From: Trichocoleus desertorum ATA4-8-CV12
GTDB lineage: Bacteria > Cyanobacteriota > Cyanobacteriia > FACHB-46
Assembly (NCBI GenBank): GCA_019358975.1
Contig: JAHHIL010000005.1
Location: 1-64,000 of the forward strand
Direction of reading: 5' to 3'
DNA length: 64,000 bases
A program made the position numbers and the translations under genes. Shown here one piece after another: positions 1-64,000 of the stretch (position 1 is the stretch's first letter; each line of letters begins with the position of its first letter). The notes beneath the pieces were generated by a model that was given only the letters and a program-made list of their open reading frames with translations, was not told the DNA's origin and searched no databases.

Positions 1-1
1 A

Positions 2-115
2 ATCAACATCAAGTATTTGGCGGTAGGGCATTCCGTCAATAAAGCTCAGGCTACGCCCGATGCAATAGCAGGGGTCACTGAGAAGCCTACGCTGTATGCG
101 TCAGTATCAGCGTAG
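2..115 (+). CDS. TnpB C-terminal end (partial, cut by window edge)
   Basis: This reading frame is open from the left edge to a TAG at 113-115. It encodes a tail with the pieces KYLAVGHSV and EKPTLYASVSA before the stop. Tails of this type (a VGH motif, then a short variable stretch ending near the element's right end) are typical of cyanobacterial IS200/IS605-family TnpB proteins, and a similar VGHTG segment occurs in the remnant near 9.8 kb. Only about 37 codons are visible, so it is not possible to say whether the gene is complete upstream. The catalytic and zinc-finger parts lie outside the window. The identification rests on remembered family tails and on the hairpin over the stop codon. 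Confidence 0.6.
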   Translation: MNIKYLAVGHSVNKAQATPDAIAGVTEKPTLYASVSA

Positions 116-116
116 G
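86..116 (+). repeat. Hairpin at right end of TnpB element
   Basis: CCTACGCTG at 86-94 pairs perfectly with CAGCGTAGG at 108-116 around a 13-base loop. The stem overlaps the TnpB stop codon. Subterminal hairpins at this place are the recognition structures of IS200/IS605 right ends, and the 3' end of the guide RNA (omega RNA) normally lies here. The sequence just after it, GAGTATGTCAC, resembles the ends of the other two elements in this window (GAGGATGTCAAA). Confidence 0.6.
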
Positions 117-505
117 AGTATGTCACTAAAAACTCTGACTCAGCCTGTGCAGCGAGTTTGGCTGATCTATCCCAGCGACATTGAGCCACTACTCTCAACC
201 TTTTATCCTAAACTCGGCTCGGTTTAGCTTGCTCCTACGATTAACTTGCATACGTTGTATCTCCCGACCTCTAGGGAACAATTTCTACATGGGGTGGCGC
301 AGTAGTCCAATTCAGTGATCAAAAGTAATTGATTCACGCTTGCTATAAATTGATACATCCTTAAGGGTCGTAAAAATTTAGATTGAAGCTGTGTCTGCTG
401 ACCTGAATTAAGACCAAATCACCTAGAAATATTTATGAGTCGTTGTTACAGTCAGCTTCTCCAGCAAGTTGCGAGTTTTGAACAGAGATCAGGGTCATTT
501 TTGCA
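117..505. other. Intergenic region before the sensor kinase gene
   Basis: About 390 bases without a recognisable gene. It holds the flank of the TnpB element, a small dyad (CTAAAC at 208-213 with GTTTAG at 222-227), and presumably the promoter of the downstream kinase gene. I see no convincing promoter box or RNA gene. Confidence 0.5.
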
Positions 506-3484
506 ATGAATCATCAGTATGCGCTGAAGCAATCTTCTTGTCTGACCTTGGCCTCTACCTTGCTTGAGTTTCTGACAGAGCTATCTGATTTGAACTTAGT
601 GCTAGTCAGCTTACAAGATCCTCAATGGATGCCTTTACAGCTTGGTTTAGATCTCAAGGCTTGTAGTGGTGTTGATAGTGGTGTTGACCCAAATTCAACA
701 GCTGCTAATAGTTACTTCAAATTCAAGCCCAGGAGCGCGAGCCAGCAGCGATCGCCTTTAGCGCAATCCAGTTTAGCCATTGAAGGAGGCAACGCGAATT
801 CTTGGCTTTCTTGTTGCTTAGATCTCAATCATCTGCCAACCCATCTTCAACTGGCTGAGCAAACTGCTGACGCACCCTTAATGTTTATCTTAGGGATCAG
901 CGATCGCTTTCAGGTTTTGTGGCAAGTTGGCTCCCATGCTTCAGTACCAAATAAGGAAAGTAGTTCCGAGCCTAAACATCAAATTAATTTAATCTATGAT
1001 GCCGCAGCCATTACGAAATTTTGCGTTGCTCTAAAGGGTCAAGCTGCCACCCTCCCCACGTTCGCAGCGGCTCTAGATGAGGCGATCGCAGTATTGCCCC
1101 AGGCCAACGCTAGTGAGTTACAGAGTGGGCTGACTTTGAGGCTACTCAGCGCCCTGGATGCCAACGCCGGACAACCGCCATCCCTGGCCGATAACCGCAG
1201 TTCCCAATCAGCCAATCCGCAGATAGCCGTAGAATCTCGCTTGAGTACTAGAACTATCTACCAGCAACGTCACTGGTTACAGCAAGAAAAACTGCTGCAT
1301 GAACTGTTGCATGTTAGTAGTAGCTCTTTAGATCCGCAAACAATTTTACGTCGCTCTGCGGAAGTGATTCGCACGATTTTTAACGTCAGCCGTTGCTTAA
1401 TTGCCTTTTATAGCCCTAAAGATCAACGGGTGGTTTGGGGAGCGATCGCGCGATCGCCCGAACTCATGACTTGGGATCGGCACGCTCACTATCCTGCCTG
1501 GGCGACAGTAGAGCACCTGATCCATAAGTACCATCATCTCAGTACTTGGGTTTCCGATGAATTGCCATTGCCAACAGAACCTACCGAAGTAAATGGCTCT
1601 CGTACTGTTCGCGCCGCCCTTTCTAGTTGGACGCAATCTCACCCAAAGCATGTAGATAAATGGGTGGGTGGTTTTCTCTGTATCGAACAATGGGAGAGCG
1701 ATCGCGTTTGGCAACCTGAAGAGATGTATTTGCTCCATATGGTCATTCACCAAATTGAGCAAGTGCTCTATCAAGCCTTAATTTATCAACAAGCCGATGA
1801 GCGGGTGCAACGGGCTGCCCTATTGAATCGTCTCGTAGCTCAGATTCGCGCTTCGCTAGATTTGTCTCACATTTTTGAGACAGTAGCAATGGAGCTGGGG
1901 CAACTGGTCGTAGTGGACTGTTGCAGCATTTTCCAATATCTAGAAGAACCGCAAAATTGGCAGGTGCAGACAGAGTATCGCTTACATCCAGAAGCATCTT
2001 CAGCAGTGGGGTCTACCATTTTTGAACCAGTTCATCCCTATGCTGCGCGTCTGCGAAATTTACACACCGTCCAAATCAGTGATGTCCGCACCCTCAGACC
2101 TTGGCAGAATGATCCGGGAGCGACTGAAACTGCTGGGGCTTGGCTAATCGTTCCCATTCATTATCACCAAACTTTGTGGGGCTGCATCTCGTTTCGCCAA
2201 GATCATTACCCGCGCTACTGGCATACCTCAGAGGTGGAACTGTTGACGGCAGTGGCCGATCAATTGGCGATCGCGATTCATCAAGCCACTCTCTATCAAC
2301 AAATTCAACGGCACAATCACACCTTAGAAGCTCAGGTGGCACAACGCACAGCCGAGCTAGAATACTTCTTCGATGCCCTACCAGATCATATTTTTGTCTT
2401 GCATCGCGAGGGCATGACTTTATCGTTTTGCAATCACGCTTTTGCTAAATCAATTGGTTACAGCGATCGGCAATGTATTCAAGGCAAATCCATCTTTGAG
2501 TGTCTCCCTAGCAGCTTACTCAATCATTTTGCCGAGCAAAATTTGCAAGTGTTTCAGTCGGGTCAAACCTTGCACGCCCAAGAAACCATTATTTTTCCGA
2601 GTGGCATGCGTCACTTAGACACATTCAAGGTACCCCTTAAAAAACCAAACGGTGAAGTTTATGGTCTGCTTGGGACATCCCGCGACATCACTGAGCTGAT
2701 TGAAACTCGTCAAGCTTTATCCGAGCGCACCGAACAACTCCAAGATGCCTTAACTGCTGCTTGTAAAGCCAGTCAGGCTAAAAGTGAGTTTCTAGCCACG
2801 ATGAGCCACGAACTACGCACTCCGCTCACTTCAGTGATTGGCATGTCTTCTGCTCTCCTCAACTGCTTATTTGGCTCGTTGACGCCCAAACAAAGCGAGT
2901 ACTTAGGGATTATTCATAACAGCGGTGCTCATCTGCTGCAACTGATTAACGATATTTTAGATCTATCCAAAATTGAAGCAGGCAAAGCTTCCTTACAAAT
3001 TAGCTGTTTCTCTTTGCAAGACGTAGCGGAACAATGCGTTGCCCTGCTACGCGAGAAAGCTTATGCCCAGAAGTTGAGGCTCAGTAACGACTTAACGGGT
3101 CTGCAAAACTGCGATCGCTTTGTGGGAGATGAGCGCAGAGTCAAACAAATCCTTCTAAACCTACTCTCGAATGCAATTAAGTTTACGCCTCAAGGTGGGC
3201 AGGTTTGGCTACGCATGCGTTGCGATGGCACTACAGTTACGATCGAAGTAGAAGACACAGGCATCGGCATTGCCACAGATAAGCACCACTTGCTCTTTGA
3301 AGCGTTTCAGCAAATTGATAGTGCCTTAAATCGTAAACATGAAGGCACTGGATTAGGGCTTGCCTTGACGCGACAGTTAGTGGAAATGCACAACGGCAGC
3401 ATCAACTTCAAATCTCAGGTGGGATTAGGAACGATTTTTACCGTACATCTCCAAGCTCAGTTACCGAAAGCAGAATTCAATTAA
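506..3484 (+). CDS. GAF-GAF-PAS sensor histidine kinase
   Basis: This is a cytosolic-looking two-component sensor kinase that should autophosphorylate on His and pass phosphate to a response regulator not encoded nearby. Visible domains are an N-terminal region of about 190 residues that may be DICT-like (uncertain), a GAF domain near 275-425, a second GAF near 450-595, a PAS domain near 618-735 (SFCNHAFAKSIGYS), a HisKA region with the H-box MSHELRTPL (His768), and a HATPase domain with NLLSNAIKF, DTGIG and GTGLGLAL. No transmembrane segment or receiver domain is visible. Neither GAF domain shows an obvious bilin-binding motif, so the signal is unknown. The gene stands alone and is convergent with exbB downstream. 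Confidence 0.9.
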   Translation: MNHQYALKQSSCLTLASTLLEFLTELSDLNLVLVSLQDPQWMPLQLGLDLKACSGVDSGVDPNSTAANSYFKFKPRSASQQRSPLAQSSLAIEGGNANSWLSCCLDLNHLPTHLQLAEQTADAPLMFILGISDRFQVLWQVGSHASVPNKESSSEPKHQINLIYDAAAITKFCVALKGQAATLPTFAAALDEAIAVLPQANASELQSGLTLRLLSALDANAGQPPSLADNRSSQSANPQIAVESRLSTRTIYQQRHWLQQEKLLHELLHVSSSSLDPQTILRRSAEVIRTIFNVSRCLIAFYSPKDQRVVWGAIARSPELMTWDRHAHYPAWATVEHLIHKYHHLSTWVSDELPLPTEPTEVNGSRTVRAALSSWTQSHPKHVDKWVGGFLCIEQWESDRVWQPEEMYLLHMVIHQIEQVLYQALIYQQADERVQRAALLNRLVAQIRASLDLSHIFETVAMELGQLVVVDCCSIFQYLEEPQNWQVQTEYRLHPEASSAVGSTIFEPVHPYAARLRNLHTVQISDVRTLRPWQNDPGATETAGAWLIVPIHYHQTLWGCISFRQDHYPRYWHTSEVELLTAVADQLAIAIHQATLYQQIQRHNHTLEAQVAQRTAELEYFFDALPDHIFVLHREGMTLSFCNHAFAKSIGYSDRQCIQGKSIFECLPSSLLNHFAEQNLQVFQSGQTLHAQETIIFPSGMRHLDTFKVPLKKPNGEVYGLLGTSRDITELIETRQALSERTEQLQDALTAACKASQAKSEFLATMSHELRTPLTSVIGMSSALLNCLFGSLTPKQSEYLGIIHNSGAHLLQLINDILDLSKIEAGKASLQISCFSLQDVAEQCVALLREKAYAQKLRLSNDLTGLQNCDRFVGDERRVKQILLNLLSNAIKFTPQGGQVWLRMRCDGTTVTIEVEDTGIGIATDKHHLLFEAFQQIDSALNRKHEGTGLGLALTRQLVEMHNGSINFKSQVGLGTIFTVHLQAQLPKAEFN

Positions 3485-3551
3485 TCAACCGTTTCTTCGC
3501 TGAGGGGAGCGGAAGCCACGAGAAGTCGCAGAGCGATCGCAGCGTTGGCTT

Positions 3552-4199
3552 TTAAGGAGAAGCGTAGGGCAAGTCACCCCGCTCATAGCGATGGCGATAA
3601 AGCAGTTCCAACTGCCCTCCGTATTCTTGAATTAGCGCAATCTGTCGTTGATATAACCCTCGGAATGTATTGGCAAATAGCAGGGTAAAGATAGCCACAA
3701 CTAATCCAGAGGCGGTAGAAATTAAGGCTTCACTAATGCCAGCTGTTACTCCGGTGGCATTGGTACCCCCCAAATCTCCGACCCGCAACGAAGCAAAAGA
3801 GCCAATCAAGCCCAGAATGGTCCCTAGCAGACCTAGCAACGGTGAGACGCTAATGATGGTCTCAAAGATAGTATTAAAGCGTTTGAGCAAGGGTAGCTCT
3901 GCTTGGGCCGCACTTTCTAAAGCCAAGCGAAATTCCTCTGGTGAGGGTTGCTCTAGCTCCAATGCAGTCAAAAAAATGCGAGTGATGGGCAGATCCGCAT
4001 TCTGCTCTAGTCTCTGAAATGCCGCTTGCGGGCTGCGTTTGTATAGGCTCAGCGCTTCGCGCACTACACGGTCTTGCCGTTGAGTAATCCGGAACCAAAA
4101 GGCACCTCGCTCCAAGATCAAAGCCATTGCCAGGAGCGAAAATCCTAACAATGGCCACATTACAACGCCGCCTAAGATGAATAAGTTCGCGAATGCCAT
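3552..4199 (-). CDS. exbB: ExbB/TolQ/MotA family proton-channel protein
   Basis: This inner-membrane protein belongs to the family whose members form a proton channel with ExbD and power TonB-dependent outer-membrane transport. The 215 residues show a first membrane helix near 8-28 (VVMWPLLGFSLLAMALILE), a cytoplasmic loop, and two C-terminal helices containing SVSPLLGLLGTILGLIGSF and the conserved segment GISEALISTASGLVVAI. No TonB or ExbD gene is adjacent. A matching ExbD is encoded about 19 kb away at 22866-23267, which would be its natural partner (inference). It could instead serve another ExbD/TolR-like partner elsewhere in the genome. Confidence 0.88.
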   Translation of the reverse strand: MAFANLFILGGVVMWPLLGFSLLAMALILERGAFWFRITQRQDRVVREALSLYKRSPQAAFQRLEQNADLPITRIFLTALELEQPSPEEFRLALESAAQAELPLLKRFNTIFETIISVSPLLGLLGTILGLIGSFASLRVGDLGGTNATGVTAGISEALISTASGLVVAIFTLLFANTFRGLYQRQIALIQEYGGQLELLYRHRYERGDLPYASP

Positions 4200-4279
4200 G
4201 CTAGATCAGCTTTCAAGCAGAGAGATACGTTCACCTTGAACAGCTTACCAGTTCATAATTGAGTTACGAGATGCGATCG

Positions 4280-4335
4280 CTTGCCTCTAGACCACTTGCC
4301 TCTAGACCGCCTGCCTCTAGACCCTTGCCTCTAAG
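4280..4335. repeat. Short tandem repeat, about 15-bp period, nearly four copies
   Basis: The unit CTTGCCTCTAGACC recurs at 4280, 4295 and (with one change) 4310, followed by a truncated copy at 4324-4335. It lies between the start of exbB and the end of the DUF2993 gene. Such short repeats are common in cyanobacterial spacers. No function is evident. Confidence 0.85.
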
Positions 4336-4351
4336 CTCTCAACTCAAAGGC

Positions 4352-5149
4352 TTAGTTGCCTGGAAAGCGATCAATCTGAGCATAACCACTAAAAACCAGC
4401 TTCTTGCCTTGCGTTTCCAAGCGATTGATCCGCATCAGCACTCCATCTAGGTTGAAGCGATCGAGGTCAACCATTTCATTTAGCACTTGAGCAAATGCCT
4501 TGGTCAGAATTTCAGAGATAGCCCGTAAGGATTCGGGGACTGCCTCTGGCTCAAACTGAGAATTCTGAAATAAAATCCGCCGCCGTCGTTCTACATCAAG
4601 AGTCGCGCTCATACTGACCGGAACCGCGTCACAGTTAGGTAAGTCAGTCTTCGCCAAGATCTTGACTTGGTTATTGGGCAGCAACTGTAACTGCACTTCC
4701 CGAAATGAAACTGGCTCTCCCCCAGACAGGTTAGTCAGTTCTGACATGGTGAGGTTTTGAAGACGCTTTTGCACCAGCTCAGACTGGAACGCTTGGTTAA
4801 TGCCGTCTTCGGTCAAGGTAACTTGAGCAACAGCTTGGGTTGACTGCTTCAAACGAATTTTGCCACCCAAAATCGAGCCAAAATCAATTGAAACTGCATC
4901 CGTTTCAAATGACATTTCCTCGACCCAAAAATCCTTGCGGATGATTAAACCACGACCGCTCATCTTGAAGCTGTCAATGCTGCCCTGGAGGAGTTTGCTG
5001 GAAGGGAAGCAACGGACAGCAACCTCCACTGATTCGCTCTGGGTAAACAGGTGACGAATACTTTGGCTGGCAACCGTGTTGAGCATGCGCTCACCAAAGT
5101 CGGTGCCGGAACCGGGAGGAGTTGTCAAACCAGAAAGACCGCCAAACAT
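4352..5149 (-). CDS. DUF2993 (LmeA-like) protein
   Basis: The protein matches the DUF2993 family of predicted lipid-binding, tubular-lipid-binding-like proteins related to actinobacterial LmeA. The characteristic N-terminus MFGGLSGLTTPPGSGTDFG fits a start at 5149. The longer frame to 5209 adds 20 residues that do not look like the family. The body has the typical alternation of short beta strands, such as FSGYAQIDRF at the end. No clear signal peptide is visible with this start, so its location is uncertain. The gene has its own spacer on both sides, so it is probably monocistronic. Function in cyanobacteria is unknown to me. Confidence 0.75.
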   Translation of the reverse strand: MFGGLSGLTTPPGSGTDFGERMLNTVASQSIRHLFTQSESVEVAVRCFPSSKLLQGSIDSFKMSGRGLIIRKDFWVEEMSFETDAVSIDFGSILGGKIRLKQSTQAVAQVTLTEDGINQAFQSELVQKRLQNLTMSELTNLSGGEPVSFREVQLQLLPNNQVKILAKTDLPNCDAVPVSMSATLDVERRRRILFQNSQFEPEAVPESLRAISEILTKAFAQVLNEMVDLDRFNLDGVLMRINRLETQGKKLVFSGYAQIDRFPGN

Positions 5150-5498
5150 GCAGGTTCTCAATTGAAACAGCTCTTCACCTTTTGTAACAAAATATGAAGA
5201 ACACAGCAATCAATTTGTAACCTTGGGCTTAGTAAAAGATAGTAACCGATAAGGTGAGAGACTGCGATCGCTAATTTGAAAAACTCACACCTAAATTCGC
5301 CTTGAACACTTGCACAGTAATGATCCCAGGCGATTGAAAAAATTCAAAAATGTCTCTCGTTTCCTTGAATATTCAATAAGTTTACCTAATCATAAGCCCA
5401 GGATATTTCAATGTATAGACCCCTGTCTGGGACACTTCACAAGACCAGATAAACTAGACACTACAACTTCCAAGTTACTTCTGGCCCAATTTGGAATG

Positions 5499-5978
5499 CT
5501 AGAAAATCCCCTCTAAGCGCCGCATAAAGTAATTTAGCGAAGACAGGGGGTCACGGTTATAGAGCGGAGTTGCAACGGGTGCAAACACATAGTAGATTTC
5601 GCCCTCATCACTCACCTCAAAGGTGGCATTAAATTCTCTAGCCCAGCCATCTAAATGCCGACGAGCGATCGCGGGTTCCAAGCGAGCCGCCGCTGAAAAA
5701 TCTAACAAAGACAACCGCCCTTGCTGAATATGCAAAGTTTGAAAAAAGCGCTCTCGGATCAGCCGCCGTTTTGCCGATGCCCCTAGAAACAGCAACCCAG
5801 CGCCAATCAATGCAGGTGCTAGACCAAAGAAAACCAGCAACATAGACAGCAGCGCCAGAATTCCTCCTGTGGCGTGGCTCGCAGCAATGCCTAACAAGAT
5901 GGCTGTAGAAACGGTGCCACCACTAAAGAGCAATACGATCCCCAGGGCTTTTCCAACTAAACTTAAAATCCAATTCAT
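5499..5978 (-). CDS. Small two-helix membrane protein with C-terminal cytoplasmic domain
   Basis: A start at 5978 gives MNWILSLVGKALGIVLLF, placing the first of two hydrophobic segments at the N-terminus. The longer frame to 6023 adds 15 polar residues. The two membrane helices (about 5-30 and 35-65) are followed by a basic stretch (AKRRLIRERFF) and a soluble part with an LSLLDFSAAARLEPAIARRHLDG segment, split here by eye into two helices, then a strand pair ending in GEIYYVF. The latter resembles a small winged-helix fold. I do not recognise a named family. Similar proteins are common as hypothetical proteins in cyanobacteria. Confidence 0.7.
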   Translation of the reverse strand: MNWILSLVGKALGIVLLFSGGTVSTAILLGIAASHATGGILALLSMLLVFFGLAPALIGAGLLFLGASAKRRLIRERFFQTLHIQQGRLSLLDFSAAARLEPAIARRHLDGWAREFNATFEVSDEGEIYYVFAPVATPLYNRDPLSSLNYFMRRLEGIF

Positions 5979-6226
5979 TGCTTCGGCTGACCTGTCTGTT
6001 GATGGTTGATTCCAAGCACTCACCTGCCTCTAGGCTAACTTGTTCTTCAGTAAAACTGCATGGTTTCTTCATACGAACTGAACCTTTAACTTGCCACGCT
6101 TCCAGTTTGTAAAAGCAACAAAAAAATTGTATTAAGAATCGCTTCAATCTGTTGAGCTTGTTATTGCCTCAGGGCAGTCTGATGAAGAAGCAGTGCCTTT
6201 AAAGTGACTTAGTTCAGCGCCGAACC

Positions 6227-6703
6227 ATGATGCATACTCTCAATCACACCCTGGAAAAAAATATCTTGGAAGCGGATGGCCGCTATCTCAACTCACGAGA
6301 GCTGGACCCGCTAGAACAATATCTTCAAAGTTATAAAGTTCGCGTGGAAACCTATCAACAGCTACGAGATCATAGCGACAAACTGGTTTTACAAGCTTTG
6401 CGTAAGTTGGCCCAGGCTTATCCAGAGATCATTCAGCAACATGGTCAGCGCTGCAAGTACGACATGACCGAGGTTCTACGTTATATTGCCGTCTCAATTT
6501 TGCGAGACGATGAAGTTTTCTTCAAAGAACAGATGATGTCTTGGCTCGATACCATCTTGCTGGCACACCGCAAAACGAGTCAATGCACGATCGCCTATCG
6601 CGCTTTACAAGAAGCCATTACTAGCAGTTTGTCTCCCACCAGCGGCACCTTGGTACGCCCTTACCTAGATATTGTGCTGCAATCTCTCCAGTCTCACGCT
6701 TAA
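6227..6703 (+). CDS. Phycobilisome-family globin-like protein
   Basis: The 158 residues have the layout of the phycobiliprotein fold. They include an N-terminal helical part, the segment ALRKLAQAYPEIIQQHGQRC, then CKYDMTEVLRYIAVSILRDD, which lines up with the chromophore-site region of phycobiliproteins (Cys-x-x-Asp followed by an LRY-like motif). Cys76 falls where the bilin-binding Cys of the alpha and beta subunits sits. The protein is otherwise divergent from ApcA, ApcB, CpcA and CpcB, so it is a paralogue rather than a core subunit. The next gene, 71 bases on, encodes a phycobilisome-linker-domain protein, so the two probably act together. Whether a bilin is bound is unknown. Confidence 0.72.
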   Translation: MMHTLNHTLEKNILEADGRYLNSRELDPLEQYLQSYKVRVETYQQLRDHSDKLVLQALRKLAQAYPEIIQQHGQRCKYDMTEVLRYIAVSILRDDEVFFKEQMMSWLDTILLAHRKTSQCTIAYRALQEAITSSLSPTSGTLVRPYLDIVLQSLQSHA

Positions 6704-6774
6704 TCACAAAGCTTTCCTAACTCCATATGCCCGATTCAGGTATTTCACCTCAATACCTTTACGGGAGACCCACC

Positions 6775-7482
6775 ATGAACCAAGTTCAACCAATTATGGT
6801 CAGCCGTCACTCTTCTCCAGATGAGCGCCGCTTTGCTTTGACCCAAATCTATCGACAAGTGCTAGAACGGCAGCCCTATGCCTATGAGCGTCAGAGTCTG
6901 GCTCAAATCGAGAAAAACTTTTTGAAGGACAAAATTGGGGTTAGACGATTTCTCAAAGAATTGGGCCATTCAGAAGTTTTTCTGCAAGCCTTCTATCACC
7001 ATGCTTCTAATCTCAAGTTTTTAGATTGGTGCTTCAAAAAGTTCATGGGCCGCGCTCCCATGAATCAAGAGGAAATCCAGCTCTACTGCAATATTTTGAT
7101 GAAGCAAGGAGTGGCTCAGCTCGTTACTGCCATCCTAGACTCAGAAGAATATCGGAAAGCTTTTGGCTGCTTCACAGTGCCCTACCCCCGGGAGCAGAAG
7201 TATTATGCGTCCCCCAAAGCATATTTGGAATCTCACTTGTTAAATCACGAGCATTTTGGTCAGCGGGGTTGGGGTGTTCCTACCCTTTACTGGCATCAGT
7301 TAGGGCTTAACTGTGATGGCGGGGTGTGTCGGCATCCTGAAGCAGATGAGGTTTTAGCCCCCCTAGGTTCTAGTGAAGATGAGGAACTCTGGGATTTCTT
7401 TAAGTTATTTGAATCTTCTGAGCAGGCGGTAGCGGCACTCTCATCCGAGCAACGTCGAGCTTTGCGCAAAGCAATGATCTAG
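6775..7482 (+). CDS. Phycobilisome linker-domain (PBS_linker_poly) protein
   Basis: Residues about 10-140 carry a linker-type domain of the kind that joins phycobiliprotein hexamers: QIYRQVLERQPYAYER, FLKELGHSEVFLQAFY, FKKFMGRAP and ILDSEEYRKAFG. The C-terminal 80 residues are acidic and do not show a CpcD- or FNR-like domain. The ATG at 6775 is preferred because GGGAG lies 7 bases upstream. The upstream ATG at 6727 has no ribosome-binding site. It follows the phycobilisome-like gene in the same direction and meets the DUF1824 gene tail to tail with a 4-base gap. It is not part of a cpc or apc operon. Confidence 0.8.
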   Translation: MNQVQPIMVSRHSSPDERRFALTQIYRQVLERQPYAYERQSLAQIEKNFLKDKIGVRRFLKELGHSEVFLQAFYHHASNLKFLDWCFKKFMGRAPMNQEEIQLYCNILMKQGVAQLVTAILDSEEYRKAFGCFTVPYPREQKYYASPKAYLESHLLNHEHFGQRGWGVPTLYWHQLGLNCDGGVCRHPEADEVLAPLGSSEDEELWDFFKLFESSEQAVAALSSEQRRALRKAMI

Positions 7483-7486
7483 AAAT

Positions 7487-7909
7487 TCATGGGGCTTCTA
7501 GAAATAAATCTAGAGGTAAGTGACCATAGGTTTCATTAATGCCATTGCTCAGAGCCGACTGGCAGGAAACTAAAACGCCGCGATGGGAGCCTGGGTAAGA
7601 ACTGGCATAACACAAGCCAGTTTTGGAGTTGAATTTGATGTAGGCTGGCCCCTCAATTGGGGTCACTGTAAGCTTGTCTGCGTTGTAGCCCAAGGCTGGC
7701 AAATAACTCTTGAGAGCGGCTAACCCCTGAGTCACTGTATCAGCACAAATACCAAACATTTGATAGTCGGAAAGACCACTGACTAACAGGAGGGCCTGCC
7801 GAACTAGAGCATTTGAGGGTAGAGACTCGGTAGAGCCTTGCTCAATACAAGTAAAGGTTTGAAGAATTTTGTGTGCCGCTTCGACTGTCAGTTCTGGCAG
7901 GGGTTGCAT
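7487..7909 (-). CDS. DUF1824 family protein
   Basis: This 140-residue soluble protein fits the cyanobacterial DUF1824 family. Recognisable parts are the central FNSKTGLCYASSYPGSHRGV and the ending ETYGHLPLDLFLE. The ATG at 7909 is the only sensible start. It is convergent with the linker-domain gene, with only 4 bases between stop codons. The family has no established function that I know of. Its position beside two phycobilisome-related genes may or may not be meaningful. Confidence 0.75.
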   Translation of the reverse strand: MQPLPELTVEAAHKILQTFTCIEQGSTESLPSNALVRQALLLVSGLSDYQMFGICADTVTQGLAALKSYLPALGYNADKLTVTPIEGPAYIKFNSKTGLCYASSYPGSHRGVLVSCQSALSNGINETYGHLPLDLFLEAP

Positions 7910-7988
7910 GAGGGTTCAGGATGCGTTCATTTATGGCTCTAATCCTTACCTTACCTGTTAGGGAGCGATCGCCCTCTCAATATCACCC

Positions 7989-9272
7989 TCAATTCACCGC
8001 TTTTTCAAAAGTACGATTGCAAGCTTCAGGTTGTTCTAAAACCTGTACACACAATTCAGCGATATCTGCTGCTCTGACTGACTCTGAAAAGCGATCGCCT
8101 AGTGATGCAGTGGATGGGTGGAGGCGCATGATCGTGTGTGGAATGCCACTCGATCGCACAATCTCTTCGTCCTGTGAAAGTGAGGTTAAATCACTCCCTG
8201 ATTGATCTGGCTGGGGAGAGGTGGCGACGCTAAGCAAGACAAACTGAGTTAGGGTGGGGCCGCCATAAGCTTTGATAGAGTCAATTTCGAGCTGAAAGCG
8301 ACCAGCGGTAAAGTGAGGGTTTAAGCCTCCGTCATACTCAAATTTGCTCAGCATGAACTGGCAAGAGCAAATGCGGTTGGGGTCAATCGGGCCATCGTTA
8401 GGTACAGTTTTAGCGCGAAAGACTGGAATTAAAGTGCTGAAAGGAATTTCAACATCCATCCATTGATCAGAAACGGTATCGAAGGAGTAGGAATAAGCGA
8501 CACCATCCCATTTCTCCTCGGTTCGCAGCAGAAACTTATAGCGGTTGCCGTCGCCCTTGACCCGTAGCTTGATGCCTTGGTAATTGCTTAAGGCGATCGC
8601 GGATGAGAAGTTACGAGTGCGGATGGAGGCAAATCCGCCAGAGTTAGCGGTTGAGACATTACCCACAAATAAGGCACTGCTGTCACTGAGGCGTATCTCG
8701 CTCTGGCTCACACCTCCCATCACCACGTCATCGACCGCGCCCCAAAGCTCTTTTAGATTCGCGGAGGGGTAGGTGAAATCAAAAAGGGTAGTTTCTCCAG
8801 GCTGGCTCAGGACACGGGCAGCAGCTTTAACCAAGTTTTGTATGGCCAAGGATGCGGTTGGGCTTGAGAAATTGATATCCACAGATGGCAAGGTAGCATC
8901 CGGACAATAAGCGATCGCGTCAATACTACCCAAAGTCTTCGGAGTCAGCGTTTCGGGTTGGGTGACGTCTGCCACGATCAAGTTCACCTCTGAGCCCAAA
9001 ATTTCTTGCCCTTGCGATAAATTGGGTACGAGCGATCGCACTTGATACCCTTGTGCCAGTATGCGTTGGACGACTTGTTGCCCCAAGTTGCTGGTTGCTC
9101 CTACCACTAAAACCACACCCATGCGCTTTGCTCCAGTTGGGGAATTGGTCGGATGCTGAGTTTGTCCTTTGAACAGCCGCTGTAAGCAACTGAAAAAGGG
9201 AAACACATCAAAGTAGGCCAACGTTTGCAGAAACCGACCTGCATCCCATTGCGTGGAATTTTTAGTTGCCAT
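7989..9272 (-). CDS. Atypical SDR with inserted CIA30 domain (HCF173-like)
   Basis: The protein has a conserved head (FPFFSCLQRLF), an NAD(P)-binding Rossmann start GVVLVVGATSNLG near residues 52-64, a CIA30 domain at about 162-335 (LWGAVDDVVMGGVSQSEIRL, FKFLLRTEEKWDGVAYSYSF with the first residues varying, CQFMLSKFEYDGGLNPHF), and then the end of the SDR fold (SGIPHTIMRL, ADIAELCVQVLE). A CIA30 domain inserted into an NmrA-like SDR is the architecture of plant HCF173, which is needed for psbA translation and photosystem II assembly, and of its cyanobacterial relatives. The last SDR part here is short. A role in photosystem assembly or RNA binding is inferred only from this resemblance. Confidence 0.78.
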   Translation of the reverse strand: MATKNSTQWDAGRFLQTLAYFDVFPFFSCLQRLFKGQTQHPTNSPTGAKRMGVVLVVGATSNLGQQVVQRILAQGYQVRSLVPNLSQGQEILGSEVNLIVADVTQPETLTPKTLGSIDAIAYCPDATLPSVDINFSSPTASLAIQNLVKAAARVLSQPGETTLFDFTYPSANLKELWGAVDDVVMGGVSQSEIRLSDSSALFVGNVSTANSGGFASIRTRNFSSAIALSNYQGIKLRVKGDGNRYKFLLRTEEKWDGVAYSYSFDTVSDQWMDVEIPFSTLIPVFRAKTVPNDGPIDPNRICSCQFMLSKFEYDGGLNPHFTAGRFQLEIDSIKAYGGPTLTQFVLLSVATSPQPDQSGSDLTSLSQDEEIVRSSGIPHTIMRLHPSTASLGDRFSESVRAADIAELCVQVLEQPEACNRTFEKAVN

Positions 9273-9381
9273 ACTGCTTTACGACCCTCTCAAGTGTACG
9301 GAGTGATTTCGTCTCCCTTCCTAAAGTAGCGAACAAACCTTATCGGCAAGTTCCTCATTTTGGTAGGGTTGCTCGGTCCAA

Positions 9382-9522
9382 TTAGCAGGTGTCTTCTAGC
9401 AGCAAGCTGTAGCGCTCGGTGACAAAATCGTAGGTTTTTTGATCGGGCAAAGCAGTACCAGCCGGAACTGTAGTAGCTAAAGAGAGGGCGATCGCCGTCC
9501 CCAGAGTGAGAGTTTGTTTCAT
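9382..9522 (-). CDS. Possible 46-residue secreted peptide or gene remnant
   Basis: An ATG at 9522 opens a 46-codon frame with a clear signal-peptide-like start (MKQTLTLGTAIALSLATTVPAG), split by an AGT-A-type cleavage region, followed by about 22 residues ending LLLEDTC. No good ribosome-binding site is visible. The TnpB remnant begins about 20 bases upstream, so its promoter may be lost. It may be a real small exported protein, or the first part of a gene truncated by rearrangement. Confidence 0.3.
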   Translation of the reverse strand: MKQTLTLGTAIALSLATTVPAGTALPDQKTYDFVTERYSLLLEDTC

Positions 9523-9540
9523 CAGAAAATTGGGTCTGAA

Positions 9541-9903
9541 ACCCCGTGCTTCTAGCACGGCTTTGCATTAGTTTTTGGTATACTTGAACCGGTCAATGAC
9601 CCACCCGAGACGATGGATCAGACAGCCTAACGAGCGAAGTTCAGACACATCTGGCGGCGCAGCAAAATCGGTAGACCGGGAAAAGAGGACGGGGCAATGG
9701 TGAACATCCCTTGAATCAACCAACAACATAGAAATTCTTTTCGGGATTTCGACACATAAAAACCGTGGGACACACGGGGTTAGTCTGTGGAGCGAACGTA
9801 AGACCATAAAACTCCTTGCGGGTGGAGGCAGTTGCTATGAAGCAGAAAACTTAAGTCGTGAGGCTTGGGAATCACCGCACTTCTAGGGCGGTGAGGATGT
9901 CAA
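9541..9903 (+). mobile_element. Decayed IS200/IS605-type TnpB element
   Basis: The left end has a hairpin CCGTGC (9544-9549) / GCACGG (9555-9560) with loop TTCTA. The right end has a hairpin TCACCGC (9872-9878) / GCGGTGA (9888-9894), followed by GAGGATGTCAAA, the same end sequence as the intact element at 45.5 kb. Between them is only about 300 bases with no open tnpB, so the element is internally deleted. It separates the small signal-peptide frame from the alpha/beta hydrolase gene. Confidence 0.68.
9741..9903 (+). pseudogene. tnpB C-terminal remnant with stop codons
   Basis: One plus-strand frame reads KTVGHTGLVCGANVRP, a stop, then VEAVAMKQKT, another stop, and LGNHRTSRAVRMSN. These blocks match the usual tail of cyanobacterial TnpB (VGHT, CG, VRP, MKQ). 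The in-frame stops and absence of any RuvC or zinc-finger region show that it is dead. Exact limits are approximate. Confidence 0.55.
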
Positions 9904-9939
9904 ATTCTTAAGGAGTGACGATACTCAGCATGACAAGAT

Positions 9940-10848
9940 ATGCTCCAGTTTCAACCTCCTGGTTTTCGGCAAAGCGTGGTCCAAACCTCTCTGGGTTCGA
10001 TCGCCTACTACACTCAGTCCACCCAGCCAGAATCCTGGTTTCCAAGCGATACCGAAGGGTTACCCCCGCTCGTTTTTTTACACAGCTTTGGAGGTGGAGC
10101 CTCTGCCTACGAATGGTCTAAAGTTTATGCCGCTTTTGCCACTACCCACCGGATTATTGCGCCCGATTTAGTTGGCTGGGGACAATCTGCTCATCCGGTG
10201 CGGGATTACCAAGTAGCCGATTATCTGACTACCCTAACGGAGTTTCTGCAACAAGTATCTGAGCAACCTGTTTGTGTCGTTGCCGCTTCACTCACCGCTG
10301 CGATCGCCATTCGTCTAGCCATTCAACAGCCCACCCTCTTGCGATCGCTCTTTTTAATTTGTCCCTCTGGATTTGATGACTTTGGGCAGAGCGCTGGCCG
10401 CCGTCTCCCCTTGCAATTGATCCGCACGCCAATACTGGACAGCTTCATTTACACACTAGGAGCTATGAACGAAGTGGCGGTACGGAATTTTCTAGAACGA
10501 TTTCTCTTTGCTCGGCCAGAGCGTGTTTCTCCGGAAATGGTGGCTGCTTATCTAGCTTCGGCGCAGCAACCCAACGCCGAATATGCGGCACTGGCTTTTT
10601 TACGGGGCGATCTCTACTTTGACTTAACGCAGTACTTAGGGCAGCTCACCATACCCAGTTGCATGGTATGGGGCGAGCAGGCTCAATTTACTGACGTTGG
10701 TCTAGGACGACGTTTAGCTGAGTTGAACCCCAAAGCAGTCCAGGCTTTTCGGGTAATTCCAGATGCAGGCGTGTTGCCACAGTTAGAACAGCCTGCAATT
10801 ATTATTGGGCTGCTACAGCATTACTTACAGAACTTACAGAGTGCGTAG
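9940..10848 (+). CDS. Alpha/beta fold hydrolase, catalytic His position occupied by Val
   Basis: The protein shows the alpha/beta hydrolase layout: LVFLHSFGGGASAYEW (oxyanion region), APDLVGWGQS, the nucleophile elbow VVAASLTAA (Ser present but flanked by Ala rather than the usual Gly), and a C-terminal DAGVLPQLEQP where DAGHLPQLE-type sequences normally place the catalytic His. Here that codon is GTG (Val). It may be a non-classical or inactive member, or it may use another His. The start at 9940 is forced by an in-frame TGA just upstream. AAGGAG lies about 24 bases before it, further than usual. The decayed TnpB element ends 37 bases upstream. Confidence 0.75.
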   Translation: MLQFQPPGFRQSVVQTSLGSIAYYTQSTQPESWFPSDTEGLPPLVFLHSFGGGASAYEWSKVYAAFATTHRIIAPDLVGWGQSAHPVRDYQVADYLTTLTEFLQQVSEQPVCVVAASLTAAIAIRLAIQQPTLLRSLFLICPSGFDDFGQSAGRRLPLQLIRTPILDSFIYTLGAMNEVAVRNFLERFLFARPERVSPEMVAAYLASAQQPNAEYAALAFLRGDLYFDLTQYLGQLTIPSCMVWGEQAQFTDVGLGRRLAELNPKAVQAFRVIPDAGVLPQLEQPAIIIGLLQHYLQNLQSA

Positions 10849-10917
10849 GGTCTCTGACTACAGAGGGTGCTTAAGCCCAGGCTACCTGAAGTACCTAACC
10901 TCACTCAGCATCAGTAT

Positions 10918-11718
10918 CTAAGCTTGGCTTCTATTTGTCATGGCACCCTCAGCATCAGACTCAGACAAAATTGAATGCCTCTCAGTATCGATCCGAATCC
11001 GAACCTCTTGAATGCAATCGCCTAGATAGGATAGCAAGGCATAAATACAAATCAGCACTCCCACCATCTCTAGTGCTTCTTCACAGGTCATCATCAGGGT
11101 ATAGACCAAGGCTGCCACAGTAGGTTTTAAGCCTTGTTGGTTCCAGATTTGCCATCCATACTGATGGGCATAAGCTCCATCTACCATTTCCATCACCAAA
11201 GCCCCTGCCACATAAATCGTGCCAGCAGCTAGAAGTAGGCGCTGGGTTCGGGTAGGCAAATCCTTCAGAAACTTGAGATAGGCAATCGCTACTATTCCTA
11301 CAAACAGAGCCCCTGGGATCACCCAAGCAAAGTGTAAAAAACCACCCCTGTTGCCACCAAGCAAGGCTCTTAACGGTTCTATAGTTTTTTCATGCAAACT
11401 CGTCCATTCGTCTGCTGCTAGGAAGAGAAAAATGCAAGACAAAAAGCCCCAGTGAAGGACGTAGCGATCGCAACTGAGGCGCTTGGCCCAAGTAATAACG
11501 GCTAGCAGAAAAGCACAAACCAGCAACGTTGCCGCAGAATACAGACTGGACAAATTTTTCTCTCGGTCCACATCAAAGAGATGAGCCAGTGACACGATCC
11601 AAGGATAATCTCCAGCCCACATTACCTTAGCAAGTTGCCCTAACAAACTGAATGAAATTAGGCCCAGAACCACAAATGCTAGGAATTTAACAACTTTTCC
11701 AGAGGAAATAGAGATCAT
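10918..11718 (-). CDS. Unrecognised six- or seven-helix membrane protein
   Basis: This integral membrane protein of 266 residues has hydrophobic helices near 10-32, 60-78, 90-105, 125-150, 160-180, 190-215 and 220-235, and a polar tail rich in charged residues. Acidic and histidine residues sit in or next to the helices: AADEWTSLHE, MEMVDGAYAHQYGW and TCEEALEMVG. Such clustering suggests metal or quinone/haem contacts, but I do not recognise the family. The start is supported by GGAGG about 12 bases upstream. The gene stands alone and is preceded by a 500-base AT-rich spacer containing repeated CTTAA boxes. Confidence 0.7.
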   Translation of the reverse strand: MISISSGKVVKFLAFVVLGLISFSLLGQLAKVMWAGDYPWIVSLAHLFDVDREKNLSSLYSAATLLVCAFLLAVITWAKRLSCDRYVLHWGFLSCIFLFLAADEWTSLHEKTIEPLRALLGGNRGGFLHFAWVIPGALFVGIVAIAYLKFLKDLPTRTQRLLLAAGTIYVAGALVMEMVDGAYAHQYGWQIWNQQGLKPTVAALVYTLMMTCEEALEMVGVLICIYALLSYLGDCIQEVRIRIDTERHSILSESDAEGAMTNRSQA

Positions 11719-11955
11719 AGTGGTTCAGAACCTCCGAAGCGTGAACTCAGCAAGGTAGCCAAAAAAATCATCACCTCAGGCCAGGATGGGAACGAGACAT
11801 TAACGCTTTCCCCTTAAGTAATGAGTTGAATGACGGCGGGATTTCCAGCAGCGATCGCTCATTTTCGAGTGAAAAACTGGCGTTAATTTAGTGTTGATTT
11901 AATTTGGTGATGAATGCAATCTTAATTTAATCTCTACTTAATCTTGCCGAAATTC

Positions 11956-11974
11956 CTTAAACTTTACTTAAACT
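11956..11974. promoter_or_regulatory. Pho-box-like direct repeat (candidate)
   Basis: CTTAAACT occurs twice with a 3-base spacer (TTA), giving an 11-base period. This matches the layout of the cyanobacterial phosphate-response (SphR/PhoB) box, which is built from CTTAACCT-like octamers every 11 bases. Only two adjacent units fit, where three are usual. The gene that would be controlled is the minus-strand membrane protein starting 238 bases away. Confidence 0.3.
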
Positions 11975-12151
11975 AATAATATGGTTTAGTTGAGATTGAA
12001 TCAAGATTGTGTGAAGAAGAGGATTTTACTCTGGAGTATTCTCGAAGCGAACTAAAGCAGCTCTTGGAACTTTTATGAATCAAAAGCATGAGCAGACAGG
12101 GCTCTAAAGTCTTAAGCCAGGTTGGACTGAATCTTTAATCAAGTTGACGTC

Positions 12152-12181
12152 AGGTTAAGTAATCAGCTTAGTCCTTAACCT
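12152..12181. repeat. Inverted repeat AGGTTAAG / CTTAACCT
   Basis: AGGTTAAG at 12152-12159 and CTTAACCT at 12174-12181 are perfect inverse complements, 14 bases apart. The octamer equals the consensus unit of cyanobacterial Pho boxes, but the inverted arrangement is not the usual one. It lies just beyond the end of the PH-like gene. It could also be a weak transcript-end hairpin. Confidence 0.35.
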
Positions 12182-12219
12182 CACAGCAAGCCTAGAAATT
12201 AAGAGTCTCTTGGGGCGGC

Positions 12220-12588
12220 TTAACTTGCTAAACTTCGATTAAGCTGCTCTGCCAAAAAGTGACTTTGTCCTACCGTCAAAATCACTTTTTGATAAAACTC
12301 ATTTTTTAGGTCGAGGGTTAGATAGTTTTTGTCATCTGTGACATACCAAAACTCTCTACCTCTCTCTGTGTAGTAAGTCCCAGCTTTAATCACCCCTGGA
12401 ACAAACGTTCCGGGCATTTTAACTTCTTTCCAGTTAATTTCTTTCCAATTACTCATAGGCGCAGTTGTCGTTGCACGTTCAATGTGGCTGAGGGGAATTT
12501 GCCAAGTGTGATTGAACTGCAAAGACCAGAGTTTTTCCCAGAAGTTAAGCTCAATGCAAAATTTGTCGTTGTCAATTTTGATATGCAT
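12220..12588 (-). CDS. Small PH-like domain protein
   Basis: The real gene starts at the ATG at 12588 (MHIKIDNDKF) and encodes 122 residues. The longer frame up to 13101 runs through the beta-glucosidase gene in another frame and is an artefact. AGGAAG lies about 13 bases upstream of the ATG. The sequence WKEVKMPGTFVPGVIKAGTYY, shown here with its GREFWYVTDD continuation, fits the small bacterial PH-like proteins found in cyanobacteria and other bacteria. A four-residue duplication (NWKEI then NWKEV) is present just before the conserved MPGTF. It lies 25 bases downstream of the beta-glucosidase gene on the same strand, so the two are probably cotranscribed. Function unknown. Confidence 0.65.
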   Translation of the reverse strand: MHIKIDNDKFCIELNFWEKLWSLQFNHTWQIPLSHIERATTTAPMSNWKEINWKEVKMPGTFVPGVIKAGTYYTERGREFWYVTDDKNYLTLDLKNEFYQKVILTVGQSHFLAEQLNRSLAS

Positions 12589-12613
12589 CGAAGTCTCGCT
12601 TCCTAGTTGGGAA

Positions 12614-13987
12614 CTACACAACGCGATTTTGGCGAATGCACTCGCTATACCAATGGTAGCTAGCCTTAGGAATTCGGGTTTGCGTCGGATAGTCTGTATA
12701 AACAATTCCAAAGCGGCGATCGTAGCCCCAAGCCCACTCAAAGTTATCCATAAAGGTCCAAAGAAAATAACCTTTGAGTGGGTAGCCTTCACTAATGGCT
12801 CTCTGTGCCGACTTGAGGTGCTGACGCAAATACATAATGCGATCGCTATCCATGACAGTGCCATCAGGTCGCACTTCATCTTGAGCTGCACAACCGTTCT
12901 CGGTGATGAAAACGGGCAAGTCAGGTCTGCCGAGCGTTTCGCTGATATGGCGAATGCTCCAATAGATGCTTTCAGGGACGATATGCAGCCAAGGCATGTG
13001 CATCCGGGGATAACCCTGGGGGAAGTCCAACACTTCATACCCTTGGTCATTGTCAGCTGCTTGGACGTAGCTGCCGAAGTAAATGTTGAGGCCGATCGCA
13101 TCTAAAGGTTGATGAATAATTTCCAGATCGCCTGCCTGAATATCTGGAGCATCGGCACCGAGTTGCTCTAGTAAGGCTGGGCTATAAGCTCCCGTTAAAA
13201 CTGGAAAAATAATTCCACCGTTGGAGAGGAGAGAACCAAACGCTTTCTGAGCTGCCGCGATATGCTCCGGTGATTCGATCAATGGCACTGTGGTGGTGAA
13301 GTTATCTACCAAAGCTACCGAACAAGGAACCGGAGAAGCCGCTCGAATTGCTTGGCAACCGAGTCCGTGAGCTAAGATGGCATGGTGCGACGTTTGCCAA
13401 ACTTCTTTCAGCCTCCTTACCGAAGTCCCTGGCGCATGGACTGGAATTTGATTCACTGCATACCCCATGTGGGTAAAACAAGAAATTTCGTTAATCGTCA
13501 TCCAGTGGGTAATGCGATCGCCCAAGCGACTGACCACCGCGCTAACATAGTCAGCATAGGCTTGGGCCATTTCCCGGCTCCGCCAAGATCCGTAGCGGTC
13601 TTCTAAAGCTTGGGGGCTATCCCAATGAAACAGGGTGGCATGGGGCGTGATGCCATGCTCTAGGAGGCAATCTACTAAACGCTTGTAAAAATCAATCCCT
13701 GCTTCATTGACTGAACCTGTCCCACTGGGTACAATCCGGGGCCAAGCCAGGCTGAAGCGGTAATGTTTGATTCCTAATTGAGCCATTAAGGCAATATCGT
13801 CTTTGTAGCGATGGTAATGATCGCAAGCAATTTCGCCCGTATCTCCGTTTAGAACCCGCCCCGAAGTCGCACTGAAGGTATCCCAAACACTGGGCTGGCG
13901 GCCATCTTCTGTAGCTGCCCCCTCAATTTGGTAAGAGGCAGTCGCTACGCCCCAAGTGAAATCATCTGGGAAGGAGTAACTGGCCAT
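12614..13987 (-). CDS. GH1 beta-glucosidase
   Basis: This glycoside hydrolase family 1 enzyme of 457 residues is the normal length. It starts FPDDFTWGVATASYQIEGA, has the acid/base motif TINE (Glu167), the nucleophile motif ITENG (Glu363), and the family ending WTFMDNFEWAWGY. It should hydrolyse beta-glucosides or related beta-glycosides by the retaining mechanism. No signal peptide is visible, so it acts in the cytosol. It probably shares a transcript with the small PH-like gene downstream. No sugar transporter or regulator is adjacent, so its natural substrate is not indicated by context. Confidence 0.93.
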   Translation of the reverse strand: MASYSFPDDFTWGVATASYQIEGAATEDGRQPSVWDTFSATSGRVLNGDTGEIACDHYHRYKDDIALMAQLGIKHYRFSLAWPRIVPSGTGSVNEAGIDFYKRLVDCLLEHGITPHATLFHWDSPQALEDRYGSWRSREMAQAYADYVSAVVSRLGDRITHWMTINEISCFTHMGYAVNQIPVHAPGTSVRRLKEVWQTSHHAILAHGLGCQAIRAASPVPCSVALVDNFTTTVPLIESPEHIAAAQKAFGSLLSNGGIIFPVLTGAYSPALLEQLGADAPDIQAGDLEIIHQPLDAIGLNIYFGSYVQAADNDQGYEVLDFPQGYPRMHMPWLHIVPESIYWSIRHISETLGRPDLPVFITENGCAAQDEVRPDGTVMDSDRIMYLRQHLKSAQRAISEGYPLKGYFLWTFMDNFEWAWGYDRRFGIVYTDYPTQTRIPKASYHWYSECIRQNRVV

Positions 13988-14273
13988 AGAACCTCCAATG
14001 CTGCTAATTCTTGCTACTGAATCTTGAGGGTACTGTTCTCAGTTAGCGATCGCCCATGAAATTCAGCCACCTTTCCTGACCATTCCCTAGATTAGGTGAA
14101 CCATGCTAAGGAGCATACGTCAGCCGTGGCACGGAGCGCAGAATTTCATCCTAAAAGAGTCATTCTCCACAAGTTTGCTTAAATTTGAGGGTACTCTTTT
14201 ACTGGGGAATTACTCACTGTCGTGCTAGGAACAGCATGGGCACTCCAGATTACACTTATCTACGATTTTAAGT

Positions 14274-14936
14274 ATGCGGTCGAGGGAAGCTATCTATCCT
14301 AGAGCACAGCAATCTAAACGCTCAAAAAAGTCTCAGTCTCGCCGCAAGTCGTTTCCGTGGTTGATGCTGGTGCTGCCCCTTGTCTTATGGGTAGGGTATC
14401 GAGAAATCAGAAGTTACTTCCAGCAACCCCAGGCGGTGTTAGTGCTGGGTGGAGCGCCGGAGCGAGAAGTGTTTGCGGCTGAATTTGCACGAGAGCATCC
14501 TCAAGTATCGGTCTGGATTTCAAGTGGTAGCAATCCAGAATATACAGAGTGGGCGTTCGCTGAGGCAGGAATTGACCGCGATCGCGTAATTATCGATCGA
14601 GAGGCTGTTGATACCGTTACTAATTTCACAACTTTAGTCGATAAATTCAAAGCAGAAGGCATTGAAAGTGTCTACCTAATTACCTCGGACTACCATATGC
14701 GCCGGGCCAGAGTGATTGGTGAGATCGTTCTAGGCAGCCGAGGAATTGACTTCAAGCCTATATCTGTACCCTCTGGGCAATCGCCAGAATCGCTTGAGAA
14801 GGCTGTACGAGATGGGGCTAGAGCTGTACTTTGGGTCGCGACAGGTCGAACTGGTTCGCGTCTGAGCCATCTCCTCAACACATATCCTGGCTCAGAACAA
14901 GTTATTCAAGGTTTTCCTGACCTGAAGGAGCGTTAG
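14274..14936 (+). CDS. YdcF/DUF218 family protein
   Basis: The protein has a basic N-terminus, one membrane helix near 28-45 (FPWLMLVLPLVLWVGYREI), then the DUF218 domain: VLVLGGAPEREVFAAEFARE, WISSGSN, DTVTNFTTLV and YLITSDYHMRRARVIGE. Members of this family are thought to act on envelope precursors or nucleotides, and ElyC/SanA relatives affect peptidoglycan or surface polymers. The active domain would be in the periplasm if the helix is a signal anchor. The stop codon overlaps the stop of the convergent DUF2288 gene (tta/tag sharing two bases). Confidence 0.82.
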   Translation: MRSREAIYPRAQQSKRSKKSQSRRKSFPWLMLVLPLVLWVGYREIRSYFQQPQAVLVLGGAPEREVFAAEFAREHPQVSVWISSGSNPEYTEWAFAEAGIDRDRVIIDREAVDTVTNFTTLVDKFKAEGIESVYLITSDYHMRRARVIGEIVLGSRGIDFKPISVPSGQSPESLEKAVRDGARAVLWVATGRTGSRLSHLLNTYPGSEQVIQGFPDLKER

Positions 14937-15238
14937 GCTGCGGCTGGCTCTTGCACCAAGACATAAGGCCGCACAATCAGAGCGCTAAAGCGTTTCTCTT
15001 GGTTGCTGTTCCAATCAGACAACTGAGTTGCTGTTGGCTTGGCTAGCAAGTTTTGCTGAATCCAATTTTGCACTTCCATCACGTTATCACTCGCGATCGC
15101 CACGCCTACATCCAACAGACTTAATTCTGGAGCTACAACCAGCAAGACATCGCGTTGAGCATGAGGCATTAACCAATTCCACTCGGCCTCATCCAACATC
15201 TCTGCTAAATCTGCTCTGACACTTTCCAGACCTGACAT
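14933..15238 (-). CDS. DUF2288 family protein
   Basis: This is a 101-residue soluble protein with the family pattern LAEMLDEAEWNWLMPHAQRD, LLDVGVAIASDNV, VQNWI and the ending RFSALIVRPYVLVQ. DUF2288 proteins occur in many cyanobacteria and proteobacteria without a known role. The gene is convergent with the YdcF gene, and the two stop codons overlap. It lies directly upstream of the AI-2E-type permease on the same strand, with room for a separate promoter? The spacer to that gene on the minus strand is downstream, so no operon with it is implied. Confidence 0.8.
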   Translation of the reverse strand: MSGLESVRADLAEMLDEAEWNWLMPHAQRDVLLVVAPELSLLDVGVAIASDNVMEVQNWIQQNLLAKPTATQLSDWNSNQEKRFSALIVRPYVLVQEPAAA

Positions 15239-15263
15239 CTTTAAACTACCGCTTAAACTCGGC

Positions 15264-16367
15264 TCATTTTAGCGTGTCTTCTCGCAGCGTGTCTTCTTGT
15301 AGGCCTAGGAGCTTCTCAATAGGTTCCGCTTTCATCTCATCAATTTCAAACAAAGTTACTAGAACAGCCGCAATTGGAATCGCCAAAAAAATGCCTAAAA
15401 GACCTGCGACTCTAGCGCCTACTAGCAACGAGAAAAAGACAATGACAGGATTGATATTGAGTGAATTTTGCATCACTCTAGGGGCAATTAAATTGTCCTG
15501 AACTTGTTGCAAAATAATCGAGGCAACTAAAACTTGCAAGGCTAACCAAATACTCTGAGATAAGACAATTAACGAAACTACCCCAACTCCAAGCGTGGCA
15601 CCAATGCCCGGAATCATATCAAGAATTCCAACAATAATTGCTAGTAAGAGAGCAAACGGAACTCGTAAAACCAGAAAAACTAAAAAGCTGGTTGTGGTCA
15701 AAAATGCCGTTAGCAAAAATTGCCCTCGAAAGAATCCCAAGAACTTGCGCTGCACAACTAGCGTGAAGCGAGAACGCAGATGGGTGGGAACTAACTTGAT
15801 GAGAAGCTGCCACAATCGCCTCCCATCTAGTAGCATAAAAAATGCCACAACTGTAATCAAAATAAAATTAATAAAGTTAGAGAAAAAGATTCTTAATGCT
15901 GCCAAACCGAAACCGATGCTAGTTCCAACTTCTGACAAAAATTGGTTTTGAAATTGTCTTTGAACTTCATCTAACTGAATCGGAATATTGCGATCGCGCA
16001 GAAATTGCTCGAAGCGCTCAGTCAATGGAACTAAAGAATTGAGAACTTCCGAAATTCTGTTAACTAACTCCTGGGCCTGAGAGGCTAGAGTAAAGCCAAC
16101 TGTAACTGCCAGTCCACCAAACAGTACCAAACTAAATATAAATACTAAGCCAATTGCTAAACTGCGAGGCACAAAATGTTGTAACCAGCGCACTGGATAG
16201 TTGAGTAGCAACGCCAAAATGGCTGCTAATGTAAATGTGACAATAACAGTCTCAAAATACGCTAATAACTGAACTAAAGCCCAGCCAGATGCAAACAACA
16301 ATAAAAAGCGAACGAGTGCAGAGTTGTTCAGTCGGTCCCAGAAATCTCTGGCAGGCCGTTCATTCAT
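15264..16367 (-). CDS. AI-2E family (PerM/TqsA-like) membrane transporter
   Basis: This is a multi-pass membrane protein with the helix pattern of the UPF0118/AI-2E family. Visible parts are LLFASGWALVQLLAYFETVIV, the central amphipathic region (LVNRISEVLNSLVPLTERFEQFL), and conserved GILDMIPGIGATLGV and QQVQDNLIAPRVM. Members export small molecules or act in ion homeostasis; the substrate here is not known. The ATG at 16367 is preferred over an upstream TTG at 16385. The C-terminus has a short internal duplication (EDTLREDTLK). It reads in the same direction as the DUF2288 gene, which follows 25 bases after its stop. Confidence 0.85.
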   Translation of the reverse strand: MNERPARDFWDRLNNSALVRFLLLFASGWALVQLLAYFETVIVTFTLAAILALLLNYPVRWLQHFVPRSLAIGLVFIFSLVLFGGLAVTVGFTLASQAQELVNRISEVLNSLVPLTERFEQFLRDRNIPIQLDEVQRQFQNQFLSEVGTSIGFGLAALRIFFSNFINFILITVVAFFMLLDGRRLWQLLIKLVPTHLRSRFTLVVQRKFLGFFRGQFLLTAFLTTTSFLVFLVLRVPFALLLAIIVGILDMIPGIGATLGVGVVSLIVLSQSIWLALQVLVASIILQQVQDNLIAPRVMQNSLNINPVIVFFSLLVGARVAGLLGIFLAIPIAAVLVTLFEIDEMKAEPIEKLLGLQEDTLREDTLK

Positions 16368-16509
16368 ATTTGGAGTAGGCAACAAGCCACAAGTTTGCGA
16401 TTGGTGCTAGTGAGCGATAGAGCTTAGAACCATGCCTATTCTCGTGGTGTCTCTGGTTAATAGCAAACTCTCTTTAGTGGTAATTCACCCTAAGTTAACC
16501 AGCGATTAT

Positions 16510-17172
16510 TTATCGGCCCAAATCATGCATTGCATGAATGGCCTCAACACACTGTTGCGTGACTACTTCTAGTGCTTTTCGTTCTGTGGATTGAGGCGGC
16601 AGAATGGGCTGTCCAATCCGAATCGTTAAGGGCACAAGTCGAGGGATGGAGGAGCCTTTACGGATAATGGCTTGGGTACCCCATAAGCTTACGGGTAGCA
16701 ATGGGGCTTGGGTTTTGGCAGCAATCAAAGCGGCCCCTAATTTAGGGCTGGGAATGCGACCATCCACCGTTCGCGTGCCTTGCAGAAAAATACCTGCGGC
16801 CCAGCCCTGGTCGAGAGAAGCGATCGCCTCCCGAATAGCACTGCGATCGGCAGATCCTCGCTTCACTGGGTAAGCACCGTAGAGCCGAATTGCATGCTTC
16901 AGCACTGGCACCCGGAATAGTTCTTCTTTTGCCATGTAAGCCACGGGTCGGCGCAGACAGCAAGACACAATGGGTGGGTCAAAGTCACTGGCATGATTGC
17001 TTACTACTACAAGCGGCCCTTGCTGTGGCACGTTTTCTGCCCCATAAATTCGTCCCCGGAAATAGCTGTGGAGCATGGGACTGACGACTGACCACTTAAA
17101 TAGGTGGTAGAGGAAGAGGCTAATGCGAGGTTCGCGGCTTCTGCCCATAAGGGTTAATTTATTGCTGCTCAC
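16510..17172 (-). CDS. plsC: 1-acyl-glycerol-3-phosphate acyltransferase (PlsC), Gln in motif III
   Basis: This acyltransferase adds the second acyl chain to lysophosphatidate in glycerolipid synthesis. The HX4D catalytic motif is intact (SNHASDFDPP). The third motif, normally EGTR, reads LQGTR because the Glu codon is CAA here. Context is strong: it is the last gene of the minus-strand block plsX-fabH-fabD-plsC. The GTG start at 17172 follows directly after the fabD stop codon. An ATG eight codons later (MGRSREP) is a possible alternative. The Glu-to-Gln change could alter substrate binding but is not proof of inactivity. Confidence 0.87.
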   Translation of the reverse strand: MSSNKLTLMGRSREPRISLFLYHLFKWSVVSPMLHSYFRGRIYGAENVPQQGPLVVVSNHASDFDPPIVSCCLRRPVAYMAKEELFRVPVLKHAIRLYGAYPVKRGSADRSAIREAIASLDQGWAAGIFLQGTRTVDGRIPSPKLGAALIAAKTQAPLLPVSLWGTQAIIRKGSSIPRLVPLTIRIGQPILPPQSTERKALEVVTQQCVEAIHAMHDLGR

Positions 17173-18054
17173 TTAGTTGGGGAGATCAGCAATAGTGCTG
17201 ACATTCTCTAAGGCTAGAGTAGGAGCGGTGCGCTTGATTAAACCAGTTAATACTTTACCAGGGCCAATTTCTACCACTCGTTGAATGCCTTCTTCCGGTA
17301 GACGCAGAGAAATTTCGCGCCAGCGTACTGATCCAGTCATTTGCCTTACTAAACGCTTCTTTAGCTCGGTTGCCGCGATCGCTGGAGTCGGTTCTACGTT
17401 CGACAACACTGGAATTTGAGCGTCCGCAAAACTCACAGTTTCTAGAACTTGCTGAAACTCCGACGCCGCCCCTGACATCAAAGGTGAGTGGAATGCCCCC
17501 GATACATTCAGGCGCACAATCCGTTTCGCTTTGATCTGCGAAAGTACTGCTTCCACTCCAGCGGGAGTGCCAGAAATTACGACTTGGCCTGCATTGTTGT
17601 CGTTGGCGAGAACTACATCCTTGGTTTGAGCGATCTGTTGCTCTAACTGTTCGCGATCGAAGCCAATGATAGCGGCCATCATCCCATCAGAAGCGCTATC
17701 CATCAGCTCAGCTCGACGCTGCACCAAGCGCAGCCCAGACTCAAAATCAAAAGCTTTAGCAGCATAAAGCGCCACATACTCGCCTAGGCTATGACCCGCT
17801 ACCAGATCAGCCTGTTGGCCTCTGGCTTGCATCAAGTCAACCAAGATGCTTTCGACGACATAAAGACAAGGCTGGGTATAGAGGGTGCGGGAGAGTTTAT
17901 CTTCCTCACTTTGGCAAACTGCTGGAACAGACCAACCCAGAATCTGTTCTGCTTGCTCAAACTTAGTTTTTGCTTCGGGTAGCTCTAGCAGATCTACCCC
18001 CATCCCGATCGCCTGAGACCCCTGCCCAGGAAACACCCATGCCGTCTTTGTCAT
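17173..18054 (-). CDS. fabD: Malonyl-CoA:ACP transacylase (FabD)
   Basis: This cytosolic enzyme moves malonate from CoA to acyl carrier protein to start fatty-acid elongation. The 293-residue sequence begins MTKTAWVFPGQGSQAIGMG, carries the nucleophile in GHSLGEY (Ser89), and has the catalytic His in GAFHSPLM (about residue 189). The oxyanion segment FPGQGSQ is intact. The ATG at 18054 is unambiguous. It lies 41 bases after fabH and is followed without a gap by plsC, so it is inside a lipid-synthesis operon. Confidence 0.96.
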   Translation of the reverse strand: MTKTAWVFPGQGSQAIGMGVDLLELPEAKTKFEQAEQILGWSVPAVCQSEEDKLSRTLYTQPCLYVVESILVDLMQARGQQADLVAGHSLGEYVALYAAKAFDFESGLRLVQRRAELMDSASDGMMAAIIGFDREQLEQQIAQTKDVVLANDNNAGQVVISGTPAGVEAVLSQIKAKRIVRLNVSGAFHSPLMSGAASEFQQVLETVSFADAQIPVLSNVEPTPAIAATELKKRLVRQMTGSVRWREISLRLPEEGIQRVVEIGPGKVLTGLIKRTAPTLALENVSTIADLPN

Positions 18055-18095
18055 GTCTAGTTGATATCAGCGGATCAAGATTCAAACTTTATCAC

Positions 18096-19088
18096 TTATC
18101 GGTCCCAGTGAAAAATTGCCGCTCCCCAGGTCAGGCCAGCTCCAAAGCCAGAAGCTGCAATCACGTCTCCTGGTTTAACTTGGCCTTGCCGCACAGCTTC
18201 ATCTAGGGCGATAGGAATGGAAGCAGCAGAAGTATTCCCGTACCGAGCCAAGTTGCTGATCACTTTCTCGGCAGGCACCTTCAAGCGTTGGGACACTGCA
18301 TCAAGAATCCGTTGATTGGCTTGATGCAAGAGCAACCAATCAATTTGCTCGACGCTGAGTTCGGCTCGATACAGCGCTTTTTCAATGACTTCCGGAACCC
18401 GCTTGACTGCGAAGCGGTACACTTCCTGCCCATTCATCGTCACAGGTTGGTAAGCTCCCAAACCTACTGTGACCCCAGGAATGAGTTCTTGAGGTTGAGG
18501 TTGGCAGCTTAGGTTGAGCGAACTATTTTGAGTGCCGTCGCTGCAAATTTCAAAGCCTAAAAGGCGATCGCGCTCATTAGCCTGGATGACTACAGCCCCA
18601 GCACCATCCCCAAACAGCACACAGGTTCGGCGATCGGACCAATCGACCCAGCGGGACAACATATCTGCCCCGATCAACAAGACATTTTTGTAAACACCCG
18701 TGCGAATAAATTGGGCCGCCGTCACCAATCCAAATACAAAACCAGAGCATGCCGCAGTTAAATCAAAAGCCACGGCTTTAGTAGCGCCCAGTTCAGCTTG
18801 AATTTTGCTGGCGGTGCCAAACAGGTCGTCGGGAGTTGAGGTTGCCAGAATGATCAGATCGAGGTCAGCCGCTGTAATGCCTGCCATCGCGATCGCATTT
18901 TGGGCCGCTTCAGTCGCGATCGCAGCAAGAGAAGTTTGTGGATTGGCCAGTTTGCGTTCCCGAATTCCCGTCCGAGTCGCAATCCACTCATCTGAGGTTT
19001 CTACAACCTGGCTTAGTCCTGCATTGTCTAACACAGTTTTGGGAGCAGCTGAACCACTCCCCGTAATCGCAATTCCAGATGGCAGCAC
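18096..19088 (-). CDS. fabH: 3-oxoacyl-ACP synthase III (FabH)
   Basis: FabH condenses acetyl-CoA with malonyl-ACP, the first step of fatty-acid synthesis. The Cys-His-Asn triad is complete: TAACSGFVFG (Cys114), LLHQANQRI (His255) and RYGNTSAAS (Asn285). The length of 330 residues is normal. The start is GTG at 19088, two bases after the plsX stop codon, which indicates translational coupling. The family N-terminus (SGIAITGSGSA) begins a few residues later and rules out a much later start. Confidence 0.96.
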   Translation of the reverse strand: MLPSGIAITGSGSAAPKTVLDNAGLSQVVETSDEWIATRTGIRERKLANPQTSLAAIATEAAQNAIAMAGITAADLDLIILATSTPDDLFGTASKIQAELGATKAVAFDLTAACSGFVFGLVTAAQFIRTGVYKNVLLIGADMLSRWVDWSDRRTCVLFGDGAGAVVIQANERDRLLGFEICSDGTQNSSLNLSCQPQPQELIPGVTVGLGAYQPVTMNGQEVYRFAVKRVPEVIEKALYRAELSVEQIDWLLLHQANQRILDAVSQRLKVPAEKVISNLARYGNTSAASIPIALDEAVRQGQVKPGDVIAASGFGAGLTWGAAIFHWDR

Positions 19089-19090
19089 GA

Positions 19091-20125
19091 CTATTCTCCC
19101 TCACTTGCAGGAGCAGTCTTTCTTCCATAACACGATTGAATTCGATCTAGAACTTGATGATCTACAGCTTCTTTAGCGAGACGCACCGCATTAAAGATAG
19201 AAGGCGCTTGAGAGCTACCATGACTGATGACACAAACTCCATCCACTCCTAGCAGCAAGCCGCCCCCATGCTCCGCGTGGTCCATCCGCTGCTTGATCCG
19301 CTTCAGGTTTGGCTTTAAGAGCGTTACACCCAACTTGCCATTCAGTCCCTGGGGTAATTCTTCCCGCAAAATTTGCAAAGCCACTTCACCCACTGCTTCA
19401 GCAAATTTCAGCAGAATATTACCCACAAAGCCGTCGCAAACAATCACATCAAAGTGACCAGACAAGACATCGCGTCCTTCCGCATTTCCAACAAACGGAA
19501 TCTGAGGATTATCTTGCAGCATTTGATGGGTGCGCACCGCTTGGTCATTGCCTTTGCAAGGCTCTTCACCAATATTAAGCAGCCCAACCTTAGGAGCCTC
19601 AACCCCTAAAACGTATTGGCTGTAGATAGTACCCATGAGCGCAAACTGCTCTAGGAACTTCGGGCGACAGTCAACGTTGGCACCAACATCTAAAATCAAC
19701 ACTGGCTTTCCAGCTACCAAGGTTGGCAACACAGCGCCGATTGCAGGTCGGTCAATGCCACGCAACCGCCCCAAACGCAGTAATGCCGCTGCCATTGCGG
19801 CACCCGAATGGCCCGCTGAAACGACTGCATCCGCTCGCTTTTGCTTGACCAAATCCATTGCCACATTAATAGATGCCTTAGGCTTTCGCTTCAGGGCACC
19901 TAGGGGCTCCTCAGTCATCTCGATTGTGCCCTCAGATGGAATGACTTCCAAATGAGCAGAGCTATTATGTTGCTTGAGGTAAGCCTGAATTTGGTCAGGG
20001 TCGCCTACTAGCAAAGCTTCAATACCGAGTTCTTCTTGCGCTCGCAGCGCTCCAGCGACTATTTCAGCAGGGGCGTGGTCCCCGCCCATAGCATCGATTG
20101 CGATCCGTGCCCGAGTTGGTCCCAT
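19091..20125 (-). CDS. plsX: Phosphate acyltransferase (PlsX)
   Basis: PlsX converts acyl-ACP to acyl-phosphate, the donor for the first acylation of glycerol-3-phosphate. The sequence shows RIAIDAMGGDHAP at the N-terminus, AVVSAGHSGAAMA, DVGANVDCRP, LLNIGEEPCKGN and ISHGSSQAPSIFNA. The length of 344 residues is typical. It is the first gene of the plsX-fabH-fabD-plsC block and is preceded by a 319-base spacer that should hold the promoter. Confidence 0.96.
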   Translation of the reverse strand: MGPTRARIAIDAMGGDHAPAEIVAGALRAQEELGIEALLVGDPDQIQAYLKQHNSSAHLEVIPSEGTIEMTEEPLGALKRKPKASINVAMDLVKQKRADAVVSAGHSGAAMAAALLRLGRLRGIDRPAIGAVLPTLVAGKPVLILDVGANVDCRPKFLEQFALMGTIYSQYVLGVEAPKVGLLNIGEEPCKGNDQAVRTHQMLQDNPQIPFVGNAEGRDVLSGHFDVIVCDGFVGNILLKFAEAVGEVALQILREELPQGLNGKLGVTLLKPNLKRIKQRMDHAEHGGGLLLGVDGVCVISHGSSQAPSIFNAVRLAKEAVDHQVLDRIQSCYGRKTAPASEGE

Positions 20126-20444
20126 TGATCAAACTTATAGAAACCTTACAAATTTTATCAGATGGCTTCTACGCCATAGCTAATCCTTAACAGTCTACTC
20201 AGTCACTTCAACAAATTACGCAGAAGTGCAAAGACTTCGCCCAATTATGTTACTCAAGTTATACCTTAAGTCCTTAAGTCAAGATTGAGCAAATCACATT
20301 CCTTACAGGCGGCTAAGCCCTGATTGAGAGCCTAGCCGAAAAATGATTAACGCGCATCTGATCAGCCACTAGGCTTCCAAGTAAGAATGTGTGAAACAGA
20401 TGAAGCAGGGAAGTAATTTGGCGTAGTAGGTTGTGAACTGAGCC
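20126..20444. other. Spacer between rpaB and plsX
   Basis: About 320 bases without a gene. It contains a tandem octamer CCTTAAGT at 20264-20271 and 20272-20279, and a dyad CGGCTA (20310-20315) / TAGCCG (20333-20338). It must hold the plsX promoter. No clear boxes are assigned. Confidence 0.5.
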
Positions 20445-21176
20445 TTATTCATCAGCACCGGGTTCGACAATCCGCTGAAACAGGTAGCCAGTTCCGCGCG
20501 CGGTCAAGATCAGCTCAGGATTGCTGGGGTCATCTTCTAACTTGGCTCGTAGCCGAGAAATATGTACGTCTACCACTCTGGTGTCTACATGTCGCTCAGG
20601 TGTATAGCCCCAAACTTCTTGCAAAATTTCAGAGCGAGAGAAAGGTTCGCCAGAACGACTCACAAGCAGTTCTAGGAGACTGAATTCCATGCCAGTGAGC
20701 CTAATGCGCTCGTCACCTTTGTAAACTTGACGCTTGTTGGTATCGATGCGTAAGGCGTTGACGTGAATAACGCCAGAGCTAGGAATTCCAGAGGTACCTG
20801 TCTTCTCTACCCGACGCAGTACAGAGCGAATCCGAGCTTCTAACTCTTTGGGGGAGAAGGGTTTGACGACATAGTCATCCGCTCCTAGCTCTAGCCCCGT
20901 AATGCGATCGGCCACATCTCCCAAGGCTGTTAGCATGATGATTGGCACATCAGACTCTTTGCGAAGTTCCTGGCACACGCCGTAGCCGTCCAGCTTTGGC
21001 ATCATCACGTCCAGTACAACTAGGTCGGGGGCAGCATTGCGAAATGTATCTAGCGCTTCTTCGCCATCCGCAGCAGTGACGACATCGTAGCCAATCATCG
21101 AAAGGCGTGTTTCTAAAATTCGGCGGATACTGGCTTCGTCATCAACGACTAGTATCTTTTCTTTGTGATTTTCCAA
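20445..21176 (-). CDS. rpaB: Response regulator RpaB (OmpR family)
   Basis: RpaB is the essential OmpR-type regulator that controls high-light and photosystem genes in cyanobacteria and works with the kinase NblS. The receiver domain has VVDDEAS, LVVLDVMMPKLDGYG and the conserved Lys in VVKPFSPKELEAR. The DNA-binding wing ends TARGTGYLFQR. Family members begin MENHKEKILVVDDE; here that Met codon is TTG at 21176, with AGGAG 11 bases upstream. This start puts the phosphorylated residue at Asp56, the number known for RpaB. A second TTG at 21185 is closer to AGGAG but adds three residues. It is divergent from radA, as in other cyanobacteria. Confidence 0.95.
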   Translation of the reverse strand: MENHKEKILVVDDEASIRRILETRLSMIGYDVVTAADGEEALDTFRNAAPDLVVLDVMMPKLDGYGVCQELRKESDVPIIMLTALGDVADRITGLELGADDYVVKPFSPKELEARIRSVLRRVEKTGTSGIPSSGVIHVNALRIDTNKRQVYKGDERIRLTGMEFSLLELLVSRSGEPFSRSEILQEVWGYTPERHVDTRVVDVHISRLRAKLEDDPSNPELILTARGTGYLFQRIVEPGADE

Positions 21177-21348
21177 CTTATCCAACGCTCCTGTAAGTAG
21201 GATTTCTGATAGTTAATTTTTAGTACTTTATCATTAAGATAGTACCCTATTTGGATGGTTGAATACCGCTGAAACTCTCATCATTATTGCCTTTCGGTTT
21301 TTCTTAACAATTAATTTGCCTTTAAGAGTATTTAAGAATAGCTAAGTA

Positions 21349-22866
21349 ATGCCCAAAACTCGATCTCACTATGTCTGCAACCAATGTGGTGCAGAATCTC
21401 CGCAGTATTTTGGTAAGTGTCCATCCTGTCATGCTTGGAACTCTTTAGAGGAGCAGATCGTTAAATCTAATTCTGGGACTGCAACTCCAATTGGTCTCAC
21501 AGCAACTGCTCGCCTCAATGGTAAAAAACGCGCTTCGTCGAGTGCTTCTGTACAGGCTCGCTCATCCCTCACCTTTGAACAGATCTCTGATCATCCTCAA
21601 GCGCGAATCTCTTCTGGCTATGCAGAACTCGACCGTGTGCTAGGGGGTGGGATTGTTCCAGGATCTTTGGTTTTGATTGGGGGAGATCCGGGCATTGGTA
21701 AATCAACGCTGTTGCTACAAGTCGCCAATCAATTAGGAACTCAGCATCGCATTCTCTATGTTTGTGCGGAGGAGTCTGGGCAGCAAGTGAAGCTGCGATC
21801 GCAACGCTTAGGCATTGGTAAGCAACCTCCTGTGCAGGTGCCGCAACTCTCAGCCGAAGAAACAGCCGCAGGGGCTCCAGGGCCGAACTTATATCTATTG
21901 CCAGAAACAGATTTGGAAACTGTGATGGCAGAGTTGGAATCGTTAAAACCAACGGTAGCAGTGATTGATAGTATTCAGGCGCTTTACTACTCTGCGTTAG
22001 GTTCCGCTCCAGGTTCTGTATCCCAAGTGCGCGAATGTACCTCAGCTTTGATGCATGTGGCCAAACGCGAACATATCACGCTGTTTATTGTGGGGCACGT
22101 CACCAAGGAGGGCGCGATCGCGGGGCCGAAGGTATTGGAGCATTTAGTCGATACAGTCTTGTATTTTGAGGGCGATCGCTTTGCTAGCCATCGCTTACTG
22201 CGCTCCGTGAAGAACCGTTTTGGTGCAACCCATGAGCTGGGTGTGTTTGAAATGGCCGATCGCGGATTGGCAGAAGTCTCCAATCCATCTGAGTTGTTTC
22301 TGGGCAATCGGGAAGAGGTTGCTCCTGGCACGGCTACGATTGTGGCTTGCGAAGGTACCCGCCCGATTGTGGTGGAACTCCAGGCGTTAGTTAGCCCTAC
22401 CAGCTACAGCTCTCCTCGCCGCTCCACGACAGGGATTGAGTACAATCGCTTGCTACAAATTTTGGCGGTTTTAGAAAAGCGGGTCGGCATTCCCCTCTCT
22501 AAACTAGATGCCTATGTGGCTTCATCGGGTGGCCTTAATGTGGGTGAGCCTGCTGCTGACTTGGGTGTGGCGGTTGCGGTCGCTGCTAGTTTCCGCGATC
22601 GCGTTGTTGACCCTAAGACCGTTTTGATTGGGGAAGTAGGTTTGGGGGGACAAATTCGCCCTGTCTCTCAAATTGAGTTACGCCTGAAGGAAGCCGCTAA
22701 GCTAGGATTCAAACGCGCAATTATTCCTAAAGGACAAACCGTTCCAGACGTTGAACTAGAAATTATTCCGGTGGCCAAAGTGTTAGATGCCATGATTGCA
22801 GCGCTACCAGGCCAACACCGACATGCCCCAGAAACAGAAATCCCTGATGCTGCGGAAAGCAATTAA
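21349..22866 (+). CDS. radA: DNA repair protein RadA/Sms
   Basis: RadA is a hexameric DNA-binding ATPase that helps branch migration in recombinational repair. It has an N-terminal zinc finger (Cys10, Cys13, Cys24, Cys27), a Walker A motif GGDPGIGKST at 111-120, the RadA-specific KNRFG motif, and a C-terminal Lon-like domain (DAYVASSGGLNVGEPAADLG). Length is 505 residues. Its stop codon TAA shares its last base with the ATG of the exbD gene, so the two are translationally coupled. It is divergent from rpaB with a 172-base shared promoter region. Confidence 0.95.
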   Translation: MPKTRSHYVCNQCGAESPQYFGKCPSCHAWNSLEEQIVKSNSGTATPIGLTATARLNGKKRASSSASVQARSSLTFEQISDHPQARISSGYAELDRVLGGGIVPGSLVLIGGDPGIGKSTLLLQVANQLGTQHRILYVCAEESGQQVKLRSQRLGIGKQPPVQVPQLSAEETAAGAPGPNLYLLPETDLETVMAELESLKPTVAVIDSIQALYYSALGSAPGSVSQVRECTSALMHVAKREHITLFIVGHVTKEGAIAGPKVLEHLVDTVLYFEGDRFASHRLLRSVKNRFGATHELGVFEMADRGLAEVSNPSELFLGNREEVAPGTATIVACEGTRPIVVELQALVSPTSYSSPRRSTTGIEYNRLLQILAVLEKRVGIPLSKLDAYVASSGGLNVGEPAADLGVAVAVAASFRDRVVDPKTVLIGEVGLGGQIRPVSQIELRLKEAAKLGFKRAIIPKGQTVPDVELEIIPVAKVLDAMIAALPGQHRHAPETEIPDAAESN

Positions 22867-23267
22867 TGCGTCTACCTACTGAACCAGATATACCGCCCCA
22901 GATCAACATCGTGCCGATGATCGACGTCATCTTTGCGATTTTGACATTTTTTATTCTCTCAACGCTTTACCTGACCCGCTCTGAGGGCTTACCCGTCAGT
23001 CTCCCCCAAGCAGCAACGGCCCAAGCTCAAAATGCCACTCGCATTACAATCACGATTGACTCCCAAGGCCAAATTGCCCTCAACCGCAAAGCTATTCAGC
23101 TGGAGACTTTAGAAACGGGGGTACGTGGCTTGATTCCTTCCGGTCAGGAGTCGCTGGTAATTCTAAATGCTGATGAAAACGTTAGACATGGACAAGTCGT
23201 ACAGGTGATGGATCGCTTGCGGCGGATTCCCGGAGCGCGTTTGGCGATCGCGGCCCAAAAGCCCTAA
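22866..23267 (+). CDS. exbD: ExbD/TolR family biopolymer transport protein
   Basis: This protein has one N-terminal membrane helix (NIVPMIDVIFAILTFFIL) containing the conserved proton-carrying Asp20, then a periplasmic domain of about 95 residues ending RIPGARLAIAAQ. ExbD pairs with ExbB and uses proton flow to energise TonB or a TolA-like protein. The start overlaps the radA stop by one base. The only ExbB in the window is at 3552-4199, so this is a split pair. A hairpin followed by T residues lies 30 bases downstream. Confidence 0.87.
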   Translation: MRLPTEPDIPPQINIVPMIDVIFAILTFFILSTLYLTRSEGLPVSLPQAATAQAQNATRITITIDSQGQIALNRKAIQLETLETGVRGLIPSGQESLVILNADENVRHGQVVQVMDRLRRIPGARLAIAAQKP

Positions 23268-23298
23268 CAGCAATCTTGCAATTTTCATCAGTTTAATG

Positions 23299-23347
23299 GC
23301 CTCGCTGGCCTGTATTTGTTCAGATGGAAACAGCGAGGCAATGTTTT
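23299..23347 (+). terminator. Probable terminator after exbD
   Basis: GCCTCGCTG at 23299-23307 pairs perfectly with CAGCGAGGC at 23331-23339, and ATGTTTTTG follows. The loop is long (23 bases), but the stem is strong and the T run is in place. Confidence 0.6.
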
Positions 23348-23602
23348 TGTGGGGTGAGTCTATTGGTTTTCTGAAAAAATATTTAAGATTCTATACATAA
23401 ATGTTTATAGTCTTTGTAAAAAAAAAATAGAAAAACCAGTAGTACCATCTTTAGCTTTTGAGTTCTCTATAGTCTCTGCAAGTTCAGCTAGAAAAAGCTT
23501 CCAAGTTGTTTTCGGATTTATTCAACTAGATGGAGTGGAATCAACACTCCCATAACTATCTTGAGAAGTGTGAAAATTTGTAATATAGCAAGATTAAAGT
23601 AT
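23348..23602. other. AT-rich spacer before the HEAT-repeat gene
   Basis: About 255 bases, AT-rich, with an A tract of nine bases near 23418. Probably the promoter and leader of the HEAT-repeat gene. No gene seen. Confidence 0.45.
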
Positions 23603-24286
23603 ATGACTCCTTCTCATCTAGAACAGATTGCCAGTCAGCTAGAAAGCGAAAACTCGCGCGATCGCATGTTAGCCTTGGCTTCTTTGCGGGGGGTTTCAGC
23701 AGTTGACGCAGTACCCCTGATTAAAAAAGTGCTGGACGATGAAAACTTACAAATCCGCTCAATGGCTGTGTTTGCCTTAGGTGTCAAGCCTACCGAAGAG
23801 TGCTACCCCATTTTGATTCGCTTATTAGAGAACGACCCAGATTATGGCATTCGGGCTGATGCTGCGGGAGCTTTGGGTTACTTAGCCGATCCGCGTGCGT
23901 TGGAGCCGTTGTCTCGAGCTTTTTATGAAGATACAGATTGGTTGGTGCGCTTTAGTGCAGCGGTCTCTTTGGGTAACTTGAAGGACCACCGAGCTTATGA
24001 TGTGTTGGTTCAGGCGCTAGATAGCAGTGAAATTGTTGTACAACAAGCGGCGATCGCGGCTCTAGGTGAGATTAAAGCCGTAGAGGCAGTAGACAAGATT
24101 CTGCGTTTTGCCCAGTCGGAGGATTGGCTGGTGCGCCAACGCCTAGCTGAAGCTTTGGGCCATCTTCCGAGTCCTAAAAGTGTCTCAGCTTTGAAGTTTT
24201 TAGAGAAAGACGGCCATCCCCACGTTTCAGAATCGGCTAGAATTTCTCTCCAACGTTTATCCGAACAAATAGAAGCTGCCGAATAA
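23603..24286 (+). CDS. HEAT-repeat protein, NblB/CpcE-like
   Basis: From the ATG at 23603 (MTPSHLEQIASQLES) the protein has 227 residues made of five to six HEAT-type helical repeats. Examples are VRFSAAVSLGNLKDHRAYDVL, given here without its last residues, and LVRQRLAEALGHLPSPKS. The upstream TTG at 23561 adds 14 residues that do not fit. Cyanobacterial proteins of this type include the bilin lyase subunit CpcE and the phycobilisome-degradation factor NblB. The close spacing of highly conserved repeats is most like NblB-type proteins, but I cannot confirm this without a search. It is monocistronic, with a strong terminator after it. Confidence 0.72.
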   Translation: MTPSHLEQIASQLESENSRDRMLALASLRGVSAVDAVPLIKKVLDDENLQIRSMAVFALGVKPTEECYPILIRLLENDPDYGIRADAAGALGYLADPRALEPLSRAFYEDTDWLVRFSAAVSLGNLKDHRAYDVLVQALDSSEIVVQQAAIAALGEIKAVEAVDKILRFAQSEDWLVRQRLAEALGHLPSPKSVSALKFLEKDGHPHVSESARISLQRLSEQIEAAE

Positions 24287-24303
24287 AGTTTGTTAATGAT
24301 AAG

Positions 24304-24335
24304 ACCTGTCTGGCTTTAAATCAGGCAGGTTTTTT
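24304..24335 (+). terminator. Rho-independent terminator
   Basis: ACCTGTCTG at 24304-24312 pairs with CAGGCAGGT at 24322-24330 (one G-T pair) with a 9-base loop, followed by a run of T. It ends the HEAT-repeat gene. Confidence 0.85.
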
Positions 24336-24592
24336 GTTGCCCGCACATTTACAGCTAAAGCGGAGCACCCCTAAGCGGTGCCCCTAGCTCAGTGTACGGA
24401 GGCCATCTCTAGGTTGAATTACACTTCCTTGATGCTTTTAACGCTTTTACTCCCCAGTCCATAAAGACTCTAAAAAGTTTGTTCTCAAGGCGCTTCCAGT
24501 GCTTTCGGCTTTGATAGAGTCGAATTACGGTTAGGGAACTCAAAGGTAGCTTTTTTGACACAGTTAAGCGCAAAAACACGGGGACAAACGTA
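24336..24592. other. Spacer with promoter of the TPR gene
   Basis: About 260 bases with no gene visible. It contains a GC-rich stretch near 24361-24385 with a small dyad (GGAGCACC / GGTGCCCC, imperfect). No RNA gene recognised. Confidence 0.4.
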
Positions 24593-25069
24593 ATGCTAGT
24601 TTCTAATTCATGGTGGTTTAAATTTCCGATCGCCCTTAGTCTGACCGCAGCGATCGCAGCATCTGCTTACGGTTTTGGTGTCGCCAACAAGGCACCTGCT
24701 AGCAAGATCCAAGCGGTTGATTTATTAGAACAAGGCTTTTCGTTACGAGCCGCAGGTCAACTGCCTGAAGCTTTGGTAGCTTTTGATCAAGCCATTGAGA
24801 TCAAGCCGAACTACGCTGAAGCCTACACGGCCAAAGGAGCCTTACTCGCAAAGCAAGGCAAAAACTCCGAAGCGATCGTTGCCTTTGGTCAAGCAATTGA
24901 AGCCGATCCACAGTTGTCCGCTCCTTACTTAGGCTGGAGCCAGGTGTTGATTCAGGAGGGCAAATTTATGGAAGCTAAAGTAGTGCTCAGCCAAGCCCGC
25001 AGCACCCTGAAACAACAAAGTGACACTCAGCAAGCTGGAGTCGTAAATCACTTAATGCCCAGCTTCTAA
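24593..25069 (+). CDS. Membrane-anchored TPR protein
   Basis: The 158 residues begin with a hydrophobic helix (FPIALSLTAAIAASAYGFG, about residues 12-30) acting as a signal anchor or signal peptide. Three tetratricopeptide repeats follow: AVDLLEQGFSLRAAGQLPEA, AEAYTAKGALLAKQGKNSEA and APYLGWSQVLIQEGKFMEA. TPR proteins of this type usually bind other proteins in the thylakoid or envelope. The partner is unknown. The gene stands alone. Confidence 0.8.
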   Translation: MLVSNSWWFKFPIALSLTAAIAASAYGFGVANKAPASKIQAVDLLEQGFSLRAAGQLPEALVAFDQAIEIKPNYAEAYTAKGALLAKQGKNSEAIVAFGQAIEADPQLSAPYLGWSQVLIQEGKFMEAKVVLSQARSTLKQQSDTQQAGVVNHLMPSF

Positions 25070-25108
25070 ATGACCCAACTAGCCTCAGCCTTTTTTCAAA
25101 CTCTAACT

Positions 25109-25999
25109 TTACTCAAAGTGCAATAGTCCTTGATCACCATCTAAGGTAACGAGTCTACCCACTGGCAATGCCGCATTAGGGCCATCGTGACCAAAGGGCA
25201 AGCCAGAAACAATGGGAATGTTGAGGTCGCTGAGGCGATCGCGCAATACCTCTTCGACGCTAAAGCTGGGCACATTGACAGGCGGTTGGCACTGGCTAAA
25301 TCGCCCCAATGCGATCGCCCGCACTGCTTGGAATGCTCCGCTTAAGCGCCACTGCGTCAGCATGCGGTCAATTCGGTAGGGTGCTTCCGAGACATCCTCG
25401 AAGGCTAAGATGACACCTTCTAGCTGTGGTTGATGCGGTGTGTGCAGCAAGTGAGTGGCAACCGTCAAATTAGCAGGCAGCAGAATGCCTCTGGCTTGTC
25501 CGCCTCCCCAGCCTTGGCCTTGTAGCGGAGCCAGAGAATTACGTCCTTCCACCCAGCTAAATAGGCGCTCAATTGACCAATCTGGCTCAGCGGCCAGTGT
25601 CGTCAGTAAAGGGCCATGAACCCCAGAAACTTCTTGCTGACTCAGGCTCCACAGCAAGCTGGTGATGTCAGAAAAACCGACCAACCATTTCGGCGGTGTC
25701 GGCGGCCAGTGCCAATTTTCTAGAAGGCGCGCCCCTCCATACCCCCCTCTAGCACAGAGAATGCCTTGGCAATCTGGATCTTTTAACGCAATTTCTAGCT
25801 GCTGGCGACGGCTAGGATCATCCCCTGCCAAATATCCCCACCGATGATCAAATCCTGGGGTAAGTTCTACCGCATAGCCACGCGATCGCCAAATTTCTAC
25901 CCCTTGCTGAAAGGCCTGCAATTCTCGCAAGGTGCCGCTAGGGGCAATTACGCGCAAGCGATCGCCAGGCTTGAGGAAAGGCGGAAGTTGGCAGTTCAT
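25109..25999 (-). CDS. LD-carboxypeptidase (S66 family)
   Basis: S66 peptidases cleave the L,D-bond in peptidoglycan tetrapeptides during cell-wall recycling. The sequence has RVIAPSG at the start, ARGGYG, the nucleophile segment VGFSDIT, HGPLL, AFEDVSEAPYRIDRML with the catalytic Glu, and the His in GLPFGHDGPN. No signal peptide is visible, consistent with a cytosolic enzyme. The ATG at 25999 overlaps the stop of the upstream glycosyltransferase gene by four bases (ATGA), so it is preferred over the ATG at 26026. The two genes form an operon. Confidence 0.9.
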   Translation of the reverse strand: MNCQLPPFLKPGDRLRVIAPSGTLRELQAFQQGVEIWRSRGYAVELTPGFDHRWGYLAGDDPSRRQQLEIALKDPDCQGILCARGGYGGARLLENWHWPPTPPKWLVGFSDITSLLWSLSQQEVSGVHGPLLTTLAAEPDWSIERLFSWVEGRNSLAPLQGQGWGGGQARGILLPANLTVATHLLHTPHQPQLEGVILAFEDVSEAPYRIDRMLTQWRLSGAFQAVRAIALGRFSQCQPPVNVPSFSVEEVLRDRLSDLNIPIVSGLPFGHDGPNAALPVGRLVTLDGDQGLLHFE

Positions 26000-27087
26000 G
26001 CTGGCCTCAAAATATCTGCAAACCATTCTTCCATGCGATCGCCCATTGCCGCTTGCGAAAACTCTGCCTCAGCTTGTTGGCGACAGGCCGCCCGATCGAT
26101 CTGGTCAATCTTGGCGATCGCTGCCACTAAACCAGGAACACTATCGGGTTCCACCAGCCAACCCGTTCTGCCATCTTTGACTATTTCTGTTGGCCCCCCC
26201 CGCCGATAGGCAATCACCGGAACACCACAAGCTAACGCTTCAATCGCCACATTGCCAAAAGCCTCTATCCAGCGCGGTGTCACTAACAAAGCGCGACACT
26301 GCCGTAATACTTGCTGCAACTCAGTGGTGGGTAGAAAACCCAAGTATTCAACGGGAGCCTTGGGGTAGCTTTGGCAGAGTTGTTGCCAATAAGCAGAGTC
26401 TTGCATTGCGCCCAAAATCTTCAGCGGTATGCCTGTCTCTTGAGCCGCCGCGATCGCATCTTCCAAACCTTTTTCGGGAGCAATTCGCCCCACCCACCCT
26501 AGCCAAGCTTGAGGTTCTGCACAGAATTGATACAGAGACAAATCGAACCCATTGCCTAAACAACGGCACTCTGCGGCGAAGGGAAACGTGGCTGCTTGAG
26601 CTTGGCTATGGACTCCGATAGTGTGGGGAAATTGTCGCGCTACTTGTGCAATGATTTGGTCCATCGCATTGGTCAGCGAACCCATACTCACCAGATGCGC
26701 GATCGGACGTGGGAAAAACGGAGTTAAGTAAAAAGGCAACCAATCGTAGGCAAAGTTCACCAACAAGTCGTAGTCTGCGGCAACTTGAAGAGCATAATTC
26801 CACATATTGGCTAGCACCGCCTCACCTGGCATCACGATGGGGTCAGTTCTCAACTGAGTTTGAGCAGTCGTCTGCAACTCCCCTGCAATTTCGATGATGG
26901 GCAATGACCCCAAGCAAGAACCTGTAGGCGCAAGAATCTGTAATGAGTGGCCCCGACTTATCAGTTCTTGAGCAATGTTGTACAACGTTAGCTCAACCCC
27001 ACCTCCTAAGCCAGACCCTAAAGGCCCCACGGAGGTAGAAACCAACAAAAGCTTGAGCGGGCTATCCAGTGAAGTAGTTGCACCCAT
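25996..27087 (-). CDS. GT4-family glycosyltransferase
   Basis: This is a GT-B fold enzyme. It has an N-terminal glycine-rich loop (GLGGGVELTLYNIAQEL) and a C-terminal donor-binding domain with GRIAPEKGLEDAIAAA and an EX7E-type motif in WIEAFGNVAIEALACG, followed by RRGGPTEIV. GT4 enzymes transfer sugars from nucleotide-sugar donors; neither donor nor acceptor can be predicted here. It is translationally coupled to the LD-carboxypeptidase gene downstream, a pairing that could hint at an envelope-related product. Confidence 0.88.
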   Translation of the reverse strand: MGATTSLDSPLKLLLVSTSVGPLGSGLGGGVELTLYNIAQELISRGHSLQILAPTGSCLGSLPIIEIAGELQTTAQTQLRTDPIVMPGEAVLANMWNYALQVAADYDLLVNFAYDWLPFYLTPFFPRPIAHLVSMGSLTNAMDQIIAQVARQFPHTIGVHSQAQAATFPFAAECRCLGNGFDLSLYQFCAEPQAWLGWVGRIAPEKGLEDAIAAAQETGIPLKILGAMQDSAYWQQLCQSYPKAPVEYLGFLPTTELQQVLRQCRALLVTPRWIEAFGNVAIEALACGVPVIAYRRGGPTEIVKDGRTGWLVEPDSVPGLVAAIAKIDQIDRAACRQQAEAEFSQAAMGDRMEEWFADILRPA

Positions 27088-27119
27088 TGAGTACTGATGA
27101 AAAGAACAAATTGATTCTG

Positions 27120-27161
27120 GTCAGATCGTCCTAGTCAGATTGTCGGGCCAGATTGTCAAAG
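27120..27161. repeat. Three tandem copies of a 14-bp unit
   Basis: GTCAGATCGTCCTA, GTCAGATTGTCGGG and CCAGATTGTCAAAG follow each other at 27120, 27134 and 27148, sharing the core CAGATYGTC. They lie in the short spacer upstream of the glycosyltransferase gene, so they could be part of its promoter. Confidence 0.7.
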
Positions 27162-27166
27162 AACCT

Positions 27167-28459
27167 TTATGACTCAGAGATATTCTCAGGTAAAATTTCT
27201 GGTGGACTCACAGCATTTTTCAGGGCTGGGACGCCTTCCACATTCGCAAGCGTCTTAATCCGATTTACTTGATTGAGTGCCCAACGGGCCGTTTCTTGCA
27301 CCTCTGCATCCGGGTCCTCTGTTGCATGACGCAGAAGTTGGCTAATTTGACCCACTAAATCGTAAATTCGCGTGATGTCTCGGATGGCATTTTTCCGCAC
27401 TTCTGGATTTTCATCCTGCAAAGAAATTGCTAAAGCCCGGTTCATTGGCTTCAGGGTTCGCACCCCAATCTCTGATAAGGAAGCGAGGATTAAGCTGCGC
27501 TGCTTGGAGTCGGAATCCATCATCAAATCAACGAGTGGCTGCACCGCATGGGTATCACCGCGTTGACCCAGTTCCCAAATGGCTTTGCGCCGCTTCGCCG
27601 GATCAGGACTCCGGAGATCCTGAATTAGCTCCTCAACAATGTTGATTTTGGGCAACCGTGTGGTTTCTCTGACGGGCAATTCCTTGGGATTTCTGGCCTG
27701 TGATGAATTACTACTATTGACTGCTACACCCGGAGCACTATGACCATTACTACTGATCTCAACCGCAGGTTTGGGAGTGTCGGCCTGAGGCGGGACTGGC
27801 GGTTCCGAACGATTTACCTCTGGCCCTAAGAAACCAGCAGGAGAAGAATCAGGGTCGGGTAGAGTGTGAGGCTGCTTCGATGAACTGCTGGCTCGGTTCA
27901 GTAAATACAAAATGCCAGTTCCAGTGGCAGCGATCGCAATGACCCCGATCAACCAGCCTATCCATCTCCCCTGTGGCTTCGCAGGTGCAGGATCTGGAGC
28001 CGATTCTGGCGTAGGTTTCGGGGCTGCGCTCTGAGCCTTTTGCAACTCTTGTAAGCGGGAAAGTGTGCTGGGACCAGCGACACCATCCGCACTCAGCCCG
28101 ATCGCTTTTTGAAAATTTAAAACAGCAATTTCAGTGCTTTGCTCGTAATTGCCATTGACGGAACCCTCGTAGTAGCCTAGCAGCTTCAATGTGCTTTGCA
28201 ATTGCTGTACTGCTGGCCCTTGAGCCCCAGGTTGGAGGGTGGTCGCTGGGCTACTAGGGAGGGACTGGGATGTAGTTGGTGTAGGTTCACTAGGAGGGGC
28301 TTGGGCTAGGCGGAGCGTGCTATTGAGTGGATAAGCACTGTGAGCCTCAGAAGTATTTACCCTAGAACGAACTCCTGGGTAACTCCTTGCTGGCTCAGGG
28401 ATGACACCGAGGAAAGTGACACAGGTAAGCAGGAGTAGAGTGGAGCGGTAGAGCGTCAT
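27167..28459 (-). CDS. Peptidoglycan-binding, single-helix membrane protein with HEAT repeats
   Basis: Starting at ATG 28459 the protein has an N-terminal signal sequence (TLLLLTCVTFLGVIPEPA), a peptidoglycan-binding type 1 domain near residues 70-145 (GAQGPAVQQLQSTLKLLGYY and NFQKAIGLSADGVAGPSTL), a Pro-rich linker, one membrane helix (IGWLIGVIAIAATGTGILYL), a Ser/Pro-rich linker, and four HEAT-like repeats at the C-terminus (KRRKAIWELGQRGDTHAVQP). If the signal is cleaved, the wall-binding part is periplasmic and the HEAT part cytosolic. That would make it a possible link between cell wall and a cytosolic partner (inference). An upstream TTG at 28471 would add four residues. Confidence 0.8.
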   Translation of the reverse strand: MTLYRSTLLLLTCVTFLGVIPEPARSYPGVRSRVNTSEAHSAYPLNSTLRLAQAPPSEPTPTTSQSLPSSPATTLQPGAQGPAVQQLQSTLKLLGYYEGSVNGNYEQSTEIAVLNFQKAIGLSADGVAGPSTLSRLQELQKAQSAAPKPTPESAPDPAPAKPQGRWIGWLIGVIAIAATGTGILYLLNRASSSSKQPHTLPDPDSSPAGFLGPEVNRSEPPVPPQADTPKPAVEISSNGHSAPGVAVNSSNSSQARNPKELPVRETTRLPKINIVEELIQDLRSPDPAKRRKAIWELGQRGDTHAVQPLVDLMMDSDSKQRSLILASLSEIGVRTLKPMNRALAISLQDENPEVRKNAIRDITRIYDLVGQISQLLRHATEDPDAEVQETARWALNQVNRIKTLANVEGVPALKNAVSPPEILPENISES

Positions 28460-28761
28460 AAGTAAACCCAAGGCTTAAAAACTACAACCAGGGCGAGCTG
28501 CGAGAGTGTGATTGCTGCGAAGTTAACATAGCGATTGTGACTCTCATAAGCCTTCAAAAGATTCCTTAGTTTTACGGTATAGGAAGGCATCTTAGAAGGA
28601 CTTATCTTACATTCAAGCTTACGTGGCAAAACACTGGGTGATCAATGCACTTGTAACTTAGAACCCTGATAGTTAAAGTCCCGATCTCAAAATGCAAGTC
28701 GGGCTTGATCAAACTGGTACGACGATTCATAACTCGTACTAATCGCCAATCACCGCTAAAT
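28460..28761. other. Spacer between EamA gene and PG-binding/HEAT gene
   Basis: About 300 bases. Holds the promoter of the minus-strand PG-binding/HEAT gene and the end of the EamA transcript. No gene or strong hairpin seen. Confidence 0.4.
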
Positions 28762-29859
28762 CTAAGATTCTGATTCGGTTACTGGTAGAGGCACCCTCGT
28801 AATATTACTGATATTACTTGCAGGTTGGGGCGATCGCTCGACAGGAGAGGTATTTCCCTCGGTTAGGGCAGTTGGCTCCGCTACGGCAGAGCGTTGCAGT
28901 TTCTGAGCGATCGCCTCGCGCTGATTGATGAGATAGATGCTGACCAATGTCAGACCGACCCCAAACCACTGCAAAGGACTTAATACTTCCGCTAAGAATA
29001 AATTACCAAATAGCAGGGCAAACACAGGCGTCAAAAACGTCAAAGAACTTAGACTGGTGAGGCTACCACTAGAGGCAAAGTAAAAGAACAGCCCATAGGC
29101 GATCGCACTGCCAAAGATCGTGGAATAGCTCAATGCCATCCATCCGGAGAAGTCAAGATGCACCCACTGATCGGACTCCCACAACGACGAAAACGCGAAA
29201 AGTGGTAGACCTCCCAATATCATATGCCAGCCCGTTGCGGTGACTGGATCGGCATGGCGGAAAACTAAGCGGGCCATGACCGTTCCTACCGCCATAGACA
29301 GAGCCGCTAAAAGCATTAGCCATTCGCCATTCTGAAACAGTTGGTGTAGTAGCTCCGATCCGGAGGGTAAGGAGGCGATCGCAAAATTTCCTTGCAGTAA
29401 CCCCCAAATCCATTCATCGGGTAGCCCTAGCAAGCTAATCCCCAACACCCCTAGGCTTAGACCGAGCCAACCCCATAAACCAATGTGTTCGCCAAACAAC
29501 CAACAGGCCAGCAGAGCCACAGCCAATGGCTGAGAGTCAATCATGACTGAACCCAACCCCGCACTGGTTCGGGTCAAGCCTTCCGCTAAAAAGCCTTGAA
29601 ATAAGGCTCCATCTACCAAGGCAAAATTCAGAATTCCTAGCCAAGCTGCCCATCCCCGTGGTTGCGGTCGTTGCATCAGCGCTGCGATCGCTAAAATCAT
29701 CATCCCCGCAGGCACCAAGCGCACCCCTGCTAAAAACATAGGGGTAGTCTGCGGAATGACTCCTTTCATTGCTACCATCGCCGTGCCCCAAAGGAAAAAA
29801 GGCGCAATCAAGAGGAGCGGTGCTACAGCTAACTTTGAGTCAGAGGGTTTTAGAGGCAT
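28762..29859 (-). CDS. EamA/DMT family transporter
   Basis: This is an integral membrane protein with ten helices and two EamA repeats. The first starts APLLLIAPFFLWGTAMVAMK and the second MLLAALSMAVGTVMARLVF. Conserved end-of-repeat signatures are VDGALFQGFLAEGLTRTSAG and SSLTFLTPVFALLFGNLFL. The family exports metabolites such as amino acids; the substrate is unknown. The ATG at 29859 (MPLKPSDSKL) is preferred over the TTG at 29892. A polar C-terminal tail of about 40 residues follows the last helix. Confidence 0.87.
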   Translation of the reverse strand: MPLKPSDSKLAVAPLLLIAPFFLWGTAMVAMKGVIPQTTPMFLAGVRLVPAGMMILAIAALMQRPQPRGWAAWLGILNFALVDGALFQGFLAEGLTRTSAGLGSVMIDSQPLAVALLACWLFGEHIGLWGWLGLSLGVLGISLLGLPDEWIWGLLQGNFAIASLPSGSELLHQLFQNGEWLMLLAALSMAVGTVMARLVFRHADPVTATGWHMILGGLPLFAFSSLWESDQWVHLDFSGWMALSYSTIFGSAIAYGLFFYFASSGSLTSLSSLTFLTPVFALLFGNLFLAEVLSPLQWFGVGLTLVSIYLINQREAIAQKLQRSAVAEPTALTEGNTSPVERSPQPASNISNITRVPLPVTESES

Positions 29860-30350
29860 GCAATAACTCCGGGAAAGGCTGGGCGGTGCCAAACACTAAA
29901 CTTGAGGCCCGCATCCTGATCTGATCTAGGATGCTGAGTGTTCGAGAGAACTGAGCCACAGCTCGTGACAGCTCGTAGTAGGTCTTTACTGATTGTACTG
30001 AGGCATGTAGTTATGTTAAGTAGCTTACATAAACATACTCGGGTTTACCACTACGCTGCCGAGGTTCAGGCAAACGGCTAATTCTGAGGAGCCTATTAAG
30101 CGTTGCATCTATTGCATCTAGAAGAGTATAGCCACCTTGACAGTAGCAACCCCAACCTTTTCAATCCAATCGTCCAAGAATTAAGGCACACTAGGAGTCA
30201 GACCGCTCCAGCTAACAGTGCAATACTTCTAACCTGCTGGTCAGCTTCAGCTCCTTGAGGAAAGCTGAAAACTTGGGCTGTCATCCTAGTCTGAGTCGGT
30301 TGCCTCCTCAAAATTGACTGACATCATTTCGTACTGGTTCTCAATTACTC
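29860..30350. other. Divergent spacer between EamA transporter and sppA
   Basis: Nearly 500 bases without a gene. It contains a perfect 7-bp hairpin GCATCCT (29911-29917) / AGGATGC (29928-29934), and a short repeat ACAGCTCGT twice near 29957-29975. Promoters for both flanking genes must be here. No RNA gene recognised. Confidence 0.45.
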
Positions 30351-31181
30351 ATGATTTGGCCTTTCAAGCCTCGGTCTCGAAAACAAATTGCTCGCATTGA
30401 AGTCTCAGGGGCGATCGCAGGAGCTACCCGCAAGCGAGTTCTGGAAGCCCTCAAAACGGTGGAAGAAAGAGAATTTCCGGCTCTGCTTCTACGGATTGAC
30501 AGTCCTGGCGGTACTGTTGGGGACTCTCAGGAAATCTACAGTGCGCTCAAACGTCTGAGCGAAAAAATCAAAATTGTTGCCAGCTTCGGCAATATTTCTG
30601 CATCGGGTGGCGTTTATATCGGCATGGGCGCAAATTATATTGTGGCCAATCCGGGTACCATTACTGGCAGCATTGGGGTGATTCTTCGGGGCAACAACTT
30701 GGAACGGCTTCTAGAAAAAGTAGGCGTTTCCTTCAAGGTGATTAAATCTGGTCCCTACAAAGACATTTTGGCTTTTGACCGAGAACTGACAGAGTCAGAA
30801 GCTAGCATTCTGCAAGCAATGATTGACACGAGTTACTTACAATTTGTGCAGACGGTGGCTGAAGCCCGTAAGCTGGCAGTGGATACAGTTAAAAGCTTTG
30901 CGGATGGACGAATTTTTACGGGTGAGCAAGCCCTAGAACTAGGAGTTGTAGATCGCTTAGGCACCGAAGAAGATGCTCGTCGTTGGGCGGCGGAACTTGC
31001 AGGTCTTGATCCAGAAAAAACTCGTTGCTACAACTTGGAGGAACGCAAACCCTTCTGGAGTCGCGTTGTTCCTAGTACCGGGCAAACCCGCTCAGGGAGT
31101 TCAGGGATGAGAGCTGGCCTCGATTGGATGGAGTTTGAGTTGTCTACCAGTGGTCTGCCCTTGTGGCTTTACCGACCCTAG
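30351..31181 (+). CDS. sppA: Signal peptide peptidase SppA (S49 family)
   Basis: The short, single-domain form of SppA. The catalytic Ser is in NISASGGVYI (Ser85) and the Lys in KSGPYKDI (Lys137), a Ser-Lys dyad. LLRIDSPGGTVGDSQEIY is the conserved front segment, and the second half has SFADGRIFTGEQALELGVVD. The family degrades signal peptides or membrane-protein fragments; some cyanobacterial members affect light acclimation. No classical signal peptide or strong membrane helix is visible, so membrane association is uncertain. It is followed 176 bases later by aroH in the same direction. Confidence 0.92.
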   Translation: MIWPFKPRSRKQIARIEVSGAIAGATRKRVLEALKTVEEREFPALLLRIDSPGGTVGDSQEIYSALKRLSEKIKIVASFGNISASGGVYIGMGANYIVANPGTITGSIGVILRGNNLERLLEKVGVSFKVIKSGPYKDILAFDRELTESEASILQAMIDTSYLQFVQTVAEARKLAVDTVKSFADGRIFTGEQALELGVVDRLGTEEDARRWAAELAGLDPEKTRCYNLEERKPFWSRVVPSTGQTRSGSSGMRAGLDWMEFELSTSGLPLWLYRP

Positions 31182-31357
31182 CGACCAATTTGCCTAAAAT
31201 TGACAATTTAAAGCCTTGAAAATCCTAGATTTTGTTAACATTGGCTCGCGTTGTCAAGATTTTCAGTTATCGTTGCGATCGCTCAGGTTAGATGATCTGA
31301 GCCATAAAAATCCAACTTGATGAATATTGGTTTAATCACATGACGGAGGATGAGGGC

Positions 31358-31771
31358 GTGGAATGGAGAGTTCGGGCAATTCGTGGTGCAACAACTGCCT
31401 CAGACAACACGGCTGAGGCAATTCGAGAAGCAGTCGCTGAGCTGTTAGATGAGTTAGAAGCTCACAATCAACTCGATCCAGAAGAAATTATCAGTGCGAC
31501 GTTCTCTGTTACCCGCGACTTGGACGCCATCTTCCCGGCTTCAGTAGCGCGTGAACGTCCCCGTTGGCAAAACGTTCCTTTACTAGATGTGCAACAAATG
31601 CATGTCGAAGGCAGTTTAGAGCGTTGTATTCGCTTCTTAATTCACTTCAATACCCCAAATCCGAACGTGGAAATCCATCACCCTTATCTGCGGCAGGCCA
31701 GAAGCTTAAGACCCGACTGGATCTTGGCCCAAACAGGCTTAGCCTCCCCCGTCGCCAAGTCTCATCGCTAA
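31358..31771 (+). CDS. aroH: Chorismate mutase, AroH class
   Basis: This enzyme converts chorismate to prephenate for phenylalanine and tyrosine synthesis. The AroH trimeric class is recognised by WRVRAIRGATTASDNT near the start, EIISATFSVTRDLDAIFPA, and RCIRFLIHFN near the end. The GTG at 31358 (family start VEWRVRAIRG) has GGAGG 8 bases upstream and gives a normal length of 137 residues. The ATG at 31340 would put its start upstream of that GGAGG and is less likely. A perfect two-way terminator follows. Confidence 0.92.
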   Translation: MEWRVRAIRGATTASDNTAEAIREAVAELLDELEAHNQLDPEEIISATFSVTRDLDAIFPASVARERPRWQNVPLLDVQQMHVEGSLERCIRFLIHFNTPNPNVEIHHPYLRQARSLRPDWILAQTGLASPVAKSHR

Positions 31772-31784
31772 CCAGTAAATCCTC

Positions 31785-31821
31785 AAAAAAGGGAGCCAGA
31801 TTTAACTCTGCTCCCTTTTTT
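31785..31821. terminator. Two-way rho-independent terminator
   Basis: AAAAAAGGGAGC at 31785-31796 is the exact inverse complement of GCTCCCTTTTTT at 31810-31821, with a 13-base loop. It has T runs in both directions and ends both aroH (plus) and crtR (minus). Confidence 0.93.
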
Positions 31822-31851
31822 AGTTGTTTAGACGGGGGTTAAATGGGTTGC

Positions 31852-32823
31852 TTAACTGTGAACTTCTAAGCCCTGAGTTACCTCTAAGCTACTGTTGGCT
31901 TGGCTAACCTGGCTAATAGGGGCAGTTGCTTCTGGAGGTTCCGGCGATCGCGGACGATGCCAGCGAATGCCTAGGAAGACATCATACATAAAGTGCCAAA
32001 AGTCTTTGGACTGCGATAAACCCAGTGATTGGTGGCAACCCTTAGCATCTAACAAAGGCTGAGTTGCATAGTAGGCAGGCTGATAGTTATACCAAGGAAC
32101 AGCAGGCCATAAATGATGGATCAAATGGTAATTCTGACCCATAATCAGCAGGTTCAGAATCCGATTGGGATAAACTCTAGCGTTCTTCCAGCGATCGCGC
32201 TCCTGAAAAGGTCGGTGGGGCAAATAGTCAAAGAATAAGCCTAGAGCTAAGCCCACAACCGCTAGAGGCACAAACCAAAAATTAAAAATGTAACCCAGGA
32301 AGTCGTGCTGGCAGGCTGTGTAAATCAACGCGGCAACGGCTAAGCGACCGAGAAACCACTCCCACAGTTCGTACTTCCGCCATAGCTGACGGCGAAAAAA
32401 GAAAATTTCGTGGTACATGAAACGAGCGGCAATAAACCAGAGCGGCCCCCCGGTCGAAACAAAATGATCGGGGTCGTTGTCTGGATCATTCACATTGGCA
32501 TGGTGCTGCATATGTACGCGTGTAAAGACTGGGAAAGAAAAACCCAGCATTAAAGCACTGCCATGCCCAATAGCGGCATTGATGATGCGATTGCGATGAG
32601 CCACATTGTGGGACGCATCATGAATCACAGTTCCCACCATATGTAGAGCAATGACAGTCATGGTAAAGCAGCACCAGTCAAGCCATTCCCAACACCAGTA
32701 ACCCAGTATCGACAGGATTTCTATGGCTACCGCTGCCAGGAACATTAGCAGCGTCGGGTTAAATTGACCCGGAGGACCCATTAACTCCTTCGGCACTGTC
32801 AGGGGCTTCACTGCCTCCGACAT
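31852..32823 (-). CDS. crtR: Beta-carotene hydroxylase CrtR
   Basis: This membrane di-iron hydroxylase of the fatty-acid-desaturase superfamily makes zeaxanthin from beta-carotene, and echinenone derivatives in cyanobacteria. The histidine boxes are present: HDASHN, RVHMQHHAN and NYHLIHHLW. Hydrophobic segments flank the first box (FLAAVAIEILSILGYW, VIALHMVGTVIH). Total length is close to other CrtR proteins, with a polar C-terminal tail. The ATG at 32823 (MSEAVKPL) has AAGGAG 10 bases upstream; the ATG at 32832 is only 3-4 bases from it. A related desaturase acting on lipids is the alternative, but the C-terminal box with HHLWP and WYNYQPA favours CrtR. Confidence 0.87.
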   Translation of the reverse strand: MSEAVKPLTVPKELMGPPGQFNPTLLMFLAAVAIEILSILGYWCWEWLDWCCFTMTVIALHMVGTVIHDASHNVAHRNRIINAAIGHGSALMLGFSFPVFTRVHMQHHANVNDPDNDPDHFVSTGGPLWFIAARFMYHEIFFFRRQLWRKYELWEWFLGRLAVAALIYTACQHDFLGYIFNFWFVPLAVVGLALGLFFDYLPHRPFQERDRWKNARVYPNRILNLLIMGQNYHLIHHLWPAVPWYNYQPAYYATQPLLDAKGCHQSLGLSQSKDFWHFMYDVFLGIRWHRPRSPEPPEATAPISQVSQANSSLEVTQGLEVHS

Positions 32824-33217
32824 CGTATCCATACTCCTTCTTTGTCATCCTCGCGTAGTATACGATACGAATGCTTAATAATAAAGTTTTGTGAAACTAG
32901 CTCATCTAATCAGAGCTTCGCTAACAGTAGCGTCAAGTAAATAATTTGAGCCAATTTTTAGAGCAACAAGAACAGTTTAACCTCAGACGTTCACGGACGT
33001 TGCTTGACAACCTCAGCTTTAAACACTTCAGCAGAAACCCAACTTCAATGAAGACTCGGTGAAATCATCCTCCTAGGTTGGCAGATCTTCCGATGTAAAT
33101 GCTAGGTCTGAATGTGATCAGGGTTGTAGGAGTGCTTTGTCGCATTAGGGCTTTATTGCATCAGGGGTGGTGCTGTTGCGGTGATTAGTTGTCATTCACT
33201 CTGAAGGGGCTTTGATT
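32824..33217. other. Divergent spacer between crtR and the COP23 gene
   Basis: About 390 bases with no gene. It includes a small dyad GTATACGATAC near 32859 just upstream of crtR. It should hold promoters for both genes. No RNA gene seen. Confidence 0.45.
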
Positions 33218-34084
33218 ATGGTGTTATTACAATCTCAAGGTGATGCTCAAGGTCGTTTCAAGCTAACGTTTCTCACTTTTAAGGCCACAAGTTTGGCTAC
33301 AGGAACTGCGGTGCTCTTGGGTAGTGGTTTGCTCGCAGGTATGGCTAGTAGCGCGATCGCTGCCACACCTAGCAGTTCTGGATCAGCATCAGAGGATATT
33401 CAAGTACAAACAGAGCCTGAGAATTCAGAGTCTGCCCCCGCCACGAATCCAACTAGCGGCTCCCCTCAAACTGGCCTAGCAAATAGACCCCGCTTTACTT
33501 GTGAGATGCTCAATGGCCAGTACACGGTGGTTTATCACCCAGAGAGCCGTCCCAGCGAATCCTATCCTTGGGCGACACCCAGCCAACTAGGCGGTGGTTG
33601 GACTCCTCAAGCTCGTTGTCAAGAAATCAGTCGTCGCCTAGAGTTCTACCGTCCTGATGGCCTACAGGAAATGCGAACAGCGGTGGAAAATAACTACAAC
33701 ACAGTTTGTGTTACCACCGAGAAAAATTCAACTTGCCGCATCGTTCTGACAGTCCCGCCGAATCAAGACCCACTGACGACTCGCGATCGCGTCTTTCAAA
33801 ACTTGACGATTGCTGACAGCGGCCAACAAACTCAAGCTGCTAATACGTTTGTAAGTAGCAGTCGTGTAGGCAATAGTCGTGTAGGCGGCAGTAGCCGAGG
33901 GGGTGACAAGTTGGACGAATTGGTTAACTTAGGTGTCTCGCTTCTAGGTGAGCGACAGGAGCGTTCTAGCAACATCAACTTACGACCCTTCCTCGATCCC
34001 GCTGATGGTGGAACAGGCAACAAGCTAGGTCAAGGTATGTCTACTCGCAACAGTCCTCGCCTCAATCCAGCTAATTTTCGTTAG
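33218..34084 (+). CDS. COP23-family exported protein
   Basis: The ATG at 33218, with GAAGGGG upstream, gives 288 residues. A signal peptide is clear (LATGTAVLLGSGLLAGMASSAIA, broken here after the first 20 by the cleavage region AIA-AT). A Ser/Pro/Glu-rich linker follows, then the COP23 domain near 90-215: FTCEMLNGQYTVVYHPESR, ARCQEISRRLEFYR, NTVCVTTEKNSTCRIVLTV. Four Cys in the domain may form two disulfides. COP23 was described as a circadian-oscillating membrane-associated protein of Cyanothece; its function is unknown. The tail is Gly/Ser/Arg-rich with a repeated SSRVGNSRVGGSS pattern. Confidence 0.82.
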   Translation: MVLLQSQGDAQGRFKLTFLTFKATSLATGTAVLLGSGLLAGMASSAIAATPSSSGSASEDIQVQTEPENSESAPATNPTSGSPQTGLANRPRFTCEMLNGQYTVVYHPESRPSESYPWATPSQLGGGWTPQARCQEISRRLEFYRPDGLQEMRTAVENNYNTVCVTTEKNSTCRIVLTVPPNQDPLTTRDRVFQNLTIADSGQQTQAANTFVSSSRVGNSRVGGSSRGGDKLDELVNLGVSLLGERQERSSNINLRPFLDPADGGTGNKLGQGMSTRNSPRLNPANFR

Positions 34085-34478
34085 GTAAAGATTAAAGTAG
34101 GGTGGGTTTTGCAGATTAGTTTTTTTAGCGCCCTGAACAACTAAGCCTACTAAACCTGATTAAATCCACCCTAGAGACTGAAGGCACCTAAAGATTCTGT
34201 CGCTTGCCCTTGCAGGTTTTTGCAAAAGGGACTAGCCAAACGTGGTAGTATCCCTGTTGCCGCCTTGCAAAGAGGCAACAGCATTTTCCTCAGCCGTTAA
34301 TTCTTTGCTATCAACGCATGCGACTATTGATAGTTTAGAGTTATTTTCTTGTTGCACTTCACTTCAGGCTTTCATTTCACGCCTAGGCTGAAAAGTGCAG
34401 CAAGTCACCGCTAAGCCAGTATCCTGAGGACATCAGCGGTAGGGTCTCCTTCAGTCTATTTTTACCTTCTTGGAATCC
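34085..34478. other. Spacer before pyk with several dyads
   Basis: About 390 bases. A long-range 8-bp dyad TAGGGTGG (34098-34105) / CCACCCTA (34166-34173) follows the COP23 gene. A second hairpin lies at 34255-34280. The rest should be the pyk promoter and leader. No gene recognised. Confidence 0.5.
34255..34280 (+). repeat. Hairpin in pyk upstream region
   Basis: TGTTGCC at 34255-34261 pairs with GGCAACA at 34274-34280, with an inner CTT/AAG pair. It lies about 200 bases upstream of the pyk start and could be part of a structured 5' leader, or a weak terminator (GCATTTTCC follows). Confidence 0.45.
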
Positions 34479-36260
34479 ATGCAACTGCGTAACTCTCCGC
34501 GTCGGACAAAGATCGTCGCAACGATTGGCCCCGCTACTAGTAGCCCAGAAGTTCTGCGCGCCCTGATTGAAGCGGGTGCAACTACTCTGCGTCTCAATTT
34601 TTCTCATGGAACGCATGAAGATCATCAACGCAGTATTCGTCTGATTCGGCAAATTTCTTTTGAGCTGAATCAACCTGTCGGAATTTTGCAAGATCTCCAA
34701 GGACCCAAAATTCGGTTAGGGCGGTTTGAAAACGGGCCTATTACGCTCAACCGTGGCGATCGCTTTATCCTGACGAGTCACGCTGTCCCTGGTACGCAAG
34801 AAATCAGTTCTGTGACGTACGAGCCGCTAGCAGAGGAAGTGCCTGAAGGGGCCACTATTTTGCTCGACGATGGCAAAGTGGAAATGCGAGTCGAGCAAGT
34901 AGACCGCGATCGCAAAGAGTTGCATTGCGAAGTGGTAGTAGGTGGCGTCCTGTCCAACAACAAGGGCGTTAACTTTCCAGGGGTCTATCTGTCGATTAAG
35001 GCGTTGACCGACAAAGATCGCAAAGACCTCACGTTTGGTCTCGACCAAGGCGTTGATTGGGTAGCCCTCAGTTTTGTCCGCAATCCCCAGGATGTGCTGG
35101 AGATCAAAGAATTGATTTCCAATGCGGGTAAGCAAGTCCCGGTAATTGCCAAGATTGAAAAGCACGAAGCCATTGAGCAGATGGAGGATGTGCTTTGCCT
35201 CTGTGATGGCGTCATGGTAGCGCGGGGTGATTTGGGCGTAGAGCTACCCGCTGAGGATGTCCCCATTTTGCAAAAGCGATTGATCGCCACAGCTAATCGG
35301 TTAGGCATTCCGGTGATCACCGCTACCCAGATGCTAGACAGCATGGTGAGTAATCCGCGTCCCACCCGTGCTGAGATTTCGGACGTAGCCAACGCCATTC
35401 TGGATGGTACAGATGCCGTTATGTTGTCGAACGAAACCGCAGTTGGTAAGTATGCCATTGAGGCAGTTGCAACAATGGCCCGGATTGCGATTCGTACCGA
35501 GCAAGAGCAGATTCGCCGCAACCTAGAAAGCGACGGGCGATCGATCCCCAATGCCATTAGCCAAGCAGTTGCTCGCATTGCCGAACAGCTAAATGCATCT
35601 GCAATTATGACGCTGACCAAAACGGGAGCCACAGCTCGTAACGTTTCTAAATTTCGGCCTCATACCCCCATTTTGGCAGTGACCCCGCATGTAGATGTGG
35701 CCCGACAGTTGCAACTCGTGTGGGGTGTTAAACCCCTGTTAGTGCTGGACTTGCCTTCTACTGGGCAAACTTTTCAGGCCGCGCTTAACGTCGCTCAAGA
35801 AAAAGAGCTACTCTCTGAAGGTAATTTAGTCGTCATGACTGCTGGCACTTTGCAGGGGGTATCTGGCTCCACCGACTTAATTAAAGTAGAAGTGGTGACA
35901 GCTGTCCTGGGCAAAGGGATCGGCATTGGTCAAGGCTCCGTCAGTGGGCGTGCACGAGTGGCTCATGCGAGTAATGAAGTCAGTAACTTCAATCCGGGCG
36001 ACATTTTAGTCACTTCCTGCACCAGTGTTGATTATGTAGAGATGATTCGTAAAGCCGCTGGCATCATCACTGAAGACGACAGCTTAACTAGCCACGCCGC
36101 AGTGATTGGCTTACGTTTAGGGGTACCTGTGATTGTCGGAGTTAAGAATGCGACCGAAATTATTCGAGATGGCGCAATTTTGACTCTCGATACCCATCGG
36201 GGCTTAGTTTACTCTGGTGCGGTTGGCGCCGCTCAGACTGACTCAGCGATTACGGTTTAA
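34479..36260 (+). CDS. pyk: Pyruvate kinase with C-terminal PEP-mobilising domain
   Basis: Pyruvate kinase makes ATP and pyruvate from phosphoenolpyruvate in glycolysis. The core shows TKIVATIGPATSSPEVLRAL, DLQGPKIRLGRF, AKIEKHEAIEQMEDVL and the signature ITATQMLDSM. After the usual C-domain, residues about 490-590 form a PEP-utilisers mobile domain (GDILVTSCTSVDYVEMIRKA, with the His in LTSHAAVIG). This extended form, about 590 residues, is found in many cyanobacteria and bacilli. The ATG at 34479 is preferred over the TTG at 34470. Confidence 0.96.
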   Translation: MQLRNSPRRTKIVATIGPATSSPEVLRALIEAGATTLRLNFSHGTHEDHQRSIRLIRQISFELNQPVGILQDLQGPKIRLGRFENGPITLNRGDRFILTSHAVPGTQEISSVTYEPLAEEVPEGATILLDDGKVEMRVEQVDRDRKELHCEVVVGGVLSNNKGVNFPGVYLSIKALTDKDRKDLTFGLDQGVDWVALSFVRNPQDVLEIKELISNAGKQVPVIAKIEKHEAIEQMEDVLCLCDGVMVARGDLGVELPAEDVPILQKRLIATANRLGIPVITATQMLDSMVSNPRPTRAEISDVANAILDGTDAVMLSNETAVGKYAIEAVATMARIAIRTEQEQIRRNLESDGRSIPNAISQAVARIAEQLNASAIMTLTKTGATARNVSKFRPHTPILAVTPHVDVARQLQLVWGVKPLLVLDLPSTGQTFQAALNVAQEKELLSEGNLVVMTAGTLQGVSGSTDLIKVEVVTAVLGKGIGIGQGSVSGRARVAHASNEVSNFNPGDILVTSCTSVDYVEMIRKAAGIITEDDSLTSHAAVIGLRLGVPVIVGVKNATEIIRDGAILTLDTHRGLVYSGAVGAAQTDSAITV

Positions 36261-36290
36261 CTGGTTTCAAACCTTTTATCCATAAAGTCA

Positions 36291-36333
36291 AGGCGATCGC
36301 CCTCGATTACTTAGTTAGCAGGAGCGATCGCCT
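36291..36333. repeat. Inverted HIP1 pair between pyk and hydrolase
   Basis: AGGCGATCGC at 36291-36300 pairs exactly with GCGATCGCCT at 36324-36333 over a 23-base loop. It lies between two convergent genes and may act as a transcript end, although no T run follows. Confidence 0.55.
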
Positions 36334-36337
36334 GAGC

Positions 36338-37174
36338 CTATTTGGATACTGCCTCTGAAGTTTGAACCAGCTGAGCAAATGCCTGCAAGTGCTTAGCATA
36401 GCTAGGACCCGCTACATCTATTAAGTCGTCATGGTTAGCATTCTCGACCCAAATGCCTTGCTTGGGCGAGTTAGCCGCCTGAAAAAGCTGCTCCCCATGC
36501 TGAAACGGAATAATTTCATCAGCAGTTCCATGCATAACCAGGACTGGGCAGTGTATCTGCCTTATCTTGGTGATGTTAGCCAGTTTGTCAAACGGGACAA
36601 TAGGAATATGGGCGACCACGCGGAAGGCTGTGACAAAAGAGCTTTCCACAATTAAGCCAGCGACAGGTTTACGAGCCGCTAAGTCAACGGCAACGCCACC
36701 CCCCACCGATCGCCCTAAAGCAATAATGCGGTTGGCTGGAACTTTGAGAGTTTGGCTGAGATAGGTATAGGCGGCATCAGCGTCTTGGTAGGCATGCTGC
36801 TCAGAAGGCTGACCTTGGCTAGTGCCATAGCCTCGGTAATCGTAAGCAAACACGGCAAAACCAGCCTCATGAATTGTGGTGAGTGCCGCTTCAATGTCCC
36901 CCAAATCTTCAGCGTTACCATGACTGTAGAGAATGGTATAGCGTGCCTGAGAATTGGGTAGGTAAGTTGCTGAAATGAGGGCACCATCTGCTGTTCTGAG
37001 TTTGAGTATGGCCTCTGTGTCTTGATAAGTAGCGGGTTGCGGCTGAAAGATCTGTCGGTCAGTCAAGAAGAAAGCGTAAAAGCACAGAACTATATAGATC
37101 AACAGGGCAGAGCGTACGAACCGCTTGGCTGAAAAATCACCCAAGACCAGCCGTTTGAGTGTTTTTGACTTCAT
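36338..37174 (-). CDS. Membrane-anchored alpha/beta hydrolase (ABHD13/17-like)
   Basis: The protein has one N-terminal membrane helix (RSALLIYIVLCFYAFFL, about 21-38), then an alpha/beta hydrolase domain: ILYSHGNAEDLGD (oxyanion region), FAYDYRGYGTSQG, nucleophile elbow GRSVGGG, HGTADEIIPF with the catalytic Asp, and ENANHDDL with the His. The triad is complete. Relatives include serine hydrolases of the BEM46/ABHD13 type. The substrate is unknown. It is convergent with pyk. Confidence 0.85.
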   Translation of the reverse strand: MKSKTLKRLVLGDFSAKRFVRSALLIYIVLCFYAFFLTDRQIFQPQPATYQDTEAILKLRTADGALISATYLPNSQARYTILYSHGNAEDLGDIEAALTTIHEAGFAVFAYDYRGYGTSQGQPSEQHAYQDADAAYTYLSQTLKVPANRIIALGRSVGGGVAVDLAARKPVAGLIVESSFVTAFRVVAHIPIVPFDKLANITKIRQIHCPVLVMHGTADEIIPFQHGEQLFQAANSPKQGIWVENANHDDLIDVAGPSYAKHLQAFAQLVQTSEAVSK

Positions 37175-37320
37175 TGAGGACTAGCGTGGAGAGAGGCAAG
37201 GCGGTAAGACCCGCAAGAATACTTCCTACTATGCCCAAATAGGCTACAAGACATTGTCAGAACCGACTAAATCTTGCAAGCTTATTGGAAGTGTAGTGAC
37301 TTATCCGGTGAGGAATTGGT

Positions 37321-37710
37321 ATGGCCTTTGAATATCCCAATGATCTAAAGTACCTAGACAGCCATGAGTACGTGCGCTTAGATGGCGATATCGCTACGAT
37401 TGGTATTAGTGCCTTTGCCGTCGATCAACTGGGTGACATTGTATTTCTAGAGCTACCTGAGATTGGTGACAAGCTAGTCAAAGGAGAGACCTTTGGTACG
37501 GTTGAGTCAGTCAAGGCTGTTGAAGATCTCAATGCTCCAGTGACAGGGACTGTAATTGAGCGCAATACAGCAATGGTGGATGCGCCGGAACAAGTAGCAG
37601 AAGATCCTTATGGAGAAGGGTGGCTGCTCAAGCTCCGTGTTGACGACTCTGATGAATTAGACGAAGCCCTTTCGGCGGAAGAATATCGCCAACAGGTCGA
37701 AGGCGAATAA
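37321..37710 (+). CDS. gcvH: Glycine cleavage system H protein
   Basis: GcvH carries the lipoyl arm that shuttles the aminomethyl group between the P, T and L proteins of the glycine decarboxylase complex, a photorespiratory enzyme in cyanobacteria. The lipoylated Lys is in ESVKAVEDL (Lys65). Length of 129 residues is normal. GTGAGGAATTGGT before the ATG supplies the ribosome-binding site. It precedes gcvP by 153 bases in the same direction. gcvT is not in the window. Confidence 0.97.
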
Positions 37711-37863
37711 TTTCCAGAAGGCCCCTGAAGGCTTGGAGGAAGCGATCGCCAAGTAGCAGCAGTTAACTGCATTAGGTTGCGCAAAATAACTGAGCAAAAT
37801 ATCAAAGACGCAAGCGTATTCTGGTGAAATCAGGGTCAACTATCCATTGCAAATTGTTGCAAA

Positions 37864-40800
37864 ATGGTCAGAAATGACCTTCTTGTGTCCCTAAGTTCCA
37901 TGCCAGAGTCTTTCATGTCCGAGCCTTCTACCTACGAGCAAGGTGCAACTGGATTGAGCCATTCTAAATCTGACCCCCTAGCAGCGATCGAACCCGTGAC
38001 TTCTTCTAAAGCAACCGTGAATGGATCTGATTTGCCAAGAACCAACGGTGGTGCTCATGGTGTTCAGCCAACCCAAACCCAAAGGGGGCTTACCCTAACA
38101 GACGAATTTGCAGACCGCCATCTTGGCCCTAGTGGGGCGGAAGTGGATCAAATGCTTTCCGAGTTAGGTTTTTCTAGCTTAGAAGCTCTCATTGACAAAG
38201 CTGTGCCCCCAGGAATTCGGCTCCAGCAACCGCTACAACTGGAGGAGGGGCGTAGTGAATATGAATTGCTGCAAGAGCTAAAAGCGATCGCCTGCCAAAA
38301 CCAGGTGTTTCGGTCTTTTATTGGCATGGGCTACTACGCCTGCATCACGCCACCTGTGATTCAGCGCAACATTTTGGAAAATCCTGGTTGGTATACTCAG
38401 TACACTCCTTACCAACCTGAAATTGCTCAAGGTCGCTTGGAAGCTCTGCTCAACTTCCAGACGATGGTGATTGACTTGACAGGCATGGAAATTGCTAATG
38501 CTTCACTGCTGGATGAAGGCACCGCAGCGGCAGAAGCGATGGGCATGAGCTACGGGCTAGCGAAGGGGGATGAAAAAACTTTTTGGGTATCAGATGCCTG
38601 CCATCCTCAAACTATTGAAGTCGTAAAGACACGGGCACGGGCACTAGGGATTGAAGTCTTGGTAGGCGACCATCAAACCTTTGCCTTCGATCAGCCGATC
38701 TTTGGGGCACTTCTGCAATACCCCGCCACCGATGGAGCCATCTACGATTACCAAGACTTTATTCAGCGCGCCCACCAAGCCAAAGCGCTAGTGACAGTCG
38801 CAGCGGATCTCTTGAGCTTGACCCTACTCAAGCCCCCAGGAGAGTTTGGAGCAGATATTGTGGTAGGTAGCACCCAACGCTTTGGTGTGCCTCTGGGTTA
38901 TGGCGGACCCCACGCCGCTTACTTCGCTACCAAAGACACTTATAAGCGGCAAATTCCTGGACGTTTGGTAGGTGTTTCTAAAGATGCTCAAGGTCAGCCT
39001 GCTTTACGCTTAGCGCTACAAACCCGAGAGCAGCATATCCGTCGTGACAAAGCGACCAGCAATATCTGTACGGCCCAAGTTCTCCTGGCAGTCATTGCTA
39101 GTATGTACGCTGTTTATCACGGCCCAACGGGCTTACAGCGCATTGCTCAGCGTATTCATCGCTTAACCGTTACTCTGGCAGAAGGATTGAGTCGGTTAGG
39201 GTACAAACTTGGTTCAGCGCCTTACTTTGATACCTTGCGGGTGGATGTAGGCGAAAAGCGAGCCACGGATATTGTGGAGCGAGGCATTGCGCATCAAATG
39301 AATTTGCGTCTGATTGATGCCCACACCATCGGCATCTCCTTAGACGAAACCACCTCTGCTGATGATTTGCTGGCGCTGTTCAAAGTTTTTGCTGGAAACC
39401 ACACTCCTCCCTTCATCCCCGAAGAATTGGCAACAGAAGTAGATGCTGAGTTCAGCGATCGCTTTGCGCGTACCAGTGCTTACCTCACCCACCCAGTTTT
39501 CAGCCAACACCACTCGGAAACGGAGCTACTGCGCTACCTCTATCGCTTGCAGTCCAAGGATTTGTCGCTGACCACAGCCATGATTCCCCTCGGCTCCTGC
39601 ACGATGAAGCTGAATGCCACGGCAGAAATGATTCCTGTCACTTGGCCTGAGTTTGGGCAGATTCATCCTTTTGCCCCCCTCGACCAAACCCAGGGTTATC
39701 AAACTCTTTTTCAACAGTTAGAGCAGTGGTTGGCCGAAATTACAGGCTTTGCAGGGATTTCGCTGCAACCTAATGCGGGTTCTCAAGGGGAATATGCAGG
39801 GTTGCTGGTGATTCGCCAGTACCACGAGCAGCGAGGCGATTTCCACCGCCATGTTTGCTTAATTCCACAGTCGGCGCATGGCACCAATCCCGCCAGTGCC
39901 GTGATGGCAGGGATGAAAGTGGTTCCGGTGGCTTGCGATCGCGATGGCAACATCGACGTAGCTGACCTCAAAGCTAAGGCAGAGCAGCACCAAGAAAACT
40001 TAGCCGCGCTCATGGTCACTTATCCCTCGACCCACGGTGTATTTGAAGAACCCATCCGAGAAATTTGTGCGATCGTCCATGCCAACGGCGGGCAGGTTTA
40101 TCTGGATGGAGCCAACATGAACGCTCAAGTGGGGCTTTGCCGTCCCGGTGACTATGGAGCCGATGTTTGTCACCTGAACCTGCACAAAACCTTCTGTATC
40201 CCCCACGGCGGCGGCGGGCCTGGAATGGGGCCGATTGGTGTTATGCCCCATCTGGTGCCTTTCCTGCCAGGTCATGCGATCGTTCCCATTGGCAGCGAGC
40301 AAGGCATTGGAGCGATCGCCTCAGCACCTTGGGGTAGCCCCAGCATCCTACCGATTTCTTGGATGTACATTGCCTTGATGGGCGGCACTGGCCTGACTAA
40401 AGCGACCCAAGTTGCCATTCTCAATGCCAACTACATTGCTAAGCGGCTAGAAACCTACTACCCAGTTCTGTACAAAGCTAAGAATGGCTTAGTCGCCCAC
40501 GAGTGCATTTTGGATTTGCGTCAGTTCAAGAAAACGGCTGACATCGAAGTCGATGACATTGCCAAGCGCTTGATCGACTATGGTTTCCACCCTCCCACTG
40601 TTTCTTGGCCTGTTCCCGGCACGATCATGGTGGAGCCAACCGAGAGTGAGTCGAAGCCAGAACTCGATCGCTTCTGTGATGCCATGATTGCGATCCGAGC
40701 CGAAATTGCTGAAATCGAAGCGGGTCAGGTTGATCGGCAAAACAACCTGCTGAAAAATGCCCCCCATACAGCAGCGGCTTTAATGGCGACAGAATGGGAC

Positions 40801-40947
40801 AAACCTTATGTTCGTGAACGAGGAGCTTACCCCACCCCTTGGACTCGCGAAAACAAGTTTTGGCCCGCAGTCGCCCGGATTGATAATGCCTACGGCGATC
40901 GCAACTTGGTTTGCTCTTGCTTACCGATGGATGCCTATACGAGTTAG
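37864..40947 (+). CDS. gcvP: Glycine dehydrogenase (decarboxylating), P protein
   Basis: GcvP is the PLP enzyme that decarboxylates glycine and passes the methylamine to lipoyl-GcvH. The full-length single-chain form is present. [17 protein letters not shown] opens the conserved part at about residue 82, and the PLP Lys is in [15 protein letters not shown] (Lys775 from the first ATG). The first 75 or so residues are a poorly conserved Ser/Thr/Gly-rich extension. The true start may be the ATG at 37903 (MPESF) or 37918 (MSEPS). It follows gcvH. No glycine riboswitch is visible upstream of the pair. Confidence 0.96.
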
Positions 40948-42882
<1,935 letters not shown>

Positions 42883-42923
42883 TCTCCAGACTAAAATACT
42901 TTCAATCCTAATGAGGAGTGCTC

Positions 42924-43136
42924 GTGGGGTACTGGGTCAAAATTAATTACGAGAGGAACGTTTATGTAGTTGATCTGGAACGTGTTAGTGCCTTTGCTTT
43001 TACCCCCAATGGTAGGTTGTCTTTTTACTTGCCAGAGGGGGGAACCCATATGATTTTGAATCAGCAAGGCCACCCCGAAGCCTTTCAGCAAGTCATGGAC
43101 TACGTAGAAAAATCTACCGGGCACACCTTACCTTGA
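42924..43136 (+). CDS. Small conserved cyanobacterial protein
   Basis: The GTG at 42924 has AGGAG five bases upstream and gives a 70-residue protein; the GTG at 42918 lies inside that AGGAG. The sequence is predicted to be mostly beta strand (NVYVVDLERVSAFAFTPNGR, LSFYLPEGGTHMIL) and then a helix (PEAFQQVMDYVEKSTG). No motif for catalysis or metal binding is visible. It follows pyrG closely and ends two bases before the convergent ROK gene. I do not know a function. Confidence 0.7.
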   Translation: MGYWVKINYERNVYVVDLERVSAFAFTPNGRLSFYLPEGGTHMILNQQGHPEAFQQVMDYVEKSTGHTLP

Positions 43137-43137
43137 T

Positions 43138-44127
43138 TTAGCAGTTAGCATCTATTAACTGCCAGGCTAACTTTGCGGCCCCGACCATTCCGGCGCGATT
43201 TCCTAACTGAGCTTTTAATAGCTGCAAGCTGGTGCGAGAACTCGGTAAGACGCGTCGCTGAATTTCTGTTTGCACGGCTGGCAAGAAGAACTCAGCGCTA
43301 GCACTAATTCCTCCACCAATCACGACTGCTTCGGGCGCTAAAACATAGATGAGGCTGGTCAAGCCCGCTCCCAAATCTCGGCCATATTCTTGCCAAAACG
43401 CTAAAGCATCGCGATCGCCTGCTTGTGCCTTCAGACCCATCTCCAGAGGTTCTAACCCAGTACGCCGACGAATTGCTTGCACCGAGGCATGTTGCTCCAA
43501 AGAACCATGATTGCCACTGTTACAGGCTGGGCCATCTGGCTTTAAGGTAATCAAGCCCAGCTCACCCGCCGCCCCATCTTGTCCTGTAAACAGTTGGCCG
43601 TTGAGAATAATTGCTCCGCCAACTCCTGTACCCAAAGTTAGTAAAATCAGATTTCGAAATTCTCGGCCTGCGCCTAACCAAGTTTCTCCCAAGCCAGCAC
43701 AATTCGCATCATTGGCAACTACCGTAGGCCGCCCAGTTTTCGCTTCTAGCCAATCTGCTACTGGAATATTTTGCCATCCAGGTAAATTAATGGCGATTCT
43801 AGCAATGCGACCTTGGCGATCGGCGGGGCCTGGCGTTCCGACTCCAATGGCCAAGCTGGTCTGGTCTGGATCAAGCTGGGCGATCGCATCAACCATTGCC
43901 GCTAAAACTGCTTCTGGATAAGCAGGTTGTGGCGTTGGGACAGTCATAGCTTGTAGGCAAGTACCATCCTGACTAAAGCGACCTAGTTTAATCGCTGAGC
44001 CACCTAAGTCAATACCTAAGACCTGAGGTGTTTGGTTTGGTTGGGCTGAAACATCGGGCGTTGTCCCCATACTTCCAATGATGCGGTAATTGAAAAGATG
44101 ACGGTCTACAATCCTACCAAGGATCAT
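43138..44127 (-). CDS. ROK-family sugar kinase, degenerate zinc site
   Basis: The family ATP-binding segments are present: VLGIDLGGSAIKLGRF, and the catalytic region ANDANCAGLGETWLGAG with its Asp, then LTLGTGVGGAIILNGQ. ROK glucokinases normally bind zinc through His and CxCGxxGC-type Cys. Here the segment reads CNSGNHGSLEQHAS, so only the first Cys remains. It probably phosphorylates glucose or a related hexose. The ATG at 44127 has GGTGGAG 8 bases upstream; an ATG at 44070 (MGTTPDV) is the alternative. It is convergent with the small pyrG-linked gene. Confidence 0.83.
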   Translation of the reverse strand: MILGRIVDRHLFNYRIIGSMGTTPDVSAQPNQTPQVLGIDLGGSAIKLGRFSQDGTCLQAMTVPTPQPAYPEAVLAAMVDAIAQLDPDQTSLAIGVGTPGPADRQGRIARIAINLPGWQNIPVADWLEAKTGRPTVVANDANCAGLGETWLGAGREFRNLILLTLGTGVGGAIILNGQLFTGQDGAAGELGLITLKPDGPACNSGNHGSLEQHASVQAIRRRTGLEPLEMGLKAQAGDRDALAFWQEYGRDLGAGLTSLIYVLAPEAVVIGGGISASAEFFLPAVQTEIQRRVLPSSRTSLQLLKAQLGNRAGMVGAAKLAWQLIDANC

Positions 44128-44248
44128 CGTAGTGCTCCACCTATACGCGAAACGGTTAGGGGGTGGTGAGGCGATGTGCGACTAAAGGAAGCAATCCAGA
44201 GAACTGTACCTACGAAATATAAGCTTTGCTGTAGGCTAGACTAGAGTC

Positions 44249-45502
44249 ATGCTGATCAGAACTTGGGAATTTAAGCTAGAGCCGACTGCGGAGCAGGTTT
44301 CAGAGATTGAGCACATTCTTGATGTGTGTCGCAATGTCTGGAATTTTGCCCTGCGGGAACGTAAAGACTGGCTAGAGTCTCGTAAGTCGCCTGTTAATGC
44401 CTGTTCAATTCGGCAAGAGTTTATCTTGCCAGCGGACGCGTCGCTCCCCGCTTATGCAAGGCAGTGCAAGGCGCTCACTGAAGCTAAAGCGGAATTTCCT
44501 AGACTCAAAACCGTCAATGCTCAGGTTCTTCAGCAGGTTCTTAGAAAGCTGGAAAACGCTTGGGAGTCATGGCGACTGAAGAGGTCGGGGTTGCCCAGGT
44601 TCAAAAAGCCCAGTCGAATGAGAAGCTTTGTCTTTCCGCAGATGCTCAAGAGCTGCCTCAGCGAGAACGGCATTAAGCTACCTCAATTGGGTCTGGTCAA
44701 AGTGCGCTGGTCACGGGAGATGCCTGAAATCTTTCAGGTCAAGCAAGCCCGGATTGTTCGCAAGGCATCGGGCTACTTTGTCCTGTTGAGCTTAGAAGCG
44801 AATGTGGATGTCCCTGCTACGATACCACGGGGGCATCCCATCGGCATTGATGTCGGACTGGAATACTTCCTCTCCACTTCAGACGGAGCCCAAGTCAAGC
44901 GACCCCGCTTTTTTAATGAGCTGCACCGCAAGTTGAAATTACTGCAACGCAGACTCAAGACAAAGCAGAAAGGGAGCAACAATTGGCTGAAGCTTCAGAA
45001 GAACATTGGGAGAGTGCATCAACGGATTGCCGATACTCGCAAAGACTGGCATTTCAAGCTAGCCCATCATCTCTGCGACAATGCTGGGGTGATTTTTGTG
45101 GAAGATTTAGACTTTCGCATTATGGCTAAAGGAATGCTAGGCAAGCACATCTTAGATGCAGGGCTGGGTCAATTCGTGAACCAGATCTTGCCGTGGGTGT
45201 GCTGGAAGCGAGATGTGTATTACGGCAAAGTTGATCCTAGAGGTACTTCTCAGGAGTGTCCAGATTGTGGGGCTGAGGTTCGCAAAGACTTAAGCACCCG
45301 AATTCATCACTGTCACAACTGCGGCTCAACTAAGCCTCGCGATGTGGCAGCAGCTCAAGTCATCAGTACCCGTGGGCAACGGGGAATTGAAAATGCCTGT
45401 GGAGTCGATGCGGCGGGGGCTGGGGTCACTCAGTCTAGTTGGCTGGCTTGGAAGCAGGAACTCTTTGAGGCGACCCAAGGAATTTCCGCGCATAATCTTT
45501 GA
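44249..45502 (+). CDS. tnpB: TnpB, RNA-guided nuclease of IS200/IS605-type element (intact)
   Basis: TnpB is the RNA-guided DNA nuclease of IS200/IS605 transposons and the ancestor of Cas12. The 417 residues have the N-terminal WED/REC-like part, the RuvC motifs with all three acidic residues (GIDVG, Asp201; FVEDLDF, Glu285; KPRDVAAAQV, Asp365), and a zinc finger (Cys337, Cys340, Cys355, Cys358). No frameshift or internal stop occurs, so it should be active. No tnpA transposase is adjacent, so the element is of the TnpB-only type and would move only with help in trans. It lies between the ROK gene and a secreted-protein gene. Confidence 0.95.
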   Translation: MLIRTWEFKLEPTAEQVSEIEHILDVCRNVWNFALRERKDWLESRKSPVNACSIRQEFILPADASLPAYARQCKALTEAKAEFPRLKTVNAQVLQQVLRKLENAWESWRLKRSGLPRFKKPSRMRSFVFPQMLKSCLSENGIKLPQLGLVKVRWSREMPEIFQVKQARIVRKASGYFVLLSLEANVDVPATIPRGHPIGIDVGLEYFLSTSDGAQVKRPRFFNELHRKLKLLQRRLKTKQKGSNNWLKLQKNIGRVHQRIADTRKDWHFKLAHHLCDNAGVIFVEDLDFRIMAKGMLGKHILDAGLGQFVNQILPWVCWKRDVYYGKVDPRGTSQECPDCGAEVRKDLSTRIHHCHNCGSTKPRDVAAAQVISTRGQRGIENACGVDAAGAGVTQSSWLAWKQELFEATQGISAHNL

Positions 45503-45515
45503 TTTGCGTGGAGAG
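45380..45515 (+). ncRNA. Presumed omega RNA region of the TnpB element
   Basis: In related elements the guide RNA is made from the 3' end of tnpB and the right end of the element. A hairpin CCGCGCA (45486-45492) / TGCGTGG (45505-45511, with one G-T pair) spans the stop codon and is followed by AGAGGATGTCAAAG. The guide would begin at or just past the end of GATGTCAAA. Start and end are estimates. Confidence 0.4.
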
Positions 45516-45530
45516 GATGTCAAAGCTTCC

Positions 45531-46115
45531 CTAGTCGGCAACGCTAAAAGACTCCCAGAATTGCTCAAATTCTTGAGCTGCTTTTTTCTCATGCGCAAGT
45601 TTCTGGGCTAGTTCAGCTTTGGTGATTTTCCCCGCTGCATACTGCTGCTGCGCTAACTCTAATTCCAATTGGGCAATTTGGTGATTTTGTTTCAGTAGAG
45701 TTCCTTCTACCGCACTTACCCAATTATGGAAGCCTAAATTCTGGGTTTCCCAGTCCGTATTGCTAACCTCAGTAACCTCAGTCTGCCCCAAGTTTTTCTG
45801 ACTTTTCGCGGTCAATTGCCGAAAACTCGTCAGAGCTGACTCAATTTGCTGCATTCTTGCCAGTGAGTTCTCAACGGAAAATCTTTGATCGAGTGTATCT
45901 TTAACAGGCTCATCCGGATGAGCGGTGCGATCGCTAGGCAACTCAGTCCCAGCAGGCTCAGTCCCAGCCGTCAGGGAGCTGCCAGAGCGAGGAGCCAGAC
46001 TAACCGCAGCATCAGAGGATCGCCCCTGCTCAGAGTTCGCTCGAAAACTACCGTTTGCCGCTGCAACCAACGTGAAGCAAAGGGCTGTCATGAGCAGTGA
46101 AGTCTTGAGTGGCAT
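45531..46115 (-). CDS. Secreted protein with C-terminal coiled coil
   Basis: The ATG at 46115 gives a clear signal peptide (MPLKTSLLMTALCFTLVAAA) and 194 residues; the upstream GTG at 46124 adds only three. A Ser/Gly/Glu-rich linker follows, then a helical part with heptad-like pattern, LKQNHQIAQLELELAQQQY and then KLAHEKKAAQEFEQFWESF. No family is recognised. The end of the gene lies 15 bases beyond the end of the TnpB element, so the element inserted just downstream of it. Confidence 0.6.
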   Translation of the reverse strand: MPLKTSLLMTALCFTLVAAANGSFRANSEQGRSSDAAVSLAPRSGSSLTAGTEPAGTELPSDRTAHPDEPVKDTLDQRFSVENSLARMQQIESALTSFRQLTAKSQKNLGQTEVTEVSNTDWETQNLGFHNWVSAVEGTLLKQNHQIAQLELELAQQQYAAGKITKAELAQKLAHEKKAAQEFEQFWESFSVAD

Positions 46116-46159
46116 AGGGCACACATCCGAGCGAGCTGACGATGCTAATAAATACGCTT

Positions 46160-47065
46160 TTACTTACCAGCTTTCCGGTTCCAGTTTTCTCGTCGCAGCA
46201 GCGGATTGACAAACTCGTTCAATCCTTCCCCTAGCAAAGATAAGCCCACCACCATTAAGGTCATTGCCATACCAGGGAAAAAAGCAGGCCACCAAATTCC
46301 TGTTGCCAGACCACTTAGAGCTTTTTGCAGATCACGCCCCCACTCTGGTACGTCCGCAGGTAGTCCTAAGCCCAAGAAACCTAAACCCCCTAGTGTTAAA
46401 ATTGCGTCCGCCGCATTCAACGTAAACAGCACTGGCACACTTTGAATCACATTGAGTAGTAGATAGCGCGAGAGTACCGTCCAAGTAGAAGCACCCATTG
46501 CTTGAGCTGCTTCGATAAATAATTCTGTTTTCACAGAAACGGTGTGGTTGCGTACCACTCGATAATATTGCGGCACATAGGAAATACTCAGAGCGATCGC
46601 AGCGTTTAATACCCCTGGGCCTACCGCAAACGCCAGTGCCACCGAGAGCAGCAATCCTGGCAAGGTATAGATCGTATCCATCAAGAACAGTAACCCGCGA
46701 TCGAGCCTCCCCCCCACGTAGCCACTCACTAAACCCAGTGGTACGCCGATTGCCAAGCTTAACGCTGTTGCTAAAATCACAACTTGCAGCGCGACTTGGC
46801 TACCAAACAACGTCCGTGAAAAAACATCGTAACCTTCAGAATTGGTCCCAAACCAATGACTTGCTGAAGGGGGTGACTTAGTCGGATCAATTAATGAAAA
46901 AGTGTCTGGGCTCTGGAGCCAGCCCCAAGCCTGAAACACAGGCGCAAGGAGGGCCACCAGAATAAAGAAAACTGTAATGACTAGCCCAACCCCCATCATT
47001 CGCATGGAAAGGCTGGGGTGTTCGGCAAATCGAAACCGAGGTAACCAGAGCTTAGTAGAGGCCAT
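46160..47065 (-). CDS. ABC transporter permease, DppC/OppC family (orphan)
   Basis: This is an inner-membrane permease with an N-terminal helix (GVGLVITVFFILVALLAP), a conserved periplasmic segment HWFGTNSEGYDVFSRTLFG, and five more helices. The EAA loop that contacts the ATPase reads EAAQAMGASTWTVLSRYLL. The family imports peptides, nickel or related substrates with a DppB-type partner. No partner permease, ATPase or binding protein is encoded nearby; they would have to be elsewhere in the genome. The spacer to the NTRC gene is 95 bases. Confidence 0.9.
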   Translation of the reverse strand: MASTKLWLPRFRFAEHPSLSMRMMGVGLVITVFFILVALLAPVFQAWGWLQSPDTFSLIDPTKSPPSASHWFGTNSEGYDVFSRTLFGSQVALQVVILATALSLAIGVPLGLVSGYVGGRLDRGLLFLMDTIYTLPGLLLSVALAFAVGPGVLNAAIALSISYVPQYYRVVRNHTVSVKTELFIEAAQAMGASTWTVLSRYLLLNVIQSVPVLFTLNAADAILTLGGLGFLGLGLPADVPEWGRDLQKALSGLATGIWWPAFFPGMAMTLMVVGLSLLGEGLNEFVNPLLRRENWNRKAGK

Positions 47066-47160
47066 AAAATTAGTGCAAGCCAGCGATCGCGATAGGCTGA
47101 TCTAATCTACCAAGCTCAGTCCCCCCTTGCTAATCCGGATTAGTTACGAATCCGAATGAG

Positions 47161-48549
47161 TTAGAGATTGCTACTAATCAGTTGGCGATACTCGCTCTTC
47201 TGCTTCACGCCCTTCATCTCACCCACTTTGGCTTTGTCTTTGAAGAACTGAATGGTTGGCGTACCCATAACACCTGCGGCCTCAGCAATGTCTGGGTCTT
47301 GCTCCACATCAATCTCGACAAAATGGACTTTGTCCTCAAACTCATCCACTACTTTATTCAAGATGGGTTTCAATGTGTGGCAAGGTCCACAGTTAGGCGA
47401 AGCATATTTCACCACAATCAGGCGATCGCTCTCGTGGTAAAGCTTCCGGAGCGCATACCCACCTTCATGCCGAGTTGCATCCACGCTAAATTCAGACTCT
47501 TGATCAGCTTCTGACTTTTTGGCCACCTGTTCTGCTTCTGGCTTCTCCGATGTCTCTGTTTGATGGAATTCTTGCACCAAACCCTGAGCCGATAACCAAC
47601 GCTCCGCCAGCATAGCCGCCATACAACCCGTGCCCGCTGCCGTGATAGCTTGTCGATACTCATGGTCCTGGACATCACCAGCAGCAAACACACCTTCAAT
47701 GCTCGTTTCTACAGAACCAGGTTTCGTCACAATGTAACCGATGTCATCGAGTTCTAGCTGCCCTTGGAACAATGAGGTATTGGGGGTGTGACCGATCGCA
47801 TAGAACAAACCCCGCACATGTAGCTCACTCGCTTCCCCTGTCTTGTTATTACGGAGATGAACCCCTTTCATGTGCTCCGCTTCCCCAAACACATCCCAAA
47901 GATCCGTGTTCCAATGAACGGTAATCTTGGAATTTTTCAGCACTCGATCCTGCATGGCCTTACTAGCCCGCATCTTCTCACCGCGTACTAATAGGTGCAC
48001 ATGCGACCCATACTTGGTCAAATACACAGCTTCTTCTGCTGCCGAGTCACCCCCACCTACAACCGCCAACTCAGCAGACCGAAAAATTGGCGTTGCTCCA
48101 TCGCAAATGGCACAAGCCGAAATGCCACGACTCCAAAACTGGTGTTCGCAAGGTAAACCTAGCCGCTTTGCTGTCGCACCTGTTGCAATTACAATACTGT
48201 GCGCTTTTACTTCCCGCTCTTCAGAACGCACCACGAAAGGACGCTGACTGAAATCCACCGACACCGCATCCTCAGTGACCAGTTCAGCTCCCCAGCGCAC
48301 TGCTTGAGCCTTCATCCGATCCATTAACTGCGGTCCCGTGATTCCTTCCGGGAAGCCAGGGAAGTTCTCCACCTCAGTGGTCGTCATCAACTGCCCACCC
48401 GGTAGCCCCCCTGCCTGAAAGCCCTCAAACACAAACGGCTTCAGATTTGCCCTTGCAGCATAAATAGCAGCCGTATATCCCGCAGGGCCAGAACCAATAA
48501 TGACTAAATTTTCAACAGTTGGATTTGTCATGGGTCTAGACAAACTCAT
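47161..48549 (-). CDS. NADPH-dependent thioredoxin reductase-thioredoxin fusion (NTRC-type)
   Basis: The N-terminal 330 residues form a thioredoxin reductase: FAD-binding [17 protein letters not shown], redox motif CAIC (Cys146, Cys149), and NADPH-binding [13 protein letters not shown] charged linker (about 330-365) leads to a thioredoxin domain with CGPC (Cys387, Cys390) and [15 protein letters not shown] reduces 2-Cys peroxiredoxins and other targets with NADPH and supports redox balance in chloroplasts and some cyanobacteria. The first ATG is at 48549, with a second at 48531 ([10 protein letters not shown]) more like the family start; no ribosome-binding site decides between them. Confidence 0.93.
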
Positions 48550-48660
48550 AACGACTACATGTTAGTTAGTGTAACAAGTTCTGGACAAAAATCCAGTGCT
48601 GGGTTTTCACCTAACTATTCCTAGGCTTAGAGGTCTCTACTGAGTTACTGCTCACTAAAC

Positions 48661-49815
48661 TCAGTTTTGCTGTAGTTTCTGCTGTGCTATTTTCAAATCT
48701 TCCTGGGCAGGAAGGTAATCCGCTTCAAATGAGAGGGCCAATTCAAAAGCGGCGATCGCTTCTGGGATACGATTCAGCTCCATGTAAACCGAGCCCAGGT
48801 CGTGAGCTGGCCATACGCCTAGAAAGCGCAAATCAAAGGGTTCTCGCTGAAAATGAGTACCATCTCGGCCCATTTGCAGACAGTTCTCAAAGTAGGCGAT
48901 CGCGGCCACAGGAAACCCTAACTGCATGAATAAGGAACCCGTTAAATGGTTGAGGGGTGGATAGTTAGGAAACCATTCCAAACCTCGCCGACACACCAAT
49001 GTAGCTGTTTCATAGTCTTCTTGTTCATGAAGTAAGTCCAGACCCAGCGTAAATAGCAGAGCTGGCAGTCGAACCGTTTCTTGAGGTAAACTCCCAGTCA
49101 ACAAACTTGAGCTAATGCGCTCAAAAGCCTCTGCCCAACACTTCCTTGCTTTTTCTACTTGGCCAGTCCGTACGTAGGTATCTGCCAGAGTCATCAGTAA
49201 CAGGAGGCTGAGAGACTCTTGCTGTCGTACTCGCTCTAATATAGGAATATCTCGGTTGAGATTCTTGTGGAGAAGTAGCTGCTCTTCGTAGCCGTAGTGC
49301 AGAATCTTGAGCAACTTGGCATTGTGGGTAAGCTCTGCGGGAATAAGTTGCTCACGATACAGCAACTGCTCGTGATAGCGTCCGCCGTATCTTAGATCTG
49401 GTAGATTGCAAAACAGTCGCAGAGTAGGCAAATTGGTCATTGCCTGGTGAAGGTCTGTTAGAGGTATCCAATAGGCTAAAGCTGTCTGTTCTAAACTCAG
49501 CTGCTCACGCCAGCCTTCAAACTCCACTACTAGCTCTTCATCAGCATCTAGCATCAAAATCCATTTACCAGAAGCTTGGGCAATCGCAAAATTCCGGGCC
49601 GCAGCAAAATCATCACACCACTGGAAATGCTTGATCTGCGCACCATACTGCTGAGCAATCGCAATCGTGCCATCCTCAGAGCCAGTATCGACCACAATCA
49701 TCTCATCAACTTGCGATCGCACACTGGCTAAGCAGCGAGCCAAGTTCTGCTGTTCGTTCTTGACAATCATGCACAGTGAAAGCAGGGGTGTGGATGAAAC
49801 TGATGAACTGGTCAT
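48661..49815 (-). CDS. GT2 glycosyltransferase with TPR region
   Basis: The N-terminal 220 residues form a family 2 glycosyltransferase: LSLCMIVKNEQQNLARCLAS, MIVVDTGSEDGTIAIAQQYG, and the DXD-type motif in WILMLDADEEL. The C-terminal part has TPR-like helices (LTGSLFMQLGFPVAAIAYFE, AFELALSFEADYLPAQEDL). Such SunS/TPR-type proteins are common in cyanobacterial surface-glycan regions. Donor and acceptor are unknown. It is divergent from the methyltransferase gene with a 95-base spacer. Confidence 0.88.
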   Translation of the reverse strand: MTSSSVSSTPLLSLCMIVKNEQQNLARCLASVRSQVDEMIVVDTGSEDGTIAIAQQYGAQIKHFQWCDDFAAARNFAIAQASGKWILMLDADEELVVEFEGWREQLSLEQTALAYWIPLTDLHQAMTNLPTLRLFCNLPDLRYGGRYHEQLLYREQLIPAELTHNAKLLKILHYGYEEQLLLHKNLNRDIPILERVRQQESLSLLLLMTLADTYVRTGQVEKARKCWAEAFERISSSLLTGSLPQETVRLPALLFTLGLDLLHEQEDYETATLVCRRGLEWFPNYPPLNHLTGSLFMQLGFPVAAIAYFENCLQMGRDGTHFQREPFDLRFLGVWPAHDLGSVYMELNRIPEAIAAFELALSFEADYLPAQEDLKIAQQKLQQN

Positions 49816-49910
49816 GGATACACAGATCCAAACTGTGAGAACAATGGAAGAAGATGACAGATCAAACCTAGCCTTAGTTTGTCACTCAAAAGAAAAACAA
49901 GGATTTTTGT

Positions 49911-51230
49911 ATGGATAGGCATGAATCTGAACGCGAGAAAATTCGCCAGCAATGGGAGACAACTCCCTATCCAGAGCTTCCTCTGGAAACCTCTCCCCAA
50001 GGAGATGCCAATAGTTTATACCTCCATAACTTGGTAACTCCGTTTTACCTGAGAAACCATAGGATTATCGATACAAGAGAGAAACTAATTTTAGATGTGG
50101 GTTGTGGTAGTGGATACACATCACTGACGCTAGCTGAAGCCAATCCAGGAGCCAAAATTGTCGGCATAGATATGTCCGAGAAATCGTTGGATCTAGCACG
50201 CCAGCGATCGCGGTATCACGGGTTTGCAAACTCAGAGTTCTATACTTTAGCGGCTGAGGAACTGCCAAGCTTAAACCTCCAGTTTGACTACATCAACTGT
50301 GATGAGGTCTTGTATTTGCTACCCGACCCAGTGGCTGGACTAAAGGCTATGCAGTCGGTACTTAAACCGAATGGCATCATCCGCGCAAACCTACATAGCT
50401 CTCTACAGCGAGAGTTTTACTTCCGAGCCCAGAAGGTTTTCAAAATGATGGGGTTGATGGACGAAGCACCAAACGAGCTAGAGGTTGAGCTTCTCCGAGA
50501 AATTATGCGATCGCTGAAGAGTGATGTCTATCTCAAAATGCTTGTATGGAAGCCATACTTTGATACAGATGCCGAAAGAGTACGTGTGAACTTTTTGATG
50601 AAAGGGGACAAAGGCTCTACTGTTAAAGAGCTTTTTGCAGCTCTTGAGGCTGCCAATTTAGAGTTTGTCAGCATGGTGAATTGGCGGCACTGGGAATTGA
50701 TGGATCTGTTTCAAGACCCAGCAAACCTGCCAGCGTTCTTGGCCATGAGTTTGCCTGAAGTTCCCTTAGAAGAAAGACTATATCTGTTTGAACTGCTACA
50801 TCCAGTTCACCGCTTGTTAGATTTCTGGTGCGCTCACCCTAATCAAGCAGAGGACTACCTACCTGTTAGTGAGTGGAGTACTCAAGATTGGCAGCAAGCT
50901 CAGGTACACCTACATCCCCAACTTAAAACACAATCAGCTAAAGAGAAGTTGATTGACTGTGTGAACTCCCATCGGCCTTTTGAAATCAGTCAGTTGATTT
51001 CTCTACCTGCGCTCACCTCCATTACTGTCGATAACCAGATGGCAGCAGCTTGCCTGTTACCTCTTTGGGAGGGGCCGCAACCTTTTATGTCCTTGGTTGA
51101 GCGTTGGCAGACTGTACAGCCTGTAAATGCGCTCACCTTAGAACCTGTGAGTGCACAAACAGCCTTTGAGGAAACGAAGCAACTCCTAAGTAGCTTAGAG
51201 GTTTATCTATACGTCCTTTTAGAGTTTTAG
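49911..51230 (+). CDS. SAM-dependent class I methyltransferase with C-terminal domain
   Basis: Residues about 1-200 contain a class I methyltransferase with the SAM motif LILDVGCGSGYTSLTLAEA, an acidic ribose-binding residue in VGIDMS, and YINCDEVLYLLPDP. The following 240 residues have no clear family, and include a region resembling a winged-helix/DNA-free regulatory domain seen in other cyanobacterial methyltransferases (TVKELFAALEAANLEFVSMV). Substrate is unknown. Its position between glycosyltransferases and a pilin suggests a surface-glycan or protein target (inference). Confidence 0.82.
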   Translation: MDRHESEREKIRQQWETTPYPELPLETSPQGDANSLYLHNLVTPFYLRNHRIIDTREKLILDVGCGSGYTSLTLAEANPGAKIVGIDMSEKSLDLARQRSRYHGFANSEFYTLAAEELPSLNLQFDYINCDEVLYLLPDPVAGLKAMQSVLKPNGIIRANLHSSLQREFYFRAQKVFKMMGLMDEAPNELEVELLREIMRSLKSDVYLKMLVWKPYFDTDAERVRVNFLMKGDKGSTVKELFAALEAANLEFVSMVNWRHWELMDLFQDPANLPAFLAMSLPEVPLEERLYLFELLHPVHRLLDFWCAHPNQAEDYLPVSEWSTQDWQQAQVHLHPQLKTQSAKEKLIDCVNSHRPFEISQLISLPALTSITVDNQMAAACLLPLWEGPQPFMSLVERWQTVQPVNALTLEPVSAQTAFEETKQLLSSLEVYLYVLLEF

Positions 51231-51366
51231 AGCGGCCTCAGTCCCGGAATTGAAACTGTGTGACCAAAAGTTTTTACAGGTGGATGATATGAAAGCTGAT
51301 CATCCTGGGTAAATTAAATTCAGGAGTTAGAAACCACTGCGCACCGCACCTCAAGGAGATAAATTA

Positions 51367-51900
51367 ATGAAGACTGAATTTCAAGCTAGATTTCTACAGC
51401 ACCTAGCTCAGAAGAAAGAAGATCAAGGTTTCACCCTCATTGAACTTCTCGTTGTTATCATCATCATCGGTATTCTATCTGCGATCGCGCTGCCCTCCTT
51501 CCTAAACCAAGCTAACAAAGCGAAGCAATCTGAAGCTAAGCAATACGTTGGTTCCATGAACCGCGCTCAACAAGCTTACTATCTAGAAAACAGTGAATTT
51601 GGCTCTAGTGTTGACAACTTGGGTCTTGGTATCCAAACCCAAACCACCAACTACAGCTATGTCGTAACGCTTGATAATACTAACAGTGCTGTCACAAACC
51701 TCGGTACTCCACAGCCGACCAAAAAGGCTCTCAAGCACTATAACGGCAGAGTATGGCTAGGAACAGTAGCAACTACCAGTGAAGCAACAACGCTAGCTCT
51801 GCTGTGTGAATCCGTGAAGCCTCTTGCAAGCCAAACAACTAACACTGCTGCATCTAACGGTGCCTGTGCTACCGACTTTAAGCCCCTCGATACCAAGTAA
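51367..51900 (+). CDS. pilA: Type IV pilin-like protein (PilA)
   Basis: This is a prepilin with an unusually long leader of 21 residues ending in Gly (EDQG|FTLIELLVVIIIIG). The mature protein starts with Phe, has Glu5, and a 25-residue hydrophobic helix. The C-terminal half has two Cys, in LLCESVKP and GACATDFKPL, enclosing a disulfide loop typical of major pilins. AAGGAG lies eight bases upstream of the ATG. Type IV pili support motility, DNA uptake and, in filamentous cyanobacteria, polysaccharide export. It is followed 170 bases later by a SPINDLY-type GT41 gene. Confidence 0.92.
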   Translation: MKTEFQARFLQHLAQKKEDQGFTLIELLVVIIIIGILSAIALPSFLNQANKAKQSEAKQYVGSMNRAQQAYYLENSEFGSSVDNLGLGIQTQTTNYSYVVTLDNTNSAVTNLGTPQPTKKALKHYNGRVWLGTVATTSEATTLALLCESVKPLASQTTNTAASNGACATDFKPLDTK

Positions 51901-52069
51901 GCTCCCTTCTCGCATTTCAAAGCTAGGAATGTCTTGATGGCATAGGTAAAATATATACAGCTAGAGTGGGTAGATATCTAACCCGCTCTTTGCTTTTTTA
52001 CAGCTAATTTTACCTGACGATTAAACTAGTGTAGAGCTTTTAGCAATCCTTCATTCCCCCATCAATTGT

Positions 52070-54316
52070 ATGTCCTCTGAGCACACTGCTTCTAGCCTGA
52101 CAAAATTGCAACAGCAAGCTTACCAATCCTTCACTGAGGGTGACTATAGCAAGGCTGTGAGCTTGTATGAAGCAGCGATCGAGGCTGAACCAAGTAACAG
52201 ATTAAACTATTGGTATTTAGGACTAGTATTTCTCCTTCAGGGTAAGGAAGAGGAAGCTCAAACTAGTTGGTTTTTACCTCTAGCCGAGGCAGAACCAGAT
52301 GAGGTGGAAGTTTGGACTAATGAGCTACTACAAGTTCTTAATACAGAAGCTGAACGACAAGCAGCATTAGAAGAATACAAATTGGCTTGGGCCATTCGTC
52401 AGCATATACGAGAAATTACTCCAGCCGACTTTGATAACCTCTTAAAAATTGTTCAGTTGGCAATTGAGCTAGATACATTCACGGGTGAAGATTTAGAAAC
52501 CTTTCAATTAATTAAGCTACTGAAGTCGGAACAGCCTACTAGTCTTGATTTATTTCTACTACTGAGTACGCTTAGTGCCATTTTGGAGTATGACCCGGTC
52601 CATCCTGCAACTTTACAGTTCGCAGAAGCTTGCTTGGTTTTAGCAGGCAAACCTCCCCTAGTAGATGATCCCCAGTCTTTACTTGATGTCTTCATGCCTG
52701 CTGCCATCAAAATTGGGTACTCCTTGGGGCAAGTACAGGTTGCTGCTCGGTTAGCAGAGTTTTGCTTACAAATAGCTCCTACTAATCCTCAGCCTTTAAG
52801 TCACCTGGCTGCCTTTTATCAAAAGATGGGTGATCACGATAAGGGAGTAGAAACCGCAAGGCATTTCTATGATTTGGCTCAATCCCTAGCGAGGCGAATT
52901 CATGGCAGCTATTTAGTCCTAAGAGGTTTACTGAGCGCTGGCGGATCTTGGCAAGAAGCTTACAAGGTTTTTGAAGAACACGAACAGTCTCTCTCTAACC
53001 TGGTTCAGCAACCAGAAGAACTAAATCCTAGTGAAGTCACGAGCCTGTTTACCTCTACGTTCTTTGCTCCTTACTTGAGAGATGATCCCCAAAAGAACCG
53101 TTGGTTTCACAATCAAGTTGCTAACCTTGGACAAATCAATCTCCAACGCTCAGCCCAGCATTTAGTTGAACAGTTTAGCCAGCGTCACAGCACACTATCC
53201 TCTCAGAGAGTTTCTGGTAGACGTTTAAGAATCGGCTATATTTCTGCCTATTTGAAGCGGCATTCTGTAGGCTGGTTAGCTCGTTGGCTATTTCAACATC
53301 ACAACTCCGAACGCTTTCAAATTTATACCTATTTTATCAATCAGCCTAAAGAAGATTTATTTACACAAAATTGGTTTGTTGAGAAAGTACATCAAGCTCA
53401 TTACTTAGGTATAAATTGGTCAGAAATCGCTCAACAGATTCACCAAGATGAGATAGATATATTAATTGACCTAGATAGTATTACGGTTGATATTACTTGT
53501 GCAGTCATGGCCTTGAAACCAGCACCCATACAGGTAACTTGGTTAGGTTGGGACGCCTCAGGAATCCCAGCTGTTGACTACTATATTGCTGATCCTTATG
53601 TCTTACCTGAGGCCGCGCAAACGTACTACTCCGAGAAGATCTGGCGTTTGCCCCAAACATATATTGCAGTTGATGGGTTTGAGATTGGTATACCTACGTT
53701 GCGGAGAGATGCGCTGAGCATTCCTAATGATGCAGTAGTATACCTAAGTGCTCAAAAGGGACATAAGCGTCATCCAGATGCAGTTAGACTGCAAATGAAA
53801 ATTTTAAAGCAAGTACCTAACAGCTACTTCCTGATTAAAGGCTTAGGTGATGAGAAATCCATCAAAAGCTTTTTCAATCAAATTGCGGAAGAAGAGGGCG
53901 TGAATTGCGATCGCTTGCGTTTCTTGCCAGAAGTTGCAGGAGAAGCTATTCATAGAGCCAACTTAGGGATTGCTGATGTTGTCCTAGATACTTATCCCTA
54001 CAATGGGGCTACTACAACTCTAGAAACTCTTTGGATGGGAACTCCTCTAGTTACACGAGTTGGAGAACAGTTTGTTAGTCGGAATAGCTACACCATGATG
54101 ATGAACATTGGTGTAACTGAGGGTATTGCTTGGACTGATGCAGAATACGTGGAGTGGGGAGTACGGCTAGGGAAAGATGCGGCTCTACGCCAACAGATTG
54201 CTTGGAAAATGCGAGCATCACGTCAGACATCTCCGTTATGGAATGCAAAGCAGTTTACCCAAGAAATGGAAAATGCTTACGAACAAATGTGGATGAGGTA
54301 CATTGAAGCAAAGTGA
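52070..54316 (+). CDS. SPINDLY-type O-linked glycosyltransferase (GT41) with TPR
   Basis: This is a 748-residue protein of the O-GlcNAc-transferase/SPINDLY class. It has an N-terminal TPR region (to about residue 290: YQSFTEGDYSKAVSLYEAAI) and a C-terminal GT41 domain from about 380: RIGYISAYLKRHSVGW, APIQVTWLGWDASGIPAVDY, LPQTYIA, and the donor-site segment LDTYPYNGATTTLETLWMG. Such enzymes add sugars to Ser or Thr of proteins. Its placement directly after pilA suggests the pilin as a target (inference). A strong terminator follows. Confidence 0.92.
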   Translation: MSSEHTASSLTKLQQQAYQSFTEGDYSKAVSLYEAAIEAEPSNRLNYWYLGLVFLLQGKEEEAQTSWFLPLAEAEPDEVEVWTNELLQVLNTEAERQAALEEYKLAWAIRQHIREITPADFDNLLKIVQLAIELDTFTGEDLETFQLIKLLKSEQPTSLDLFLLLSTLSAILEYDPVHPATLQFAEACLVLAGKPPLVDDPQSLLDVFMPAAIKIGYSLGQVQVAARLAEFCLQIAPTNPQPLSHLAAFYQKMGDHDKGVETARHFYDLAQSLARRIHGSYLVLRGLLSAGGSWQEAYKVFEEHEQSLSNLVQQPEELNPSEVTSLFTSTFFAPYLRDDPQKNRWFHNQVANLGQINLQRSAQHLVEQFSQRHSTLSSQRVSGRRLRIGYISAYLKRHSVGWLARWLFQHHNSERFQIYTYFINQPKEDLFTQNWFVEKVHQAHYLGINWSEIAQQIHQDEIDILIDLDSITVDITCAVMALKPAPIQVTWLGWDASGIPAVDYYIADPYVLPEAAQTYYSEKIWRLPQTYIAVDGFEIGIPTLRRDALSIPNDAVVYLSAQKGHKRHPDAVRLQMKILKQVPNSYFLIKGLGDEKSIKSFFNQIAEEEGVNCDRLRFLPEVAGEAIHRANLGIADVVLDTYPYNGATTTLETLWMGTPLVTRVGEQFVSRNSYTMMMNIGVTEGIAWTDAEYVEWGVRLGKDAALRQQIAWKMRASRQTSPLWNAKQFTQEMENAYEQMWMRYIEAK

Positions 54317-54341
54317 TTAGAGCTCAGGTGCCATAACTCAG

Positions 54342-54385
54342 AAAGGACTCCAGTATTGTTTTGATGCAAGATGCTGGAGTCCTTT
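54342..54385. terminator. Two-way terminator between GT41 gene and glycan operon
   Basis: AAAGGACTCCAG at 54342-54353 is a perfect 12-bp inverse complement of CTGGAGTCCTTT at 54374-54385 around a 20-base loop, with a short T run. It separates the plus-strand pilin/GT41 pair from the minus-strand operon ending at 54404. Confidence 0.9.
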
Positions 54386-54403
54386 TCGATTAAGTCAACT
54401 TGG

Positions 54404-57400
54404 TCAGGTTAAATGTTGTTCGAGAGTTTCCAGATTTGAGATAGCAAGATTACCTGCTCCAACTGCTGCGATCGCTTGCTGGTCTTCGTGCTCCAGTGGC
54501 AATCGAGATTGAACACGAGTCAACAAGACTTGCCACTGGATGCTACTCAAACCACCTACAAGAGATATTTCCGGACCCTCCGTTACGTCTAATTCTTCTT
54601 CTTGTAAAAGTAACGTCATTGTAAGGCCCGACAGTGCCAGGTTCGCTTCCTCTTCAGAGATGTTGCTCATATTCACAAGCAAAGTGATCTGGCTTTTGTC
54701 GGGACGATAAGCGATCGCCTGAATTACTGCTCCTAGTTCTGAGTAAAGCATTTCTTCTGGCTGACTCCAGTCAGGAAAAATCAGCAAATTAATTTCTCTT
54801 AGATTTAAAGGCGTCAGCGTAGCTGTAATAAGCGCTGAGCTAATCTTGTTTGCCATCGCTGACCAAGAAAACTTTGCAGCTTGTTCTAAGCCCATCTCGA
54901 TTAAAGCCTGACGTACTTCAGGCTTTTGCACCTCACATAGAGCATTGGCTAGAGCAGTCGCATCATTGTCGTCCACATATAAAGCCGCATCCCCTGCAAC
55001 TTCTGGAATTGAGGCATTAGGGCAGGTGATTACTGGACAGCCTGAAGCCATTGCTTCCACAATCGGCAGTCCAAAACCTTCGTATAAGGATGGATAAGCT
55101 AAAGCGATCGCACCTGAATAAGCAACTCTTAGCTCATCGTCATCTAGCCGTAACATATGAACAGTTACACCAGCCGTATAGGTTCTAAAGTCAGTGTCTA
55201 GCAGAGAGTTGCTACCAGTACAAACGATATCAAAACCTTGCTTACTTGGCAGTTGAGCAAATGCCTGGAAAAACAGTAGAGAGTTCTTATAGCCTGCTCC
55301 ACCACCCACTAAAAGAAAGTAGGGTTTAGAAATCCCATACTTCAACTTAAAGGCATTAATTTCTACAGTGCTACTGGGTGAGAAGCTAGGTTGCACTCCA
55401 CAATGGGCAACTGTCACGGCCTCCAGAGGTACATCTGAGTAAAAACTGCATAAGTCATGTGTCGTATTTTCAGAAATTGCAATATAAGCTGAGGCATGTT
55501 GAATAGCCAACTGCTTTTCTCGCCACATTGGGTCTTGAAGATTTGCTCCTAGTACCTCTGGAATCATGTCATAAGCCATGAACACAGAAGGAGTTGCTAT
55601 TGGTGTTGTGTAATAAGTTGATATAAATAGATCAGCGCCTTCCTCGTCACACACCTGCTGTAACATCTGGCGGTCTAACTCAGTTTCGCTATAACTATAA
55701 GCTGGCACAAGTCGATAACGAATATTAGGAATTTTAGGAACCGTACCAGCGCGATCGAGGACAACAATATTCTGTGCAAAGCTCTGTGTAGACCATTCCT
55801 CTAGTACAGATTTCCAGACACGAGCAATCCCAGTTTTATAGAGCTGAAAAAAGACCCCATCGACTACAATGGTTGGCTTACCAGTCTTAGCTTTTGTAAA
55901 TTTCTGAAACCAAACTCCAGTATCATCAATCTTCGTGAGATTAAATTTCTCGTTTTGAAGAGCCTCAAACTCATGTAAAGCTTTTCTACAACCTTCCCAA
56001 TGGCCATAGTCATCTACTTGGATAACTCCGTCAGGCACAATACACTCATAAAGCGTATTGAATATATCCATAGTTGATTCATACCAATCCCCATCAGCAT
56101 GTAGAAGGGCAATATCGTTAATATGTAATTTGTATTCAGGTAAGGTATCTGCGAATAAACCTTTTACAGGAACGACGATATCGGTCACACCAAGTTCTTG
56201 ACAAACTTTGTTTAAATTTTCTTCGATAGGGGCCTTTAAAGTACCTACTCCAAAGCCTGTTAAGTTTGCTGGAATTCCGTCATGCCGATCAACCTCTATA
56301 GGATCTGGCATTCCTTCAAATGTGTCAAAGGCATACAAAAGCCTTGGACGCAAACTGTAACGCTGAATAACAGTAGCTAGCAGTGCTGCTGCCCCTCCTT
56401 TATAGGTACCACATTCAACAAAGCTTCCAGGAATATCTTCCAAGCAAATCTGCTTTGCTAACGAGTAAAGAGAAAACAAGCGGGCTTCACTTAATAGGGT
56501 GTAAGGACGAATTATGCTGAGTATCTGTTGAAACTCATCAGTAGCTAGTTGATGTGAAAACCCACTCACAGCATGCTGCTTCAAGTGCTCTGGCAGAGTC
56601 CAATCAACCTCTGGGTCTGGCTGGTGCATAACTGGTTCAACTTCCCCGCGCCAAGCAACACCCATGATTTGCATAGTTTGGTAAATCATGGTATTCCAGC
56701 CTTTATGCTTCAGGTAGTCTAGACCTTGGCTTACATCAGGGGAAGTTAGATCATGAAATACAATCACTGCATCTTCTTCTGCTAACTGCTCACAAATGAT
56801 CGCATCCTCAAGAGGCCCTGGTGCTTCGTGATTACCATCAATGAAGATAAAAGGCCATTTTCGTTGCAATTGAACAGCTAATTCCTCTACCTTTTGGGGG
56901 CTATAACCTGCTACTAAATTGACTGTATTAAGAACCCCAGCCCGTTCTAATGAGGTGCTAACACTTTCAAAAATCTCAGGCCTACCCAATACAGGATCAA
57001 CCACGTCTAACTCAACGCCTGCAAGCGCTATATGGCAGGCCGACCATCCTAGCCAACAACCAATTTCTAGACCTTTCTTACCTTCAAACTTGAGAGCAGT
57101 ATTGTAAAGAATATGTGCTTCATCTCGGCTAAGAAACCCTATTGTTGGTTGCCGCCTGTCAACATACCAGTTGTGAGGAATATCTCGACGTAAATATGGC
57201 CAAGCACAGGTGCTTGGATTTCCTGCAACCATCTCAGGAAAGGCATAGTCAGGCTGAATGATTGATAGTCCTGGCGAAACGTAATCTCTAATAGGCAAAA
57301 GAGCACCTTCAATAATTTTCAGTGTTTGTTCGAGCATTCTTTCTTCTTGAAACATTACCTCTGCCCGTTGTTTGCAAGCTTGGCCAACAGACATGCGTAG

Positions 57401-58435
57401 AGTTGGGCTTACAGACCAATCTTGAATTGCCTTCACCAATTCTCTTACTGTAGATTGAGAATTAGAATTAGGGTCAGAAACTAGCTTGCCAGTAGAACCT
57501 AATTCTTCAGGAATTCCACTAACAGATGTGGCAATAACTGGTAGTCCTTTAGCCATTGCCTCCATAACAGACAAAGGCATACCTTCTAGCTGTGCAGGAA
57601 GGATAAAAATATCAGCGATATTGAGCCACTCTAAAACATTTGATTGCTGGCCTAAAAACTTTACCTTATCTGCAATTCCAAGTTGCTCTACAACTTGCCT
57701 CAGGTGAGTTTCAAGCTGCGGCTCAAAAATCCCGCCCCCAGCCCATACAAAATAAAGCTGGGGCCAGACAGCAGTTTTCATTAATTGTCTAATAGCTTCT
57801 AGTTGATATTGATATCCCTTACGGCTTTCTATACGAGCAGCTGTAAAACAAACTATAGCGTCATCAGGAATGCTTAAAGTTTCTCGCAGTTCTTTTCTGA
57901 TAGACAGATCGCAGGGGGTAAAATAATGACGAGGTCGTCCATAATGTATGACCTTCCCCTTGCATTTAGGAAGACCAAATAGCTCACGTAGCAAATCCAG
58001 GTTATTATGAGAAACCGCAATAACTGACTTAGCTTTTGCGTAATGCTCTGCCAACTCATCTATGTAGCTAGAAAATTGATTAGCCAAACAAGGTTCAACG
58101 AGACCTTCAACTACAATGTAGGGTATTCCAAGTTGAATACAGACTCGCTTGGTAGAGAAATTTGAAAAAGGATTTGTATTACTACAAATCAATAGGTCAG
58201 GCTTGTATTCTAAAGATGTTAAAACTTCTTTGAACTCTTTTTCTTGGCTACCATTACACCAGATGTGATGAATACCCAAGCTCTTCTGATACACAATCTT
58301 CTCATGATCATTCTGAGGTTGCAAACAGGTAACTCTATATCCTTTTTTGATCAAAAAACATAGAATAGAGTGGTTATATTGAGCAACACCGCCAACACCA
58401 GGATCAGTGGTTGACAATAAGATATGTTTAATCAT
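54404..58435 (-). CDS. GT4 - methyltransferase - TylF-like methyltransferase - GT4 fusion protein
   Basis: A 1343-residue protein from the ATG at 58435 ([16 protein letters not shown]); the TTG at 58474 is less likely. Parts in order: a GT4 glycosyltransferase (about 1-382, EX7E motif at Glu284/Glu292), a class I methyltransferase (about 427-597, [17 protein letters not shown]), a TylF/MycF-type sugar O-methyltransferase (about 627-847, [40 protein letters not shown]), a second GT4 (about 857-1202, Glu1119/Glu1127), and a C-terminal part of about 130 residues without a known family. One chain could therefore add two sugars and methylate them. It is the last gene of the surface-glycan operon. 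Confidence 0.88.
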
Positions 58436-58481
58436 ATTCACAGAAATCTCGTAAAAATTTATAATTTTAGCCAAGGATTTT

Positions 58482-58877
58482 TTAGCGATTGCCAGCTTTT
58501 TTCTTTACTTGGGTCAACAATGCTTTATAAGTAGCATTATTAGGATTAAGCTTAATCAATTTTTTCAGAGGCTCCTGAGCGCCCTCTAAGTTACCCCTTT
58601 TTATACGTATTTGCACTAAGCTCTCTAAAGCTACCTGATTTTCTGGTTCTCGTTGCAGTACTAGCTCATATCCTTTTTCCTCCATCATTGGCTGTGATTG
58701 TACTATTGTAGAACTCATTTTTGGTTGGGTGATCTGACGGAAGGTATCAGCAAAGAAACCTCCCACTGCAAATACTGTTGACCCTAAAAACAGCCCAGTA
58801 GAGACGAATGCTATCAATCGTTGTTTACGCTTGATTTGAGTTTGGCGTAGCTCTACATAATTATTAAAACTGCTCAT
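58482..58877 (-). CDS. Small membrane-anchored TPR-like protein
   Basis: The ATG at 58877 gives 131 residues: a basic start (IKRKQRLIAF), one membrane helix (FVSTGLFLGSTVFAVGGFF, about 24-44), and a C-terminal part with about two TPR-like helices (YELVLQREPENQVALESLVQ, and AQEPLKKLIKLNPNNATYKA). It lies between the O-antigen ligase and the GT4 fusion in a tight minus-strand operon, so it may scaffold the glycan enzymes at the membrane (inference). A GTG at 58919 would add 14 residues. Confidence 0.72.
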   Translation of the reverse strand: MSSFNNYVELRQTQIKRKQRLIAFVSTGLFLGSTVFAVGGFFADTFRQITQPKMSSTIVQSQPMMEEKGYELVLQREPENQVALESLVQIRIKRGNLEGAQEPLKKLIKLNPNNATYKALLTQVKKKAGNR

Positions 58878-58952
58878 GCTGAATTCCAGTTTGTGTAACT
58901 TCAGTGAAAGGCTCTTCACTCTTTAGATTACCCACTCTAGTCTTGAAGTCTT

Positions 58953-61523
58953 TCAAGTTTTTTGAATTAAAGCATCACGCCATGCTTGCAAAACTAAATC
59001 CCAATCAGAAAAATAGAGAGGTGAGAACAAAATCTCAGGTAATAGTTCAGTTACTACAACACTGTCTGCAACAGTAAGGAAATCGACAGGAGCAGAACCA
59101 TCAATATGGCGACTGAGAACTCCGAATCCAGTACGGGTGCGACGATATTGACGACTCGGTGCATTCCGTTTCAGCCATTCATCAAAGGATGATGAACGAT
59201 TCATGCTTGTGACTAGAGCTTCCCAAAGTTCGGGGGGTAGGCTGTTTTGCTCTGCTTGTATCCATGCTTCTCGCAAAAGAGATTGGCGTTGACCAGGGTT
59301 GAGCCAAGCTGCGATCGCTAATTTACCTGGTGAATTAGGTAAGGCTTGTATTTGTGGCTCTACATTTTTGCCTTCTGCAAGTTGTAGGATGACTTGGCTT
59401 AAGGGAGTACCGTGACTATCCCAGTCTTTATGCGCTGCTTCGAAATCACCTCGCCACCAGTTCACCCCACCCCGCAGTTGGTAGCAGTAGGTACTAATTT
59501 GTTCCGGCTGAGCAGGAGCCTGTAATAGCTCTGTACATTTTGCTGCAACACGATCCAGCATGGGTGTGTAGAGAGGCTGGATGGTAGGCGCTCGCCAAAC
59601 AGGGCTGGTAATGAGCAGCGGATCACGTAATGCTTCCAAAGCTACTGCTTCTGTCGCCAAATCGACTTTACCTTGCGCTAATAAGCTAAGCCCCAACCCA
59701 TAAAACACCCCTCTCTTAGCAGGAACTAGCTGAGCAGAGCGAATAAACTCTTGGGTTGCAGCTTGAGGATTTTGATTTAATAAGAGCCAAGCTAGATTGG
59801 TATGCCCAAATTCTTGGTAGGGAGAGGCTTGGATGCCTTTCTGTAACCAAGTAATGCCATCGGCCTGAAGTTGGCTTTGTTGTTGAGGATCGTTAGTTTG
59901 CAAACTCAGATTCCCCAAGTTCCAACCTAGCTGGTAAGGATAATATGGCTCCCAAGGCGCTAACTGAGCAGCTTGGCTGAGGCGTTGCACAAACCCAGGG
60001 ATGTTTTCTCGGCTTAGAGCAATAAAACCCTGACTCGATAATTGCCAAGCTCGATGAATCGGAACTAGCCAGACGCTGACCACGAGCAGCAGGCCTAACC
60101 CAGCATAAGTTACGCCTTGGGCCGCTCGTCCTGTAATTGAAAATTTAGGTAGGGCGCTCACTGAAGTTTCGGAAAAAGTCTCGCGAAATACAGCGGCAAG
60201 GATAGCGATGAAGAGAACTAAAGTGCCACCGATGCAAACATTATCGAGCTGGTAATCGGTCAAGCTACTGATCCCATAACCTAAAAGACCTGCCAATATA
60301 CTCCAAACAAGAATTTGGTCTGTATGTTGACGGGAAACGGGCTGAGCTGAGATTTTACTAAGCCAGCGAATGCTTAAGTAGGTGAGGAGAGCGATCGCAA
60401 TTACACTCGTCCCAATTCCCCACAAACCTAGTTCAGCCCAAATTTGCACTGGAGTACTGTGAAGTTGGTAGGTTAGTTCTGCTTCTCGGCCTGCCCATCC
60501 AGGGCGATATTGCTGATAGACAATCGGAACACTACCAGGCCCAGCCCCGAAGACTGGATGCGCGATTCCCATCTGCCAACCTGTTACAGCAGTAATCATC
60601 CGGTAGGCAAAGTCGCCGCTTAGTTGACCGCTGAGTATGGCAGTAATTGCTGTTTTAAGGCGATCGTTTGTGAGTACTGACAGGCTCAAAAAAGCCAGCA
60701 TGAAAAGGCTTCCTAAGCCTAGCCAAAGACGTGGCAGAGAGCTGCGGAATAGTAGTAGAACAAACCCGACGATACAAAGCGCTGCGAGTCCTAACCAGCC
60801 CCCCCGCGAACCCGTGGTGTAAAGAGCAATCAACCCCAGTCCTACTCCTGTCAGCCAAAGCCGGCGTTGCTTTCCAGTTTGCAGAATACTCAGCGCCAGG
60901 AGCAAAGGGAGAGCTAAGAGGAGATAGCCTGCTACGTAGTTGGGATGACCGAGCGGTGCCCAATTGCGTAACTCTAACGTTGAGAGGTTTAGTGAAAGAT
61001 TAACACCTGACTGGCGTAGGGCTTGCAACCGATCCAGTTCTGGCAAGATCGTTTGGGTTAACCACAAACCAAGGCTCACGACAATAAAGGCTAGATTTAA
61101 GTACCCTTGCCCCACTAGTAGGTTGTAGCGATCGCGGGAAGTCAGAACTTTATAGTTGAGCGCATACAAGCCAGCCAGAAAACATAAAGTGGCCCAAGCG
61201 TACCAACGAGCTTGCATAGGAAACTCAGCGACAGCAGCTGAAGTAATCAGGCCAATAGCAGTAAGACCCGCGATCGCATCAAAGCCGTTACCCAGCCAGA
61301 GCCATTCCTGCCGACGCCATACCATCCACAAAAGCCATAAAGGTAGGCAAGCTAAACCTACTTGCCAGAGAAATACCCAGGGCCATGAAACAACTAAGGT
61401 ATTGCTGTCAGGAAGCAGTGTGAAGAGTATATAGAAACAGGTGACTAACAATCCTAAAAGCGAGCCTTTGGGATTGGAAGTTGCGGGTGGGGCTTTTTTA
61501 ATTAGAGGGCGATCGCCAGTCAT
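58953..61523 (-). CDS. O-antigen ligase (Wzy/WaaL-like) with C-terminal TPR region
   Basis: The first 490 or so residues have 10 to 12 hydrophobic helices with the PF04932-type region GSRGGWLGLAALCIVGFVLL, and the following motif PVFGAGPGSV and QLHSTPVQIWAELGLWG, which is the usual large periplasmic loop end. The last 370 residues are soluble, with TPR-like repeats (EFGHTNLAWLLLNQNPQAA). Such proteins polymerise or ligate surface polysaccharide at the outer face of the inner membrane. The next gene starts 75 bases downstream; the upstream gene ends 17 bases before. Confidence 0.87.
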   Translation of the reverse strand: MTGDRPLIKKAPPATSNPKGSLLGLLVTCFYILFTLLPDSNTLVVSWPWVFLWQVGLACLPLWLLWMVWRRQEWLWLGNGFDAIAGLTAIGLITSAAVAEFPMQARWYAWATLCFLAGLYALNYKVLTSRDRYNLLVGQGYLNLAFIVVSLGLWLTQTILPELDRLQALRQSGVNLSLNLSTLELRNWAPLGHPNYVAGYLLLALPLLLALSILQTGKQRRLWLTGVGLGLIALYTTGSRGGWLGLAALCIVGFVLLLFRSSLPRLWLGLGSLFMLAFLSLSVLTNDRLKTAITAILSGQLSGDFAYRMITAVTGWQMGIAHPVFGAGPGSVPIVYQQYRPGWAGREAELTYQLHSTPVQIWAELGLWGIGTSVIAIALLTYLSIRWLSKISAQPVSRQHTDQILVWSILAGLLGYGISSLTDYQLDNVCIGGTLVLFIAILAAVFRETFSETSVSALPKFSITGRAAQGVTYAGLGLLLVVSVWLVPIHRAWQLSSQGFIALSRENIPGFVQRLSQAAQLAPWEPYYPYQLGWNLGNLSLQTNDPQQQSQLQADGITWLQKGIQASPYQEFGHTNLAWLLLNQNPQAATQEFIRSAQLVPAKRGVFYGLGLSLLAQGKVDLATEAVALEALRDPLLITSPVWRAPTIQPLYTPMLDRVAAKCTELLQAPAQPEQISTYCYQLRGGVNWWRGDFEAAHKDWDSHGTPLSQVILQLAEGKNVEPQIQALPNSPGKLAIAAWLNPGQRQSLLREAWIQAEQNSLPPELWEALVTSMNRSSSFDEWLKRNAPSRQYRRTRTGFGVLSRHIDGSAPVDFLTVADSVVVTELLPEILFSPLYFSDWDLVLQAWRDALIQKT

Positions 61524-61540
61524 GGGCTTGTATGGAGAGT

Positions 61541-63061
61541 TTAGTAGGCACCTTTACCAAACAAAACGATGCGGCAAGTTTCTACCAAAATATCAAGATC
61601 GAGATTGAGCGACCAGTTGTCAATGTAGTAAAGGTCTAGGCGGACTGCATCACTAAAATCGGCAATATCAGAGCGGCCCGAAACCTGCCATAACCCTGTA
61701 ATCCCAGGCAGAACTTGATGGCGAATGTGGTGCCAGGTGTCAAAGCGCTCCACATCTCGGAGGGGCAAAGGACGAGGGCCAACCAGGCTCATCTGGCCTA
61801 GCAGAACATTAAATAGTTGGGGCAACTCATCAATACTAGTAGATCTCAGGAAACGACCCAGGCGAGTAATTCGAGGGTCATGTCTAATCTTGAACATGAC
61901 TCCGCCTTTGATCTCATTACAAGCTTCCAACTGAGCCTGTAACGCTTCGGCTTCTGTCACCATTGTGCGGAATTTCCACATATGAAAGACTTTGCCATGC
62001 AACCCCATTCGTTCTTGCCGGAAAAAGATCGGGCCTGGAGAAGACAACTTGATCGCGATCGCCACAGCCAAAAAGAGAGGCGACAGCAGAATCACACCAA
62101 CTAAAGCCCCGAAGACATCCATCCAACGTTTTAAGCTATACTCCAAACTGCTTAAGAAACGCGGCTCTACCCGCAGAGTTGGTAAACCAGCAAAGATCTC
62201 AGGCAGACCGCGACGATGCAACATATCTACACTGGAAGGTAGCAAGCGCAAAGTAATGCCCTGACGACGTAGCTGCCAATAAAGCGCTGAGGCCAGTGCA
62301 GTGTTGGGTAAGTTCTCGACTAAAACCTCTTTGGCCTTGGATGCCAAAATGGTTTGTAGAGTAGTCGGAGCATGAGCGGTGGTTGCTAGTGCTGCGCCAA
62401 CGACTTGATAACGTGAGGCATCCTGACCCTTGAAATTTAAACGCTGTTCTAATACATGGGCCAAAGTTGACAAGCGATCGCCTGGGGCAATCAAAAAAAC
62501 AGGAATCGGAGACTGGCTTTGCTCAAACTGACGCAAAATTAAGGTTGTTAACAGCCGAAATCCTATTACTAACCCGACACTACTCAACCAGGCTGTAAAG
62601 AATAGCGATCGCGGTGGGTCTAGCTTAGGGTCATAAAAATACCCCATCACTAAGGAGAGCGAATAAACCATGCTCACCAACTTGCCTGCCCGGAGGTAGT
62701 TCTTCCATTGCGTTGCCGAGGAGTACAACCCCCCGTAAGCAAAAAACAGCAACGTCGCAGCAGCAAATAGCCAAAATAGACTTGGCAGACCCAACCAGCT
62801 CCACCAGTTCAGCTCCGGTGGTAAAGGTGAATAAAATTGATTCAAATGTGCCGCAATCTGCCAAGCCATTCCCAACGCTAAGACGTCGCTGAGCAGTAGT
62901 GCTAGCATTCGATACCCTTGCCAACCGCGAAGCTGTAACAAGTTCAACTTGCCAGGAGCACGAATATCTAGCTTGGAATTGTTGGAAGCTCTGCCAGAAA
63001 ACTCAATCATTGCAGTATAAGCAGATTGCGGAGATGCAGTAGGAATTGCTTCGGCTATCAC
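61541..63061 (-). CDS. Polyprenyl glycosylphosphotransferase (WcaJ-type)
   Basis: This enzyme transfers a sugar-1-phosphate to undecaprenyl phosphate, the first step of exopolysaccharide assembly. Four N-terminal helices precede a nucleotide-binding-like middle part, then the family C-domain: [61 protein letters not shown] (given here split from its PRP continuation) and [14 protein letters not shown]. The start may be the GTG at 63061 or the ATG at 63010; neither has a clear ribosome-binding site. It lies 82 bases after the WecG-type gene in the same operon. Confidence 0.93.
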
Positions 63062-63143
63062 TATTTTTGAAGAAATGATGAAGCAGCAACTTCATTCAGT
63101 ATTCCGCAAAATCCAAACAAACCTGACAGAACCCAAAATTGAA

Positions 63144-63920
63144 TTATTTGAGTCGCAGCCAGTGACGTAACAACTGCCAACCAAACAAAATGACAAAGGC
63201 AGGATTATTGATGCAATAACGCTGCCACAAGCGCCTTGGCTCCTGTGAAAAACGATATAACCACTCCAACCCTAGTTTCATCATCCACCGGGGGGCTTGA
63301 ACCACTTCACCACTGTGGAAACTAAAAGCTGCTCCCACACCAATCATCACAGCAGCAACTTTGCCTTGCTGCCGAGCCATCCATTCTTCTTGCTTGGGAC
63401 AGCCTAACCCCACAAAAACCACAGATGCGCCAGAGTCATTAATCCGCTGCACATCTGACTCCTCCTCTTTTAGAGTCAGAGACCTAAAAGGGGGCGCATA
63501 GCTATCTGCGATCGCCAAATCCGGAAATTTCTGAGTCAGATTGTGCTTTAGCTTCTCTAGCATTGACTCGGTGCCACCATATAAATAGATAGGCATTTCT
63601 AACTGAGCTGCGCGATCGCACCAAGCCAGCATTAAATCTGGCCCATACACTCTGGTTTGGTCTTTGATTCCCAACAGTCGCAAGGCCCAGACAAGCGGCA
63701 TGCCATCCGGACTGACCAGAGCCGCTTGATTAATGATTTGTTGGTACTGCCGCTGCCAATAAGCCGTCATCACCACATGAACATTGGCAGCGACGATGTA
63801 GCAGGAGTTTCGGGCCTCAGCCCAAATTTGGATGCGATCGCAGGCATCAATATAGCTCGTCGCATAAACAGGAGTTAAGATGACAGTGACAACAGGACAT
63901 TCCTGATTTGCTTTGCTCAT
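63144..63920 (-). CDS. WecG/TagA/CpsF-family glycosyltransferase
   Basis: GT26 family enzymes add an N-acetylmannosaminuronate or similar sugar to lipid-linked precursors. Recognisable motifs are ANVHVVMTAYW, LVSPDGMPLVWALRLLG, VFVGLGCPKQEEWMARQ and APRWMMKLGLEWLYRF with QEPRRLW. Length of 258 residues is normal. AGGAGG precedes the ATG by three bases. It is the first complete gene of the minus-strand operon, which continues with the polyprenyl sugar-phosphate transferase. Confidence 0.92.
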   Translation of the reverse strand: MSKANQECPVVTVILTPVYATSYIDACDRIQIWAEARNSCYIVAANVHVVMTAYWQRQYQQIINQAALVSPDGMPLVWALRLLGIKDQTRVYGPDLMLAWCDRAAQLEMPIYLYGGTESMLEKLKHNLTQKFPDLAIADSYAPPFRSLTLKEEESDVQRINDSGASVVFVGLGCPKQEEWMARQQGKVAAVMIGVGAAFSFHSGEVVQAPRWMMKLGLEWLYRFSQEPRRLWQRYCINNPAFVILFGWQLLRHWLRLK

Positions 63921-63937
63921 ATTCCTCCTATGCCCTT

Positions 63938-64000
63938 CTAAGGCTTTGCCTGCTTACCGGCGCTGACGCGCATAACTTGCCAAGCCTCGCAATCCAAAGG
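63938..64000 (-). CDS. Possible end of an upstream gene (partial)
   Basis: A minus-strand frame is open from the right edge to a TAG at 63938-63940 (20 codons, ending VMRVSAGKQAKP). The close fit to the WecG gene, 17 bases on, suggests a further operon gene, but so short a stretch is weak support. Confidence 0.25.
   Translation of the reverse strand, partial: PLDCEAWQVMRVSAGKQAKP

Follow-up and report, generated by a model that had tools for sequence, protein, structure and literature searches.

A modular glycosyltransferase-methyltransferase gene in a variable slot beside pilA and ogt of cyanobacteria, proposed to act in pilin glycosylation

The window, that is, the whole 64,000-nucleotide stretch of DNA analyzed here, contains on its minus strand an open frame that is uninterrupted over positions 54404-58474 if a TTG start is assumed. 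The ATG at position 58435 agrees with the start of the homologues and yields a protein of 1343 amino acids, each domain of which was submitted to a separate Pfam search. The gene lies beside the type IV pilin gene pilA and an ogt-type gene, in a position referred to below as the slot. The modules of the protein and its immediate neighbors are as follows.

49911-51230, plus strand: methyltransferase of 439 amino acids, a frequent partner of the pilin and Ogt genes (Methyltransf_31, E=6.5e-28)
51367-51900, plus strand: PilA-type type IV pilin (Pilin_GH, E=8.2e-29; N_methyl, E=2.7e-9)
52070-54316, plus strand: OgtA-like protein with TPR and GT41 domains, the convergent neighbor (Glyco_transf_41, E=1.2e-53)
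54407-54814, minus strand: C-terminal tail domain absent from Pfam, residues 1208-1343
54815-55888, minus strand: C-terminal GT4 module (GT4-C), the constant module of the slot, residues 850-1207 (Glyco_trans_1_4, E=2.2e-18)
55898-56545, minus strand: TylF/NovP-type sugar O-methyltransferase, residues 631-846 (TylF, E=3.6e-43)
56546-57295, minus strand: class I methyltransferase of the Methyltransf_24 type (MTase), residues 381-630 (Pfam, E=7.9e-12)
57296-58435, minus strand: N-terminal GT4 module (GT4-N), residues 1-380 (Glycos_transf_1, E=8.9e-30)
58482-58919, minus strand: TPRm, a small TPR protein that also has a hydrophobic segment, the constant upstream flank (TPR_19, E=5.9e-7)

Thus, the product of 54404-58435 comprises GT4, a Methyltransf_24-type methyltransferase, a TylF-type O-methyltransferase, a second GT4, and a C-terminal tail. 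The four enzymatic parts had been named in the sequence-only reading, and Pfam and conserved catalytic residues support all of them; the chain described there was incomplete, as the fifth part, the tail of 136 amino acids, had been missed. A polysaccharide cluster on the same strand occupies positions 58953-63920 and continues beyond the window on the same contig (G000:C5, L120:887-11348). It encodes Wzm, Wzt with a Wzt_C domain, several methyltransferases, glycosyltransferases, a sugar dehydratase-like protein, a DegT aminotransferase, WecG, a phosphoglycosyltransferase, and a Wzy/ligase-like protein with a long C-terminal part.

All four catalytic modules are predicted to be intact, judging from residue conservation. 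Both GT4 modules contain a Glycos_transf_1-type domain with the E-x7-E motif. In GT4-N, K206, E284, and E292 are present in 18/18 relatives and R201 in 17/18, and in GT4-C K1050, E1119, and E1127 are kept in 80/80. The MTase module scores 46.4 bits with Methyltransf_24 against a Pfam cut-off of 26.3; its SAM-binding motif (G459, D480) is conserved, and these two residues together with D533, H536, and H561 are invariant in 32/32 sequences. Its best relative of solved structure is 6g7d, annotated "Methyltransferase domain protein" (E=1.4e-4), probably a sugar 1-O-methyltransferase of the mycobacterial methylmannose polysaccharide. In the TylF module, D781, D808, and D809 are invariant (29/29 sequences) and align with the DGD and VDDY motifs of NovP; the closest solved structures are NovP itself (2wk1, E=7e-21) and the mycinamicin III 3''-O-methyltransferase (4x7v, E=5.5e-19). 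Degenerate domains are ruled out by the catalytic and metal residues kept in essentially all relatives, so the loss of such residues from most domains, named earlier as a possible counterargument, was not what we found. In the AlphaFold2 model of residues 1-850 (mean pLDDT 85.0, pTM 0.65) the domains are good and the confidence of the overall packing is moderate; for GT4-N in this model, the closest of the matching GT-B structures is 7mi0 (E=4.6e-21). The protein has no predicted membrane segment (maximum 19-residue hydropathy 1.43) and appears to be cytosolic.

The tail has no Pfam match, with just scattered chance-level ones across its members, and a sequence search of the PDB gave no match. 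Its AlphaFold2 model (pLDDT 85.8, pTM 0.80) has an alpha/beta fold, which Foldseek matched weakly to Asp1 (5vaf) and to further GT-B folds, the best at E=2.4e-3; Asp1 is not known to be catalytic. The tail was found in 66 of the 291 cyanobacterial genomes sampled, is single-copy in the source genome, and stands at the end of most slot proteins. Some TPR-GT41 proteins of roughly 720 amino acids (L065:14265-16448, L080:9661-11814, and others) carry it close to their N-terminus, and it is thus common to slot proteins and Ogt-like proteins. We propose that it is a docking domain.

A search of bacterial and archaeal genomes with the 1343-residue protein returned 80 loci, all cyanobacterial judging by the titles of their records. 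The earlier suggestion that the same domain order be sought elsewhere proved fruitful: the five-part order GT4-MTase-TylF-GT4-tail is present in four other loci (L038, L039, L040, and L041), and L044 has it with an inserted hexapeptide acyltransferase. A chance or assembly fusion is ruled out by the unbroken frame and by the recurrence of this order in independent genomes. Other relatives depart from it by a CmcI-type methyltransferase with TPR (L045), a methyltransferase of the DUF1698/Methyltransf_9 type (L047), loss of TylF (L046), replacement of the second GT4 by GT41 (L048, L123), or an additional methyltransferase and GT4 plus a terminal GT41 (L043). Of the 291 genomes sampled from the class, 6 carry an essentially full-length GT4-MTase-TylF block.

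The MTase-TylF pair also exists on its own in proteins of 480-513 amino acids (L049, L050, L052) and behind a domain of about 320 residues (L053, L055-L058), for which the one example tested, L055 from a Microcoleus vaginatus genome, had no Pfam match. Six of these proteins (L049, L050, L052, L053, L055, and L057) were not seen beside pilA, and convergent open frames of about 2600 amino acids adjoin those of L053, L055, and L057 (about 9.7-17.5 kb). In L051:1274-4742 the slot protein is split into three frames (GT4-MTase, the start of TylF, and TylF-tail); this may be a decaying copy or a sequencing error. The genomes are partly draft, and some other frame splits may also be sequencing errors. 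The source genome contains a second array of giant GT4/TPR/GT41 proteins (G000:C1:272700-282000; L119, L180, L181) with frames of 1977, 754, and 783 amino acids. Its GT4, which lacks the tail domain, is 59% identical to GT4-C of the window and is found again in the two other genomes of the genus.

The surroundings of the gene were compared over 70 related slot genes. Because these loci were chosen by similarity to the protein of the window, the survey leans to its relatives, and cassettes without its GT4-tail would be missed; neighboring genes played no part in the choice. Of the 66 slots with flank, 55 have the TPRm gene upstream in the same orientation, and family clustering places TPRm in 59 loci. 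Among the 57 slots with enough flank on the other side, a convergent GT41 gene lies downstream in 47 (it is missing from 10), a type IV pilin gene on the opposite strand in 46, and a methyltransferase of the 439-residue type accompanies the pilin-Ogt side in 24. The pair pilA-ogt flanks the slot across many genera. In the window itself the Ogt-type GT41 gene is adjacent to the pilin gene, whose product has the expected N-methylation motif; six weaker matches occur in the same genome.

Within these constant flanks, GT4-C and the tail are also constant, and the part in front of them is swapped among slot loci. Among 68 slot proteins we distinguished 20 types of N-terminal part, including FkbM, Methyltransf_23/24, and GT2 domains, plus a bare form; most relatives keep the GT4-tail only, and in others the N-terminal modules are reshuffled. 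The breakpoints are sharp. Two Rhizonema loci, L039 and L078, are 89% identical in nucleotide sequence from the start of GT4-C onward and have no match before it, and a breakpoint at the start of the second GT4 is also observed in the pairs L054/L117 and L044/L105. The difference extends to nearly the entire slot gene in L047/L073 and L045/L059, whose flanks are about 88-90% identical. In the genus of the window, one genome (G001) has a bare GT4-tail protein of 499 amino acids and the other (G002) a form of 833 amino acids; here the polysaccharide proteins encoded in the flanks share 81-94% identity, and from the GT4 boundary onward the DNA is again similar to that of the window.

On the Ogt tree the nine carriers of the GT4-N cassette require nine changes, eight of them forced by the starred branches; with shuffled labels the mean is 8.4-8.5, so the observed number is not fewer. 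The nine changes for nine carriers, together with the nucleotide breakpoints, rule out purely vertical inheritance of the cassette. Transfer over long distances would make the identities of GT4-N, MTase, and TylF independent of that of Ogt; the correlations with Ogt were 0.47-0.68, and therefore we claim only exchange at the slot and do not name a donor. Over 52000-60000, where the Ogt-like and slot genes lie, the GC content is 0.42-0.44, versus about 0.45-0.52 in the rest of the window, which is compatible with foreign origin.

The explanation best supported by these data is a cyanobacterial locus for the glycosylation of type IV pilin, with the slot gene as its variable part; this gene would encode a modular, recombination-swapped enzyme that extends and O-methylates the pilin glycan, and we assign this reading a probability of roughly 0.6. 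Since the gene occupies a fixed place on the pilin side where relatives carry differing enzyme sets, the protein probably builds a variable sugar coat on pili. In the proposed scheme, the OgtA-like GT41 neighbor would attach the first sugar to PilA or prime the glycan. The constant GT4-tail part of the cytosolic protein would then extend it, with the tail docking, and the swappable front (GT4, MTase, and the TylF-type methyltransferase) would add one more sugar and two O-methyl groups. Species could alter the pilus glycan by in-frame exchange of the front cassette, leaving the flanks, GT4, and tail unchanged. In a broader formulation, to which we give about even odds, filamentous cyanobacteria have a "glycan-typing" slot next to pilA-ogt. 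Recombination would swap its front modules (GT4, GT2, several methyltransferase families, acyltransferase, and GT41) in frame, yielding many species- or strain-specific pilus glycans, and the unnamed docking domain would serve as the common anchor.

The earlier interpretation of the protein as an assembly enzyme is well supported as far as the addition and methylation of sugars are concerned. The order of modules in the chain, from which that interpretation had read the order of reactions, is a poor guide to it, because the N-terminal modules change places among relatives, the majority of which retain just the GT4-tail. The methylated repeat of a surface glycan proposed there has partial support: none of our results shows a repeating polymer, and the linkage to the Ogt-PilA locus points to a protein-linked glycan on pilin. 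A counterpoint is that the folded part of pilin is periplasmic and the enzymes would be cytosolic, so that pilin would have to be modified ahead of its export or by way of a lipid-linked route. The MTase-TylF proteins not seen beside pilA, the 10 slots lacking a convergent GT41 gene, the adjoining Wzm/Wzt cluster, and the leaning of the survey to relatives of this protein also count against the pilin reading.

The strongest competing reading has the protein assemble a surface polysaccharide (O-antigen, sheath, or exopolysaccharide) with methylated sugars, together with the products of the upstream genes, and takes the position beside pilA-ogt to be incidental. It has to be considered because the gene of the window adjoins the Wzm, Wzt, phosphoglycosyltransferase, and ligase-like cluster, in which WecG, the phosphoglycosyltransferase, and the Wzy/ligase-like gene are followed on the same strand by those for glycosyltransferases, methyltransferases, the dehydratase-like protein, DegT, Wzt, and Wzm. 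A precedent is WsaE in the ABC-dependent cluster of an S-layer glycan (PMC2943079). However, close homologues of WecG, the phosphoglycosyltransferase, and WzyC flank the slot only in the genus of the window, pilA-ogt stands beside it in many genera, and the genes that recur further upstream in other genomes (kinase, phosphatase, Uma2, and MlaD) are not glycan-related. We consider this rival somewhat unlikely.

In a second alternative the methyltransferases are chain terminators, placing at the non-reducing end a cap that licenses export by Wzm/Wzt. Methyl caps act so in the WbdD and WsaE systems (PMC11231755, PMC2943079), and the gene for a Wzt with a C-terminal Wzt_C domain lies at a distance of about 15 kb. 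The known terminators, however, have a coiled-coil ruler between terminator and polymerase (PMC11231755), whereas here the modules abut with short linkers and no helix in the model of residues 1-850 exceeds 18 residues; the distribution of flanking genes argues against termination in the same way as above. As there is no room for a ruler, this alternative is very unlikely. A purely structural role for the tail or for either or both GT4 domains, in what would mainly be a methyltransferase scaffold, is highly improbable. In its favor, the tail weakly matches one half of a GT-B fold and, like Asp1, lacks known catalytic residues; against it, the catalytic glutamates of the GT4 modules are kept in 18/18 and 80/80 relatives.

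Motility, phototaxis, DNA uptake, and biofilm control in cyanobacteria depend on pili, whose glycosylation is known to be important. To our knowledge, few enzymes of cyanobacterial pilus glycosylation have been assigned beyond Ogt. If the pilin reading is correct, the diversification of pilus glycans would be explained by a gene beside pilA whose sugar-adding and methylating modules are swapped. One could then test whether the diversity helps in phage escape or in self-recognition, and glycan engineering would gain a natural collection of domain fusions.

Several known systems are partly similar. WsaE of Geobacillus stearothermophilus combines a methyltransferase and two rhamnosyltransferases in one protein (PMC2943079). 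The likeness, a sugar O-methyltransferase and two glycosyltransferase domains in a single protein of a surface-glycan system, is conceptual, since the domain order sets the two apart: WsaE has one N-terminal methyltransferase followed by the glycosyltransferase domains and belongs to an S-layer glycan cluster with an ABC transporter, whereas the protein of the window has two methyltransferases between two GT4 modules, a new tail domain, and a pilA-ogt neighborhood. The O-antigen enzymes of Klebsiella pneumoniae vary in the distribution of their modules (PMC11231755); O7 ORF6, O12 WbbB, and WbdD-WbdA terminate O-antigen chains and have a coiled-coil ruler, and no extended coiled coil was found between the corresponding modules here, judging from the module boundaries and the helices in the model of residues 1-850. 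On the features tested, the 1343-residue protein would work similarly to WsaE and the Klebsiella enzymes and is a member of neither group. In the Ogt/OgtA-PilA systems of Nostoc punctiforme and Synechococcus elongatus the ogt gene is adjacent to pilA (PMC12288463), as in the window; the literature searched on these systems contains no description of an adjacent modular glycosyltransferase/methyltransferase gene. The pilA2-sll1696 locus beside pilA1 of Synechocystis has been linked to PilA1 glycosylation (PMC8546353). TfpO and TfpW of Pseudomonas aeruginosa are strain-group-specific, pilin-associated glycosylation genes, and the glycosylation is implicated in defense against pilus phages (PMC11841053); their proteins are unrelated and have one function each, whereas the slot varies by in-frame exchange of modules within one gene. 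The earlier statement that no described enzyme with this set of domains was known agrees with our comparison, in which WsaE and others have a related layout and none the same set, and neither the architecture nor the variable slot is described in the literature searched, most subscription journals being outside its scope. The protein is a new variant within the modular glycosyltransferase/methyltransferase proteins, and its pilin-linked slot is the notable part.
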